Shown piece after piece: positions 1 to 64,000 of a stretch of 64,000 bases of DNA (positions within the stretch are counted from its first letter, which is position 1; each line of letters opens with the position of its first letter). The DNA lies in the NCBI RefSeq assembly GCF_014083985.1, contig NZ_CP046907.1, forward strand, positions 2,398,001 to 2,462,000, in the 5' to 3' direction. Source of the DNA: Streptomyces sp. SCUT-3. GTDB lineage: Bacteria; Actinomycetota; Actinomycetes; Streptomycetales; Streptomycetaceae. The position numbers were made by a program, and so were the translations under genes. The notes under the pieces were generated by a model, which was not told where the DNA came from, searched no databases, and saw nothing but the letters and a program-made list of their open reading frames with translations.

Positions 1-113
1 ACGACGACCTGCAGCGTCTCTGCCAGGCTGCGGGCGGTGTTGAGGTCCGCCACCATCTGGTGCAGTTGGCGCAGGGTCGCCAACCGGACGTACGGCTCCG
101 ACTCGGTTTCCAT
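1..113 (-). CDS. GAF-type signalling protein, N-terminus only (CdgB-like)
   Basis: Only the first 37 codons lie in the window; the gene runs off the left edge. The ATG is at 113 and the peptide reads METESEPYVRLATLRQLHQM followed by VADLNTARSLAETLQVV. This helix pattern leads into a GAF domain in Streptomyces signalling proteins. From memory it resembles the N-terminus of CdgB, a GAF-PAS-GGDEF diguanylate cyclase, but the catalytic domains are outside the window and I cannot confirm it. A Crp-like palindrome lies about 115 bp upstream. Confidence 0.55.
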   Translation of the reverse strand, partial: METESEPYVRLATLRQLHQMVADLNTARSLAETLQVV

Positions 114-227
114 CGCTCTCCCCGAGCCCTCGACAACAACTCCTGATTTCTTATCGTCCGATTGCCACGGCCACTGAATCACAGCGAGCAGTTCGCCCGG
201 TACACAGGGTCAACAATTAAGACCCCA

Positions 228-243
228 TGTGACCCAAGTCACA
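228..243. promoter_or_regulatory. Crp-like palindrome upstream of the GAF gene
   Basis: TGTGACCCAAGTCACA is a perfect 5-6-5 (or 6-4-6) inverted repeat. It matches the classical TGTGA-N6-TCACA consensus and the GTG-N6-GNCAC motif described for Streptomyces Crp. It lies in the 338-bp gap between the divergent GAF gene (start 113) and flavin reductase (start 452). The gap is AT-richer than its surroundings and holds nothing else I can call with confidence. BldD, which binds AGTGA-type half-sites, is an alternative ligand. Confidence 0.5.
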
Positions 244-451
244 GCTGTATGTGAAAGATTGATTACAGAACGTTCGATTCCGCCTTCACGTCCTCAACAC
301 GCTCGGTCCGCGGTCCTGGTCCCCGGACCGGTCCCGGGGCCGGTCCGGGGACCGATGCCCGGACACCCCCGACCGGGCTAACGTTCGAGATGTGTTGCCA
401 TCACATACAGGCCGGATCCCGTCGTCCCCGCCCGTCCGACATGCTGGAGGA

Positions 452-1003
452 ATGCCCTCTCCGCACGAGCCCCCCGCACCGGTCCCGGCCGCAGAGCACC
501 GGGTGAGCCCCGACGAGTTCCGCGCCGCCCTGTCCAGGCTGGCCGGCGGAGTCGTCCTCCTCACCGCCCACGACGAGGACGAGGGCCCGCACGGCGAGGA
601 CGTCGGCATGACCGCCACCGGGTTCATGTCCGTCTCGCTCGAGCCGCCCCTGGTCCTGGTCAGCGTGCGCGAGGGGTCCCGCATGGACGACCTGCTCTCC
701 CGGCAGCCCCTGTGGGCGGTCTCGGTCCTCTCGGAGAGCCAGCGGCACATCGCCGGGCGCTTCGCCATGCGCGGCCGGCTCAGCGACCGGCTGCTGTTCG
801 AGGACGTCCCCTACTACCGCGGCGCCTTCTCGGGCTCTCCCGTCCTGGGCGGGGCGCTCGCCGTAGTGGAGTGCCGGACCGAACAGCGCGTGCCCGCCGG
901 TGACCACACGCTGGTCGTCGGACGGGTGCTCGACGCGTCGACCCCCAGCGCGGGCGGCAACCCGCTGACGTACTTCCGCGGCCGCTACCGCTACCTGCGC
1001 TGA
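452..1003 (+). CDS. Flavin reductase-like (FMN-binding split barrel) protein
   Basis: The 183-residue protein fits the flavin reductase domain family, which reduces FMN or FAD with NAD(P)H, often for a partner monooxygenase. Visible family features are the N-terminal helix EFRAALSRLAGGVVLLTA, the flavin-contacting GMTATGFMSVSLEPPLVLV stretch (about residues 53-71), and a C-terminal LVVGRVLDAS...PLTYFRGRY segment. I chose the ATG at 452 because GGAGG sits just before it, although the spacing is short; an in-frame GTG at 392 would add 20 residues. It is convergent with arfB. A link to the biosynthetic cluster 2 kb downstream is not supported by strand or spacing. Confidence 0.8.
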   Translation: MPSPHEPPAPVPAAEHRVSPDEFRAALSRLAGGVVLLTAHDEDEGPHGEDVGMTATGFMSVSLEPPLVLVSVREGSRMDDLLSRQPLWAVSVLSESQRHIAGRFAMRGRLSDRLLFEDVPYYRGAFSGSPVLGGALAVVECRTEQRVPAGDHTLVVGRVLDASTPSAGGNPLTYFRGRYRYLR

Positions 1004-1009
1004 CGGTCC

Positions 1010-1072
1010 GACCCCCGGCCCCGGAGCCCCCGGCCCCCGGAGCCCCCGGCCCCCGGAGCCTCCGGGCCCCGG
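1010..1072. repeat. GC-rich short tandem repeat between convergent genes
   Basis: The gap between flavin reductase and arfB is made of CCCCCGGCCCCCGGAG-like units of about 16 bp, ending in a CCGGAG-CC-TCCGG hairpin. It sits 3' of both convergent genes, so it may end both transcripts. Confidence 0.5.
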
Positions 1073-1076
1073 CCGG

Positions 1077-1505
1077 TCACGTCCAGTCGCGGCCCGAGCG
1101 CCCGCCCTTGATGTCGCCGCGGCGGCGCTTCTCCCGCAGCCTGCGCTCGTTGATGCCGCGCGGGACCTTCGTCGGACGCCGGGGCCGGGGCGGCGGCGCC
1201 GTCGCCTCGGCCAGCAGCGAGGCCATCCGGGCGGCGGCGGTCTCGCGGTTGCGCCACTGCGAGCGGTGCTCGGAGGCCCGTACGACCAGCACTCCCCCCA
1301 CCAGGCGCCCGGCGAGCCGCTCCAGGGCCCGCTCCTTCCACACCGGGGGGAGGGCGTTCGAGGCTGCCAGGTCGTAGCGCAGCTCCACCTGGGTGTCCGA
1401 GGTGTTCACGTGCTGGCCGCCGGGCCCGGAGGAACGGGAGAAGCGCCACACCAGCTCGGCCTCCGGAACCGAGACCGGGCCGCGGACGCGTATGTCGGCA
1501 GGCAT
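1077..1505 (-). CDS. arfB: ArfB/YaeJ-type peptidyl-tRNA hydrolase
   Basis: A 142-residue protein of the class I release-factor fold lacking codon-recognition domains. ArfB enters the empty A site of stalled ribosomes and hydrolyses peptidyl-tRNA. The catalytic GGQ is visible in FSRSSGPGGQHVNTSDTQVE (about residues 22-41). The C-terminal basic tail (RRPTKVPRGINERRLREKRR, then GDIKGGRSG) is the segment that reaches into the mRNA channel in this family. The length matches the family. The start is the ATG at 1505 (MPADIRV); an ATG at 1541 would add 12 residues that look unlike the family. It appears to be a single gene. Confidence 0.88.
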   Translation of the reverse strand: MPADIRVRGPVSVPEAELVWRFSRSSGPGGQHVNTSDTQVELRYDLAASNALPPVWKERALERLAGRLVGGVLVVRASEHRSQWRNRETAAARMASLLAEATAPPPRPRRPTKVPRGINERRLREKRRRGDIKGGRSGRDWT

Positions 1506-1661
1506 GACGCCATGATCCCCCGGTCCGGGGCCCGCCGTCACCCGATTTGCCCTGCAAGGAACCGGCGGACGGTGCCGTCACGTTGGAGGGGGTAACGGTA
1601 GCGTCGTCGGCGGGGACGAAACCCCCGCACCCTCGACGCAGGATCCAGGAAAGGGACATCC

Positions 1662-2237
1662 ATGGCTGTAAGCCTGTCCAAGGGCGGCAACGTCTCCCTC
1701 ACCAAGGAGGCCCCGGGCCTGACCGCCGTCACGGTCGGCCTCGGCTGGGACGTCCGGACCACCACGGGCACGGACTTCGACCTCGACGCCAGTGCCATCG
1801 CCGCGAACTCCGCCGGCAGGGTCGTCTCGGACCAGCACTTCGTCTTCTTCAACAACAAGCAGACCCCGGACGGCACCATCGTCCACACCGGTGACAACCT
1901 CACCGGCCAGGGCGAGGGCGACGACGAGCAGATCAACGTCAACCTGCAGGGCCTGCCGGCCGACGTCGAGAAGATCGTCTTCCCGGTCTCGATCTACGAC
2001 GCCGAGACCCGCAGCCAGAACTTCGGCCAGGTCCGCAACGCCTTCATCCGCGTCGTCAACCAGGCCAACGGCACCGAGATCGCCCGCTACGACCTCACCG
2101 AGGACGCCGCCACCGAGACCGCCATGGTCTTCGGCGAGCTCTACCGCCACGGCGCCGAGTGGAAGTTCCGCGCCGTCGGCCAGGGCTACGCCTCCGGCCT
2201 GGCCGGCATCGCCTCCGACTTCGGCGTCAACGTCTGA
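1662..2237 (+). CDS. terD: TerD-family protein
   Basis: A 191-residue TerD domain protein of usual length. TerD proteins are calcium-binding stress proteins of the tellurite-resistance group, abundant in streptomycetes and affecting morphology. Hallmarks are the opening [20 protein letters not shown], the GLGWD motif, [31 protein letters not shown] (acidic Ca-binding loop) and the C-terminal W-KF-A-GQGY-GLAGIA. GAAAGG precedes the ATG by 8 nt. It stands alone and is followed by a strong hairpin terminator. Confidence 0.95.
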
Positions 2238-2256
2238 CGCACCGCGACCGTCCCCC

Positions 2257-2295
2257 CTCCGGCACCGGAACCCCGCGCGGGTTCCGGTGCCGGAG
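2257..2295 (+). terminator. 17-bp-stem hairpin terminator after terD
   Basis: CTCCGGCACCGGAACCC pairs perfectly with GGGTTCCGGTGCCGGAG across a 5-nt loop, 20 bp after the terD stop. There is no U-tract, as is common for actinomycete terminators. The rest of the gap to 2511 holds three imperfect copies of TTTCGGGGCCGGG-like units (2297-2340) and an AT-richer stretch. Confidence 0.75.
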
Positions 2296-2511
2296 CGTTT
2301 CGGGGCCGGGTCGTTTCGGGGCCGGGGCGATTCGGGGCCCGCGGCACGGCGGCTCCGCGATTCCCCCGCCAAAAGCCCCCCCGTTTCACCGCTCCCTCAC
2401 ATTCCCCCTCCCCCGCCTATTCGGCTCGGGTCGCCGGGAAAAAATCCCGCCTTTGAGGGCTTTCCCCTGGTGTACGATTCCCAGGGATTCGGTAATCCGC
2501 CGGGAGGCACA

Positions 2512-2802
2512 GTGGAAAGGGAGCCGTCCCACGGTTCGGCTGCACGGAACGGCCCGGAACTGCTGGAGGAAATGGAACTCCGATTCGCGGACTGGTTACG
2601 GCGGGACGGCGCGACCGCGGTCCTGGAGGAGCCCCGGCTCCCCCTCGACCCGGAGACCCTGGGAGAAATTCTGCGGAGCCTGGGCGCCGGGGACGGGAAA
2701 ATTCCCGGGCGCATCGCCCCGGAACTCCCTCCCGGATTTCGCCCGTCGCGTTTCCGGAGGACTCCTGAAGCGATTCACCGGCCGCCCCCGCCGAATCGCT
2801 GA
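2512..2802 (+). CDS. Small hypothetical protein (96 aa)
   Basis: I do not recognise this protein. It has a GTG start with GGGAGG 4 nt upstream, and a possible -10 element TACGAT about 35 bp before the start. The N-terminal half is acidic and predicted helical (ELLEEMELRFADWLRR, then DPETLGEILRSLGAG); the C-terminal third is rich in Pro and Arg and looks disordered. Base composition upstream is AT-richer than the neighbourhood. It lies just outside the minus-strand cluster and is convergent with the carboxylase genes. It could be a small regulator or a chance frame. Confidence 0.4.
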   Translation: MEREPSHGSAARNGPELLEEMELRFADWLRRDGATAVLEEPRLPLDPETLGEILRSLGAGDGKIPGRIAPELPPGFRPSRFRRTPEAIHRPPPPNR

Positions 2803-2886
2803 GAACCGGCCGCCCCTGAAATGCGGCAGGGGGGCCGCCGGTGCTGCGGCCCGGGGCGCCGCCGGAAGGCGCGCGCCGGGCGGCCG

Positions 2887-3201
2887 TCACCGTACGGCCG
2901 CCGCCGGGCGGTTCCCGCCGGGAGCCGCCCACGAGCGGGGCGCGCAGTGGCTCCGCAGGGCCCGGACGGTGCCGGACTCGCGCCGCTCCGGCGGGCGGGC
3001 CTCCTCGCCCCCGGCCCCCGCGAGCGTCGCCAGGGCCACCGTGAGTGCCGCCAGTTCCGCTGGGGTCGGACTGCCCCTGAGGACCCGCGCGAGGACCGGC
3101 CCGGCCGGCCCCCCTCCGGAGCCGGTCCCCCCGGAACCGGTCTCCCCGGAGCCGGTCCCCCCGGTGTGCGCCTCCCCGGGGCGCGCCCTTCCGGCCGTCA
3201 T
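2887..3201 (-). CDS. Acyl-CoA carboxylase epsilon subunit
   Basis: A 104-residue protein whose middle contains the epsilon-subunit signature PVLARVLRGSPTPAELAALT (about residues 33-52), as in PccE/AccE of actinomycetes. These small subunits strengthen binding of the beta (carboxyltransferase) and alpha (biotin carboxylase) subunits. Its ATG overlaps the beta-subunit stop (ATGA), so the two are coupled. The N-terminus is a Gly/Thr/Ser run encoded by tandem GGAGCCGGTCCCC-type repeats, unlike the family. No biotin carboxylase gene is in the window, so the alpha subunit must be shared from elsewhere. It is the last gene of the minus-strand cluster. Confidence 0.8.
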   Translation of the reverse strand: MTAGRARPGEAHTGGTGSGETGSGGTGSGGGPAGPVLARVLRGSPTPAELAALTVALATLAGAGGEEARPPERRESGTVRALRSHCAPRSWAAPGGNRPAAAVR

Positions 3202-4760
3202 GCCGGGGGGTTTCCGTGCTTGCGGGCGGGCAGTTGCGCGTGCTTCTCCCGCAGGACGTCCAGCGAGCGGATCAGGACCCGGCGGGTGTCGGCCGGGTCG
3301 ATGACGTCGTCGACGAGGCCCCGCTCGGCCGCGTAGTAGGGGTGCATCAGCTCGGCCCGGTACTCCTTGACCAGGCGTTCGCGGGTCGCCCCGGGGTCGT
3401 CGGAGGCGGCGATCTGCCGGCGGAAGACGACGTTGGCCGCCCCCTCGGCGCCCATCACCGCGATCTCGTTGGCCGGCCAGGCGTAGGCCAGGTCGGCGCC
3501 GATGGAGCGGGAGTCCATGACGATGTACGCGCCGCCGTAGGCCTTGCGCAGCACCACCGAGATCCGCGGCACGGTCGCGTTGCAGTACGCGTACAGCAGT
3601 TTGGCGCCGTGCCGGATGATGCCGCCGTGCTCCTGGTCGACCCCGGGGAGGAAGCCGGGCACGTCGACCAGGGTGACCAGCGGGATGTCGAACGAGTCGC
3701 ACATCTGGACGAACCGTGCGGCCTTCTCCGAGGAGTGGATGTCCAGCACCCCGGCCAGGGACTGCGGCTGGTTGGCGACGATGCCCACCACCTGCCCGCC
3801 CAGGCGGGCGAGGGTGCAGATGATGCTGGTGGCCCACCGCTCGTGGACCTCCATGTGCTCGCCGTCGTCGACGATCTCCTCGATCACCGCGCGCATGTCG
3901 TAGGGGCGGCTCCCCTCCAGGGGGACCAGGTCCGCCAGCTCCTCGCAGCGCCGGTCCGCGGGGTCCGTGGGGACGACCGCGGGCGGCGCCTGGCGGTTGT
4001 TGGACGGCAGCAGCGACAGCAGGTAGCGGACCTCCTCCAGGCAGGAGGCCTCGTCGTCGTGGGCGAAGTGGCACACCCCGGAGGTCTCGGCGTGGACGTC
4101 CGCGCCGCCGAGCCCGTTGTGGGTGACCTTCTCGCCGGTCACCGCCTCCACCACCTCCGGGCCGGTGATGAACATCTGCGAGGTCTCCCGGACCATGAAC
4201 ACGAAGTCCGTCAGGGCCGGCGAGTAGGCCGCGCCTCCCGCGCAGGGACCGAGCATCACCGAGATCTGCGGGATCACCCCGGACGCCCTGGTGTTCCGCT
4301 CGAAGATCCCGCCGTACCCGGCGAGCGCCGAGACGCCCTCCTGGATGCGGGCCCCGGCGCCGTCGTTGAGCGAGACCAGCGGCGCGCCGGCCGCCAGCGC
4401 CAGGTCCATGATCTTGTGGATCTTCTGCGCGTGCGCCTCGCCCAGGGCTCCGCCGAAGATGCGGAAGTCGTGGGCGTAGACGAAGACCTTGCGGCCGTGG
4501 ACCGTGCCCCACCCGGTGACCACCCCGTCGGTGTGGGGCCGCTTCGCCTCGAGCCCGAAGCCGGTCGCCCGGTGCCGCCGCAGCGGCTCCACCTCGTGGA
4601 AGGAGCCCTCGTCCAGCAGCAGGTCGAGCCGTTCGCGCACCGTCAGCCTGCCCCGGGCGTGCTGCGCCTCGGTCGCCCCCGGGGCGCCCAGGCGCACCTC
4701 CTCCCGCAGGGCCTCGAGTTCGGCCGTCCGGTCGCGCATCGTGGCACCGCTCCGCAGCAT
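3198..4760 (-). CDS. Acyl-CoA carboxylase beta subunit (carboxyltransferase)
   Basis: A 520-residue carboxyltransferase of the PccB/AccD type, which transfers carboxylate from biotin to acetyl- or propionyl-CoA. Visible marks include RLTVRERLDLLLDEGSF, the oxyanion-hole glycines in GGAYIVMDSRSIGADLAYAWP, NDGAGARIQEGV, and the C-terminal DVIDPADTRRVLIRSL. GGGAGG lies 7 nt before the ATG at 4760. Next to a type II PKS its likely job is to supply malonyl-CoA extender units. Substrate choice between acetyl- and propionyl-CoA depends on a residue in the acyl-CoA pocket that I cannot assign without an alignment. It is coupled to the epsilon subunit. Confidence 0.93.
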   Translation of the reverse strand: MLRSGATMRDRTAELEALREEVRLGAPGATEAQHARGRLTVRERLDLLLDEGSFHEVEPLRRHRATGFGLEAKRPHTDGVVTGWGTVHGRKVFVYAHDFRIFGGALGEAHAQKIHKIMDLALAAGAPLVSLNDGAGARIQEGVSALAGYGGIFERNTRASGVIPQISVMLGPCAGGAAYSPALTDFVFMVRETSQMFITGPEVVEAVTGEKVTHNGLGGADVHAETSGVCHFAHDDEASCLEEVRYLLSLLPSNNRQAPPAVVPTDPADRRCEELADLVPLEGSRPYDMRAVIEEIVDDGEHMEVHERWATSIICTLARLGGQVVGIVANQPQSLAGVLDIHSSEKAARFVQMCDSFDIPLVTLVDVPGFLPGVDQEHGGIIRHGAKLLYAYCNATVPRISVVLRKAYGGAYIVMDSRSIGADLAYAWPANEIAVMGAEGAANVVFRRQIAASDDPGATRERLVKEYRAELMHPYYAAERGLVDDVIDPADTRRVLIRSLDVLREKHAQLPARKHGNPPA

Positions 4761-5145
4761 GATTCGGCCTCCCAGCCCTGGTCAGCATTCCGTTCGGTCG
4801 GCCGTGGGGCCGCGGACGGCGTCGGACGCGCGCCGCGGCGTCGGCTCCGGCAGCGGCCGCTTCGGTGACGGCGGTCCCGGCGGCCGCGCCGGACGGGGCG
4901 GCCGCACCTCCCCGGTCCTTCTCCGGCGGGGAGCCGCGCTGCCGATGCTAGGGAGGGGCGGGCCGCCTTCCCAGCGATCGGCCGGCGGTTGACCGCAAGA
5001 TGACAGGGGCCCGACCGGTGCGCGGCCGGGGCGCCCGCCCTCCCGGGGCGCCGCCGGTGCCGCCCGTCCGGGGGTCCGGGCGGTGCTCCCGGCGGCGTCC
5101 GGCCGGCGGGCGCGGCCGGGCCCGCCCCGGCCGGCGCCCCGGACG

Positions 5146-5171
5146 CCCCCTGGCAGGTTGGTGCCAGGGGG
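5146..5171 (-). terminator. 10-bp-stem hairpin after the SRPBCC gene
   Basis: CCCCCTGGCA pairs perfectly with TGCCAGGGGG across a 6-nt loop. It lies 14 bp beyond the stop at 5186 of the minus-strand gene, so it probably ends the long PKS/mutase transcript. The rest of the 425-bp gap up to the carboxylase start (4761-5145) is very GC-rich. A weak -10-like TAGCAT lies at 4945-4950 on the minus strand, with no clear -35. Confidence 0.65.
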
Positions 5172-5185
5172 GACCGGGCCGGCCG

Positions 5186-5755
5186 TCACCGTCCGGGCTC
5201 CCCGGCGCGCCTCGCCCTGCGGTCGACCGCCTGCAGGATGTCGCGCCGCATCAGGCCGCTGCCCGCGCGCACGACGAGCCAGTAGCGGGCGAAGGCCCGT
5301 CGGGTCGCCCCGTCGGTGCTCCGCACCCGGGTCTCGGTGGTCACCCGCGTCCCGTCGCCCTCGGGGACGAGCCGGAAGTTCATCACGACCTTGGACCACC
5401 CCGGCGCGTCGAAGGCCGCGAACGCCTCCGGGTCGCCGCGCACGACGTCCGGGCGGGAGGGGCGCACAGCGGTGTAGCGGGCGATGTCGCCGAGCACCAC
5501 CTCGCGGGGCGGGTCGGTGGCCAGTTCGCGCGGCGCCATCGAGTCCAGGACCCGTACGTCCAGCGGGCCCGCGCCGTCCCGGCCCCACGCCGCGGGGCCT
5601 CCGCGCAGCCGGGTGAGGGCGACGGTCAGCCCGAGGTCGTGCGCCCTCAGGTCGGTCAGCGCCTCCCACACCGCCCCGGGCGGCGCCGCGATCCACCGGT
5701 CGTGCTGCTCGCGTTTGTCGTACTGCGGCAGCAGGCGGTCCATCGTCCAGTCCAT
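5186..5755 (-). CDS. SRPBCC/START-like ligand-binding protein
   Basis: A 189-residue protein of the SRPBCC (polyketide cyclase/START-like) fold, which forms a hydrophobic cavity for lipids or polyketides. Visible are the opening strand after REQHDRWIAAPPGAVWEALT, a central region with many aliphatic residues, and the late pattern VVMNFRLVPEGDGTRVTTET with RYWLVVRAGSGLMRRDIL, typical of the final strands and long helix. GAGGGAG lies 4 nt before the ATG at 5755. It lies downstream of the mutase genes and before a terminator. In a type II PKS locus it might bind the acyl chain, but the sequence shows no catalytic residue, so its role is open. Confidence 0.65.
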   Translation of the reverse strand: MDWTMDRLLPQYDKREQHDRWIAAPPGAVWEALTDLRAHDLGLTVALTRLRGGPAAWGRDGAGPLDVRVLDSMAPRELATDPPREVVLGDIARYTAVRPSRPDVVRGDPEAFAAFDAPGWSKVVMNFRLVPEGDGTRVTTETRVRSTDGATRRAFARYWLVVRAGSGLMRRDILQAVDRRARRAGEPGR

Positions 5756-5822
5756 GGCTCTCCCTCACAACGGTGGCGGCGCGGCGGCTCGTGGTGCCCG
5801 GGCCGGCCGGGGCGGCGGGGCC

Positions 5823-7226
5823 TCACCCGACGGCGGGGCGGTCCGGCCCGGTGCCCGCCGGCAGGCGGTCGTAGGCGCGCTCGACGTGGGAGAGGGCGTC
5901 CAGCAGCTCGGAACTGGTCACGTCCCGGCGGGTCCCGCCCCCGGCCACCGCGCCGATCGGCATGGACCCGGTGGACGCCCACCGCAGCCTGCCCCCCGAG
6001 TCGATGTAGCTGCGGGCCCGCCCCCGGTTGTCGGCGTGCAGGCAGTACGGGACGTCGAGGTAGCCCCGGGCGAACGCGCGCACCATCGCCCGGCCCACGT
6101 CGGGGTGGAGGTCGAGGACCGCCTCGACCAGCAGGCGGGCCTCGGCCGCGATGCCGGTGTCGGGCACCGGCGGGTGCTCCCGGCCGGCCGCGTCCTCGGC
6201 GGCGGCGGCCGCGAACTCCAGGGCCTCCACGTTCTCCTCGACCGTGGGGATGCGCCACGCCTCGGCCGCCGTCTTGACGATCAGCCGCTCCGCGCCGGTG
6301 CGCACGGCCAGCTCCGCCGCGTCGCGCAGCAGCGCCAGGGCGCCGTGGCGGGTGCGCGGGAACTTGCCCATGTAGGTGTAGAGCACCACGTGCCAGTCCA
6401 CGTCCGGCAGGAACTCTCCGGCCAGGGCGCGCAGGGCGGCCAGGCCCTCCGCGTCCTGCTCCGGGTCGGTCTGCTGGGAGAAGCTGAGCGAGATGCTGCG
6501 CAGGCCGTGGCTGCGGAAGAACATCCCTTCGAGGAGGGTGAGGGCGACCAGCAGGCCGGGCGGGCACATCTGGCCCATCATGCAGCCGCCGAAGCTCTCC
6601 AGGTGCGGTTCGAACCCGTGCTCCCGCAGTTCGGCGAACCGCTCGCAGGACCGCGCCCAGCTCTCCGTCGCCACGGCCAGGGGGACCCGGCTGTAGGGCA
6701 GGCAGTACGAGACCGGGCCGCCCTCGGTGGCGTCCAGCCCGGCCGCGGCCATCGCGGCGAAGATGTCGTCGGGCAGCGGCGAGCCGTGGCGGACCTGCAC
6801 CGGGAAGCGGGGGCCGCGGATGCCGTCCGTCACCGCCCGCGTGACGTCCGGGCCGTGGGTGACCAGCGGGTAGCCGTTGAGCGGGGTGCCCGCGGCGGCG
6901 GCCCGCGCGACCGAGGCGTAGTCCTTCACCCGCGTGTAGCTGTCCAGGGTGACGGTGCCGACCGCGGCCGCCCGGGCCCGCCGCACGGCGGCCAGCCCCC
7001 GTCGCATCTCCCGGGGGTCGTCGAACCCCATCCGGGGCTGCACCACCAGCGGCGCGGACCGGAGCAGGTTCCCGACGGCCGCGGCGAACGCCCCGTCCGC
7101 CGGGCGCCCGGGCCGGGTGTCCCGGGCGGGCGGCCCGGACGGGCCCGGGACGGGGACGGGGACCGGGCCGGTTCCGGTGCCGGTTCCGGTGCCGGTTCCG
7201 GTGCCGGTTCCGGTGCCGGCGGTCAC
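5823..7226 (-). CDS. glmE: Glutamate (methylaspartate) mutase, E subunit
   Basis: A 467-residue large subunit of B12-dependent glutamate mutase, which converts L-glutamate to (2S,3S)-3-methylaspartate together with the S subunit. Marks include QPRMGFDD near the N-terminus of the TIM barrel, NGYPLVTHG, FPVQVRHGSPLPDDIF, ATEGGPVSYCLPYSR and the C-terminal CLHADNRGRARSYID. The GTG start overlaps the S-subunit stop as GTGA. The first 30 residues are (Thr-Gly)n then Pro-Val repeats encoded by a hexanucleotide tandem repeat, so the true start could be further in. The likely role is to supply methylaspartate to NRPS module 6, whose code is Asp-like. Confidence 0.9.
   Translation of the reverse strand: MTAGTGTGTGTGTGTGTGTGPVPVPVPGPSGPPARDTRPGRPADGAFAAAVGNLLRSAPLVVQPRMGFDDPREMRRGLAAVRRARAAAVGTVTLDSYTRVKDYASVARAAAAGTPLNGYPLVTHGPDVTRAVTDGIRGPRFPVQVRHGSPLPDDIFAAMAAAGLDATEGGPVSYCLPYSRVPLAVATESWARSCERFAELREHGFEPHLESFGGCMMGQMCPPGLLVALTLLEGMFFRSHGLRSISLSFSQQTDPEQDAEGLAALRALAGEFLPDVDWHVVLYTYMGKFPRTRHGALALLRDAAELAVRTGAERLIVKTAAEAWRIPTVEENVEALEFAAAAAEDAAGREHPPVPDTGIAAEARLLVEAVLDLHPDVGRAMVRAFARGYLDVPYCLHADNRGRARSYIDSGGRLRWASTGSMPIGAVAGGGTRRDVTSSELLDALSHVERAYDRLPAGTGPDRPAVG
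7141..7216. repeat. CCGGTTCCGGTG tandem repeat inside the mutase E gene
   Basis: About five and a half units alternating CCGGTT and CCGGTG, preceded by looser GGGGACGGGG repeats. It encodes the Thr-Gly and Pro-Val runs at the start of the E subunit. Similar short CCGG-based arrays occur at 3118-3172 and 20232-20300. Confidence 0.75.
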
Positions 7227-7792
7227 TGCGTGCCCACCCGTCCGGCCGGGGCGGGTTCCAGGGCGCGCACGAACTCGACGAACAGCTCCGGGGCCGCGTC
7301 GTCCTGGAAGACGGCGTCGAACCCGGCGGCCACCAGCGCGCGGCCCGCCTCCTCGTCCCCGCCGCGCACGCCGAGCTTGCCCCCGATGACCGCGGGGACT
7401 CCGCGCAGTTCCGGCCGCGCCCGCAGCCTGCCGATCAGCCTCTCGCCGTCCGCGCGGCCGTGGCCGTTGACGGTGCTGATCACCAGCAGGTCGGGGCGGA
7501 GCGCGGCGCACTCGCCGATCAGCAGCTCGTCCGGGACGCACGCGCCGAGGTTGACGACCTCGCACCCGGCCTCCTCCAGCAGCAGCTGGAGGAAGACGAG
7601 GTTCCAGGTGTGCGCGTCGGAGGAGACGCTGCTCAGGAGCACCCTGCGGGCTCGGCCGGGCGCCGGGTCCGCGGGGCCGGTCCTCGCCGCCGCGGATCCG
7701 GCGTCCGGCACGAGGGGGCCGGCGTCCGGCACGACGGGGCCCGCCTCCGGGAGGAGGGGGCCGGCGTCCGGCACGACGGGGTCGGTCTTCAT
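7223..7792 (-). CDS. glmS: Glutamate (methylaspartate) mutase, S subunit (B12-binding)
   Basis: A 189-residue cobalamin-binding small subunit. The Rossmann-like B12 domain starts near residue 50 (RRVLLSSVSSDAHTWNLVFL), followed by CEVVNLGACVPDELLI, LLVISTVNGHG and VPAVIGGKLGVRGG. The cobalt-ligand motif is normally DxHxxG; here it reads DAHTWN, keeping Asp and His but with Asn for Gly. The first 45 residues are a VPDAGP/LPEAGP repeat not found in classical GlmS (about 140 residues), so the ATG at 7792 may be too early. It overlaps the E subunit (GTGA) and follows the 58-residue ORF after 23 bp. Confidence 0.88.
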   Translation of the reverse strand: MKTDPVVPDAGPLLPEAGPVVPDAGPLVPDAGSAAARTGPADPAPGRARRVLLSSVSSDAHTWNLVFLQLLLEEAGCEVVNLGACVPDELLIGECAALRPDLLVISTVNGHGRADGERLIGRLRARPELRGVPAVIGGKLGVRGGDEEAGRALVAAGFDAVFQDDAAPELFVEFVRALEPAPAGRVGTQ

Positions 7793-7817
7793 GGGCACCA
7801 CGCCTTCAGCGGGACGG

Positions 7818-7994
7818 TCAGCCGCAGCCGCCCGCGGTGTCGTGGTCGTAGGCACCGACCAGATCGATCACCGCGGCGGGCACGCCGGCGAGGGGGTCGG
7901 GGAACCAGTCGTCGTCGACCTCGATGCGGCCGGGCGGGAGGGAGTCGGGGAGGACCGGCCCCGGTGCGGCGGCGTCCTGCTGTGCGTTCGTCAT
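7818..7994 (-). CDS. Unknown 58-residue acidic peptide ending GGCG
   Basis: I do not recognise this small gene. Its ATG overlaps the stop of the DsbA-like gene (ATGA), so it should be translationally coupled, and glmS follows after 23 bp. The N-terminal half is Ala/Pro-rich. The core EVDDDWFPDPLAGVPAAVID is acidic and hydrophobic, and the end reads GAYDHDTAGGCG with a single Cys. Third-position GC fits real coding DNA. It could be a small structural partner of the mutase or isomerase, or a peptide precursor; no RiPP maturation enzyme is visible nearby. Confidence 0.6.
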   Translation of the reverse strand: MTNAQQDAAAPGPVLPDSLPPGRIEVDDDWFPDPLAGVPAAVIDLVGAYDHDTAGGCG

Positions 7995-8653
7995 GCCTTC
8001 TCCCGCCCCTCCTGCGCGGCGGCTCTGGCCGCGGCCTTCTCCAGGGCCGTCGCCAGGGCGTCGAGGAACGCGTCCAGGCGGTCGACGCCCCAGAAGCGGT
8101 GCGGGCCGACCTTGAAGTAGGGGATGCCGAAGACGTCGTCGTCGTAGGCGGCGGCGAGCGCGTCGGCGCCCTCGGCCCGGATCTCCGGGTCGTCGACGGC
8201 GGAGACCATGGCGTCTCCGTCGAAACCGGCCGCCTCGGCGATCCGGTGCAGGACCTCCGGCTCGCAGACGTTCTCGCCCCGCTCCCAGCGGGCCTCGGTC
8301 ACCGCCCGGTAGAAGTCCTGCGCGCGGCCGAGCCGGCGGGCCCGCAGCCAGGCCAGGTGCGGCAGCTCCCACCAGGGGTCGATGTCGACCGGCCAGGTCA
8401 TCCGGTAGCCGAACTGCTGGGAGAGGCGCTTGGTGTCCTGGAGGATGTACAGGTGCTTGGCCTTGGACATCTGGACGTAGTGCATGCCGGAGCCGCGTTC
8501 CTCCAGGGCGGCCTCGGTGACCTTGTCCGGTCCCCAGAACGGGTAGTAGTCGATGACCTCGGGGGCCTGCGGGAACCGCTCCTCGAGCCGGCGCAGCGCC
8601 ATCCAGCTGAAGGGGCTGCGGAAGGAGAAGTAGAGCCTCGGCGGACGCCTCAT
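7991..8653 (-). CDS. DsbA-family / 2-hydroxychromene-2-carboxylate isomerase-like protein
   Basis: A 220-residue thioredoxin-fold protein of the GST-kappa/HCCA-isomerase group. The N-terminal LYFSFRSPFSWMALRRLE carries the family's S-P-x-S element in place of a CxxC, so a redox role is unlikely. The helical insert includes RMTWPVDIDPWWELPHLAWL, and the late FGIPYFKVGPHRFWGVDRLD is the cis-Pro strand region. HCCA isomerases shift double-bond geometry using glutathione. In a polyene-making cluster the natural inference is isomerisation of an acyl double bond, possibly before ring closure. ATGA overlaps bind it to the hotdog gene before it and the 58-residue ORF after it. Confidence 0.8.
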   Translation of the reverse strand: MRRPPRLYFSFRSPFSWMALRRLEERFPQAPEVIDYYPFWGPDKVTEAALEERGSGMHYVQMSKAKHLYILQDTKRLSQQFGYRMTWPVDIDPWWELPHLAWLRARRLGRAQDFYRAVTEARWERGENVCEPEVLHRIAEAAGFDGDAMVSAVDDPEIRAEGADALAAAYDDDVFGIPYFKVGPHRFWGVDRLDAFLDALATALEKAAARAAAQEGREKA

Positions 8654-9600
8654 GCCCGGCCTCCCAGGAGGGCGGCGCGGGTGGTGTCGTCGAACTCGGC
8701 CAGGGAGCCGGCCTTCTCCCCGCGGCTGACCGCGTAGCCGTGCATGATGCTGCCGGTGGCCGTACGGACCAGCTTCCCGTCGCGGTGCACGTAGCAGTCG
8801 AAGGACGCGGTGTACATGACGTCCTTGATGATCTCCTGCACGTTCAGGACGGTGTGCAGGGTCTCCTCCATGAGCGCGTCGGCGAGCAGGTGCACCCGGG
8901 CCCGCGACACCACGGGGATCCAGCCGCGCTCGACGAGCATGGTGCGCACGGAGATGCCGCGGGCGTCGAGGAAGCGGTCGACGACCTCCTCCATCGCCCG
9001 GACGTAGCCCGAGTGCTGCATGCGGTCGGAGAAGCGGCAGTAGAAGTAGGGGATCCGCCAGGACCACAGGAAGGCGTTGGAGTCGGCGGGGGCCAGGACG
9101 CCGGCCACGTCGGCGGCGTCGGCCTCCTTCGCCTGCTCGCCCGCGACGTCCGCCAGGGCCGCCGCCTCGGGGACCGTGTACGGCTCCAGGAACGCCGGGA
9201 CGGGCTCCGCCGCCGGGACGTCCTTGAGGGTCACCAGGGCGACGCGCACCTTGCCGCTGCACACCGTGACCGTCTCGCCGTCGCGCTCGACGGTCAGCTT
9301 CACCTTGAACGGCACGCCGTGGCCCGGCTTGGGCCGGCCGGGCTCGACGACTGCGGTCACCGCGTCGTCGATGCCGAGGGTGGCCGGCAGGCTCACCGAG
9401 TGGTCGACGAACTCCAGGCCGAGGCCGTAGGCGTGGTAGAGCTTCTCCGGCCCCACGCCCTTGCTGCGGAAGTACTCGAGCACCCCTTCCTCGCTGAGGT
9501 ACATGAAGTGCTTGAAGCCGATCCAGGTGCGGATGTTGGCGCCCTCGTAGCGGGGCTTGCCCACGGGTACGGCGAGGGTGCCGTCGAGCAGGTCTGTCAT
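8650..9600 (-). CDS. Double-hotdog thioesterase/dehydratase-like protein
   Basis: A 316-residue protein with two hotdog-like halves. The C-terminal half (about 175-300) is 4HBT-like: RFSDRMQHSGYVRAMEEVVD resembles the D-x-x-x-H-x-x-N/Y-Y start of acyl-CoA thioesterases, followed by IPVVSRARVHLLADALMEET. The N-terminal half (20-130) includes HAYGLGLEFVDHSVSLPATL and a basic-hydrophobic strand set. It may release, dehydrate or hold the ACP-bound chain. The true reaction cannot be read from sequence. The ATG at 9600 is chosen; its stop overlaps the DsbA-like start. It differs from the fused dehydratase at 15331-16320. Confidence 0.6.
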   Translation of the reverse strand: MTDLLDGTLAVPVGKPRYEGANIRTWIGFKHFMYLSEEGVLEYFRSKGVGPEKLYHAYGLGLEFVDHSVSLPATLGIDDAVTAVVEPGRPKPGHGVPFKVKLTVERDGETVTVCSGKVRVALVTLKDVPAAEPVPAFLEPYTVPEAAALADVAGEQAKEADAADVAGVLAPADSNAFLWSWRIPYFYCRFSDRMQHSGYVRAMEEVVDRFLDARGISVRTMLVERGWIPVVSRARVHLLADALMEETLHTVLNVQEIIKDVMYTASFDCYVHRDGKLVRTATGSIMHGYAVSRGEKAGSLAEFDDTTRAALLGGRA

Positions 9601-9611
9601 GAGCCTGTCCT

Positions 9612-10457
9612 TCACGTGCGTGTCGTACCGGCACCGGACGGTGACGGCGTGGGTGTGGGGTCCGGGAGGACGGACCGCAGGAATCCGGCGATCCCGGCCG
9701 CCACGTCGGCCGGCCTCTCGACGTGGCAGCAGTGGCGGTAGTGCGGGTACTGGCGCACCGTCGCCGCGGGCATCGCCGCGGCGAGGGCGGACGCGCGCTC
9801 CCCGGCGAGGGCCTCGTCGTGCTCGCCGGCGAGGACCAGGGTCGGCACGGGCGTGCGCGTCAGGTCGAGTTCGGTGGTGCCGACGAACTGCAGGAACAGG
9901 CTGAGGAAGCCGACGGGGCCGATCCTGTCGACGACCGCGTCCACCATCGCGGAGAAGACGTCGTCCTCCATGCGCGCGGCGCGCGGGCCCAGCCGCACTC
10001 GCGTCCCCTCCGCCATGGTGCGGCGGAAGCCGGCCAGCGCGGCGTCGTGCAGGGCCCAGTCCACCGCCAGGCTCTCCGGGCGGTAGAACGGGGCGACCAG
10101 GACGGCCGCGCGGACGCCCTCGGGGCCCCGGGGCCCGCAGTCGGCCAGGTGCTGGAGGACCGCGTTGGAGCCGAAGGAGTGACCGACCAGCACGTCGGCC
10201 GGCTCGGGGAGCCCGGCGAGCGCCTCGCGCAGCCAGTGCGCGGGGGTCCCGCGGTGCGGCCACCGGTAGGGGTTGCCCGCCCGCCACGGCATGTCGAGCG
10301 CGTAGGTCCGGCAGCCGCCCGGGAGCGTCGCGGCGAGCTGCTCCGCGAGCGGCGTCCAGCTCTCCCCGGTGTCCTCCATGCCGTGGACCATGGCCACCAC
10401 CGGGCCGGCGTCGCCCGGTCCGCGCCGGGCCGGCCGCACCTCCCTCGGCTCCTCCAT
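9612..10457 (-). CDS. Alpha/beta-hydrolase
   Basis: A 281-residue alpha/beta-hydrolase. VVAMVHGMEDTGESW gives the oxyanion loop, VLVGHSFGSNAV the nucleophile elbow with Ser, TLVLAGEHDEAL the acid, and YRHCCHVERPADVA the His. All triad members are therefore present. It lies 2 bp after the degenerate KS gene and 11 bp before the hotdog gene, so it is within the PKS operon. It could be a type II-like editing hydrolase or release the free acyl chain; substrate unknown. Confidence 0.8.
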   Translation of the reverse strand: MEEPREVRPARRGPGDAGPVVAMVHGMEDTGESWTPLAEQLAATLPGGCRTYALDMPWRAGNPYRWPHRGTPAHWLREALAGLPEPADVLVGHSFGSNAVLQHLADCGPRGPEGVRAAVLVAPFYRPESLAVDWALHDAALAGFRRTMAEGTRVRLGPRAARMEDDVFSAMVDAVVDRIGPVGFLSLFLQFVGTTELDLTRTPVPTLVLAGEHDEALAGERASALAAAMPAATVRQYPHYRHCCHVERPADVAAGIAGFLRSVLPDPTPTPSPSGAGTTRT

Positions 10458-10459
10458 CT

Positions 10460-11467
10460 CTAGGCCCTCCCGGCCGGGACGGGCACGCGGACCCGCCCCA
10501 GGCGCACCGAGGCGTAGCCGTCCTCGGCGTCGCCGCAGGTGACCAGGGCGCTGCGGCGCTCCCCGTCCGGGTGGTCCCCGACGGTGAGCCAGGACGCGGC
10601 GAGGGCGAGCTGGAGCACCCCGAGGGCGCCGTAGGTGTCCCCCAGGTGCGCGGAGACGTCGACGGCCGACGGGCCGCCGGCGCCGGGCGGCACCAGCCGC
10701 AGCGCGCCGGCCGCGGGCTGCGGGTGGTCGTCCGGGCGGGCGTGGTGGCGCACCGGGCCGAGCAGCAGGTCCGTGCCGGGGCCGCGGGGTTCGAGGACCA
10801 GGCAGGCGGCGGCCGCGCGCAGTCCGCCGGCGGGCGCCGGGTCCTCCCGCAGGCCGGCCAGGGCCGCGGCGACCTCGTCGTCGGGCTCCACGCCCACCAC
10901 GACGACCCGCCGGGCGCGTCCGCCGTGCAGCAGCAGGGAGCCGAGCCTGACCGCGTCGAGACCGGAGGTGGCGCCGCTGCACACCATCAGGTTGGGGCCG
11001 GTGAAGCCGTAGCGGATGGCGATGACGCTGGCGATGACGTTGCTGGACGCGTTGGGCCCGTTGAGGGGGCTCACGTCGTGCGCGGAGCCCGCCCGCATCG
11101 TGGCGGCGACGTCGCGGACGGTCTGCACGTTGCCCAGATTGGAGCTGACCACCACGGCGGTGCTCCCCGCCCCGGGGAGGGGTTCGGCGAGCCGGCCCGG
11201 GGGCAGTCCGAGAGCCCGGTGGACGGCGCACAGGGCCAGCCGGGTGGCGGGCTCCTTGAACAGCAGGCCCTTGCGGCCCAGCACGGTGTGCGCCTGGTCG
11301 GGCCCGCAGGCGGGTTCCGCGGCGGCCAGGACGGCCCGTGCCGCGGCGTCCCCGGCGGGCGCGGCGGCCTCCGGCCCGTCGCCGGCGCCCGGCACGTGGA
11401 CGCAGTGCGCGGTGACCGCGACACCTCCGGCCGGGGGCGTGCTCGTTTCCGTGCTCCTGGTACTCAT
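10460..11467 (-). CDS. Degenerate ketosynthase-like protein (second KS partner)
   Basis: A 335-residue KS homologue, shorter than the usual 400. At the active-site position where KS enzymes have TACSSG it reads SGATSG within MVCSGATSGLDAV, so the nucleophilic Cys appears replaced by Ala, with another Cys two residues earlier. The GHTxGA histidine is Asp (LGDTYGALG), and HGTGT is not visible. It is therefore probably non-condensing, like a chain length factor, and pairs with the complete KS at 11464-12600, whose stop overlaps its ATG. Together they form a second KS pair beside the main KS/CLF. Confidence 0.7.
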   Translation of the reverse strand: MSTRSTETSTPPAGGVAVTAHCVHVPGAGDGPEAAAPAGDAAARAVLAAAEPACGPDQAHTVLGRKGLLFKEPATRLALCAVHRALGLPPGRLAEPLPGAGSTAVVVSSNLGNVQTVRDVAATMRAGSAHDVSPLNGPNASSNVIASVIAIRYGFTGPNLMVCSGATSGLDAVRLGSLLLHGGRARRVVVVGVEPDDEVAAALAGLREDPAPAGGLRAAAACLVLEPRGPGTDLLLGPVRHHARPDDHPQPAAGALRLVPPGAGGPSAVDVSAHLGDTYGALGVLQLALAASWLTVGDHPDGERRSALVTCGDAEDGYASVRLGRVRVPVPAGRA

Positions 11468-12600
11468 CCGTCCACCCTGATGACGCTCACCGCGTTGACA
11501 CCGCCGAAGCCGAACGCGTTCACCTGGGCCACCCGCGCGTCGCAGGCGGCCGGTTCCCCGGTGACCAGCCGCAGGCCGGCGGCCTCGGCGATCGGGGTCC
11601 GCAGCCCGGCGGTCGCCGGCACCGAGCCGGTGCGCAGCGCCTCGGCCGCGACCAGCAGGCTCATCAGCGCGGCGCTGCCGGAGGTGTGGCCGACGGACCC
11701 CTTGATCCCGGTCACCAGCGGGCCCGTGCCCGCCCCGGCGAAGACCTCGCCGAGGGCGGCGGCCTCCGTCGGGTCGTTGAGCGCGGTGCCGGTCCCGTGC
11801 GCCAGCACCAGGCCGACGTCCTGCGGCCGCACCCCGGCCCGCTCGTGGGCGTCGCGCATCGCGGCGACGATGCCCGCCACGTCCGGTGCGGTCTCGTGGT
11901 GGGCGTCGCAGGACAGCCCCGTGCCCAGCAGTTCGGCCAGCCAGGTGCCGTGCGCGTCCTCGGCCCGCTGGAGGACGACGGCGGCCGCGCCCTCGCCGAG
12001 GAGCACGCCGGCCCGCCCCTCCTGGAAGGGCTGCAGGGCCGGGGTGGGGGCGTCGACCACCCGGCCCATCATGGTGAGCATGCTCTCGCTCATCGCGTCG
12101 CAGCCCGCCGCCACCACCGCGTCGGCCTCGCCCGCGGCGAGCAGGTCCTGGGCCAGCGCCAGGGCGTGCCCGGCGGCCGAGCAGGCGTTGGACACCGTGA
12201 GGACCTCGACGGCCTCCGGCAGGACCTCGCGCACGGCCGCGTCGAAGTGCAGGTCGCGCCTGCGCACCGGGACGCCGTCCAGGGCCCAGCGCTCCACCGC
12301 CCGCAGCTCGCGCAGGCCGGTGCCGACGACGACGGACACCCGCTGCACGGACGGGTCGATCCCGGCCTGCCGGACCGCGCCGCGCACGCACGCGGCGAGC
12401 CAGCGGCCGGTCCGCAGCAGTGGCTCGTCCCCGCCGCCGTCCCCGTCCTCGATGTGGTAGCCGCGGGTGACGTTGATCCGGTCGGTGTCGTAGAACCGCA
12501 GCGGACCGCTGCCGTCGGCACCCTTCGCCAGGGCGGTGAGGGTGGCCGCGGTGTCGCCCAGGCAGGTGAGCATCTCACCCCCGGTGATCGCGACGCGCAC
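11464..12600 (-). CDS. Beta-ketoacyl synthase (second KS)
   Basis: A 378-residue ketosynthase with a full Cys-His-His triad: VSNACSAAGHAL (Cys), LVLAHGTGTALND (His) and KGSVGHTSGSAAL (His), ending with VNAFGFGGVNAVSV. The GTG start lies inside the upstream CLF gene (26-bp overlap), showing translational coupling. It is shorter and more divergent than the main KS at 13786-14994. In such systems a second KS may prime the chain, extend it to a different length, or act at one elongation stage. The sequence does not decide. Confidence 0.85.
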   Translation of the reverse strand: MRVAITGGEMLTCLGDTAATLTALAKGADGSGPLRFYDTDRINVTRGYHIEDGDGGGDEPLLRTGRWLAACVRGAVRQAGIDPSVQRVSVVVGTGLRELRAVERWALDGVPVRRRDLHFDAAVREVLPEAVEVLTVSNACSAAGHALALAQDLLAAGEADAVVAAGCDAMSESMLTMMGRVVDAPTPALQPFQEGRAGVLLGEGAAAVVLQRAEDAHGTWLAELLGTGLSCDAHHETAPDVAGIVAAMRDAHERAGVRPQDVGLVLAHGTGTALNDPTEAAALGEVFAGAGTGPLVTGIKGSVGHTSGSAALMSLLVAAEALRTGSVPATAGLRTPIAEAAGLRLVTGEPAACDARVAQVNAFGFGGVNAVSVIRVDG

Positions 12601-13789
12601 GGTGCCACCCCCTCAGCACGGCGGCGCCGACGGCGCCGTCGGGGGAGCAGGAGGTCACCACGGACAGGCGGCCGTCCAGCGCGGGGTCGATCCGGTGCCG
12701 GCCGAGGAGGGCGGCGATCTGCAGCGAGCCGGACGCGCTGTGGCACTCGCCGGTGGACCGCTTGACGCGCAGCCGCTCGGCCGCCGTGCCCAGGGCCGCC
12801 TCGATGCCGCGGCGCTCCACCGCGTCCCGGTGCTCCACCCCGCTCTCGCCGGAGGCCACCGCCCACACCTCGGACGGTGCGGCGCCGGCCCGCTCCAGGG
12901 CCCGGGCGATGCAGGTCGCGAGGCCCTCGGCGGCGCCGGGCCGTCCCCGGTCGCCGGCCTCGGGACGGCCGTCGGCGGGGGCGTAGGTGCCGACCTCGAC
13001 GGCGAGCACCTCGGCGTCCGGGAGGCGCCCGGCGCGGTGCACCGCGGCGGCGTCCTCGACGACGAACACCGCCGACCCCTCGCCCACCGGTGCGCGGCCG
13101 TCGTCGGCGGCGTACAGGTGGTGGGTGCCCCAGGCCGTGTGCGGGCTGAACTCCTCGACGGAGCCGACGAGGAGGGCGTCGGCGTAGTCGCGGCGGATCA
13201 GGTTGCGGGCGTAGCGCAGCGCGCTCAGCCCGGCGAGCTGCCCGCCGGCGACGGTGGCGTTGACGCCCTTGAGGCGGTGCCGGATAGCCGCCTGGCCGGC
13301 CGCGCAGTTCATCACCGTGTTGGGGAAGAGCATGGGGTTGACCAGGTAGGGGCGGTCCTGGACGAGGGTCTCGCGGCTGTACTCGCCGGTGGCCCTGATG
13401 CTGCCGGCGGTGGTGCCCAGGACGATGCCGACCCGCTCGCGGTTGTCGTCGCCGACGGCGAGGTCGGTGTCGTCCAGGGCCAGCGAGCAGCCGACGAGGG
13501 CCAGCGAGGTGCTGCGGTCGAAGAAGCTGGTGCCCTTGCGGCCGAGGTGGTCGCGGACCCGGAAGTCGGGCATGGCGCAGGCCTCGGCCGCGGGCAGGTC
13601 CTCGTCCTCGAACATCCCGGTGACGTCGCGCAGGCCGCTGCGGCCCTCGGTGACGGCGGCTGAGAACTCCTCGGCGCCGATCGCGAGGGAGCAGACGGTG
13701 CCCCATCCGGTGATGGCGAGCGCCCCGTCGCGGGGCAGGTGCCCGGCCGCCGCCTCCGGGCGCGCGTCCGGCAGTGCTGTGGCGTTCAT
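12575..13789 (-). CDS. Chain length factor (KS-beta)
   Basis: A 404-residue KS homologue in which the active-site Cys is replaced by Gln (VAGGQLAGLSAL), the classical mark of a chain length factor. The remaining fold is intact, with RSTGECHSASGSLQIAALLG in place of the GHTxGA loop. CLFs form a heterodimer with the KS-alpha encoded directly upstream and set the number of extensions. Its ATG overlaps the KS stop (ATGA). With KR and DH beside it, the pair probably makes a reduced, polyene-type chain rather than a poly-beta-keto aromatic. Confidence 0.9.
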   Translation of the reverse strand: MNATALPDARPEAAAGHLPRDGALAITGWGTVCSLAIGAEEFSAAVTEGRSGLRDVTGMFEDEDLPAAEACAMPDFRVRDHLGRKGTSFFDRSTSLALVGCSLALDDTDLAVGDDNRERVGIVLGTTAGSIRATGEYSRETLVQDRPYLVNPMLFPNTVMNCAAGQAAIRHRLKGVNATVAGGQLAGLSALRYARNLIRRDYADALLVGSVEEFSPHTAWGTHHLYAADDGRAPVGEGSAVFVVEDAAAVHRAGRLPDAEVLAVEVGTYAPADGRPEAGDRGRPGAAEGLATCIARALERAGAAPSEVWAVASGESGVEHRDAVERRGIEAALGTAAERLRVKRSTGECHSASGSLQIAALLGRHRIDPALDGRLSVVTSCSPDGAVGAAVLRGWHRARRDHRG

Positions 13790-14994
13790 GCGACCCGTCC
13801 GAGGATGGTGATGGCGTTGTTGCCGCCGAAGGCGAACCCGTGGTTCTGCACGACCCGCGGCCGGGCCGGCCGGCTCTCGTTGGGCACGGGGTCGATGAGG
13901 GCGAGCTCCGGGTCCTGGGTGCGGTGGTTGACGGTGGGCGGGAGCCAGCCCTGGTCGATGGCGAGCGCGGAGGCGATGGCCCCGAAGCCGCTGGCCGCGC
14001 CCATGGTGTGGCCGAGCATGGACTTGATGGAGCTCATCGGCGGCGGCTCCTCCCCGAATACCTCGATCACCGCCCGGGACTCCATGGCGTCGTTGGCCGG
14101 GGTGCCGGTGCCGTGGGCGCAGATGTAGTCCACGTCCGAGGGCTCGATGCCGGCGTTGTGGTGCGCCCGGCGCATGCACTCGGCGATGCTCACCGGGTCG
14201 GGGGCGACCATGTGGTTGGCGTCGCAGTTGAGCCCGTAGCCGAGGACCTCGGCGTAGATGTGGGCCCCGCGGGCGGTGGCCGACTCCAGGGTCTCCAGGA
14301 ACAGGGCGGCGCCGCCCTCCCCGGTCAGGATGCCGGAGCGGTCCTTGTCGAAGGGGGAGCACGCCTCCTTGGTGAGGGCGCCGAGCCGGTAGAAGCCGGC
14401 GTGGGCCCAGCGGCAGACCGAGTCCGCGCCGCCGGCGATCATGTAGTCGGCGTCGCCGGTGTGGATCTGGTCGTAGGCGTAGCCGAGGGCGTAGTTGCTG
14501 GCCGAGCAGGCCGTGGACAGCGTCACGGCCTCGCCGGTCAGGCCCAGCTCCTGGTTGACGGCGTTGGCCAGCCGGGAGGCCGGGACCTGGCGGACGAGCT
14601 CGGGGGTGAGCCCGGTCAGCCCCCGGTCGACCCATTCGGCGGTGAGGCGTTCGACGACCTGCGACTCGCCGCTGGTGGTCCCGATGCTGGAGCCCGCCCG
14701 GGACCGGGAGAGCTCCTCGGGGTCCATGCCGGAGTCCTCGACGGCGAGCCGGGCGGCGGCCGCGGCGAACAGGCTCGTGCGGCCCCAGTCGGCCGGCGAG
14801 ACGGTCCGCAGGAGGGCCTTGGGGTCGAAGTCCGCGACCTCGCCGGCCATGAAGTGGGGGAACCCGGAGGCGTCGAAGCTGGAGATCGGGGAGATCCCGC
14901 TGCGGCCGGCGCGCAGTGCCGGGCCGAACGCCCCCACTCCGGTCCCTATGCTCGATATGGGGCCGAGCCCCGTGATGACGACGCGGCGTCCCAT
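13786..14994 (-). CDS. Ketosynthase alpha (main KS)
   Basis: A 402-residue ketosynthase resembling FabF and type II PKS KS-alpha. It opens MGRRVVITGLGPISSIG. The nucleophile is in LSTACSASNYAL, with YICAHGTGTPAND and KSMLGHTMGAASG supplying the two histidines, and it ends GFAFGGNNAITILG. It condenses malonyl-ACP with the growing chain, partnered by the CLF overlapping its 3' end. The ACP gene ends 1 bp upstream of its ATG. Confidence 0.94.
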   Translation of the reverse strand: MGRRVVITGLGPISSIGTGVGAFGPALRAGRSGISPISSFDASGFPHFMAGEVADFDPKALLRTVSPADWGRTSLFAAAAARLAVEDSGMDPEELSRSRAGSSIGTTSGESQVVERLTAEWVDRGLTGLTPELVRQVPASRLANAVNQELGLTGEAVTLSTACSASNYALGYAYDQIHTGDADYMIAGGADSVCRWAHAGFYRLGALTKEACSPFDKDRSGILTGEGGAALFLETLESATARGAHIYAEVLGYGLNCDANHMVAPDPVSIAECMRRAHHNAGIEPSDVDYICAHGTGTPANDAMESRAVIEVFGEEPPPMSSIKSMLGHTMGAASGFGAIASALAIDQGWLPPTVNHRTQDPELALIDPVPNESRPARPRVVQNHGFAFGGNNAITILGRVA

Positions 14995-14995
14995 G

Positions 14996-15256
14996 TCATG
15001 CCTGCCAGCCGGCGTGCTGGGCCACCACGTCGTGGACGGCCCGCAGGTTGCCCATGTTGGGCAGCTCCGACTGCGGGATGTCGATCCCGTACTTCTTCTC
15101 GATCCGGGCCAGGATCTCGATCGCCCGCAGCGAGTCCGCCTCGTGCTCCTCCACGAACGAACTGGTCTCGGTGATCTCCTCCGGCTCGACCTCCAGCACC
15201 TCGGCGACGATCTCGCGCAGCTCGTCGAGGTGGTCGGCGTTCACGGCCTGGGACAT
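14996..15256 (-). CDS. Acyl carrier protein, copy 1
   Basis: An 86-residue acidic carrier protein. The phosphopantetheine Ser lies in EEHEADSLRAIEILARIEKK (near residue 42). This version has EADSL rather than the FabD-type DSL(D/E). It carries the growing chain for the KS/CLF, KR and DH. Protein and DNA are nearly identical to the ACP at 20376-20636: only Ser/Thr at residue 2 and Ala/Thr at residue 7 differ. It lies between the DH and KS genes. Confidence 0.95.
   Translation of the reverse strand: MSQAVNADHLDELREIVAEVLEVEPEEITETSSFVEEHEADSLRAIEILARIEKKYGIDIPQSELPNMGNLRAVHDVVAQHAGWQA
15001..15252. repeat. Near-identical ACP duplication (partner 20381-20632)
   Basis: These 252 bp match 20381-20632 with two mismatches by direct reading. 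The matching block covers nearly the whole ACP gene and stops at its start region. That points to a recent copy or gene conversion rather than old paralogy. Confidence 0.9.
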
Positions 15257-15330
15257 GTACGGCTCCTTGGGTTGTGGTGCGGACGGACGGGTGCGGGCCG
15301 GCCCGACGGGGGCCCGGACCGGCCCGCGGT

Positions 15331-16320
15331 TCAGGGGGCGGCGGCCGAGAGCCCGCCGCGCACGGCGGCGAGTACCGAGCCCACCGTGGCGATGCGCTCG
15401 CCGCCCGCCCAGATCTCGCCCTCCATGAGGACGTTGTCGCCGATCGTCCGGTCGATGCGGACGACGTGGCGGAGCACCTGGCCGGGCCGGGCGCTGCCGG
15501 TGATCGAGACGTCGCGGGCGGAGCCGAAGACGAGGGTGCCCCGCACGGGCGTGCCCGCCGCCTCCGCCGTGCGCAGCCACAGCACCGCGCCGCTCTGCCC
15601 GAACGACTCGACGAGCAGGGAGGCGGGGTAGGCGTAGGCGCTGCCCGGGAGGTCCTCGGCGAGGTCCGCGTAGCAGGGCTCGCTGCCGGCGACGGCCTTG
15701 GTGGCGACGACGTGCTCCCCCGGCACGAGTTCTGCCACCTCGTCGACCAGCAGCACCGGGTGGCGGTGCGGGAGGACGCGGCGCACGGCCGCGTGGTCGA
15801 GCACGGGCGCGTGGTCGAGCACGGGCGCGGCGCCGGGGGCGCGTGTCCCGCCGGGAGCGGGAGCGGGGGCGGTGCCGGAAGCGGGGACGGCGCCGGGCGC
15901 GGGGGCGGAGTCGCCCTCCTCGCGGATGCGCAGCCCGAGGGTCGCCCGGGCGGCGAGGGTGCCGTCCCCGCGGGTGCACCGCGCCCTGACGCGCACCAGG
16001 TGCGGGTCGTCGGCGTCCCCCGCCACGTCGCAGCCGATGTGCAGCGTGTCGCCGGGCAGCAGGGGCGCGGCGAAGGAGAGGGAGTCGATGCGGACCAGGT
16101 CCGCCGTCGCACCTCCGCCGCGGTGCTCCCGGGCCCACAGGCGCACGGCCTGGTGGACGGACTCGAGGGTGAAGACGCCCGGGTAGATGGTGAAGTCCGG
16201 GTAGTGGCCGGCCAGGTAGGGATCGTCGGCCACGATCTCCTTGACCGCCTCGACCCGGGTGGCGGTGCACGTGCCGACGCGGTCGACGGCGGTGAGCGGT
16301 GCGGCGAACCGGCGGCTCAT
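15331..16320 (-). CDS. Fused double-hotdog 3-hydroxyacyl-ACP dehydratase
   Basis: A 329-residue protein with two FabA/FabZ-like halves. The first (1-150) has GHYPDFTIYPGVFTLESVHQ, supplying the catalytic His and Glu of FabZ. The second (about 190-329) has RRVLPHRHPVLLVDEV and a matching loop LAEDLPGSAYAYPASLLVES, where the His position is Asp but the Glu remains. The halves are joined by a 45-residue Ala/Pro/Gly linker containing a VLDHAP repeat. In polyene-type II PKS systems the DH often comes as two separate hotdog proteins; here they are fused. GAGGAGG precedes the ATG at 16320. Confidence 0.82.
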   Translation of the reverse strand: MSRRFAAPLTAVDRVGTCTATRVEAVKEIVADDPYLAGHYPDFTIYPGVFTLESVHQAVRLWAREHRGGGATADLVRIDSLSFAAPLLPGDTLHIGCDVAGDADDPHLVRVRARCTRGDGTLAARATLGLRIREEGDSAPAPGAVPASGTAPAPAPGGTRAPGAAPVLDHAPVLDHAAVRRVLPHRHPVLLVDEVAELVPGEHVVATKAVAGSEPCYADLAEDLPGSAYAYPASLLVESFGQSGAVLWLRTAEAAGTPVRGTLVFGSARDVSITGSARPGQVLRHVVRIDRTIGDNVLMEGEIWAGGERIATVGSVLAAVRGGLSAAAP

Positions 16321-16421
16321 GGCGGTGGTCCTCCTCGGGGCGGTCCGGTGGCGGGGCGGGGCTGCGGCAGCGGGCTGCGGCGGCGGTGCCGCGGCGACGG
16401 GCCGCGGCGGGCGGATCGGTG

Positions 16422-17162
16422 TCAGAGCACGATTCCGCCGTCGACCTGCATCACCTGGCCGGTGATGTAGCCGGCCCGGTCCGAGACCAGGAAGGACACC
16501 AGTTCGGCGACGTCCTCGGAGGTTCCGAAGCGCTTCATCGGGACCATCCCCAGGGCCTGCTCGCGCAGCTTGTCCGGCAGGCGCTCGGTCATGTCCGTCT
16601 CGATGAAGCCCGGGGCGACGACGTTCACCCGCACCCCGTAGGCGGCCAGTTCCTTGGCGAGCGCCCGGCTCATGCCGTTCAGGCCGGCCTTGGCCGCGGA
16701 GTAGTTGGTCTGCGTGGGGTTGCCGTACACGCCGGCGACCGAGGAGACGTTGACGACGGTGCCGCGGCGGCGCTTCATGAAGCCGAAGACCATCGGCCGG
16801 CAGAAGTTGAAGGCGCCGGTCAGGTTGGTGTCGAGGACGGCCTTCCAGTCCTCGTGCGGCATGAGGACCATCGGGTTGTCGCGCACGATCCCGGCCGAGT
16901 TGACCAGGGTGTCGACGGGGCCCAGCTCCGCCTCGGCCTCCTTGACGAAGGCCTCGGCGGCCTCGGCGTCGGCCACGTCGCACGGGGCGTGGAAGCAGCT
17001 CACCCCCTGCTCGCGGATCAGCTCCGCGGTCTCCTCCGCCCGCTCCTTCTCGCTGCGGTAGCAGAACGCGACGTCCATGCCGTCCTGGGCCAGGCGCAGG
17101 GCGACGGCCCTGCCGATTCCGCGGGAAGCCCCGGTGACGAGGGCACGGCGTTTCGTGGACAA
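16422..17162 (-). CDS. fabG: 3-oxoacyl-ACP reductase (KR)
   Basis: A 246-residue short-chain dehydrogenase, the FabG length. LVTGASRGIGRAVALRLAQD is the NADPH-binding turn; NSAG, the catalytic Ser in NVSSVAGVYG, and Tyr-Lys in YSAAKAGLNG are all present; it ends GQVMQVDGG. It reduces the beta-keto group of ACP-bound intermediates. I chose the TTG at 17162 because AGGAG lies 6 nt before it and the protein then begins exactly as FabG proteins do. It is the first gene after a 437-bp gap with a good promoter, so it probably leads the PKS operon. Confidence 0.92.
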   Translation of the reverse strand: MSTKRRALVTGASRGIGRAVALRLAQDGMDVAFCYRSEKERAEETAELIREQGVSCFHAPCDVADAEAAEAFVKEAEAELGPVDTLVNSAGIVRDNPMVLMPHEDWKAVLDTNLTGAFNFCRPMVFGFMKRRRGTVVNVSSVAGVYGNPTQTNYSAAKAGLNGMSRALAKELAAYGVRVNVVAPGFIETDMTERLPDKLREQALGMVPMKRFGTSEDVAELVSFLVSDRAGYITGQVMQVDGGIVL

Positions 17163-17194
17163 GGGAATCTCCTCGCGCTTTTCGCGGGCCGGGG

Positions 17195-17221
17195 CGAACG
17201 GTTCGCGGTTCGAACGGTTCG
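17195..17221. promoter_or_regulatory. Two identical 11-bp dyads in the KR leader
   Basis: CGAACGGTTCG occurs twice, 16 bp apart centre to centre, between the promoter at 17324-17353 and the KR start. Each is an inverted repeat of CGAAC around one base. Tandem dyads on one face spacing look like an operator for a dimeric regulator, possibly one of the two LuxR-type proteins. I did not find the same 11-mer elsewhere in the stretches I checked. Confidence 0.45.
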
Positions 17222-17323
17222 TGCTTCGAAACGGCCCCGGGACCCGTGGGCCCGATCGGGCCGAATGGTCCGGCGGAGGAACGGGAAGGTTCCCGCCATT
17301 CCCGTCCCCCAGCCGGCGACTGG

Positions 17324-17353
17324 ACACTAAAGCATTTTCCGGGACCGGGTCAA
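17324..17353 (-). promoter_or_regulatory. HrdB-type promoter for the PKS operon
   Basis: On the minus strand TTGACC (17353-17348) and TAGTGT (17329-17324) are separated by 18 bp, a close match to vegetative sigma-factor promoters (TTGACN, TANNNT). It lies 160 bp upstream of the KR TTG. The surrounding gap (17163-17599) is otherwise non-coding. Confidence 0.65.
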
Positions 17354-17471
17354 CACCGCTTCCCGTGAATTGGGAGAGGCGTTTTCCGGGCACGGCTGAT
17401 AAACCGCCGGACACGCGGCCGAAGAATTTCGGAAATCGCTCCGGAATTCTTTCGCGCCGTTCCGCGGTGCG

Positions 17472-17529
17472 CGGTGCGTGGTGCGGTGATACGCGGTGCG
17501 TGATACGCGGTGCGTGGTGCGGTGATACG
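17472..17529. repeat. Two 22-bp direct repeats
   Basis: A 22-bp sequence beginning CGGTGCGTGGTGCGG and ending TGATACG occurs at 17472-17493 and 17508-17529, within a longer GGTGCG/GATACG-rich tract just after the SbnB-like gene. Its function is not evident. Confidence 0.6.
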
Positions 17530-17599
17530 TGGTGCGTGGTGCGGTGGTGCCGGGTCGTGCGGTGCCGGCGCGGGACGGGCGGTCCGGCGCCGGACGGGG

Positions 17600-18607
17600 T
17601 CACCAGCGCCTGGTCTCCCCGAAGAACCCGTCGACGGACACGGCCTCGCCGGCCTCCAGGGCGGCGCGGTGGACGTGCATGCCGACCGCCAGGTCCAGCA
17701 CGCCGAGCCCGAAGGGGGAGAAGATCACCGGCCGCCCGGCGTCCACCTCCACCTGCCCGTCCATCACCTGGGCCAGGGTCCCGGTGACGAAGTCGCGGTT
17801 GCCGCACTGCTGCTCGGCCAGGTGCGGGGAGGTGGAGGCGGTCAGGCAGTGGTCGACGTCGTCGACGACGTTGCAGGACTCCAGGACGATGTCGGGGCCG
17901 ACGTCCCGCAGCGAGACGTTGAGGACGACCTGGCCGGGGGCGAAGGTGCCGGGGCGGGTGATGTACGGCGCGGCGGCGGTCGTCGCCAGGACCACCACGT
18001 CGGCGTCCGCGACGGCGGCGTCCAGGTCGTCCGCGGTCTCCGTCCGGAGGCCGAGCCCGTCGGCGGCGAACGCGGCGAGCGCCTCCGCGTACTTCGGCTC
18101 CCGGTCGTGGACCGCGCAGACGTCCACCGTCCAGTTCTCGGCCGCGAAGAACTCCAGGATGTTGCGGGCGATGATGCCCGCGCCGACCACCGCGAGCCGG
18201 CGGGCGTGCCGGCCGCCGGTCAGCGTCCGGGCGGCCAGGACCGCGGACGCGGCCGTGCGGGCCGCGCTGATCTGGGACGCCTCCAGGCAGGCGAACGGGT
18301 AGCCGGTGCGGTAGTCGTTGAGCAGCAGCGCGGCCGACGCCCGCGGGATGCCCTCCTCGATGTTCGCCGGGAAGCTGGCGATCCACTTGATGCCGGCGAC
18401 GGAGTGCTCGCCGCCGAGGTAGGCAGGGAGCGCGATGATCCGGCTGTCGGGCTTGTCGGGGAAGCGCAGGAAGTAGCTGTTCGGGTTGACCGTGTCGCCC
18501 CGGTCGTGGGCGAGGTAGGTGCGGCGCACCTCCTCCACGATCTGCGGGCGGGTGCGGCCGATGACGCGGCGGGCGGTCTCGCCGCCGATCACGTGGAAGT
18601 CGAACAT
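17600..18607 (-). CDS. sbnB: SbnB-like dehydrogenase for 2,3-diaminopropionate synthesis
   Basis: A 335-residue member of the ornithine cyclodeaminase/mu-crystallin family, with the NAD-binding RRLAVVGAGIIARNILEFF near residue 140 and PNSYFLRFPDKPDSRIIALP in the substrate half. SbnB oxidatively splits N-(2-amino-2-carboxyethyl)-L-glutamate into 2,3-diaminopropionate and 2-oxoglutarate. Assignment to SbnB rather than ornithine cyclodeaminase rests on its place directly after the SbnA-like gene, whose stop lies 1 bp from its ATG. The product fits the diamino-acid code of NRPS module 5. Confidence 0.88.
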   Translation of the reverse strand: MFDFHVIGGETARRVIGRTRPQIVEEVRRTYLAHDRGDTVNPNSYFLRFPDKPDSRIIALPAYLGGEHSVAGIKWIASFPANIEEGIPRASAALLLNDYRTGYPFACLEASQISAARTAASAVLAARTLTGGRHARRLAVVGAGIIARNILEFFAAENWTVDVCAVHDREPKYAEALAAFAADGLGLRTETADDLDAAVADADVVVLATTAAAPYITRPGTFAPGQVVLNVSLRDVGPDIVLESCNVVDDVDHCLTASTSPHLAEQQCGNRDFVTGTLAQVMDGQVEVDAGRPVIFSPFGLGVLDLAVGMHVHRAALEAGEAVSVDGFFGETRRW

Positions 18608-18608
18608 G

Positions 18609-19646
18609 TCAGCCTTTCAGGAGCAGTCCGGCGTCGGCGCCGGCGTCCGGGCGGTCGTCCGTACCGCGGGGGGAGGAGGGGGCCGGGGCGGAGGGGGCGG
18701 GGACGGAGGGGCCGAAGCGCTCCTCCACCCAGGCGTCGTCGTAGACGGTGCTCAGGTACCGCTCGCCCGTGTCGGGGGCGAGGGCGACCACGGAGGAGCC
18801 GGGCGGGATCTCGCCGGCCTTGCGGACGACCGCGGCGAGCACGGACCCGGTGGACCCGCCCAGGGCGATGCCGCGCTCCCGGGCGACGGACCGGCACATC
18901 CGCACCGCCTCGGCCTCGGGCACCATGACGACCTCGTCGACGGCCTCGGGCCGGCACAGCTCCGGCCTGCGGCTGGTGCCCAGCCCCGGGATGTGCCGCC
19001 GGCCCGGCGGGAACCCGAAGGTCACCGACCCGGGGGTGTCCACCGCGACGATCCGGGTCCGCGGGGACCACTGCCGGAAGTACTCGGCGCAGCCCATCAG
19101 GGTGCCGGTGGTGCCGGCGCCGACGAACAGCTGGTCCACCTCGGGCAGTTCCTCGAGGACGGCGGACGCGGTGCGCTCGTAGTGCACGCGCGGGTTGGCC
19201 GGGTTGGCGTACTGGTTGGGCCAGACCAGGGAGGGGTCCTCGCGGAGGCGGTCCTGGATGTAGTCGATGCGGGACTGGAGGAACCCCCCGTTGGCGTCCC
19301 TGCGGTCCACCCGGACGACCTCGGCGCCGAAGGCCCGCATGAGCGCGGTGTTGTGCGGCGCGGTGTTGGGGTCGGTCACGCAGGTGAAGGAGTAGCCCTT
19401 GGCGGCGCACACCGAGGCCAGGGCCACTCCCAGATTCCCGGACGAGGATTCGATGACCCCGCTGCCGGAATCCAGCAGGCCCCATTTCTCCGCGTCCTCG
19501 ATCAGCCCCACGGCCGTCTTGAGTTTTATGGAGCCGGCGGGGTTGAACCCCTCCAGCTTGAGGAAGACCTGAACATCCGGAACGAGTTCGTCGAAGCGCA
19601 GGAACAGACGATCGAGCACCAGGTCGTGAGCATTCTCGTAGATCAC
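18609..19646 (-). CDS. sbnA: SbnA-like PLP enzyme, diaminopropionate pathway
   Basis: A 345-residue PLP enzyme of the cysteine-synthase fold. FLKLEGFNPAGSIKLKTAVG holds the PLP lysine (SIK), ESSSGNLGVALA the substrate loop, and GAGTTGTLMG and GGSTGSVLAA the phosphate-binding glycines; VTDPNTAPHN and WPNQYANPANPRVHY are SbnA-like. SbnA joins O-phosphoserine and glutamate to give N-(2-amino-2-carboxyethyl)-glutamate. The start is set at the GTG at 19646, which begins VIYENAHDL where SbnA proteins begin; an upstream ATG would add nearly 100 unrelated residues. The Pro/Ala C-terminal tail of about 30 residues is unusual. Confidence 0.88.
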   Translation of the reverse strand: MIYENAHDLVLDRLFLRFDELVPDVQVFLKLEGFNPAGSIKLKTAVGLIEDAEKWGLLDSGSGVIESSSGNLGVALASVCAAKGYSFTCVTDPNTAPHNTALMRAFGAEVVRVDRRDANGGFLQSRIDYIQDRLREDPSLVWPNQYANPANPRVHYERTASAVLEELPEVDQLFVGAGTTGTLMGCAEYFRQWSPRTRIVAVDTPGSVTFGFPPGRRHIPGLGTSRRPELCRPEAVDEVVMVPEAEAVRMCRSVARERGIALGGSTGSVLAAVVRKAGEIPPGSSVVALAPDTGERYLSTVYDDAWVEERFGPSVPAPSAPAPSSPRGTDDRPDAGADAGLLLKG

Positions 19647-19752
19647 TTTTCCGAGCGCCTTTCTGGGCGCCGGGCCGGGCCGCGTGCCCGCGGGTTCGCG
19701 GTGGCACGCGGCCGGTCCGTCGTACGTCGAATTTGGGGTCGAACACCGGAAG

Positions 19753-20334
19753 TCAGCCGGTGGACGCGCTCCTGCGGGGATTGCTCCTGACGTAGTGGCG
19801 GGTGGCCATTGCCGTGAACACCCCCCACACCAGGAACGACATGTCCCAGACGAACAGGTGCCACAGCAGCGGCTTCCAGTCGGGCGGGGAGTCGGGGGTG
19901 ACGACGCCCAGGGCGACCAGCGCCTGCACGGCGACCAGCACACCCCCGTAGGCGATCAGCACCGCCGACCCTCCCCACCCGGCGAGGACCATCAGGAGGC
20001 GGGGGAAGACCCGCCCCCACCGCTGCACCAGCGCCAGCGCGAAGACCCCGCCCGCGGCCTTGGCCGCGCCGGTGATCCAGACGACCGCGATGAGCCCGCC
20101 GTCCCGTTCCCGGGCCATCTCCTCGAGGGTGCCCCCGAGGGTGTCCAGGAGGAGGGTCCCTCCTGCCGCCCAGTAGAAGCTGACCAGGGCGAACGCCACG
20201 GCCACGACCGCGGCCGCCCAGCCCGTCCATGCCGTGGAGCCGGTCCTGCCGGAGCCGGTCCCGCCGGTGGCCCCGGTGCCGGTGGCCCCGGTGCCGGGGT
20301 GTTCCTGCCGGCCGGGTCGTGTCGCAGCATCCAT
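19753..20334 (-). CDS. DUF3995-type membrane protein
   Basis: A 193-residue protein with four probable transmembrane helices: around 42-65 (AAAVVAVAFALVSFYWAAGG), 82-105, 112-140 and 155-175 (LLWHLFVWDMSFLVWGVFTA). The pattern SFYWAAGGTLLLDTLGG and DMSFLVWG resemble DUF3995 proteins, whose function is unknown. The first 30 residues are a Gly-Thr-Gly-Ala repeat from a CCGGTG minisatellite. It lies between the SbnA-like and second ACP genes on the same strand, so it is probably cotranscribed. A role in export or immunity is only a guess. Confidence 0.7.
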   Translation of the reverse strand: MDAATRPGRQEHPGTGATGTGATGGTGSGRTGSTAWTGWAAAVVAVAFALVSFYWAAGGTLLLDTLGGTLEEMARERDGGLIAVVWITGAAKAAGGVFALALVQRWGRVFPRLLMVLAGWGGSAVLIAYGGVLVAVQALVALGVVTPDSPPDWKPLLWHLFVWDMSFLVWGVFTAMATRHYVRSNPRRSASTG

Positions 20335-20375
20335 CCCGCTGACTTCCTTCGCGCGTCGTCCGTGGAGCCGGTGCC

Positions 20376-20636
20376 TCAGGCCTGCCAGCCGGCGTGCTGG
20401 GCCACCACGTCGTGGACGGCACGCAGGTTGCCCATGTTGGGCAGCTCCGACTGCGGGATGTCGATCCCGTACTTCTTCTCGATCCGGGCCAGGATCTCGA
20501 TCGCCCGCAGCGAGTCCGCCTCGTGCTCCTCCACGAACGAACTGGTCTCGGTGATCTCCTCCGGCTCGACCTCCAGCACCTCGGCGACGATCTCGCGCAG
20601 CTCGTCGAGGTGGTCGGTGTTCACGGCCTGGGTCAT
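20376..20636 (-). CDS. Acyl carrier protein, copy 2
   Basis: An 86-residue ACP whose phosphopantetheine Ser lies in EEHEADSLRAIEILARIEKK, two residues different from the copy at 14996-15256. It sits next to the MbtH and NRPS genes rather than the KS genes. One inference is that it presents the finished acyl chain to the first C domain, while copy 1 serves chain building. Equally, it may only raise ACP dose. GGAG lies 6 nt before the ATG. Confidence 0.94.
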   Translation of the reverse strand: MTQAVNTDHLDELREIVAEVLEVEPEEITETSSFVEEHEADSLRAIEILARIEKKYGIDIPQSELPNMGNLRAVHDVVAQHAGWQA

Positions 20637-20700
20637 GGCGTTCTCCTGTCGGTGGTGATTGTTTCCCGTGCGCGGTCGCGCGGGGGGCGGATCGGGAGGA

Positions 20701-20910
20701 TCAGCTCTCCGTCGCGGCCACGAGGCTCTTGGGGCGCATGTCGGTCCAGTGGGTGTCGACGTACGCGACGCACGCGGTGCGGTCGTCGGGGCCGTGGACG
20801 GTGGTCCATCCGGCCGGGACGTCGGCGAAGGACGGCCACAGGGAGTGCTGTCCCTCGTCGTTGACCAGCACCAGGTAGGTGCCGTCCGGGTTCTCGAACG
20901 GGTTGCTCAT
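20701..20910 (-). CDS. mbtH: MbtH-like protein
   Basis: A 69-residue MbtH protein. The family signature is clear: [38 protein letters not shown] and [11 protein letters not shown]. MbtH proteins bind adenylation domains and are often needed for their solubility and activity. It lies between the NRPS-B and ACP genes and is expected to serve the six A domains of this cluster. Confidence 0.97.
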
Positions 20911-20969
20911 GGCGGTCTCTCCCGTGGTGGGGCGTTCGGTGGTCGGTCGTGGGGTCGGTCGGTGGTCGG

Positions 20970-35992
<15,023 letters not shown>

Positions 35993-36011
35993 TTCGGTAT
36001 CTCCACTCGTC

Positions 36012-39000
36012 CTACAGCTCGTCTTCGAATTCGTCGATCTCGTCCTGGCTCAGTGAGACCAGGGCGAGGTCGGAGGGGGTGTGACCGCCGGCGCCGGGGC
36101 GGGTGCCGTGCTCGGCCAGCGCCCGCAGGGCGCGCACCCAGGTGTCCGCCAGGCCGCGCACGTCCTCCTCGGAGAACACCGCCCCCGGCCACACCCACGA
36201 CGCCCGCAGCCGCGGACCCGCCGGACCGTCCACCGTCAACGCGTTGACCTCCAACGCGTGCGCGAACGGCATCCCCGCGTCACCACCGCCGCCGAAACCA
36301 CCGGCCTCCGCGTCCACCGACCACTCGGCGCCACCGTCCGAACCCAGCCGGCCCAGGTAGTTGAAGCCGATCCGGGGTACGGGGAGCGCGGCGAGCAGCG
36401 GTCCGCTCTGCGGGCCCAGATGCCGCAGGAGTCCGTAGCCGATGCCGTGGTCCGGAAGGGCGCGCAGCTGCTCCTTGACGCGCTTGAGCACCTGCCCCGT
36501 CTCCGGGCCGGCGGCCCAGACCTCCTGCCAGTCCTGCACCTGCGGGTCCAGCCGCACCGGGTACAGGCTGGTGAACCAGCCCACCGTGCGCGACAGGTCC
36601 ACGCCCTCCACCACGTCGTGGCGGCCGTGACCCTCCAGGTCGACCAGGACACCGCCGTCGGTACGGAGGCCCTTGCGGTGCCCCCAGTCGGTGACGGCGA
36701 GGGCGAAGGCGGCCAGCAGGACGTCGTCGACGCCCGCGTGGAAGACGGCAGGGACGGTGGTCAGCAGCGGCTCGGTCAGGTCTCCGGGAACCTCCACCTC
36801 GACCGCCCGGGCCGTGCTCGCCGTGTCCCGCGACGGATCGAACCCGCACGCCTCACCCACCGGATCACCCGGCTCCAGAACCCCCGTCCACAGCGGGAGT
36901 TCCTCCAGGCGGGCCGGGTTCTGGGCCAGGGCGGCCAGCTCCTGCGACCAGCGCCGGAAGGAGGTGCCCACCGGCTCCAGCTCCGGACGACGCCCGGCCG
37001 CCACCGCCTCCCAGGCAGCCGCCAGGTCCGGCAGCAGGATCCGCCAGGAGACCCCGTCCACCACCAGGTGCAGCACCAGCAGCAACCGCCCGGCCGTCTG
37101 CGGCCCGGCGTCGAACCACACCGCCTGCACCATCACCCCGGACTCCGGCGACAGACGATCCCGGGCCGCCTCGGCCTCGCGCGCCACCACGGCCCGCAAC
37201 GCCTCACCGTCCAGACCGGCGGCGTCCACCCGGGTGACGCACGACAGCGCGTCCACCGACCCGGCCTCGGACACCTCCAGGGCCCACTCGGTGCCGTCCT
37301 GGCCGGTGCGGGTCAGGCGCAGCCGCAGCGCGTCGTGGTGGTCCACCACCGCCTGCAACGCCGCCGACAGCGAACCTCCCTCGGCCCCGGCCGGGGTGCG
37401 CACCACCACCGACTGGTGGAAGCCGTCCACCGGGCCGCCGCGCTCGCGCAGCCAGTGCACGATCGGCGTCGGCTCCACCGGGCCGACGCCCACGTCCGGC
37501 TGTCCCTGGCCCGGGGCGGCCTCCGCGTCCCGTGCGACGGCGGCGAGCCCGGCGGGGGTGCGGTGCTCGAACACCTGGCGCGGGGTGAACACCAGCCCTT
37601 CCCGGCGGGCCCGCGACACCAGCTGGATGGAGACGATGCTGTCCCCGCCCAGGTCGAAGAAACTGTCCTCCGCACCCACCACTGGCAGCCCCAGCAGTTG
37701 CGCGAACAGGCCGCACAGCAACTCTTCGCGCGGGTTCGCCGCCGACCGGCCCCCGGCCGCCGCGCCGAAGTCGGGGGCGGGCAGTGCCCGCCGGTCCAGC
37801 TTCCCGTTCGGCGTCACCGGCAGCGCGTCCAGGACCACGAACGCCGCCGGCACCATGTGCTCGGGGAGCCCGGCCGCGACGTGCTCGCGCAGCCCGGCCG
37901 CCTCCGGAGCCGGGGCCCCGGCCTCCGGCACGACGTACGCCACCAGCTGCTTCACACCCGGCCGGTCCTCGCGGACCACCACCGCCACCTGTGCCAGGTG
38001 CGGGTGGCTCGCCACCGCGGTCTCGATCTCGCCGAGCTCGACCCGCAGGCCGCGGATCTTCACCTGGTCGTCGGCGCGGCCGACGTAGTCGAGCGCGCCG
38101 TCCTCGCGCCACCGCACGACGTCGCCGGTGCGGTACATCCGCGCGCCCGGCGCCCCGAACGGGTTCGCCACGAAGCGGTCCGCCGTCAGCGCGGCACGGT
38201 TGAGGTAGCCGCGCGCCAGCTGGACACCGGCGAGGTACAGCTCGCCCGGCACTCCCACCGGCACCGGCCGCAGTGCCGCGTCCAGCACGTACACCTGCGT
38301 GTTCCACACGGGGCCGCCGATCGGGACCGGGCCGGTGTCGTCCGCCCGGCACTCCCACGACGTGACGTCCACCGACGCCTCGGTCGGCCCGTAGAGGTTG
38401 TGCAGGGGCGCGTCGAGCGTCCGGAAGAAACGTTCACGCACCTCGGCGGGCAGCGCCTCGCCGCTGCAGATCACGCGGCGCAGGCTGTCGCAGCCGGCCG
38501 CCGCGGGCTCGAGCAGGAAGACCTGGAGCATCGACGGCACGAAGTGCAGCGTGGTGACGCCTTCGCTGCGGATCAGGCCGGCGAGGTACGCGGGGTCCTT
38601 GTGCCCCTCCGGCCGTGCGACGACCAGGCGCGCGCCCTCGGCCAGCGGCCAGAAGAACTCCCACACCGAAACGTCGAACCCGGACGGGGTCTTCTGCAGC
38701 ACCCGGTCGTCCCCGGCCAGCCCGTACTCGGCCTGCATCCACAGCAGCCGGTTGACGATGCCCTCGTGCGGGACGACGACGCCCTTGGGCCGGCCGGTGG
38801 AGCCGGAGGTGTAGATCACGTACGCCGGGTGCTCCGGGAGCAGCGGGGCACCGCGGTCGGCGTCGGAGAGGTCGTGGCCGGGGCGGGAGGCGACCGCCTC
38901 CCTGGTTTCGGGGGCGTCCAGGACCAGCTGCCGGGTCGCGCCGGTGCCGGGCAGCCGCCCGGCCACCGCGGTGGTGGTCAGCAGGAGGGCGGGGCGGGCG

Positions 39001-42000
39001 TCGTCGAGGACGAAGGCGATGCGCTCGGCCGGGTAGTCGGGGTCGACCGGCAGGTAGGCGGCGCCCGACTTCAGGACGGCCACCAGGCCGACGACCAGGT
39101 CCAGCGAGCGCGGCACGGCCAGCGCCACGAACCGCTCCGGCCCGGCGCCCCGCTCGGCCAGCAGCCGGGCGAGCCGGTTCGCCCGGTCGTTGAGCTCGCC
39201 GTAGGTCAGCGCGCCGTCCTCGAAGACGACGGCGACCGCCTCCGGGGTGCGGGCCGCCTGCGCCTCCAGCAGCCCGGTCAGGGTCGTCCGGGGCACGTCG
39301 CGGGCGGTGTCGTTCCACTCCACCAGCAGCCGCGTCCGCTCGGCCTCCTCCAGCACCTCGACGTCGGCCACCGGCCGGTCCGGGTCGTCCGCGACGGCCT
39401 CCAGGACGCGGACGAGCCGCCCCGCGATCCGCCGGGCGGCCTCGCCGTCGAACAGGTCGGTGCGGTGGTCCAGGCGGAGTTCGAGTTCGTCCCCGGGGAC
39501 GGCGACCAGGCTGAGCGGGTAGTGCGTGGCGTCGCTGCCGCCCACCTCCGCGACCTTCAGTCCGGTGCCGGAGACGTCCAGTGCGTCGGGGTCGAGGGGG
39601 TAGTTCTCGAAGACCGTCAGGGTGTCGAAGAGCTCGCCGAGACCGGCGAGGCGCTGCACCTCGTTCAGGCCGAGGTGCTGGTGGTCCATCAGCCGCGTCT
39701 GCTGTTCCTGCACCCGGCCGAACAGCCCCGCCAGGGACTCCTCCGGCCGCAGGCGGACCCGCACCGGCAGGGTGTTGATGAACAGCCCCACCATCGACTC
39801 GATGCCCGCGATCTCCGGCGGACGCCCCGAGACCGTCGCCCCGAACACCACGTCCTCGCGGCCCGTCAACCGGCCCAGCAGCAGACCCCACGCACCCTGC
39901 ACCAGCGTGTTCAACGTCAGCCCGCGACCGCGCGCCACCTCCGCCAACCGCGCCGACAGCTCCTGCGGGAGCCGCGACACCACCCGGCCCGGGACCGTCG
40001 CCGTGCCCGGGGCCGGGGCCGCCGGTGCGAGGAGGGTGGGTTCCTCCAGCCCGGCCAGCGCCTCGCGCCAGGCCTCCTCGGCCGCCGCACGGTCCCGCCC
40101 CGCCAGCCACCCCAGGTACTCCCGGTACGGCGTCACCCGCGGCAACCCCGCACCCGCAGCATCACCACCCGCCGCATACAGCGCGAACAACTCCCGCGCC
40201 AGCAACGGCATCGACCAACCGTCCAACAAAATGTGGTGATTGGTCACCACCAGCCGGTGCCGGCCCTCACCCAGCCGCACCAACGCACACCGCAGCAACG
40301 GCGCAACCGCCAGATCGAACCGCCGCGACCGCTCCTCCCCCATCACCCGCGACAACTCCACATCCCGGGCAGCAGCGTCCAGCCCCGACAGGTCCCACTC
40401 CGACCACGGCAGCTCCACCTCCCGCCGCACCACCTGGACCGAGCGGCCCGCGACGTCGTGCAGGAACCCGGCCCGCAGGTTGGCGTGCCGGCGGACCAGT
40501 GCCTCGGCCGCGGCCCGCAGACGGCCGGCGTCCGGCTCGCCGTGGATCTCGAAGAACAGCTGCACGGTGTAGACGTCCTGCGCCGCCTCGTCGAAGAGCG
40601 CGTGGAACAGCAGTCCGTCCTGCAGCGGGGTGACGGGCAGGATCTCCTCGGCGTCCGGGCAGGCCTGCTCGACGAGGTCGATCTCCTGCTGCCCGAGGTC
40701 GACGAAGGGGAGGTCGGAGGGAGTGCGGCCGCCGGCGCCGGGACGGGTGCCGTGCTCGGCCAGCGCCCGCAGGGCGCGCACCCAGGTGTCCGCCAGGTCA
40801 CGCACGTCCTCCTCGGAGAACACCGCCCCCGGCCACACCCACGACGCCCGCAGCCGCGGACCCGCCGGACCGTCCACCGTCAACGCGTTGACCTCCAACG
40901 CGTGCGCGAACGGCATCCCCGCGTCACCACCGCCGCCGAAACCACCGGCCTCCGCGTCCACCGACCACTCGGCGCCACCGTCCGAACCCAGCCGGCCCAG
41001 GTAGTTGAAGCCGATCCGGGGCGCGGGCAGGGCCGCCAGCACCTCACCCGACTCCTCGTCGAGGTGGCGCAGGAGTCCGTAGCCGATGCCGTGGTCCGGG
41101 AGGGCCCGCAGCTGCTCCTTGACCCGCTTGAGCACCCGCCCGGCCTCCGGGCCGGCCGCCCAGACCTCGTCCCAGTCCTCGACAGCCGGGTCCAGCCGCA
41201 CCGGGTACAGGCTGGTGAACCAGCCCACCGTGCGCGACAGGTCCACGCCCTCCACCACGTCGTGGCGGCCGTGGCCCTCCAGGTCGACCAGGACCGAGGA
41301 GGCGTCGCCCTCACCCCGTCGTCGGCGCCAGTCCGCCGTCGCCAGGGCGAAGGCGGCGAGCAGGACGTCGTCGACGCCCGCGTGGAACGCGGCAGGGACG
41401 GTGGTCAGCAGCGGCTCGGTCAGGTCCCCGGGAAGCTCCACCTCGACCGCCCGGACCGTACCCGCCGTGTCCCGCGACGGATCGAACCCGCACGCCTCAC
41501 CCACCGGATCACCCGGCTCCAGAATCCCCGTCCACAGCGGGAGTTCCTCCAGGCGGGCCGGGTCGGCCGCCGCCTCTGCCAGGTGCTCGGCCCAGCGGCG
41601 GAAGGAGGTGCCCACCGGCTCCAGCTCCGGACGACGCCCGGCCGCCACCGCCTCCCAGGCAGCCGCCAGGTCCGGCAGCAGAATCCGCCAGGAGACCCCG
41701 TCCACCACCAGGTGGTGCAGCACCAGCAGCAACCGCCCCGGAGCCTGCGGACCGGCGTCGAACCACACCGCCTGCACCATCACCCCGGACTCCGGCGACA
41801 GACGATCCCGGGCCGCCTCGGCCTCGCGCGCCACCACGGCCCGCAACGCCTCACCGTCCAGACCCGCCGCGTCCACCCGCAGCAGACACGCCCCGGCGTC
41901 CACCGTGCCCGGAGCCGGGACCTCCAGGGCCCACTCGGTGCCGTCCTGGCCGGTGCGGGTCAGGCGCAGCCGCAGCGCGTCGTGGTGGTCCACCACCGCC

Positions 42001-45000
42001 TGCAACGCCGCCGACAGGGAACCGGTGTCCGCCCCGGCCGGGGTGCGCACCACCACCGACTGGTGGAAGCCGTCCACCGGGCCGCCGCGCTCGCGCAGCC
42101 AGTGCACGATCGGCGTCGGCTCCACCGGGCCGACACCCACGTCCGGCGTCTTCCCGGCTGCGGCCTTCCCCGCCTCCGTGTCCCGCGCCACCACTGCCAG
42201 GCCCGCCGCGGTGCGGTGCTCGAACACCTCGCGCGGGGTGAACACCAGCCCCTCACGACGCGCCCGGCTGACCAGCTGGATGGAGACGATGCTGTCCCCG
42301 CCCAGGTCGAAGAAACTGTCCTCCGCACCCACCGCAGGAAGCCCCAGGACCTGCGCGAACAGGCCGCACAGCAGCTCCTCGCGCTCCGTGCGCGGCGCCC
42401 GCCCCGCCGACACCGCCGCACCGAAGTCCGGCGCGGGCAGCGCCCGCCGGTCCAGCTTCCCGTTCGGCGACACCGGCAGCGCGTCCAGGACCACGAACGC
42501 CGCCGGCACCATGTATCCGGGCAGTGCGGCGGCCACCCGGTCCCGCAGCCCGGCCGCGTCCGGGGCCGGGGCGTCGGCCTCCGGCACGACGTACGCGACC
42601 AGTTGCTTCACGCCCGGCTGGTCCTCGCGGACGACCACCGTCACCTGGCCAACCCGCGGGTCCGCGGCCAGGACGCTCTCGATCTCGCCGAGCTCGACCC
42701 GGAAGCCGCGGATCTTCACCTGCTCGTCCGCGCGGCCGACGTAGTCCAGCGCGCCGTCCTCGCGCCACCGCACGACGTCACCGGTGCGGTACATCCGCGC
42801 GCCCGGCGCCCCGAACGGGTTCGCCACGAACCGCTCGGCCGTCAGCCCCGCACGGTCCAGGTAGCCGCGGGCCAGACCCGCGCCCGCCAGGTACAGCTCG
42901 CCCGCGACCCCCACCGGCACCGGCCGCAGTCCCGCGTCCAGCACGTACGCCTGCGTGTTGAGGACGGGCCTGCCGATCGGCGGGGCCCCCTCGAAACCGC
43001 CGTCGCCGTCACCGTCGCCGTACCAGGCGGTGGCGTAGACGGTGGCTTCCGTGGGGCCGTAGATGTTGGCGATGCGGCTGCCGGGGACGGCGGTGCGGAT
43101 GTCGGAGGCGACCTTGCCCGGCAGCGCCTCGCCGGCCAGGACGACCATGTCCGCGGACGCCTTGACGCCGCCGTGGGCCAGCAGCTGCGCGATCGCCGAC
43201 GGCACGGCGCTGATCAGCGTGCCGGTCCAGCTTCCCTCCGGGCGTTCGGTGAGGGCCAGCAGGTCGCGGACGACCTCGATGCTCCCGCCGCAGCACAGGG
43301 GGCCGAACATCTCGAAGACGGAGACGTCGAAGTTGAGCGAGGTGGAGGCCAGGACGCGGCCCAGCCGCTCGGGTCCGATCTCCTCGGCGGCCCAGGTGAC
43401 GTGGTCGACGGCGTTCGCGTGCGAGACGACGACGCCCTTGGGCCGGCCGGTGGAGCCGGAGGTGTAGATGACGTACGCGGCGTTGAGGGGTTCGAGGGGC
43501 GCCGCCCGGTCGGCGTCGGTGAGGTCGCCGGCGGGCAGTCCGGCCGCCGACTCCGCCGTGCGGGGGTCGTCGAGCAGCAGGAGGCCGGGGGTTCCCGGCT
43601 GTGCGGGGCGCGCGGCGAGGGGCCCGTCGGACACGGTGACGACCAGGGCCGGCCGGGCGTCCCCGATCATGAACCCGAGCCGCTCGGCCGGGTACTCCGG
43701 GTCCAGGGGGAGGTAGGCGGCGCCGGACTTCAGCACCGCGAGCAGGGCCACCATCATGTCGTCGGACCGGGGGACCGAGACGGCCACGAAGGTCTCCGGC
43801 CGGGCGCCCCGTCCGACGAGCAGGCGGGCCAGGCGGTTGGCGCGCGCGTTGAGTTCGCCGTAGGTGAGGGAGCGGTCCCCGTGGACCACCGCGACCGCGT
43901 CGGGGGTGCGCGCGGCCTGCGCCTCGAACAGGGCGGGGAGGGTGGTGGCGGGGACGTCGGCCGCGGTGTCGTTGAAGCCGGAGAGGATGTGCTCCCGCTC
44001 GGCCGGGTCGAGGATCTCCAGGGCGCTCACCGGCGACTCGGGGCGGGCGTGGACGAACGCGTCCAGCAGGCGGAGGAAGCGCCGCCGGTGGGCGTCGCCG
44101 CCTTCGTCGCCGTACAGGTCCGGGTTGGAGTCCCAGTCGATCCGCGCTCCCTGGCCGGCGCCCCTGCCGTCCACCACGAGGGAGACGTCGTCGACCGGGC
44201 CGCCGCCGAGGTTGTGGACGGTGGTGCGGTGGCCCGCGAACCGCAGGTCGTAGTCGACCGTGACGATGTTGACGTGCGGGCCGACGAGGCGGTGCTCGTC
44301 GCCGGAGAGCCCGAGGTCCCGCCGCAGGTCCTCGGAGCGGTACCGCTGGTGCTTCAGCGCCCGGCGGAGTTCCTGCGACGCCTGGCGCATCAGGTCCGCG
44401 ACGCCGGTTCCGGGCCGTACGTCCAGCCGCAGCGGCAGCACGTTCGAGGTCATGCCCACGAGGTTCCGGGCGGCGGCCCCGACGCGGGCCGTCACGGGCA
44501 GGCCGAGGACGACGTGCCGGTTGCCCGTCATCCGGTGCAGGTAGGCGCCCATCGCCGCCACCACGACCGCCGGCCAGGCGACCTCGGCCTCGCGGGCGGC
44601 CGCCCGCAGGGCGTCGAGGGCCGGGGCGTCAAGGTTCCCGCTGTGGCGGACGAGGTGCCGGGGCAGCGCGGGGCGGCGGGAGGCGAGGCTGCCGGGCTCG
44701 GGGAGGTCGGCGAACCGCGTCGTCCAGTACTCGCGGTCCCGGGTGAACCGCTCGGAGCACCGGTAGTCGGCCTCGTCCTCGACGAGGGCCCGCAGGGAGC
44801 CGGGGGCCTGCTCGGGGCAGGGCAGCCCCGCGGCCAGGGCCGTGTACGCGTCCGCGACCCGCCGGCCCAGCAGGGAGAGGCTGAGGCCGTCCGAGACGAC
44901 GTGGTGGTACCGCTGGTACCAGAAGTAGCGGTCGTCCGCGGCCTTGAACAGGGCGTAGGCGAACAGCCCGCCCTCCGCGGGGTCCACCGGGCGGCCCGCC

Positions 45001-45326
45001 TCCGCCCTCATCCACGCCTCGGCCGCCGCCCGGGGGTCGTCCTCGCCGCTGACGTCGACGTACTGCGCCACCTCGCCGGTGTGCTCCTCGACGACCTGGT
45101 ACGGCCTGCCGTCCTCCTCCCGGACGCGCACCCGCAGCGCCTCGGCCCCGGCGACGGTGTGCCGCAGCGCCTCGGCGAACAGCTCCGGGTCGACGGAGCC
45201 GTGGATCTCGACGTACTCGGCGATGTTGAAGACGGGGTTCGCCGGGTCGAGGCGCTGGGCGAGCCAGACGCCCGACTGCGCGGCCGTCAGGGGCAGGCGC
45301 TCGGCCTGGCAACCGGTCATGGTCAT
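36012..45326 (-). CDS. NRPS-A: two-module synthetase C-A-T-E-C-A-T-E
   Basis: An intact 3,104-residue synthetase. Domains: C1 about 7-450 ([27 protein letters not shown] near 139), A1 465-960, T1 near 1005 (GGDSI), E1 1070-1500 (HHLVVDG near 1205; FNYLGR), C2 1530-1960 (HHILLDG near 1700), A2 1985-2490, T2 near 2562, E2 2620-3060. C1 resembles C domains that accept acyl or aryl donors, suiting a PKS-derived starter. The A2 code reads D-V-W-H-I-S-L-V-D-K, that is serine. The A1 code D-V-F-S-V-A-I-V-Y-K I cannot assign. Both residues should become D. E2 has HLVVDG, one His short. It follows the ABC permease gene after 120 bp. Confidence 0.95.
36157..36377. repeat. 221-bp identical E-domain block (partner 40801-41021)
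   Basis: I find no mismatch by eye between these two stretches, which encode the C-terminal part of the E domains of modules 2 and 1, including the FNYLGR region. It is further evidence of recent exchange between modules. Confidence 0.85.
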
Positions 45327-45446
45327 CCGTCCTCGGTCGGTCGGTCCTCCCCGGGGCGGGCGGGCGCCGGGGGGCCTGGTGTGCGGGAGGTGTGGCGTGC
45401 GCGGGTGGGTGCGGCGGGAAGGGCGCCGGGGGCCGGGCCGGCCGGG

Positions 45447-46235
45447 TCAGCGGGAGGTGGCCCTCCGGTACGCGCGGACGGCCAGCGGGACGACGACGGC
45501 CAGGATCGCCAGGTTGAGCAGGAGGGAGACCGCCACCGGGTGCTGCACCGGGAAGGCGCCCTCGCCGACGGCCGCGGTGTTGCCGAACAGTTCGCGGCAC
45601 GCCGCCACGACGGCGCTGATCGGGTTCCACTCGCAGACCGCGCGCAGCCACCCCGGCAGCCCGTCGAGCGGGATGAAGGCGTTGGACAGGAAGGTCAGCG
45701 GCATGACGATGATGAAGGCGATGGAGTTGACCGCCTCGGGGCTGCGCACCGAGAGGCCGACGAGGGCGCCGATCCAGGACATCGTCCAGCCCAGCAGCAG
45801 GAGGATCCCGAAGGCCCCGAGGGCCGGGAGGAGCCCCTCGTGCGTGCGCCAGCCGATGAGGTGGCCGACGACCGCCATCGTCGCGCAGGCGATGACGGCG
45901 AGGGTGAGGTCGGAGAGCGTGCGCGCCAGGAGGACGGCCGAGCGGGACATCGGCAGGGAGCGGAAGCGGTCCACCGCGCCGTTGCGGAGGTCGCCGGCGA
46001 CGCCCTGGGCGGTGTTGCCCAGGTTCGTCAGCATCATCTGGGTGAAGATGCCGGCCATGAGGTACTCGCGGTAGTCGCTGCCCGGCACCGTGATCGCGCT
46101 GCCGAACAGGATGCCGAAGACGACCACGTACGCGACGGGCATCACCGTCACGCCGAGGAGCTTCTCCGGGATGCGCACCAGGTGCTTCATGTGGCGGCCG
46201 AAGAGGACCGGCACGTCCTTGAGGATCTCTGTCAC
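45447..46235 (-). CDS. ABC-2 type permease (DrrB-like)
   Basis: A 262-residue ABC-2 permease with six predicted membrane helices, for example GVTVMPVAYVVVFGILFG (29-46), TMSWIGALVGLSV, AFIIVMPLTFLSNAFIPLDG and the last SLLLNLAILAVVVPLAV. The family pattern FRSLPMSRSAVLLAR and LPGWLRAVCEWNP are typical of DrrB-like exporters. The GTG start overlaps the ATPase stop (GTGA), so the two form one transporter. It probably exports the peptide and gives self-protection. Confidence 0.92.
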   Translation of the reverse strand: MTEILKDVPVLFGRHMKHLVRIPEKLLGVTVMPVAYVVVFGILFGSAITVPGSDYREYLMAGIFTQMMLTNLGNTAQGVAGDLRNGAVDRFRSLPMSRSAVLLARTLSDLTLAVIACATMAVVGHLIGWRTHEGLLPALGAFGILLLLGWTMSWIGALVGLSVRSPEAVNSIAFIIVMPLTFLSNAFIPLDGLPGWLRAVCEWNPISAVVAACRELFGNTAAVGEGAFPVQHPVAVSLLLNLAILAVVVPLAVRAYRRATSR

Positions 46236-47194
46236 GGCGTGGGTTCTCCGCCTTCTCGTGTCGAACCGCCGGTGAGTGCGAGGAACACGTCGTCCAGCGA
46301 GGGCCTGCGGACGGCGAACTCGACGGGACGCACCCCGGCGGTGTGCAGTGCCGCGGCGGCCTCGGAGACGGACTCCATGCCGCGGGACAGCGGCGCGCCG
46401 ACGGTCCGCCCGTCCTGGCCGACCGACGGCTCGGCCGCCGCGGCGGCCCGCAGCGCGCGGACCGCTTCCGGCACGTCGGCGGGGTCGGCGACGGTGACCT
46501 CCAGCCGCTCCCCGCCGACCTTGCCCTTCAGCTCGTCGGGCGTGCCCTCCGCGATGACCCGCCCGCCGTCGATGACCGAGATGCGGTCGGCCAACTGGTC
46601 GGCCTCCTCCAGGTACTGGGTGGTCATCAGCACCGTGACGCCCTGGGCGAGCTGGTCGCGGATCATGTCCCACAGCGTCAGCCGGCTGGTCAGGTCCAGG
46701 CCGGTGGTGGGCTCGTCGAGGAAGAGCACCTCGGGGCCGGCGATCAGGCAGGCGGCGAGGTCGAGCCGCCTGCGCATGCCGCCCGAGTAGGTCTTGACCG
46801 GGCGGTCCGCGGCGTCGCCCAGGTCCAGGCGGTCCAGCAGATCGCCGGCCGCGGCCTTCGCCGCGCCGGTCCCCATCCGGTGGAGCCTGCCGACCAGGTG
46901 CAGGTTCTCCCGGCCGGTCAGCAGTTCGTCGAGCGCCGCGTACTGGCCGGTCAGGCCGATCCGGCGGCGCACCTCGCGGGGGTGGGTGCGCACGTCGTGG
47001 CCGGCGACCACGGCCCGGCCGGAGTCCGCCTCCAGCAGCGTCGTGAGCACGCGGACCGTGGTGGTCTTCCCTGCGCCGTTGGGTCCCAGGACGCCCAGGA
47101 GCGAACCGGCGGGCACGGCCAGGTCCACGCCGCGCAGTGCCTGGTGCTCCCCGTAGCGCTTGTGGAGTCCTTCCGCCTCGATGGCGTTCCCCAC
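46232..47194 (-). CDS. ABC transporter ATPase (DrrA-like)
   Basis: A 320-residue ATPase of the DrrA daunorubicin-resistance family. Walker A is GPNGAGKTTTV, the signature is YSGGMRRRLDLAACL, Walker B is EVLFLDEPTTGLD, followed by LMTTQYLEEADQLADRI. The C-terminal 90 residues are the DrrA-type extension. GTG start at 47194 with GGAGGAG upstream. Its partner is the permease overlapping its stop. Confidence 0.94.
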   Translation of the reverse strand: MGNAIEAEGLHKRYGEHQALRGVDLAVPAGSLLGVLGPNGAGKTTTVRVLTTLLEADSGRAVVAGHDVRTHPREVRRRIGLTGQYAALDELLTGRENLHLVGRLHRMGTGAAKAAAGDLLDRLDLGDAADRPVKTYSGGMRRRLDLAACLIAGPEVLFLDEPTTGLDLTSRLTLWDMIRDQLAQGVTVLMTTQYLEEADQLADRISVIDGGRVIAEGTPDELKGKVGGERLEVTVADPADVPEAVRALRAAAAAEPSVGQDGRTVGAPLSRGMESVSEAAAALHTAGVRPVEFAVRRPSLDDVFLALTGGSTREGGEPTP

Positions 47195-47699
47195 GTCCTC
47201 ATCTCCTCCGTCCGAATTCCGGCCCGCGCGAAGCCTTTACGGGCTTCCGGGCCGGTGAGCGACAGTGGGTAAAGGCGTCCTTCGGCAATTCGGTGCGCCG
47301 GTACGTGTTCGTACGCCGTCGCACGGAGTCCGGCCGCGCCCGTCCCGCTCTCGCCCGGTGCGGCCAATTCACCTAGTGGTCCGCGGTGATCTCCCCCGCC
47401 GAACCGGGCCACCCCGGTTTTATCGAGCCCTGCGAGAGAGGGACAAGGGATGCCGCAACTTGCTGCCACCGGAGAAAACCCGGGGCCGCGCGGTGACAGG
47501 AAGCGGACTCCTCCGACCCGGCCGCCGGGAACGCACGGCGAACGACCGGCGAACGGAAAGCCCGCAGGAAGCGGAGGGAAAAGCGCAGGAGGGGGGCGGG
47601 AGGGGGCGGGCAGCGGCGTTGCCGCGCCCGGACGTTCCCGCAGGCCCGCGGTGCCCCGTGCACCCGGACGGCGCGCCCCGGACGGCGCACCCCGGGCCG

Positions 47700-47811
47700 G
47701 CGCGCCAGGCCCGGGGTGCTCGGCCCGGCGCGCCAGGCCCGGGGTGCCCGGCCCGGCGCGCCAGGCCCGGGGTGCTCGGCCCGGCGCGCCAGGCCCGTGG
47801 TGCCCGGCCCC
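47700..47811. repeat. Four tandem 28-bp repeats with GGCGCGCC cores
   Basis: Units start at 47700, 47728, 47756 and 47784 and read GCGCGCCAGGCCCGGGGTGC then a variable TC/CC and GGCCCG; the fourth diverges slightly. Each junction contains the palindrome GGCGCGCC. The array lies just beyond the stop of the thioesterase gene, in the 628-bp gap (47195-47822). The gap otherwise contains a small GAAGCC/GGCTTC hairpin at about 47230-47247 near the ATPase start. Confidence 0.85.
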
Positions 47812-47822
47812 GGGCGTCCGGG

Positions 47823-48584
47823 TCAGGAGTGCTGCCGCACCCGGGTCAGGCGTGCGGCCAGGTCGCGGACGAGCGCGTCGCGCTGCGGGACCAGGTAGAA
47901 GTGGTCCCCGGGCAGCACCCGCAGCTCGAATCCCTCGGAGGTGGCCCCGGCCCAGGCCTCCATGTCCGCCGCGGTGACGTCGGGGTCGCTCCCGCCCACG
48001 TACCCGACGACGGGGCAGTGCAGGGGGACGGCCGACCGGGGGCCGTACCCGTCGACGACCGCGAAGTCCGCCCGGATCTGCGGGAGCACCAGTTCCCGCA
48101 GCTCGGGATCGTCCAGGAGGGCCGCGTCGGTGCCGCCGAGGCGGCGGACCTCGGCCACCGCCGCCTCGTCGCTCCCGTGGCGCGCCGGGTCCGGGGCGAC
48201 CAGGTGGGGCGGCTTCCGGCCGGACACGTACAGTCCGGCGAGCCGCACCCCGTGCCGTTGCTCCAGCCGCAGTGCCACCTCGTGGGCGAGGGAGGCGCCC
48301 ATGCTGTGGCCGAACACCGCGAGGGGGGCGTCGAGGAAGGGGAGCAGGGCCCCGGTGAGCGCGTCCGCGAGCGCGTCCATGCTCCTGAGGAACGGTTCGG
48401 CGATCCGCTCCTGCCGTCCGGGGTAGCGGGCCGCCATCACCTCCACGCCGTTCCCGAAGGCGTGTCCCCAGCTGTGGAAGAAACTCGCCGACCCTCCGGC
48501 GTGGGGCAGGCAGAGCAGTCGTGCCTGCGGCCGGGCCGGGGGTCCGTACCGGCGGAACCACACGCTCCCGTCGTTGGCGGGCAT
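47823..48584 (-). CDS. Type II thioesterase
   Basis: A 253-residue external thioesterase of the GrsT/TycF type, which clears misprimed carrier proteins of NRPS and PKS systems. It opens with VWFRRYGPPARPQARLLCLP then HAGGSASFFHSWG. The nucleophile elbow is AVFGHSMGASLAHEVA, the acid lies near VGYVGGSDPDVT, and the His in LPGDHFYLVPQ. It is a separate gene between the regulators and the exporter, on the same strand as the cluster. Confidence 0.95.
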   Translation of the reverse strand: MPANDGSVWFRRYGPPARPQARLLCLPHAGGSASFFHSWGHAFGNGVEVMAARYPGRQERIAEPFLRSMDALADALTGALLPFLDAPLAVFGHSMGASLAHEVALRLEQRHGVRLAGLYVSGRKPPHLVAPDPARHGSDEAAVAEVRRLGGTDAALLDDPELRELVLPQIRADFAVVDGYGPRSAVPLHCPVVGYVGGSDPDVTAADMEAWAGATSEGFELRVLPGDHFYLVPQRDALVRDLAARLTRVRQHS

Positions 48585-48782
48585 GGGCGTCCCTCTTCTC
48601 CTGTCGTCGGTGCGCGCCCCGGCGTGCCCGGGACGCGAGGGTCGCGGGAGCACGGCCCGCGGAGCGGCTCCGCGGGCCGTGTTCCGCACCGCGCGCCGTG
48701 CCCGGCTCCGCGCCGCGCACCGCGCCGGGCCGCGTCCCACCCCGCCCCGGCCGGCGGCCGGCCGCCGGCCGGGGCGGTTGTT

Positions 48783-49667
48783 TCAGGAAGCTGCCAGTCC
48801 CGGCGGCACTGCGGCCGACTGCAGGACCGCCGGGGCCGGGGCCCGGTCCCGCGGTTGCCGCCCGGAGGGCAGGAGCCCCAGTTCCGCGGCGCGGACCCCC
48901 GCCTGGAAGCGGGAGTTCGCGCCGAGCATCGTCATGATCTCGGCGACGTAGCGGCGGTAGGTGCGGACCGAGACGGACAGTTCGCGCGCGGCGACCTCGT
49001 CCGTGACGCCGCTCCGCAGGCACGCGAGGATCTGCCGCACCGCCTTCGGCCGGGGGTGGCCCCGCAGGCTGCTGCGGCCCGCGACCACGGTGGCGTGCTG
49101 CCACAGGCCCTCGAAGTAGGTGTGCAGGGCCCGGATCACGGTGGCGGCCCTGATGACGGAGGCCCGGCGGCCGTCGGCGGCCCCCGCGCAGACCACCGCG
49201 ACGCGGCCGTCGACGATCAGCGCCTGCATCCTCGGGATCCTGGCGACCCGGATCTCGATGCCCTCCCTGTCGTCTCCTTCGACACGTGTCAGCCCCCTGT
49301 CGATCATGGCCCGGGTGCACAGCAGCCGCACCCCGATCCGTTCGTCCACGGACAGCAGCGCCCGGCGGGCGTTGCACACCGCCTCCGTGGGGTCGGCATC
49401 GGCGACGATGACGTCGATGCTCTCCCTGGCCCCGGAGATGACCCGGGCCGCCACTTCGGACAACTCGTGACAATCGGTGTCCACCGATGTGATCAACGAA
49501 CTCCTGGCCATGCGCTCCCGGTGCTTCTCGACCGTTGCGTCCAGCAGTCGGAGAGCCTCGGAGAGAGCCGCCTCGAAATCGTCACCAGGCTCCCGGGAAG
49601 TGTCGTTCAGGCGATTTCCCCCGAATTCGGAATCCGGTTCCAGAAAATCAGAATGGATCACTTTCAT
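48783..49667 (-). CDS. LuxR-type HTH regulator 1
   Basis: A 294-residue regulator. The C-terminal HTH (about 205-265) reads QILACLRSGVTDEVAARELS then VSVRTYRRYVAEIMTMLGAN and SRFQAGVRAAELGLL. The N-terminal part resembles the phosphoryl-ligand-free sensor half of such regulators, with DERIGVRLLCTRAMIDRGL and MQALIVDGRVAVV. Regulators of this build are common in NRPS clusters. It follows its paralogue after 7 bp in the same operon. GAGGGC lies 2 nt before the ATG. It probably activates the cluster. A 33-residue tail rich in Ala and Pro is non-conserved. Confidence 0.88.
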   Translation of the reverse strand: MKVIHSDFLEPDSEFGGNRLNDTSREPGDDFEAALSEALRLLDATVEKHRERMARSSLITSVDTDCHELSEVAARVISGARESIDVIVADADPTEAVCNARRALLSVDERIGVRLLCTRAMIDRGLTRVEGDDREGIEIRVARIPRMQALIVDGRVAVVCAGAADGRRASVIRAATVIRALHTYFEGLWQHATVVAGRSSLRGHPRPKAVRQILACLRSGVTDEVAARELSVSVRTYRRYVAEIMTMLGANSRFQAGVRAAELGLLPSGRQPRDRAPAPAVLQSAAVPPGLAAS

Positions 49668-49674
49668 CTGCCCT

Positions 49675-50553
49675 CTAAAACGAATTTTCCCCGTCCTCGG
49701 TTAAAAGTCCCAATTCGACCGCGCGGACTCCGGCCTGAAAACGGGAGTTCGCCCCGAGTTCCCTCATGATCTCGGCGACGTGGCGCCGGTAGGTCCGCAG
49801 CGACATGCCGATCTCCCGCGCCGCCACCTCGTCGGTGTGCCCGGCACACAGGTGCCTCAGCGTGTGCCGCATCGCCTCCGAACGCAGGCGCCCGCTGATC
49901 CCCGAGCCCTCCGTGACTGGCCTGGCGTTCCCCCAGGCCCCCGCGAAGAGCAGGTCCAGGGCCCGTACCGAGGCGGCGTCCCTGATCAGGGCCACGAGCC
50001 TTCCGGGCGGCCCCGGCGTGGGCTGGACCAGGGCGAGCCGGCCGTCGACGACCATCGTCCTGCGCAGGTCCCCGTTGGCCACCCGCACCTGGTACGCCGC
50101 GTCCCGGAGCCTCGGCAGGCACGACGCCTCCGCGACCGGCACCCGGGGACCGCAGAGCAGGCGGACCGTCACGCCCTTGTCGATCGCCTCCTCGAGGCTG
50201 TCGAGCACCCGCGGGGAGGCCGGGGAGTGGCCGGCGACCACCGGCAGGGACACGGAGACGGAGTACCTGGCGTTCCGCACGAGGTGCTCCGCGGTCAGGC
50301 CGGGCGCGAGCTCCTCCGTCTGCAGCACCGCGGAGGAATGCCCCGGCCCGCGGTGGCACAGGGACATCGTCGACTCGATCAGGGCGCGCGCCCTCAGGAG
50401 CGCACGCTCCACCCCGTCCGCGCCCTCGCCCACCGGCACGTCCTCCGCCCGGCCCGCCCCCGCGACCGGGCCGGGCGGACCGGACACCCCGGACGGAGCC
50501 GGTCCCGGGGCTCTTCGAGGCAGGTCTTCAGCCATTGCAGCCGCACTTCTCAT
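49675..50553 (-). CDS. LuxR-type HTH regulator 2
   Basis: A 292-residue paralogue of the gene directly downstream. The HTH reads HLCAGHTDEVAAREIGMSLR then TYRRHVAEIMRELGANSRFQ. The sensor half keeps VRLLCGPRVP and MVVDGRLALVQ. The first 45 residues are Pro/Gly-rich. GGGGGG precedes the ATG at 50553; an ATG at 50535 is an alternative. A strong promoter lies about 230 bp upstream. The two regulators may act as a heterodimer or in sequence, which cannot be seen here. Confidence 0.87.
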   Translation of the reverse strand: MRSAAAMAEDLPRRAPGPAPSGVSGPPGPVAGAGRAEDVPVGEGADGVERALLRARALIESTMSLCHRGPGHSSAVLQTEELAPGLTAEHLVRNARYSVSVSLPVVAGHSPASPRVLDSLEEAIDKGVTVRLLCGPRVPVAEASCLPRLRDAAYQVRVANGDLRRTMVVDGRLALVQPTPGPPGRLVALIRDAASVRALDLLFAGAWGNARPVTEGSGISGRLRSEAMRHTLRHLCAGHTDEVAAREIGMSLRTYRRHVAEIMRELGANSRFQAGVRAVELGLLTEDGENSF

Positions 50554-50722
50554 GTTCCCCCCGTGTTCACCGCAGGATCACTGCGCACCGATGTCCGGGG
50601 AGACCGGCAGCCGAAAGGCAGCAGTCAGCCCCGTCCCGTCCCCTCCCCCCGCGGAGGGAACTGCAGCGGCCACCCCGGGCAATCCACGAAGTTACCGTCG
50701 ATTAACCAGCCACAGCACGGAA

Positions 50723-50765
50723 GTCCCGGCATTCAGCGACGGCAAAGCAACCGCAAAGCCGGGAC
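50723..50765 (-). other. Long inverted repeat in the regulator leader RNA
   Basis: GTCCCGGC (50723-50730) and GCCGGGAC (50758-50765) are perfect complements 27 nt apart, just downstream of the regulator promoter. The leader of about 220 nt could fold around this stem. No upstream peptide was obvious. Confidence 0.4.
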
Positions 50766-50778
50766 ATTTCCGTGACCG

Positions 50779-50808
50779 ACAGTAGAGCGGCCGACGCAGC
50801 TCAGTCAA
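50779..50808 (-). promoter_or_regulatory. Promoter for the regulator operon
   Basis: On the minus strand TTGACT (50808-50803), an 18-bp spacer and TACTGT (50784-50779) match vegetative promoters well. It lies in the 580-bp gap (50554-51133) between the regulators and the divergent GNAT gene. The remainder of the gap toward the GNAT shows no feature I can call. Confidence 0.65.
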
Positions 50809-51133
50809 CGATCTGCCCGTGAACACAGAAAAGCCGACGGCACCTGCTCGCCCACCTCCACGCGCCGGAGCACCGAAGTGTCACTTCGCCGACGGAAAAT
50901 GGCAGCAAACTGCATCCGCACCCCTGAATCCCCGGCGCCTCCCCCGGGGTCCCCTCACCCGGGACGCCCGGGCGCTGACGGTGAGTCACCGCGGGCGGGC
51001 CCGGTGTCCGGTAGGTGCCACGACCGGGCAATCCACCGTAATCGGCCCAACACCCCGCGGCGGCGGTACCGCCCGGACGCGCCCGCACCCCGGGAACACG
51101 CCCTCCCGGGCCGTCGGCGTTAGCCTGCGGAGC

Positions 51134-51661
51134 ATGATCCTCGAACCGCTCGCGGTGCCGGGCGGCACGCCGGACGCGCTGCCGGAACCGCTCCTGCTCG
51201 AGCTGACCGGGCTCTACCGCTCCGACCCGGCCTTCCAACGCATCAGCGGGGACTTCCCCGACCCCGACGACATCCGCCCCGAACAGGTCGTCGCCTCCCT
51301 CTCCGGAGAGCTGGAGCCCCCCTCCGCCGAGGTGCTGCTCGCCCGCGAGGGGCACCGCCTGGTCGGCATCGCCACCGTCCTCGCCGAGCACCCCGACCCG
51401 GACGACCCGGACCCCTGGATCGGCCTGCTGATGGTGCACGGCCAGGAGCAGCGCACCGGCTACGGACGCACCCTGGCCGGGCTGGTCGAGGACCGGCTGC
51501 GCGCAGCGGGGCACAGCGGCGTCCGCCTCGCCGTGCTGGAGGACAACCGCAGGGCCCTCGCCTTCTGGAGCTCCCTCGGCTACCGGGTGATCGACCACCG
51601 CGAGGACCGCCGCCTCCACCGCCCCTGCACGGTCATGCGCAAGGACCTGCACCCCGCCTGA
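51134..51661 (+). CDS. GNAT-family N-acetyltransferase
   Basis: A 175-residue GNAT with the acetyl-CoA loop HGQEQRTGYGRTLAGLVEDR near residue 112 and the final LAVLEDNRRALAFWSSLGYR strand-helix. It acetylates an amine of unknown identity. The ATG at 51134 has GCGGAG upstream; the frame is open for 100 codons further up but without family similarity. It is transcribed away from the cluster, so I place the cluster boundary before it. Confidence 0.88.
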   Translation: MILEPLAVPGGTPDALPEPLLLELTGLYRSDPAFQRISGDFPDPDDIRPEQVVASLSGELEPPSAEVLLAREGHRLVGIATVLAEHPDPDDPDPWIGLLMVHGQEQRTGYGRTLAGLVEDRLRAAGHSGVRLAVLEDNRRALAFWSSLGYRVIDHREDRRLHRPCTVMRKDLHPA

Positions 51662-51788
51662 CCCGGCCCGGCCCTCCCCGCCCCGCAGCCGCCCGGCGCC
51701 GCAGCCGCCCCGCAGCATCCTCGCACCGCAGCTCCCCGCCCCTCATCCCCGGTGCCGTGCCCGCCGTCGCCCGTGTCACCATCGACCG

Positions 51789-52277
51789 GTGATCGAGATC
51801 GGCTACTCCCTCTCCCTGCGGTTCCCCGACCCCCCGCAGACCGACTACCGCACGGCCGACGTCCGGGCCCTGCGGTACGACCTGTTCTGCGGCGACGTGT
51901 ACCTGGCCGTCGGCGAGCAGGAGCTGTCCACGGCCTGGGGATGGGTGCCGGTGCTCGACTTCGCCTGGGCCCTGTGCGACATCGTCGAGCGCGTCGACGC
52001 CGACCCGCTGGGCAGCCGCGCCTCCGCGCCGCAGACCGCCGAACTGGACTTCACCGAGTCCACCGACCGGCTGCGTTTCCTGCGCCGCTTCGGCTGGGTG
52101 GAGATCAGCGCCGACTGGCTCCCCGACACCGCGCCGCTGAGCGTCAACCACGCCGAGCTGCGCCGCGAGGCCCGCGACTTCCTCCAGGACCTGGTCGCCG
52201 ACCTGACCGACATGCACCCCGACCTGGACGACAACCCCGCGATCTGGGACCTGCGCGCCCGCTACCCCCGCGTCTGA
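51789..52277 (+). CDS. Hypothetical protein (162 aa)
   Basis: I do not recognise the function. The GTG at 51789 begins VIEIGYSLSLRFPDPPQTDY. The protein is acidic with several Trp (STAWGWVPVLDFAWAL, FGWVEISADW) and ends in an Asp-rich stretch (DLTDMHPDLDDNPAIWDL). There is no signal peptide or membrane helix. Its look is that of a small cytosolic Streptomyces-specific protein, possibly an immunity-type fold, but that is only an impression. Confidence 0.75.
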   Translation: MIEIGYSLSLRFPDPPQTDYRTADVRALRYDLFCGDVYLAVGEQELSTAWGWVPVLDFAWALCDIVERVDADPLGSRASAPQTAELDFTESTDRLRFLRRFGWVEISADWLPDTAPLSVNHAELRREARDFLQDLVADLTDMHPDLDDNPAIWDLRARYPRV

Positions 52278-52393
52278 CCCCGCACCCGCCCGTTCCCCAG
52301 TTCCCCCGTTCCGCGCAACCTGTCAGGCTGCGCGCCCGGTCCCGCACAGTCCGTCACTGCCCGGGCACGGCCCCCGTGGCTAGGGTCGGCAGC

Positions 52394-52750
52394 ATGAACA
52401 CACCCACGCCGAGCTTCGCCGTGCACGTGCCCGACGCCGAACTGGAGCCGGAGCCGCTGGACCCGGCGCAGGTCGTCGCCGGCGACCCGCAGGTGTCGGG
52501 GAAGGTGCTCTGGGAGTCCGAGGACGGCCGTCAGGTCCGCGGCATCTGGCAGATCACCCCGGGCACGGTCACCGACACCGAGGCCGACGAACTGTTCGTG
52601 GTCGTCTCCGGGCGGGCCACCGTCGAGGTCGAGGGCGGCGCCACCCTCGAGGTCGGCCCCGGCGACCTCGCCGTCCTCCGCGAGGGCGACCGCACCCGCT
52701 GGACGGTCCACGAGACCCTCCGGAAGGCCTACCAGATCACCCTCCCCTGA
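52394..52750 (+). CDS. Cupin-domain protein
   Basis: A 118-residue single cupin. The barrel is seen in VRGIWQITPGTVTDTEADEL, FVVVSGRATVEVEGGATLEV and GPGDLAVLREGDRTRWTVHE. The first cupin motif lacks the usual HxH (it has TDTEADELF), so metal binding is doubtful. It may be a small sugar- or ligand-binding protein of the DUF861 type. It stands alone with 116 bp upstream. Confidence 0.82.
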   Translation: MNTPTPSFAVHVPDAELEPEPLDPAQVVAGDPQVSGKVLWESEDGRQVRGIWQITPGTVTDTEADELFVVVSGRATVEVEGGATLEVGPGDLAVLREGDRTRWTVHETLRKAYQITLP

Positions 52751-52886
52751 CAGGGGCGGCCGGGGCGGCGAAGACCTGCGCGGCGCGGCGGCGAGTGGCA
52801 GGGTGGCCGGGGCGGCACCGGGCCGGCGTGACGGGCCGTACGGCGCCGCCCGCCCGTCCCGCCCCGAACGAAGGGAGAACAACGTC

Positions 52887-53192
52887 GTGAAGCCACTGAC
52901 CGACGACGAGATCGCCGAAGCCCTCCACGACCTGCCCGGATGGCGCGTCGTCGGCGACGAGCTGACCGCGGCCTACACCGTCGACCGCGACAAGGTCCCG
53001 CCGTTCTACACGGCGGTCGCCGCAGCCGAGGACGAGGCCGACCACCACGCCCGCGTCACCGTCCTGTACGGCACCGTCGCCTTCGCCGTGAACACCCACT
53101 CCCTGGGCGGGGCGATCACCTCCAAAGACACCGCCCTCGCCCGCCGCATCACCGGCCTGGCCGCCGAGTACGGCGCCGTCCCCGGCGGCTGA
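52887..53192 (+). CDS. 4a-hydroxytetrahydrobiopterin dehydratase (PCD/DCoH)
   Basis: A 101-residue pterin-4a-carbinolamine dehydratase. LTDDEIAEALHDLPGWRVVG is the family start; the active-site motif DEADHHARVTVLYGTV holds the two histidines, and VNTHSLGGAITSKDTALARRI the third region. It regenerates dihydrobiopterin after aromatic amino acid hydroxylation; many bacterial copies have no known hydroxylase partner, and none is in this window. The GTG start has AAGGGAG upstream. Confidence 0.92.
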   Translation: MKPLTDDEIAEALHDLPGWRVVGDELTAAYTVDRDKVPPFYTAVAAAEDEADHHARVTVLYGTVAFAVNTHSLGGAITSKDTALARRITGLAAEYGAVPGG

Positions 53193-53204
53193 CCGGCCGA
53201 AACC

Positions 53205-53223
53205 ATGAAGCAAGGCCCTTCAT
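53205..53223. promoter_or_regulatory. Palindrome before the toxin-antitoxin pair
   Basis: ATGAAG and CTTCAT flank a 7-nt spacer, 21 bp before the antitoxin start, in a locally AT-rich stretch. Ribbon-helix-helix antitoxins bind such operators to repress their own operon. Confidence 0.5.
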
Positions 53224-53244
53224 ATGGGGAGTATGGTGGTTTGT

Positions 53245-53517
53245 ATGGCTACTAGAAAAGTCACAGTGACCATCCCCGAAGAGCTGCTTGATGAAATCCG
53301 GGCCGACGCCGCGGAACGGGGTATCTCGGCATACGTGGCCGAAGCTCTGCAGCTCAAGCACGATCGTGACAAGCTCGTGGAACTGGTCGACTGGCTCCAG
53401 GAGGAGTACGGACCGGTCACCGACGAGGAGCACGCAGCCGCTCTGGCTGAAATCGACGAGATCGACGCGGAACACGCACGGCGACGGACACCGGGCGGGA
53501 ACGAGGCCGCCGCGTGA
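53245..53517 (+). CDS. Antitoxin, ribbon-helix-helix type
   Basis: A 90-residue protein starting MATRKVTVTIPEELLDEIRA, the beta-strand and first helix of a ribbon-helix-helix DNA-binding domain; the second helix is GISAYVAEALQLKHDR. The acidic C-terminal part (VTDEEHAAALAEIDEIDAEH) would wrap the toxin. I chose the ATG at 53245; one at 53224 would add MGSMVVC. Its stop overlaps the toxin start (GTGA). Confidence 0.85.
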   Translation: MATRKVTVTIPEELLDEIRADAAERGISAYVAEALQLKHDRDKLVELVDWLQEEYGPVTDEEHAAALAEIDEIDAEHARRRTPGGNEAAA

Positions 53518-53933
53518 ACCGCAGGGGCGCAAGCTCCCCGCCCTTGCGGGTTTTCGTACTCGACTGCGAGGCTCTCTCGCAGGCTGTACGCGGAGATCGG
53601 CGCATGATCACGCTGCTCGACGCCGCAGCACGGGGAGCCGCCGAGGTCGTGACCTCCCCGATGACCCTGGTCGAGGCGTACGACGGCCGGATCACGGAGA
53701 GCCGGTGGGACTGGGTGCTGTCCCGGGTCAAGGTGATGGGGATCGGCAAGGACGAAGCGCGCAGGGCCCGCCGACTGCTCGCCGGCGCCGGCCTGCACGG
53801 CCACAAGTACGCCATCGACGCGGTGCTGGCAGTCGTGGCCCGCGAGCAGAAGGGACAGGTGACCGTCTTCACTTCCGACGTGAGTGATCTGGAAGCACTG
53901 CTGCCGCCCACGGTCCTCGTGGCCAAGGTCTGA
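53514..53933 (+). CDS. PIN-domain toxin (VapC-like)
   Basis: A 139-residue PIN-domain protein. VFVLDCEALSQAV gives the first acidic residue, TLVEAYDG the conserved Glu region, KYAIDAVLAVVARE and VFTSDVSDLEAL the remaining acids. VapC toxins cut tRNA or rRNA. Coupling to the RHH antitoxin supports a VapBC-type pair. The first ten residues are not conserved. Confidence 0.83.
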   Translation: MNRRGASSPPLRVFVLDCEALSQAVRGDRRMITLLDAAARGAAEVVTSPMTLVEAYDGRITESRWDWVLSRVKVMGIGKDEARRARRLLAGAGLHGHKYAIDAVLAVVAREQKGQVTVFTSDVSDLEALLPPTVLVAKV

Positions 53934-53986
53934 AAACGCAGCGGGCCCGCCGGAACGGACGCCGCGCCCCTGACGGGCCGGGCGCC

Positions 53987-54013
53987 GCGGCCCGGGCCGT
54001 AGGCCCGGGCCGC
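53987..54013. terminator. 12-bp-stem bidirectional terminator
   Basis: GCGGCCCGGGCC and GGCCCGGGCCGC pair perfectly around a GTA loop. It lies between the stops of the toxin gene (plus) and the FG-GAP gene (minus), so it can end both. Confidence 0.75.
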
Positions 54014-54030
54014 GTTCCGCGGACGACCCG

Positions 54031-55530
54031 TCAGAGGGTGTCGGAGTACAGGTACGAGCTGTTCTCGTTGGCGAACGCCGAGCCGAAGCGGGCCTTCGCG
54101 GACGGGGCGCCGAGGTCGGCCGGGTTGACGGCGACCGCACCGGTGGCCGTCGCGCCGGTGGCGGTGCCGCGCAGCACCCAGACCGCGCCGGTGCCGTTCT
54201 CGTGCGCGGAGGCGGCGGCGAGTTCGGCCCTGCCGTCCCCGGTGACGTCGAGCAGCCGCACGGCGCCGCCGAAGCGGTCGCCGGCCTCGGCGACGCCCGG
54301 GACGCCCGCGGTGTCCTGGTGGAAGACCTGCGCGCCGGCGCCGCCGAGCCCGCCGGAGCCGCCCTTGAGCAGCACCACCGAGCCCGCCGCGGTCTTCGTG
54401 CCCAGGGCCTCGAAGGGGACGCCCGCGACGAGGTCGGCGTAGCCGTCGCCGTTGACGTCGCCCGCGTCGAGGCGGGCACCGAACTGGTCGCCCCGCTCCC
54501 CGGCGCCCGGGACGCCGGAGGTGTCCTGCGTGATCGTGGTGACGCGGGTCGTGCTGGGCCCCGTCGAGGTGCCGTAGTAGACCTTGACAGTGCCGGCGTC
54601 GTACGGGATGTCCTCGACGACGCCGTTCGGCATGTGGCGGACCGCGAGGTCGCCCTTGCCGTCCTTGTCGAAGTCGCCGACCACGCCGGTGACCGCGGAC
54701 GGCAGCGGGGTCGACGTCGTCGACAGGCCGGACGTGGTCCCGCGCCAGAACTTGCCGCCCCTGGCCATCTCCTCGAAGGAGTAGAAGGTGGCGAGGTCGT
54801 CGATGCCGTCCCCGGTCATGTCCCCGGCGGTGACCGCGTAGAGGCTCTCCTCCTCGCCGCCGGACAGGTCGGCCTTCTGCTCGCCGGCCGGGGCTCCGGC
54901 CCGGGTGAACGGGCCGAACAGCACCGAACGCAGGTTCCATTCGGTGCCGTGCCGCATCAGCAGGTCGGCGCGGCCGTCCCCGTTGAAGTCGCCCGCGGCG
55001 AGGTTCCCTCCGACGTCCCAGCCGGTGGAGCCGGCGGGCGCCTGGACGACCGCGGCGCCCTCCCCGGTGAGCCCGCCCGCACGGCCCCACAGCACGGTCA
55101 CCGTGCCGTGGCTGACGGTGGCGTCGACGCTCTCGCCCTGGCTGTGCACCGCGAGGTCGGTCAGCCCGTCCCCGTCGAGGTCGCGGGCGACCGTCTTGTA
55201 GCCGAACCGGTCCCCGGCCTCGGCCGCGCCCGGCACGCCCGCGGTGCTCTGGCTGACGATCGTGCGGGAGCCCGCACCGACCCCGGCAGCCGAGCCGTAC
55301 ATCACGACGACGTAGCCGGCCCCGGCCCGCCCGGAGACGGTGCCGTCGGGGGCGGTGACGACGAGGTCCTGGTAGCCGTCGCCGTTGAAGTCCTCCTTCA
55401 CCGGCGTGGAAACGGACGCCGCACCGGCCGCCGCGGCGGACGGCTGCGTACCGCCCGCCGCGTGTGCGACACCGCCGGTGAGGGCGGTGACAAGACCGAC
55501 AGCGGCTGCGCAGAGCGCGCGTTTGCGCAT
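54031..55530 (-). CDS. Secreted FG-GAP (integrin-alpha-like) beta-propeller protein
   Basis: A 499-residue exported protein. Residues 1-24 form a signal peptide (MRKRALCAAAVGLVTALTGG, cleavage after AHA). It then has seven FG-GAP repeats, each with a calcium loop: DFNGDGYQDL, DLDGDGLTDL, DFNGDGRADL, DMTGDGIDDL, DFDKDGKGDL, DVNGDGYADL and DVTGDGRAEL, enough for a full seven-bladed propeller. No catalytic domain is attached. GGAGG lies 5 nt before the ATG. Such proteins are common in Streptomyces surfaces, role mostly unknown. Confidence 0.93.
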   Translation of the reverse strand: MRKRALCAAAVGLVTALTGGVAHAAGGTQPSAAAAGAASVSTPVKEDFNGDGYQDLVVTAPDGTVSGRAGAGYVVVMYGSAAGVGAGSRTIVSQSTAGVPGAAEAGDRFGYKTVARDLDGDGLTDLAVHSQGESVDATVSHGTVTVLWGRAGGLTGEGAAVVQAPAGSTGWDVGGNLAAGDFNGDGRADLLMRHGTEWNLRSVLFGPFTRAGAPAGEQKADLSGGEEESLYAVTAGDMTGDGIDDLATFYSFEEMARGGKFWRGTTSGLSTTSTPLPSAVTGVVGDFDKDGKGDLAVRHMPNGVVEDIPYDAGTVKVYYGTSTGPSTTRVTTITQDTSGVPGAGERGDQFGARLDAGDVNGDGYADLVAGVPFEALGTKTAAGSVVLLKGGSGGLGGAGAQVFHQDTAGVPGVAEAGDRFGGAVRLLDVTGDGRAELAAASAHENGTGAVWVLRGTATGATATGAVAVNPADLGAPSAKARFGSAFANENSSYLYSDTL

Positions 55531-55715
55531 GATTCCTCCAGGGCCACGCAAGACGGAGGCGTGGCTTTCCGAAAGTGGGACCCGCGGCGTCCGCCAATGG
55601 TTGTGCAGGTGAACAGCCGGTTCACCGAAGGCGGCCGGCGCCCCGCCCGCCCGGGACGCGCCGTTCCTCCCCGCCCGCCGACGGCGGTGTCCGAGGCAGG
55701 ACCTAGCCTCCGGCC

Positions 55716-56213
55716 ATGAGCATGATCGGAGAGTACTTCCGCGTCCCGGCGGCCGAACTGGAGAAGGCACTCCGGGAGCCGGGCCTGGCCCTGCGCCTCG
55801 TCGCCGAGGCCCGGGAGGCGGAGGACGAGTCGCAGCCGCCGCCGACCGAGGCCCGGTGCTTCAGCACGTACAAGACCTGGGCCCTGCTGGACTTCCTGCT
55901 GCGGCGCTCCGGTTTCCCGGTGAACGTCGTCCACGGAGAGGAACTGTTCACCGAGGAGGACTGGGGGTACGGGCCCCCGCTGTACCTGCCCGCGGAACGG
56001 GTCCGGCTGGCCGCCGAGGCACTGCGCCGCACTCCGTACGACCGGCTCGTCGCAGGGGTCGACCACCGGGAGCCGGCCGAGGCCCGGGTGTACCCCCAGG
56101 GATGGGACAGCCCGGAGTCCCTCGACTGGGCCCGCGGCCGGTACGCGGAACTGGCCCTGTTCTTCGGGGCCGCGGCCCGGGACGGGGACGCGCTGCTCGT
56201 CTGGCTGGACTGA
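55716..56213 (+). CDS. DUF1877 family protein
   Basis: A 165-residue protein resembling DUF1877/YfbM. It starts MSMIGEYFRVPAAELEKALR, with STYKTWALLDFLLR, LAAEALRRTPYDRLVAGVD and YAELALFFGAAARDGDALLV as family-like segments. Function unknown. It is divergent from the FG-GAP gene across 185 bp. AGCCTCCGGCC precedes the start, a weak ribosome site. Confidence 0.8.
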   Translation: MSMIGEYFRVPAAELEKALREPGLALRLVAEAREAEDESQPPPTEARCFSTYKTWALLDFLLRRSGFPVNVVHGEELFTEEDWGYGPPLYLPAERVRLAAEALRRTPYDRLVAGVDHREPAEARVYPQGWDSPESLDWARGRYAELALFFGAAARDGDALLVWLD

Positions 56214-56240
56214 CCGCACCGGACCGTACCGGTGAGGTCG

Positions 56241-56747
56241 TCACCCGAGGCTCCGGCGCCACCGGATCTCGCCCTCGTGCCGTTCACCGGTGGGCGCGAG
56301 CCCGGCCGCAGCGGCCACCGCGGCGGATGCCCGGTGCCCGGGGTGGATGTGGGCGACGACGGCCTGCACCTGCTGCCGTTCGAGCCAGGCGACGAGCCCC
56401 CGGGCCGCTTCGGTGGCGATGCCCCTCCCCTGCCACGGGGTCCCCACCACCCAGGCGATCTCGGCGACGGAGCCGTGGCCGGAAGGGCCGGCCGTCGCCT
56501 GGACCGTGCCCGTGAGACGGTCCTCGTCACGGAGCCGGATCACCCAGTTCAGCCAGGAAACAGCCGGGTCGGGAGAGCCCGCGGTCATGCGCCGGTAGCG
56601 TGCACGCAGGGCGTCCGCGGTTTCCGGGGCGCCGCCGACGAAGGTGTGCAGGGCCGGATCGGACAGCACCGCGGCCATCTCCTCGGCGTGCTCGACGAGA
56701 AGCGGCAGCAGATCCAGCCGCCCGGTGCCGATGGCCTGGGCCTCCAC
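56241..56747 (-). CDS. GNAT-family N-acetyltransferase (RimJ-like)
   Basis: A 168-residue GNAT of the RimJ/RimL type. VIRLRDEDRLTGTVQATAG, IAWVVGTPWQGRGIATEAAR (acetyl-CoA loop Q-G-R-G-I-A) and AHIHPGHRASAAVAAAAGLA are the family marks. The GTG at 56747 is chosen because GGGGAGG lies 6 nt upstream and the protein then begins TGRLDLLPL as this subfamily does. Substrate unknown. It is convergent with the DUF1877 gene. Confidence 0.87.
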   Translation of the reverse strand: MEAQAIGTGRLDLLPLLVEHAEEMAAVLSDPALHTFVGGAPETADALRARYRRMTAGSPDPAVSWLNWVIRLRDEDRLTGTVQATAGPSGHGSVAEIAWVVGTPWQGRGIATEAARGLVAWLERQQVQAVVAHIHPGHRASAAVAAAAGLAPTGERHEGEIRWRRSLG

Positions 56748-56989
56748 GAAGCCTCCCCTTTCTCCCGGCAAGTGACCGGTCGCCGAACACACGGTCCGGG
56801 CGCCGGCCGGAGCGGGGCCCAGGTAGGAGCGCCGGCCCGTCCGCGCGGGGACCGGGCCGCACGCTACCGCGTCCCCGACGACGTGCCACCGCCGACGCGG
56901 CACCGCCGTACCCGGGTCCTCGGGGCCCGGCACCGCGCCCGGCGAAGCACCGGCCGACCGTCTGCCCCGACGTCTGCCCCGACGCACCG

Positions 56990-57916
56990 TCACGCCCTGG
57001 TGCGGAGAAACGTGTTGCCGGCGCGCAGCCACAGGAAGCCGTCACGGCCCTGGCCGCAGTGCATGACGACGCGGCCGGGCAGGCGGACCGCGCGCCGGTC
57101 GGTCACCGCCCATCCGGCCCCGTCCGACTCGGCTCGGACCAGTTCGACCGACGGCCGGTTGTGGTTGCGGACGGCCATGACCGCACGGTTGCCGCGCACG
57201 GCGAACTCGTCCGGGGCGTGCACCGGGCCGGGCCGGCTGACCACCTCCCCGGTCGACGGGGTGATCCGGGTCAGGAAGGTGCCGCTGCCGGTGCCGGAGT
57301 ACCAGACCAGCCACACCCGGTCGCCGTCGGTGGCGGCCGTGCAGCCCTGCAGGGGCCGGTCGGGGAGCCGGCCCCGGGGGCGCCACGTGACGCGGCCGTC
57401 GGAGTCCCAGCCCGCCAGGCCTGCCCGGCTCTCGGGATGGCTGCCGTAAATCCCCTCGTCGCCGTACGCGGTCCAGATGCCCCCGCTGCGGTCGGTCACC
57501 AGGACCGGGACGTCGTCGCCGATGCAGAAGGCCCCCGTCGGCTTCCCCTCGGCGGAGTACACCACGGCGTTCGGCTCCCAGGCCCCGTCGGCCTCCCCCC
57601 GGCGGCAGCGTCCCCCGGCCAGGAGCAGCCGCCCGCCCGGGAGCAGGGCCAGGTGTCCGGGGTTCTCCCGGATGCCGTTGAGCGGCGTGCGCTGCTTCCC
57701 GGGGGCGGTGAGGGTGACCAGCTCGCCGTCGAACGGGCCCCGCGGCCGCAACCCCACCCACCCCCGGGCGCCGCCGCGCCGCAGGTACCGCCGGTGGACC
57801 AGCAGGACCGCGAGCTCCCCCTCCGGCCCGACACTCCACCACAGCGCCCGCCGCCCCGCCCGGACGTCCGCCTCCGGCAGACTCCACACTTCCCGCATCC
57901 CGGCACGTCCCGACAC
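56990..57916 (-). CDS. Hypothetical protein, probable beta-propeller
   Basis: A protein of about 308 residues that I do not recognise at family level. Repeating strand motifs such as LALLPGGRLLLAGGRCR, VLVTDRSGGIWTAYGDEGIY, DGDRVWLVWYSGTG, FAVRGNRAVMAVRNHN and GRDGFLWLRAGNTF look like blades of a propeller. No signal peptide is seen, so it is probably cytosolic. Two GTG starts 3 bp apart (57916, 57919) follow GGGGAGGGGG. Confidence 0.78.
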   Translation of the reverse strand: MSGRAGMREVWSLPEADVRAGRRALWWSVGPEGELAVLLVHRRYLRRGGARGWVGLRPRGPFDGELVTLTAPGKQRTPLNGIRENPGHLALLPGGRLLLAGGRCRRGEADGAWEPNAVVYSAEGKPTGAFCIGDDVPVLVTDRSGGIWTAYGDEGIYGSHPESRAGLAGWDSDGRVTWRPRGRLPDRPLQGCTAATDGDRVWLVWYSGTGSGTFLTRITPSTGEVVSRPGPVHAPDEFAVRGNRAVMAVRNHNRPSVELVRAESDGAGWAVTDRRAVRLPGRVVMHCGQGRDGFLWLRAGNTFLRTRA

Positions 57917-58044
57917 CACGCCCCCTCCCCGAGGATGACCACTCACCCACCCGGCCGACCAGTACCGCTCAGTGTTACCGGTGGCGGGGCCACGGGTTCG
58001 GGATTTGCACCGGCAGCCGCAGGAGATGACGGGGCCGGCCCGGT

Positions 58045-58392
58045 TCACCGGGAGCTTCCCACGGGGCGGGCTGACAGGACGTAGCGGGTGGTGTCGTCGG
58101 CGAGAGTGAGTGCGTACAGCTCGCCGCCTGCGAGGGATGCCAGGGCACGTTCGTGTTCGGCGTGGTCGCCGAGCCAATGCAGGGCCGGTCGAGCGGGGGC
58201 CGGGTCGAGTTGGTCGGTCACGTCCTGGACACGAGAGCGGAGCCAACGCAGGGCGAGACGCGGGGTACTTGCCGGGTGAGAACCGAGCCAGAAGACGCGG
58301 TTGTCCTGGTGAGTGTGGGCAATGGCCTCACACCAGTACCCGTACCGGAGGGTGAGGCACTGGCGCAGTTGCAATTCGCCGGGGTTCAGCAC
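58045..58392 (-). CDS. Hypothetical protein paired with the RsbW-like gene
   Basis: A 115-residue protein, VLNPGELQLRQCLTLRYGYW at the start, with DNRVFWLGSHPASTPRLALR in the middle and LASLAGGELYALTLADDTTR near the end. I do not recognise a family. Its GTG overlaps the RsbW-like gene by 7 bp, so both are made together. Its many His and Trp residues give no clear motif. Confidence 0.72.
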   Translation of the reverse strand: MLNPGELQLRQCLTLRYGYWCEAIAHTHQDNRVFWLGSHPASTPRLALRWLRSRVQDVTDQLDPAPARPALHWLGDHAEHERALASLAGGELYALTLADDTTRYVLSARPVGSSR

Positions 58393-58793
58393 GGGACCGC
58401 TTGCGGAACCGAGGTCCGACCCAGGTGGACGGTAACCGTGTGACCGCGGTGGTCGCCGTGAATCTCGACGCGCTCGGCGAGAGCGTCGATGATGCCGAGT
58501 CCCCGGCCGCGGGGAGTGTCGTCACTGGGGTGTTCAACCCGTGGTGTGGTCTTGGCCCCTCCCGAGTCGGTCACCGCGATCATGACGGCTTGGTTCACGA
58601 GGGTGAGGGAGACGTGGAAGGTGCCCGCTTGGTTGCCACTGGCGGTGTGCACCAAGGCGTTGGTGCCGAGTTCGGTCACGATCAAGGCCGCGTCCTCGGC
58701 GCAGGGAAGGCCTCTGAGGACGTCACGGGTCCACCTGCGAGCCCTGGCGATCTCTTCGGGGGTCCCGGGGAAGGTGTGCTGATAGGGAGTCAT
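58386..58793 (-). CDS. RsbW-like ATP-binding protein (anti-sigma/HATPase_c_2)
   Basis: A 135-residue GHKL ATPase domain standing alone, as in Streptomyces anti-sigma-type regulators. The N box is VTELGTNALVHTASG, the G1 box VTDSGGAK, and the G2 box PRGRGLGIIDALAERV. Such proteins act as kinases or anti-sigma factors on STAS-type partners. It is divergent from the ABM/XRE pair across 214 bp; that promoter region contains a repeated GTAC element (about 58875-58895). Confidence 0.87.
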   Translation of the reverse strand: MTPYQHTFPGTPEEIARARRWTRDVLRGLPCAEDAALIVTELGTNALVHTASGNQAGTFHVSLTLVNQAVMIAVTDSGGAKTTPRVEHPSDDTPRGRGLGIIDALAERVEIHGDHRGHTVTVHLGRTSVPQAVPC

Positions 58794-59007
58794 GGTGCTT
58801 CTCCAGGGCAGTGACCTGCGGTTTTCTGTGTCAGACAGCTAGAGCCGCCATCACGGACACATTCAGCCGTACAATTAGTACTAGCACCGTACTCAAAGTG
58901 CGGATCCATTGAGGGCAAGAGCGTACTTTTCGTGCGGTCGTCAACCGCATAGCGTTCATGCCGTGGTGTGGTGCCGAGCCGAGACATCGACGGAAGAAGG
59001 GACCCGC

Positions 59008-59322
59008 ATGTTCGGGCTGATGGTGCGCTTCACCTGCAAGGACGAGGCTGCGGCGGCCGGGTTCGACGACCTGGTGGCACGGACCGGGGCACAGATCCGT
59101 GCGAACGAACCCGAAACGGTGATCTACGCGGTGCACCGTGTTGACGGCCGCCCCCTGGAGCGCGTCTTCTACGAGCTGTACCGGAACGAGGATGCGTTCG
59201 CCGCCCACGAGGCGCAGGAGTACGTGCGCGCCTTCCTCGCCGAGCGGGAGCAGTACCTGTCCTCCGTCGAGGTCGACTTCCTGGACCTGGTCTCGGGCAA
59301 GGGTGTGGACGTTGAGCACTGA
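59008..59322 (+). CDS. Antibiotic biosynthesis monooxygenase (ABM) domain protein
   Basis: A 104-residue ferredoxin-like ABM protein: FGLMVRFTCKDEAAAAGFDD, NEPETVIYAVHRVDGRPLER, YELYRNEDAFAAHEAQEYVR. ABM proteins range from cofactor-free oxygenases to heme-degrading or stress enzymes; the specific reaction is not visible. GAAGAAGG lies about 6 nt before the ATG. It overlaps the XRE regulator start, so the two are coupled. This pairing places it in a regulatory locus rather than the biosynthetic cluster 8 kb away. Confidence 0.88.
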   Translation: MFGLMVRFTCKDEAAAAGFDDLVARTGAQIRANEPETVIYAVHRVDGRPLERVFYELYRNEDAFAAHEAQEYVRAFLAEREQYLSSVEVDFLDLVSGKGVDVEH

Positions 59323-60541
59323 GTACGCCAAGGCGCTGGGTCGCAGGATCGCCTCCCACCGCAAGCGCCGCGGGCTCTCGCAGAAAGAGTTCGCCGGACT
59401 GCTGGGCCGCTCGGAGGCCTGGGTGTCCCAGGTGGAGCGGGGCGTGCGCCGGGTCGACCGGATGACGGTGCTGGAGAAGGTCGCCGACGTCCTTCAACTT
59501 CCGTTGGCCGAGCTGGCGGCAGAAGCGCCGGTCGTGGCGTCGGTGGCCGGAGGCGAACCGCCCGGGACCGACCGCCTGCGCCTGGTACTCAGCGCCGCAC
59601 ACTCGCTGAAGGCCCTCCTCGGTGACCACGAACCACCGGACGTGCCGGCCCTGCGAGCCGAGGTCGACCGCGCGTGGACGCTGACGCACGCAGGCGACTA
59701 CGCAGACCTGTCCGAGCTTTTGGAGCAACTGGTGCCGCGCCTGGAGTCGGCCGTCCGGTCGGCTCCCGAGCCCGACCGCCCCGAGCTGTTCCGACTGCTG
59801 GCGACCATGTACCACTCGTGCAGCGCGGCACTGGCGAACGCAGGGGAGACGGATGCCGCCTGGATCGCCGCCGACCGCGCCGTGACGGCCGCCGAGCGGG
59901 CCGGAGACCCGCTGCTGGTGGCAGCAGGTGCCTTCCGGCTCTCCATCGTCTTCCTCGGCGCACGCCACTACGGCCAGGCCGCCGAGTCCTCAGGCAGCGC
60001 CGCCGAGGCACTGGCGCCACTGGCCGCGCACGGCCGCCCCGAGGCGGTGGCGCTGCGCGGTGCACTGACCCTGCAACGGGCCGTGGCCGCAGCACGCCTG
60101 GAGCAGGCCGAGGACGCCTACGCGTACCTCCGCGAGGCGCGCGAAGCGGCCGAACGAGTCGGCGAAGGGCGCAACGACTACAACACCGAGTTCGGGCCGA
60201 CCAACGTGAGCCTGCACGAAGTCGCCGTTGCGGTCGCCCTGGGTGACGCCGGAGCCGCCCTGCGCGCGGCGGACACCGTCGACGTCTCCGGCCTCTCTCC
60301 CGAGCGACAGGTACGCTTCCGGATCGACGTCGCCCGGGCGCACACCCAGCGCCGACAGGTGACGGACGCGGTATCCGCACTGGTGAGAGCACATCAGCTC
60401 TCGCCGGAGATCGTCCGGGCCATGCCAATCACCAAACAGCTCGTCTCGGACCTGCTCGCCATGAGCGGGCCCTCGCCGTCCGGCCAACTGCATGCGCTGG
60501 CCGACGAACTGGGCGTGCGCGGCGTACGGACCGGGACGTGA
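59312..60541 (+). CDS. XRE-family regulator with TPR-like C-terminus
   Basis: A 409-residue regulator. The HTH (about 8-62) reads LGRRIASHRKRRGLSQKEFA and LLGRSEAWVSQVERGVRRVD. The remaining 340 residues are all-helical, with repeated A-x-x-A patterns (for example AALANAGETDAAWIAADRAV, ALRGALTLQRAVAAARLEQA), like TPR-type peptide-sensing regulators. I choose TTG at 59312 since AAGGG lies 8 nt before it; GTG at 59303 is an alternative. It overlaps the ABM gene by 11 bp. Confidence 0.86.
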   Translation: MSTEYAKALGRRIASHRKRRGLSQKEFAGLLGRSEAWVSQVERGVRRVDRMTVLEKVADVLQLPLAELAAEAPVVASVAGGEPPGTDRLRLVLSAAHSLKALLGDHEPPDVPALRAEVDRAWTLTHAGDYADLSELLEQLVPRLESAVRSAPEPDRPELFRLLATMYHSCSAALANAGETDAAWIAADRAVTAAERAGDPLLVAAGAFRLSIVFLGARHYGQAAESSGSAAEALAPLAAHGRPEAVALRGALTLQRAVAAARLEQAEDAYAYLREAREAAERVGEGRNDYNTEFGPTNVSLHEVAVAVALGDAGAALRAADTVDVSGLSPERQVRFRIDVARAHTQRRQVTDAVSALVRAHQLSPEIVRAMPITKQLVSDLLAMSGPSPSGQLHALADELGVRGVRTGT

Positions 60542-60639
60542 ACCGGTTGCTCGAACGCCGCCGCTGATGCCACCGGGCAAGGAACAACACCTCGGCCCTC
60601 GACTGGTTCGGGGCGTTCCTGCCGTTCGGACGGTAGGGC

Positions 60640-60700
60640 CTCCTGCCGGGTTCGAACCGACAGCCCCTGCTTCACAGGCCCGGCAGGCGCCCCAACCGCA
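60640..60700 (-). other. tRNA-3'-half-like arm with 9-bp inverted repeat
   Basis: On the minus strand GTCGG-TTCGAAC-CCGGC forms a plausible T-arm. CCTGCCGGG and CCCGGCAGG flank it as a 9-bp inverted repeat with about a 30-nt loop. No matching 5' acceptor or complete cloverleaf was found, so this is not a whole tRNA. It could be an old integration site or chance. The rest of the 367-bp gap (60542-60908) shows nothing I can call. Confidence 0.3.
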
Positions 60701-60908
60701 TTTCCGTTGGTCGCCCTGCTCGTGGGCAGAGCAGGCGCTGGAACACATGCTGCGCAGCGTTCGCCGGGGTGACCAGGGCTCCTGAGCCCGACTCGCCCCC
60801 GTTGCTGCCCTCCTGGCACCGCAACGGTATCTGCGAGAGCATCGCACCTGGTCACAGCGCGTACGACGGCTGTAGCCGCAATCGAATCCGTGTGCCACCG
60901 TGTGGGCC

Positions 60909-62024
60909 ATGAAGGGGAATCGGCACACCCATGCGCACGATCACAGCCCCGGACACAGCAGCACGGGGCACCGACACGGGCCCGGAGAATCCCGGCCGGC
61001 CCGGCTCCGGCACCGACTCGCCCATCTGATCACGCCTCACAGCCATGACACCGGGGACAAGGTCGACGCGGCGATGGAGACCTCCCGCGAAGGCGTGCGC
61101 ACGTTGTGGATCTCCTTGGTCGTCCTGGGGTCGACCACCGCCGTCCAGGCCGTGATCGTCGCGCTGTCGGGTTCGGTCGCGCTGCTCGGCGACACGATCC
61201 ACAACGCCGCCGACGCCCTGACCGCCGTCCCGCTGGGCATCGCGTTCGTCCTCGGGCGGCGGGCGGCGAACCGCCGCTACACCTACGGCTACGGCCGCGC
61301 CGAGGACCTGGCCGGCATCGTCATCGTGGCGACCATCGCGGCTTCCGCGGTCCTGGCCGGCTGGACGGCCGTCGACCGGCTCATGCACCCCCAGGACATC
61401 ACCCACCTGTGGGCGGTCGCCGCAGCAGCGGCCGTCGGGTTCGTCGGCAACGAGTGGGTGGCCCGCTACCGCATCCGCACCGGCCGGCGGATCGGCTCCG
61501 CCGCCCTGGTCGCCGACGGCCTGCACGCCCGCACCGACGGCTTCACCTCGCTGGCCGTCCTCCTCGGTGCCGGCGGTGCCGCACTGGGCCGGCAGGCCGC
61601 CGATCCGATCGTCGGCCTGCTGATCACCATCGCCATCCTGGTGGTCCTCAAGGACGCCGCCCGCGAGGTCTACCGGCGCCTGATGGACTCCGTCGACCCC
61701 GCCCTCGTCGACACCGCGCACACCGCCCTGCGGGGCGTGGACGGCGTGCTGGACACCGGCCAGGTACGGATGCGGTGGATCGGTCACACCCTGCGCGCCG
61801 AGGCCGACATCGTCGTCGCCCCGCACCTGACCGTCGTCCAGGCCCACCGGCTCGCCGTCGCAGCCGAGCACGCCCTGATCCACGCGGTCCCCAGACTGAC
61901 CGCCGCGACCGTCCACACCGACCACACCCCCGCCGACGGCGACCCGCACGCCGGCCTCGTCCACCACACCGTCCGGCCGGGCCGTCCGGCCCCGGCGGCA
62001 GGCAGTTCCGTCGGTGGCCGCTGA
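60909..62024 (+). CDS. Cation diffusion facilitator (CzcD-like) transporter
   Basis: A 371-residue CDF transporter exporting Zn or similar divalent ions by proton exchange. The N-terminal tail is His-rich (HTHAHDHSPGHSSTGHRHG). The metal-site helices show LLGDTIHNAADALTAVPLGI (H-N-x-x-D, helix 2) and ALVADGLHARTDGFTSLAVL (H-x-x-x-D, helix 5). The C-terminal cytoplasmic domain follows from about 260. The ATG at 60909 is chosen; GTG at 60900 is possible. Confidence 0.92.
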   Translation: MKGNRHTHAHDHSPGHSSTGHRHGPGESRPARLRHRLAHLITPHSHDTGDKVDAAMETSREGVRTLWISLVVLGSTTAVQAVIVALSGSVALLGDTIHNAADALTAVPLGIAFVLGRRAANRRYTYGYGRAEDLAGIVIVATIAASAVLAGWTAVDRLMHPQDITHLWAVAAAAAVGFVGNEWVARYRIRTGRRIGSAALVADGLHARTDGFTSLAVLLGAGGAALGRQAADPIVGLLITIAILVVLKDAAREVYRRLMDSVDPALVDTAHTALRGVDGVLDTGQVRMRWIGHTLRAEADIVVAPHLTVVQAHRLAVAAEHALIHAVPRLTAATVHTDHTPADGDPHAGLVHHTVRPGRPAPAAGSSVGGR

Positions 62025-62037
62025 AAGGCTCAACGCC

Positions 62038-62127
62038 ATGACGGACTCCGCCGCCATCAGCGCCTATTGGGACGCCGCCGCCCTCGGCTTCGCGGGCGGC
62101 GGAGGCGTCAGGAACAGCTGCACGTGA
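62038..62127 (+). pseudogene. Truncated gene start (29 codons)
   Basis: Starting 13 bp after the CDF stop, MTDSAAISAYWDAAALGFAG looks like the beginning of an S-adenosylmethionine methyltransferase-type protein, then a stop follows at codon 30. The remainder of the gene is absent. GAAAGG precedes the ATG. It seems to be a relic cut off by a rearrangement. Confidence 0.5.
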
Positions 62128-62216
62128 TCAACCTGTCCGGTAATGGGCCCGGCTTCCCGGGCCGGGCCGGAGGGATCATCGGCCAGGATCTGCATGTTCA
62201 TCCCGTGCTTCAGGCA
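62110..62216 (-). mobile_element. Probable transposase remnant
   Basis: On the minus strand the reading GCLKHGMNMQILADDPSGPA resembles the central part of IS5/IS112-like DDE transposases (pattern KH-x-R-HGMN-x-Q-x-x-AD). No ends, repeats or flanking parts are seen, so only a fragment survives. It lies exactly where the truncated gene stops. Confidence 0.4.
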
Positions 62217-62842
62217 TCCCGCGAGGAGCCTGGGGCCGTGTCGGGCTCGGCCCGGGCGAGCCGGGCGACGAAGTCGTCGACCATGGCGATCTGCACGTCC
62301 TCGGGAAACCGTCCGGGGTCGAAGAGGGCCTGGACGACGAGTCCGTGGACGAAGGCGACAGCGGCGGCGGCCAGTCGGCCGGTGTCGGCCTTCGCGGGGA
62401 TCTCCCCGAGGTCACGTGCCGTCTCGAGATGAGGGCGGAAGCTGTCGCGCAACCTCGTGTACCGGTCGCCCTGTTGGGCGGCCAGCGCCTCGTCGGCGAG
62501 GGACAGGTCCCAGGAGCTGACCCAGATGCGGTTACGGGCGGTGTCGGCCGGCGTGAGCGGCAGGATGTCGAGCAGCACGGCCCGCACGGTGGGCAGGCCG
62601 TCGGCGGGAGGAGTCCGGCGCGGGCGTCCCGCCGTGTCCTGTTCCAGCAGGTCCAGCGCGTGCGTGACCAGGGCCCGTTTGCTCGGGAAGTAGTGCGTCA
62701 GCATGCCGGTCGAGACGCCCATTTCGGCGGCGACGGCGCGCAGTGTCAGACCACCGAATCCTTTGGCGGCAAGGACGCGCCACACCGCCTCGGAGACGTC
62801 CTTGCGGCGGGCTTCGTGATCTCCGGGTGCGGGTGGCGCCAT
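62210..62842 (-). CDS. TetR-family regulator
   Basis: A 210-residue TetR regulator. The HTH reads VWRVLAAKGFGGLTLRAVAA and EMGVSTGMLTHYFPSKRALV, the classical pattern. The C-terminal part (VSSWDLSLADEALAAQQGDR, TGRLAAAAVAFVHGLVVQAL) resembles BetI/TetR_C_6-type ligand domains. Its target is probably the divergent GNAT fusion gene or itself; 110 bp separate the two starts. Its 3' end abuts the transposase remnant. Confidence 0.9.
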   Translation of the reverse strand: MAPPAPGDHEARRKDVSEAVWRVLAAKGFGGLTLRAVAAEMGVSTGMLTHYFPSKRALVTHALDLLEQDTAGRPRRTPPADGLPTVRAVLLDILPLTPADTARNRIWVSSWDLSLADEALAAQQGDRYTRLRDSFRPHLETARDLGEIPAKADTGRLAAAAVAFVHGLVVQALFDPGRFPEDVQIAMVDDFVARLARAEPDTAPGSSRDA

Positions 62843-62952
62843 GCCGCTAGCCTACGTACCGAACGCTTGTTATGCACCCTCCTCGCCATGTGCCCGCAGG
62901 CAGCTTCTCTGCCTGCGTCACCGGCCGGCCCGACCCGGAAGGCGGAACGTCC

Positions 62953-63936
62953 ATGTTCACCAAACCGCTCGGCGACCACGCGCAACTCCGTCCTCTGGAG
63001 CCCTGGCAGGCACCGGAGTTCCTGGCGCACATCGACCGGGCCCGCCCCCTGGTCGACCCGTGGATCCCCTGGGCGTCGCTCACCACCGACCTGGCCTCGG
63101 CCAGGGCGACCCTCCAGCGCTACGCCGACCTCTCGTCCTCCGACAGCGGCCGGATATACGGGATCTGGCTGGACGGTGTGCTCGTCGGCGGCGTCATGTT
63201 CACCCGCTTCGACACCTCTTCGGGGGTGTGCGAGATCGGCTGCTGGCTGGAGGAGGCCGGGCAGGGCCGGGGGCTGGTGACCCGCGCGTGCCGGGCACTG
63301 ATCGACTGGGCCTTCACCGAACGCGGGATGAGCAGGGTCGAGTGGTGGGCCGCCTCCGGCAACACCCGCAGCATCGCGTCCGCGCGCCGTCTGGGCATGA
63401 CCCGGGACGGCGTGCTCCGGCAGCGTTATCCGTACCGCGGGCTGCGGCACGACAGCGAGGTGTGGTCCGTCCTCGCACAGGAGTGGCCGCCGGCAGGGGA
63501 TCGGTCCGCGGTCACGGCCGGCGACCGGGCGGAAATCGACCGGCTGATGGGCCTGTTCATGGACTCGTTCACCAACACCGGCGGGCGGTGCGCCGATCTG
63601 CGGATCATCCGCGAGCTGTTCGTCCCGGAGGGGAGGATCATCTCGAACGTCGGGAACGACCCCGTGGTCATGGACTTGGACGCGTTCGTCGAGCCGCGTC
63701 AGAAGATGCTCACCGACGGAACGCTGACGGAGTTCTCCGAGTGGGAGGTCTCCGGGCGGACGGAGATCTTCGGATCGGTCGCGCACCGCTTCACCGAGTA
63801 CCGCAAGTCCGGTGTCCGGGACGGAGCGCGCTTCGAGGGACACGGCCACAAGACCACCCAGTTCCTTCGCACCCGGGCCGGCTGGAGGATGTCCTCCATG
63901 GCCTGGGACGACGAACCGGACCGACTCCCGGAGTGA
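62953..63936 (+). CDS. GNAT acetyltransferase fused to an NTF2/SnoaL-like domain
   Basis: A 327-residue fusion. Residues 1-180 are a RimJ/RimL-type GNAT (QLRPLEPWQAPEFLAHIDRA, EIGCWLEEAGQGRGLVTRAC, WWAASGNTRSIASARRLGMT). Residues 190-327 form an NTF2-like (DUF4440/SnoaL) domain: AEIDRLMGLFMDSFTNTGGR, IIRELFVPEGRIISNVG, and FLRTRAGWRMSSMAWDDE. They are normally separate proteins. The ATG at 62953 has GAAGGCGG upstream; an ATG at 62872 would add 27 residues. The DNA after the stop (63937-64000) holds nothing visible. Confidence 0.85.
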   Translation: MFTKPLGDHAQLRPLEPWQAPEFLAHIDRARPLVDPWIPWASLTTDLASARATLQRYADLSSSDSGRIYGIWLDGVLVGGVMFTRFDTSSGVCEIGCWLEEAGQGRGLVTRACRALIDWAFTERGMSRVEWWAASGNTRSIASARRLGMTRDGVLRQRYPYRGLRHDSEVWSVLAQEWPPAGDRSAVTAGDRAEIDRLMGLFMDSFTNTGGRCADLRIIRELFVPEGRIISNVGNDPVVMDLDAFVEPRQKMLTDGTLTEFSEWEVSGRTEIFGSVAHRFTEYRKSGVRDGARFEGHGHKTTQFLRTRAGWRMSSMAWDDEPDRLPE

Positions 63937-64000
63937 TGGACGTCCGGGCCCGCAGCCCACGGGCGCGTCCTGCCGGGCGCGTCGCTCTCAGCCGTCCCGC

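Follow-up and report, generated by a model that had tools for sequence, protein, structure and literature searches.

A small coupled ORF in a Streptomyces type II PKS cluster encodes the detached C-terminal tail of a DsbA/HCCA-isomerase-like enzyme and may provide its thiol cofactor

Comparison with related loci shows that a 58-residue ORF lying directly downstream of a DsbA/HCCA-isomerase-like gene of Streptomyces sp. SCUT-3 encodes the C-terminal tail of that enzyme, here a peptide of its own that is translationally coupled to it. The peptide ends in the nine residues DHDTAGGCG, which are, as judged from the aligned homologues, the conserved C-terminus of a cis-trans isomerase family found in type II PKS polyene/cinnamoyl clusters. 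The tail peptide probably supplies the cysteine thiol that related enzymes obtain from glutathione. The window referred to below is the whole stretch of 64,000 nucleotides that was analysed (contig NZ_CP046907.1, positions 2,398,001 to 2,462,000), and coordinates are those of the window.

The small ORF and its partner isomerase

The elements of the window that concern the tail and its enzyme are the following:

7991..8653, minus strand: DsbA-like / HCCA-isomerase-like / GST-kappa-like polyene isomerase, 220 aa (PF01323, E=1.3e-22; profile matches to 3fz5 and 1yzx)
8615..8617, minus strand: codon of isomerase Ser13 (SPFS), which pairs with the HCCA isomerase and GSTK1 Ser in the HMMER alignment
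7818..7994, minus strand: 58-aa small ORF, detached isomerase C-terminal tail protein (translation; fused, adjacent and remote counterparts)
7991..7994, minus strand: ATGA, isomerase stop overlapping the small-ORF start, translational coupling (sequence; the -3 overlap recurs in relatives)
7821..7847, minus strand: conserved-tail codons, residues 50-58, DHDTAGGCG, with a free Cys-Gly carboxylate end (column counts of 66 fused tails; codon positions)
7854..7922, minus strand: residues 25-47, EVDDDWFPDPLAGVPAAVIDLVG, second conserved segment and candidate docking element (alignment of the adjacent-split ORFs)

The translation of the small ORF (7994-7818, minus strand) is MTNAQQDAAAPGPVLPDSLPPGRIEVDDDWFPDPLAGVPAAVIDLVGAYDHDTAGGCG. 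As the original prediction had it, the peptide is acidic (9 D, 1 E, 1 R and no K) and ends in GGCG, and its ATG shares bases with the TGA of the DsbA-like gene (ATGA, 7994-7991). A Shine-Dalgarno-like GGGAG stretch is located 5 nt upstream of this ATG, and an AGGAGG farther 5'. The ORF is confirmed as real and ATGA-coupled to the DsbA-like gene, and is not an orphan. The glmS gene follows with its ATG at 7792, which leaves a gap of 25 bp after the small-ORF stop and not the 23 bp first given. Profile searches of the small ORF matched none of the Pfam families and gave no significant NCBIfam match, in agreement with the earlier statement that it resembles no known family. It does fit the tail-family pattern [DE]-x-x-[HTS]-A-G-G-C-G at the very C-terminus (DHDTAGGCG-stop), in a gene placed directly after the isomerase.

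The isomerase matches the DsbA-like thioredoxin domain PF01323 above the cut-off (E=1.3e-22), and its profile matches structures 3fz5, 2imd, 1yzx and 3rpn, 3fz5 being 2-hydroxychromene-2-carboxylate isomerase and 1yzx human GSTK1. Its SPxS motif carries Ser, not Cys, at the thiol-activating position and aligns with LSPFS in HCCA isomerase and with LSPYS in GSTK1; this Ser is invariant or nearly so across all isomerase cores. The proline of FG[IV]P and the WGxDR motif also align with GSTK1 and HCCA isomerase and are conserved among the cores. The enzyme shares with the HCCA isomerase/GSTK family the DsbA-like thioredoxin fold, a Ser replacing the DsbA Cys, the aligned cis-Pro region and WGxDR. 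However, known members of that family use free glutathione while here a Gly-Gly-Cys-Gly protein end is attached or present in trans, in a genome where glutathione synthetase was not detected. The Streptomyces sp. SCUT-3 genome contains one isomerase and one such tail. An AlphaFold model obtained from three sequences (L002, L003 and the window) was poor (pLDDT 48.6) and was discarded.

Fused, adjacent and tail-less isomerases

In the first relatives, L002 and L003, the DsbA-like protein itself ends in the motif (..IGAYDHDTAGGCG-stop). With at most three mismatches, the tail motif was found in 7 of 396 family genomes, always at the end of the isomerase gene or just after it; the reversed-pattern control gave no match in the same 396 genomes, which sets the ORF above chance. 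Isomerase cores were collected by profile search from 18 of 395 class genomes, 79 of 396 family genomes and plasmid loci, while viral contigs yielded no further relatives. The comparison included 98 distinct complete cores: 68 carry a fused tail, 11 (window included) are followed by an adjacent small ORF and 19 are tail-less. Eight of the 11 adjacent ORFs start at an identical -3 overlap (ATGA or GTGA), and those of L025, L046 and L052 begin 15-193 nt past the isomerase stop. Fused forms occur in both deep clades of the isomerase tree, the adjacent-split forms are found within the clade of the window and the tail-less forms are confined to one part of the other clade. The ORF is hence conserved in homologous clusters, and the proposal that it is a small partner of the DsbA-like protein is borne out in a more precise form: the peptide is that protein's own C-terminal tail, split off.

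At one locus, L023 (minus strand, ends 2205-2472), three further tandem copies of the tail DNA (..DDGHAGGCG-stop) follow the real stop, one of them reading ..GGCA.

Constraint on the tail

Column counts were obtained from 66 aligned fused tails. Counting back from the C-terminus, Gly is observed at -1 in all 66, Cys at -2 in 66, Gly at -3 in 65 and at -4 in 66, Ala at -5 in 63, His, Thr or Ser at -6 in 66, and Asp or Glu at -9 in 66. Departures from this consensus are few: one AGACG and, at -5, one V, T, G and P each. No such conservation is seen in the linker, where none of the 20 positions before -9 has a residue shared by half of the sequences. At the DNA level, variation in the tail is almost entirely limited to third codon positions: all four Gly codons are used at -4, and the first two positions of each codon change little or not at all. 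As judged from this pattern, the tail is under strong protein-level constraint. No fused tail has any residue past the last Gly, an indication that the free carboxylate has a role.

This strictness bears on the possibility that the tail is a docking or recruitment tag, which would bind the ACP, the KS/CLF or another cluster protein and keep the isomerase in the PKS complex, the Cys being structural. An acidic conserved segment precedes the tail in the split ORFs and resembles a docking element: DPLxGIPxxLlxxVG is kept in most adjacent-split ORFs, and residues 25-47 of the window peptide are a candidate for such a function. Type II PKS genes are also found beside the tail in every locus whose context was checked. 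However, a tag of this kind would tolerate residues after the Gly as well as Cys substitutions, neither of which occurs in the 68 fused tails, and the tail is carried by many unrelated sequences (linkers, small ORFs, DUF6269). We therefore regard docking as an unlikely function for the tail.

A redox or regulatory role, in which a disulfide of the tail Cys with mycothiol or with a core residue, the ICD Cys at about position 133, would switch or protect the enzyme, also appears improbable. The distribution of the ICD Cys is in its favor: this residue is present in all 11 split systems, 46 of 66 fused systems and none of 16 tail-less systems. But this association is lost after correction for relatedness (2-3 independent pairs), and the disulfide reading is weakened because 20 of the 66 fused-tail enzymes have no core Cys. 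It would also leave unexplained why the terminal Gly never varies and why the motif is always at the very C-terminus. Core Cys133 and residue 88 were considered for co-variation with the tail; the counts are suggestive but lose significance when relatedness is taken into account, and the idea was rejected. Two features of the tail-less enzymes can be added (L006 core numbering, positions 88 and 124): none of the 16 that were analysed has the ICD Cys, and the residue that precedes the conserved Trp, elsewhere mostly hydrophobic, is R, H, D, N or Q. These differences correspond to few independent events.

Remote tails and DUF6269

The 19 tail-less isomerases are spread over 16 genomes or plasmids. 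That they are true exceptions, with no tail within 20 kb, was rejected when a genome-wide pattern search found the tail elsewhere. Tail-less isomerases occur in 14 of the 396 genomes, and 13 of these contain the HAGGCG-stop pattern, 2-55 kb away or on another contig. These remote loci are coding-like small ORFs whose products (about 41-127 aa) terminate in ..DxGHAGGCG, and both tail-less plasmid clusters include a 75-aa protein annotated DUF6269 with the end ..GLDEGHAGGCG. A tail in trans is thus carried by 15 of the 16 records with a tail-less isomerase, often by a protein of the Pfam family DUF6269. The exception, G132, has a tail-less isomerase in which no HAGGCG ORF was found; it counts against the tail model, and its assembly is fragmented (820 contigs). 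The association between tail-less isomerase and free-standing tail ORF in the 396-genome sample (Fisher p about 2e-21) is a description rather than a strict probability because related genomes are not independent. Further HAGGCG-stop matches, L137-L141, are spurious recurrent chance matches whose frames are not coding-like.

These remote ORFs suggest that action in trans is a general case. They also bear on a further reading, namely that the ORF and the isomerase form one fused protein through a -1 frameshift at the ATGA, without any separate peptide. In 8 of 11 systems the overlap does lie in the -1 frame. However, the ORF starts 15-193 nt past the stop in L025, L046 and L052, and kilobases off or on another contig in 15 records, so that a frameshift is very unlikely.

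DUF6269 (PF19784) is present in 12 of the 396 genomes. Its free-standing small proteins ending in ..DEGHAGGCG, which accompany tail-less isomerases, resemble the window peptide in the last residues only: the latter does not match the PF19784 model, remaining below the 25-bit threshold of the curated profile, and a search of its own genome for PF19784 gave no match. Two genomes, G112 and G335, have an isomerase with its own tail; their DUF6269 copies have lost the Cys-Gly and end in ..GHAGG-stop and ..GHADV-stop. In three others, G139, G188 and G210, a different small ORF bears the tail, which is missing from the DUF6269 copy. That the Cys-Gly end is lost where it is redundant supports a functional equivalence of the fused and free forms. 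In G068, where the isomerase was not detected, the DUF6269 protein (L168/L175) is two residues longer (..HAGGCGRG). The intact DUF6269 tail ORF of G193 (L136), in a genome where no isomerase was detected, is unexplained and counts against the tail model. An ACC gene about 80% identical to that of the window is located nearby in G193, possibly as a cluster remnant. A search of the open-access literature returned no account of such a tail or of DUF6269, and earlier notice is possible.

Gene cluster and related polyene systems

The window cluster combines type II PKS and NRPS genes: ketosynthases/CLFs, a dehydratase, a ketoreductase, ACPs, an SbnA/SbnB-like pair, NRPS modules and glutamate mutase. 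The SbnA/SbnB-like pair (17600-19943, minus strand) suggests 2,3-diaminopropionate. Together with glutamate mutase (3-methylaspartate) and the NRPS, it suggests a polyene- or cinnamoyl-acylated peptide product. The KR/DH and SbnA/SbnB-like genes are flanked by two ACP genes (14996-15256 and 20376-20636, both minus strand) with near-identical N-terminal halves. The glmE and glmS products have low-complexity N-termini (7120-7230 and 7700-7790, minus strand) with GTGTGT..PVPVPVP and VVPDAGPLLPEAG.. units, encoded by short tandem DNA repeats.

Two roles advanced in the original prediction do not survive the comparison and can be set aside almost completely: an accessory subunit of the glutamate mutase (glmS/glmE), suggested by the position of the ORF directly upstream of glmS, since a search of 14 related loci at 1e-8 found no glmS/glmE homologue (the adjacent small ORF is present in L118 and L119) and the tail accompanies the isomerase in every arrangement; and a precursor or scaffold of a ribosomal peptide product, suggested by a small acidic ORF with a C-terminal GGCG, since the same tail ends an enzyme in 68 of 98 relatives, no peptide-modifying enzyme was found among the annotated neighbouring genes, and the combination of a dedicated modifying enzyme with a separate precursor gene is not observed.

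For related polyene isomerases, a change of a double bond from E to Z before 6-pi electrocyclization has been proposed from gene content, in the descriptions available (PMC6510318, PMC9381841, PMC9321520). The window shares with the cinnamoyl/polyene type II PKS isomerases Sky27, YsfG, GlaV and EpcL the KS/CLF, KR, ACP, DH and NRPS neighbourhood as well as this proposed chemistry, but adds the SbnA/SbnB-like pair and the glutamate mutase to what is described for their clusters. Compared by description only, the two sets also differ in the tail, which goes unmentioned in the available descriptions of those enzymes, where one, YsfG, is called 'glutathione-dependent' (PMC9381841), whereas here it is near-universal and sometimes a separate protein. 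If the YsfG label comes from an assay with added glutathione, it would count against a built-in thiol, unless YsfG is without tail.

A gene-encoded thiol cofactor

In the genome of Streptomyces sp. SCUT-3, a search for glutathione synthetase (GshB) found no match while mycothiol ligase (MshC) gave a full, strong one. The host bacterium thus appears unable to make glutathione, and the gene content argues against free glutathione as the cofactor of the window isomerase. The relatives of this enzyme, HCCA isomerase and kappa-class glutathione transferase, use glutathione, gamma-Glu-Cys-Gly. A glutathione-dependent fold, an organism without glutathione and an invariant ..Gly-Gly-Cys-Gly-COOH are most simply read as an enzyme that brings its own Cys-Gly. 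Overall, we consider it probable that the peptide is an isomerase tail which, in cis or in trans, replaces the Cys-Gly of glutathione; the link between tail and isomerase is shown by the comparisons and the chemistry is inferred.

Under this model, the peptide would occupy the place that glutathione takes in GST-kappa/HCCA isomerases, and its terminal Gly-Cys-Gly-COOH would mimic the Cys-Gly part of that cofactor. The tail thiol, activated by the active-site serine, would add reversibly to the conjugated polyenoyl-ACP delivered by the type II PKS; rotation about the C-C bond followed by elimination would give a Z double bond, and this bond may prepare 6-pi electrocyclization or the final polyene geometry. 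Such a cofactor would act in cis in the fused enzymes and in trans in the split systems. We lean, with some reserve, towards the wider proposal that a ribosomally encoded, dissociable peptide is the thiol cofactor of the enzyme, a genetic substitute for glutathione in non-glutathione organisms that can be fused, split off or relocated as a free-standing protein, the latter being the function of DUF6269.

If correct, this proposal would explain how a glutathione-type isomerase works in mycothiol-using actinobacteria, and would give DUF6269, a Pfam family of unknown function, a role. The annotation of such clusters would be corrected, and some isomerases may be inactive when cloned without the small protein. 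The cofactor would then be a peptide tail that evolution shifts between genes.
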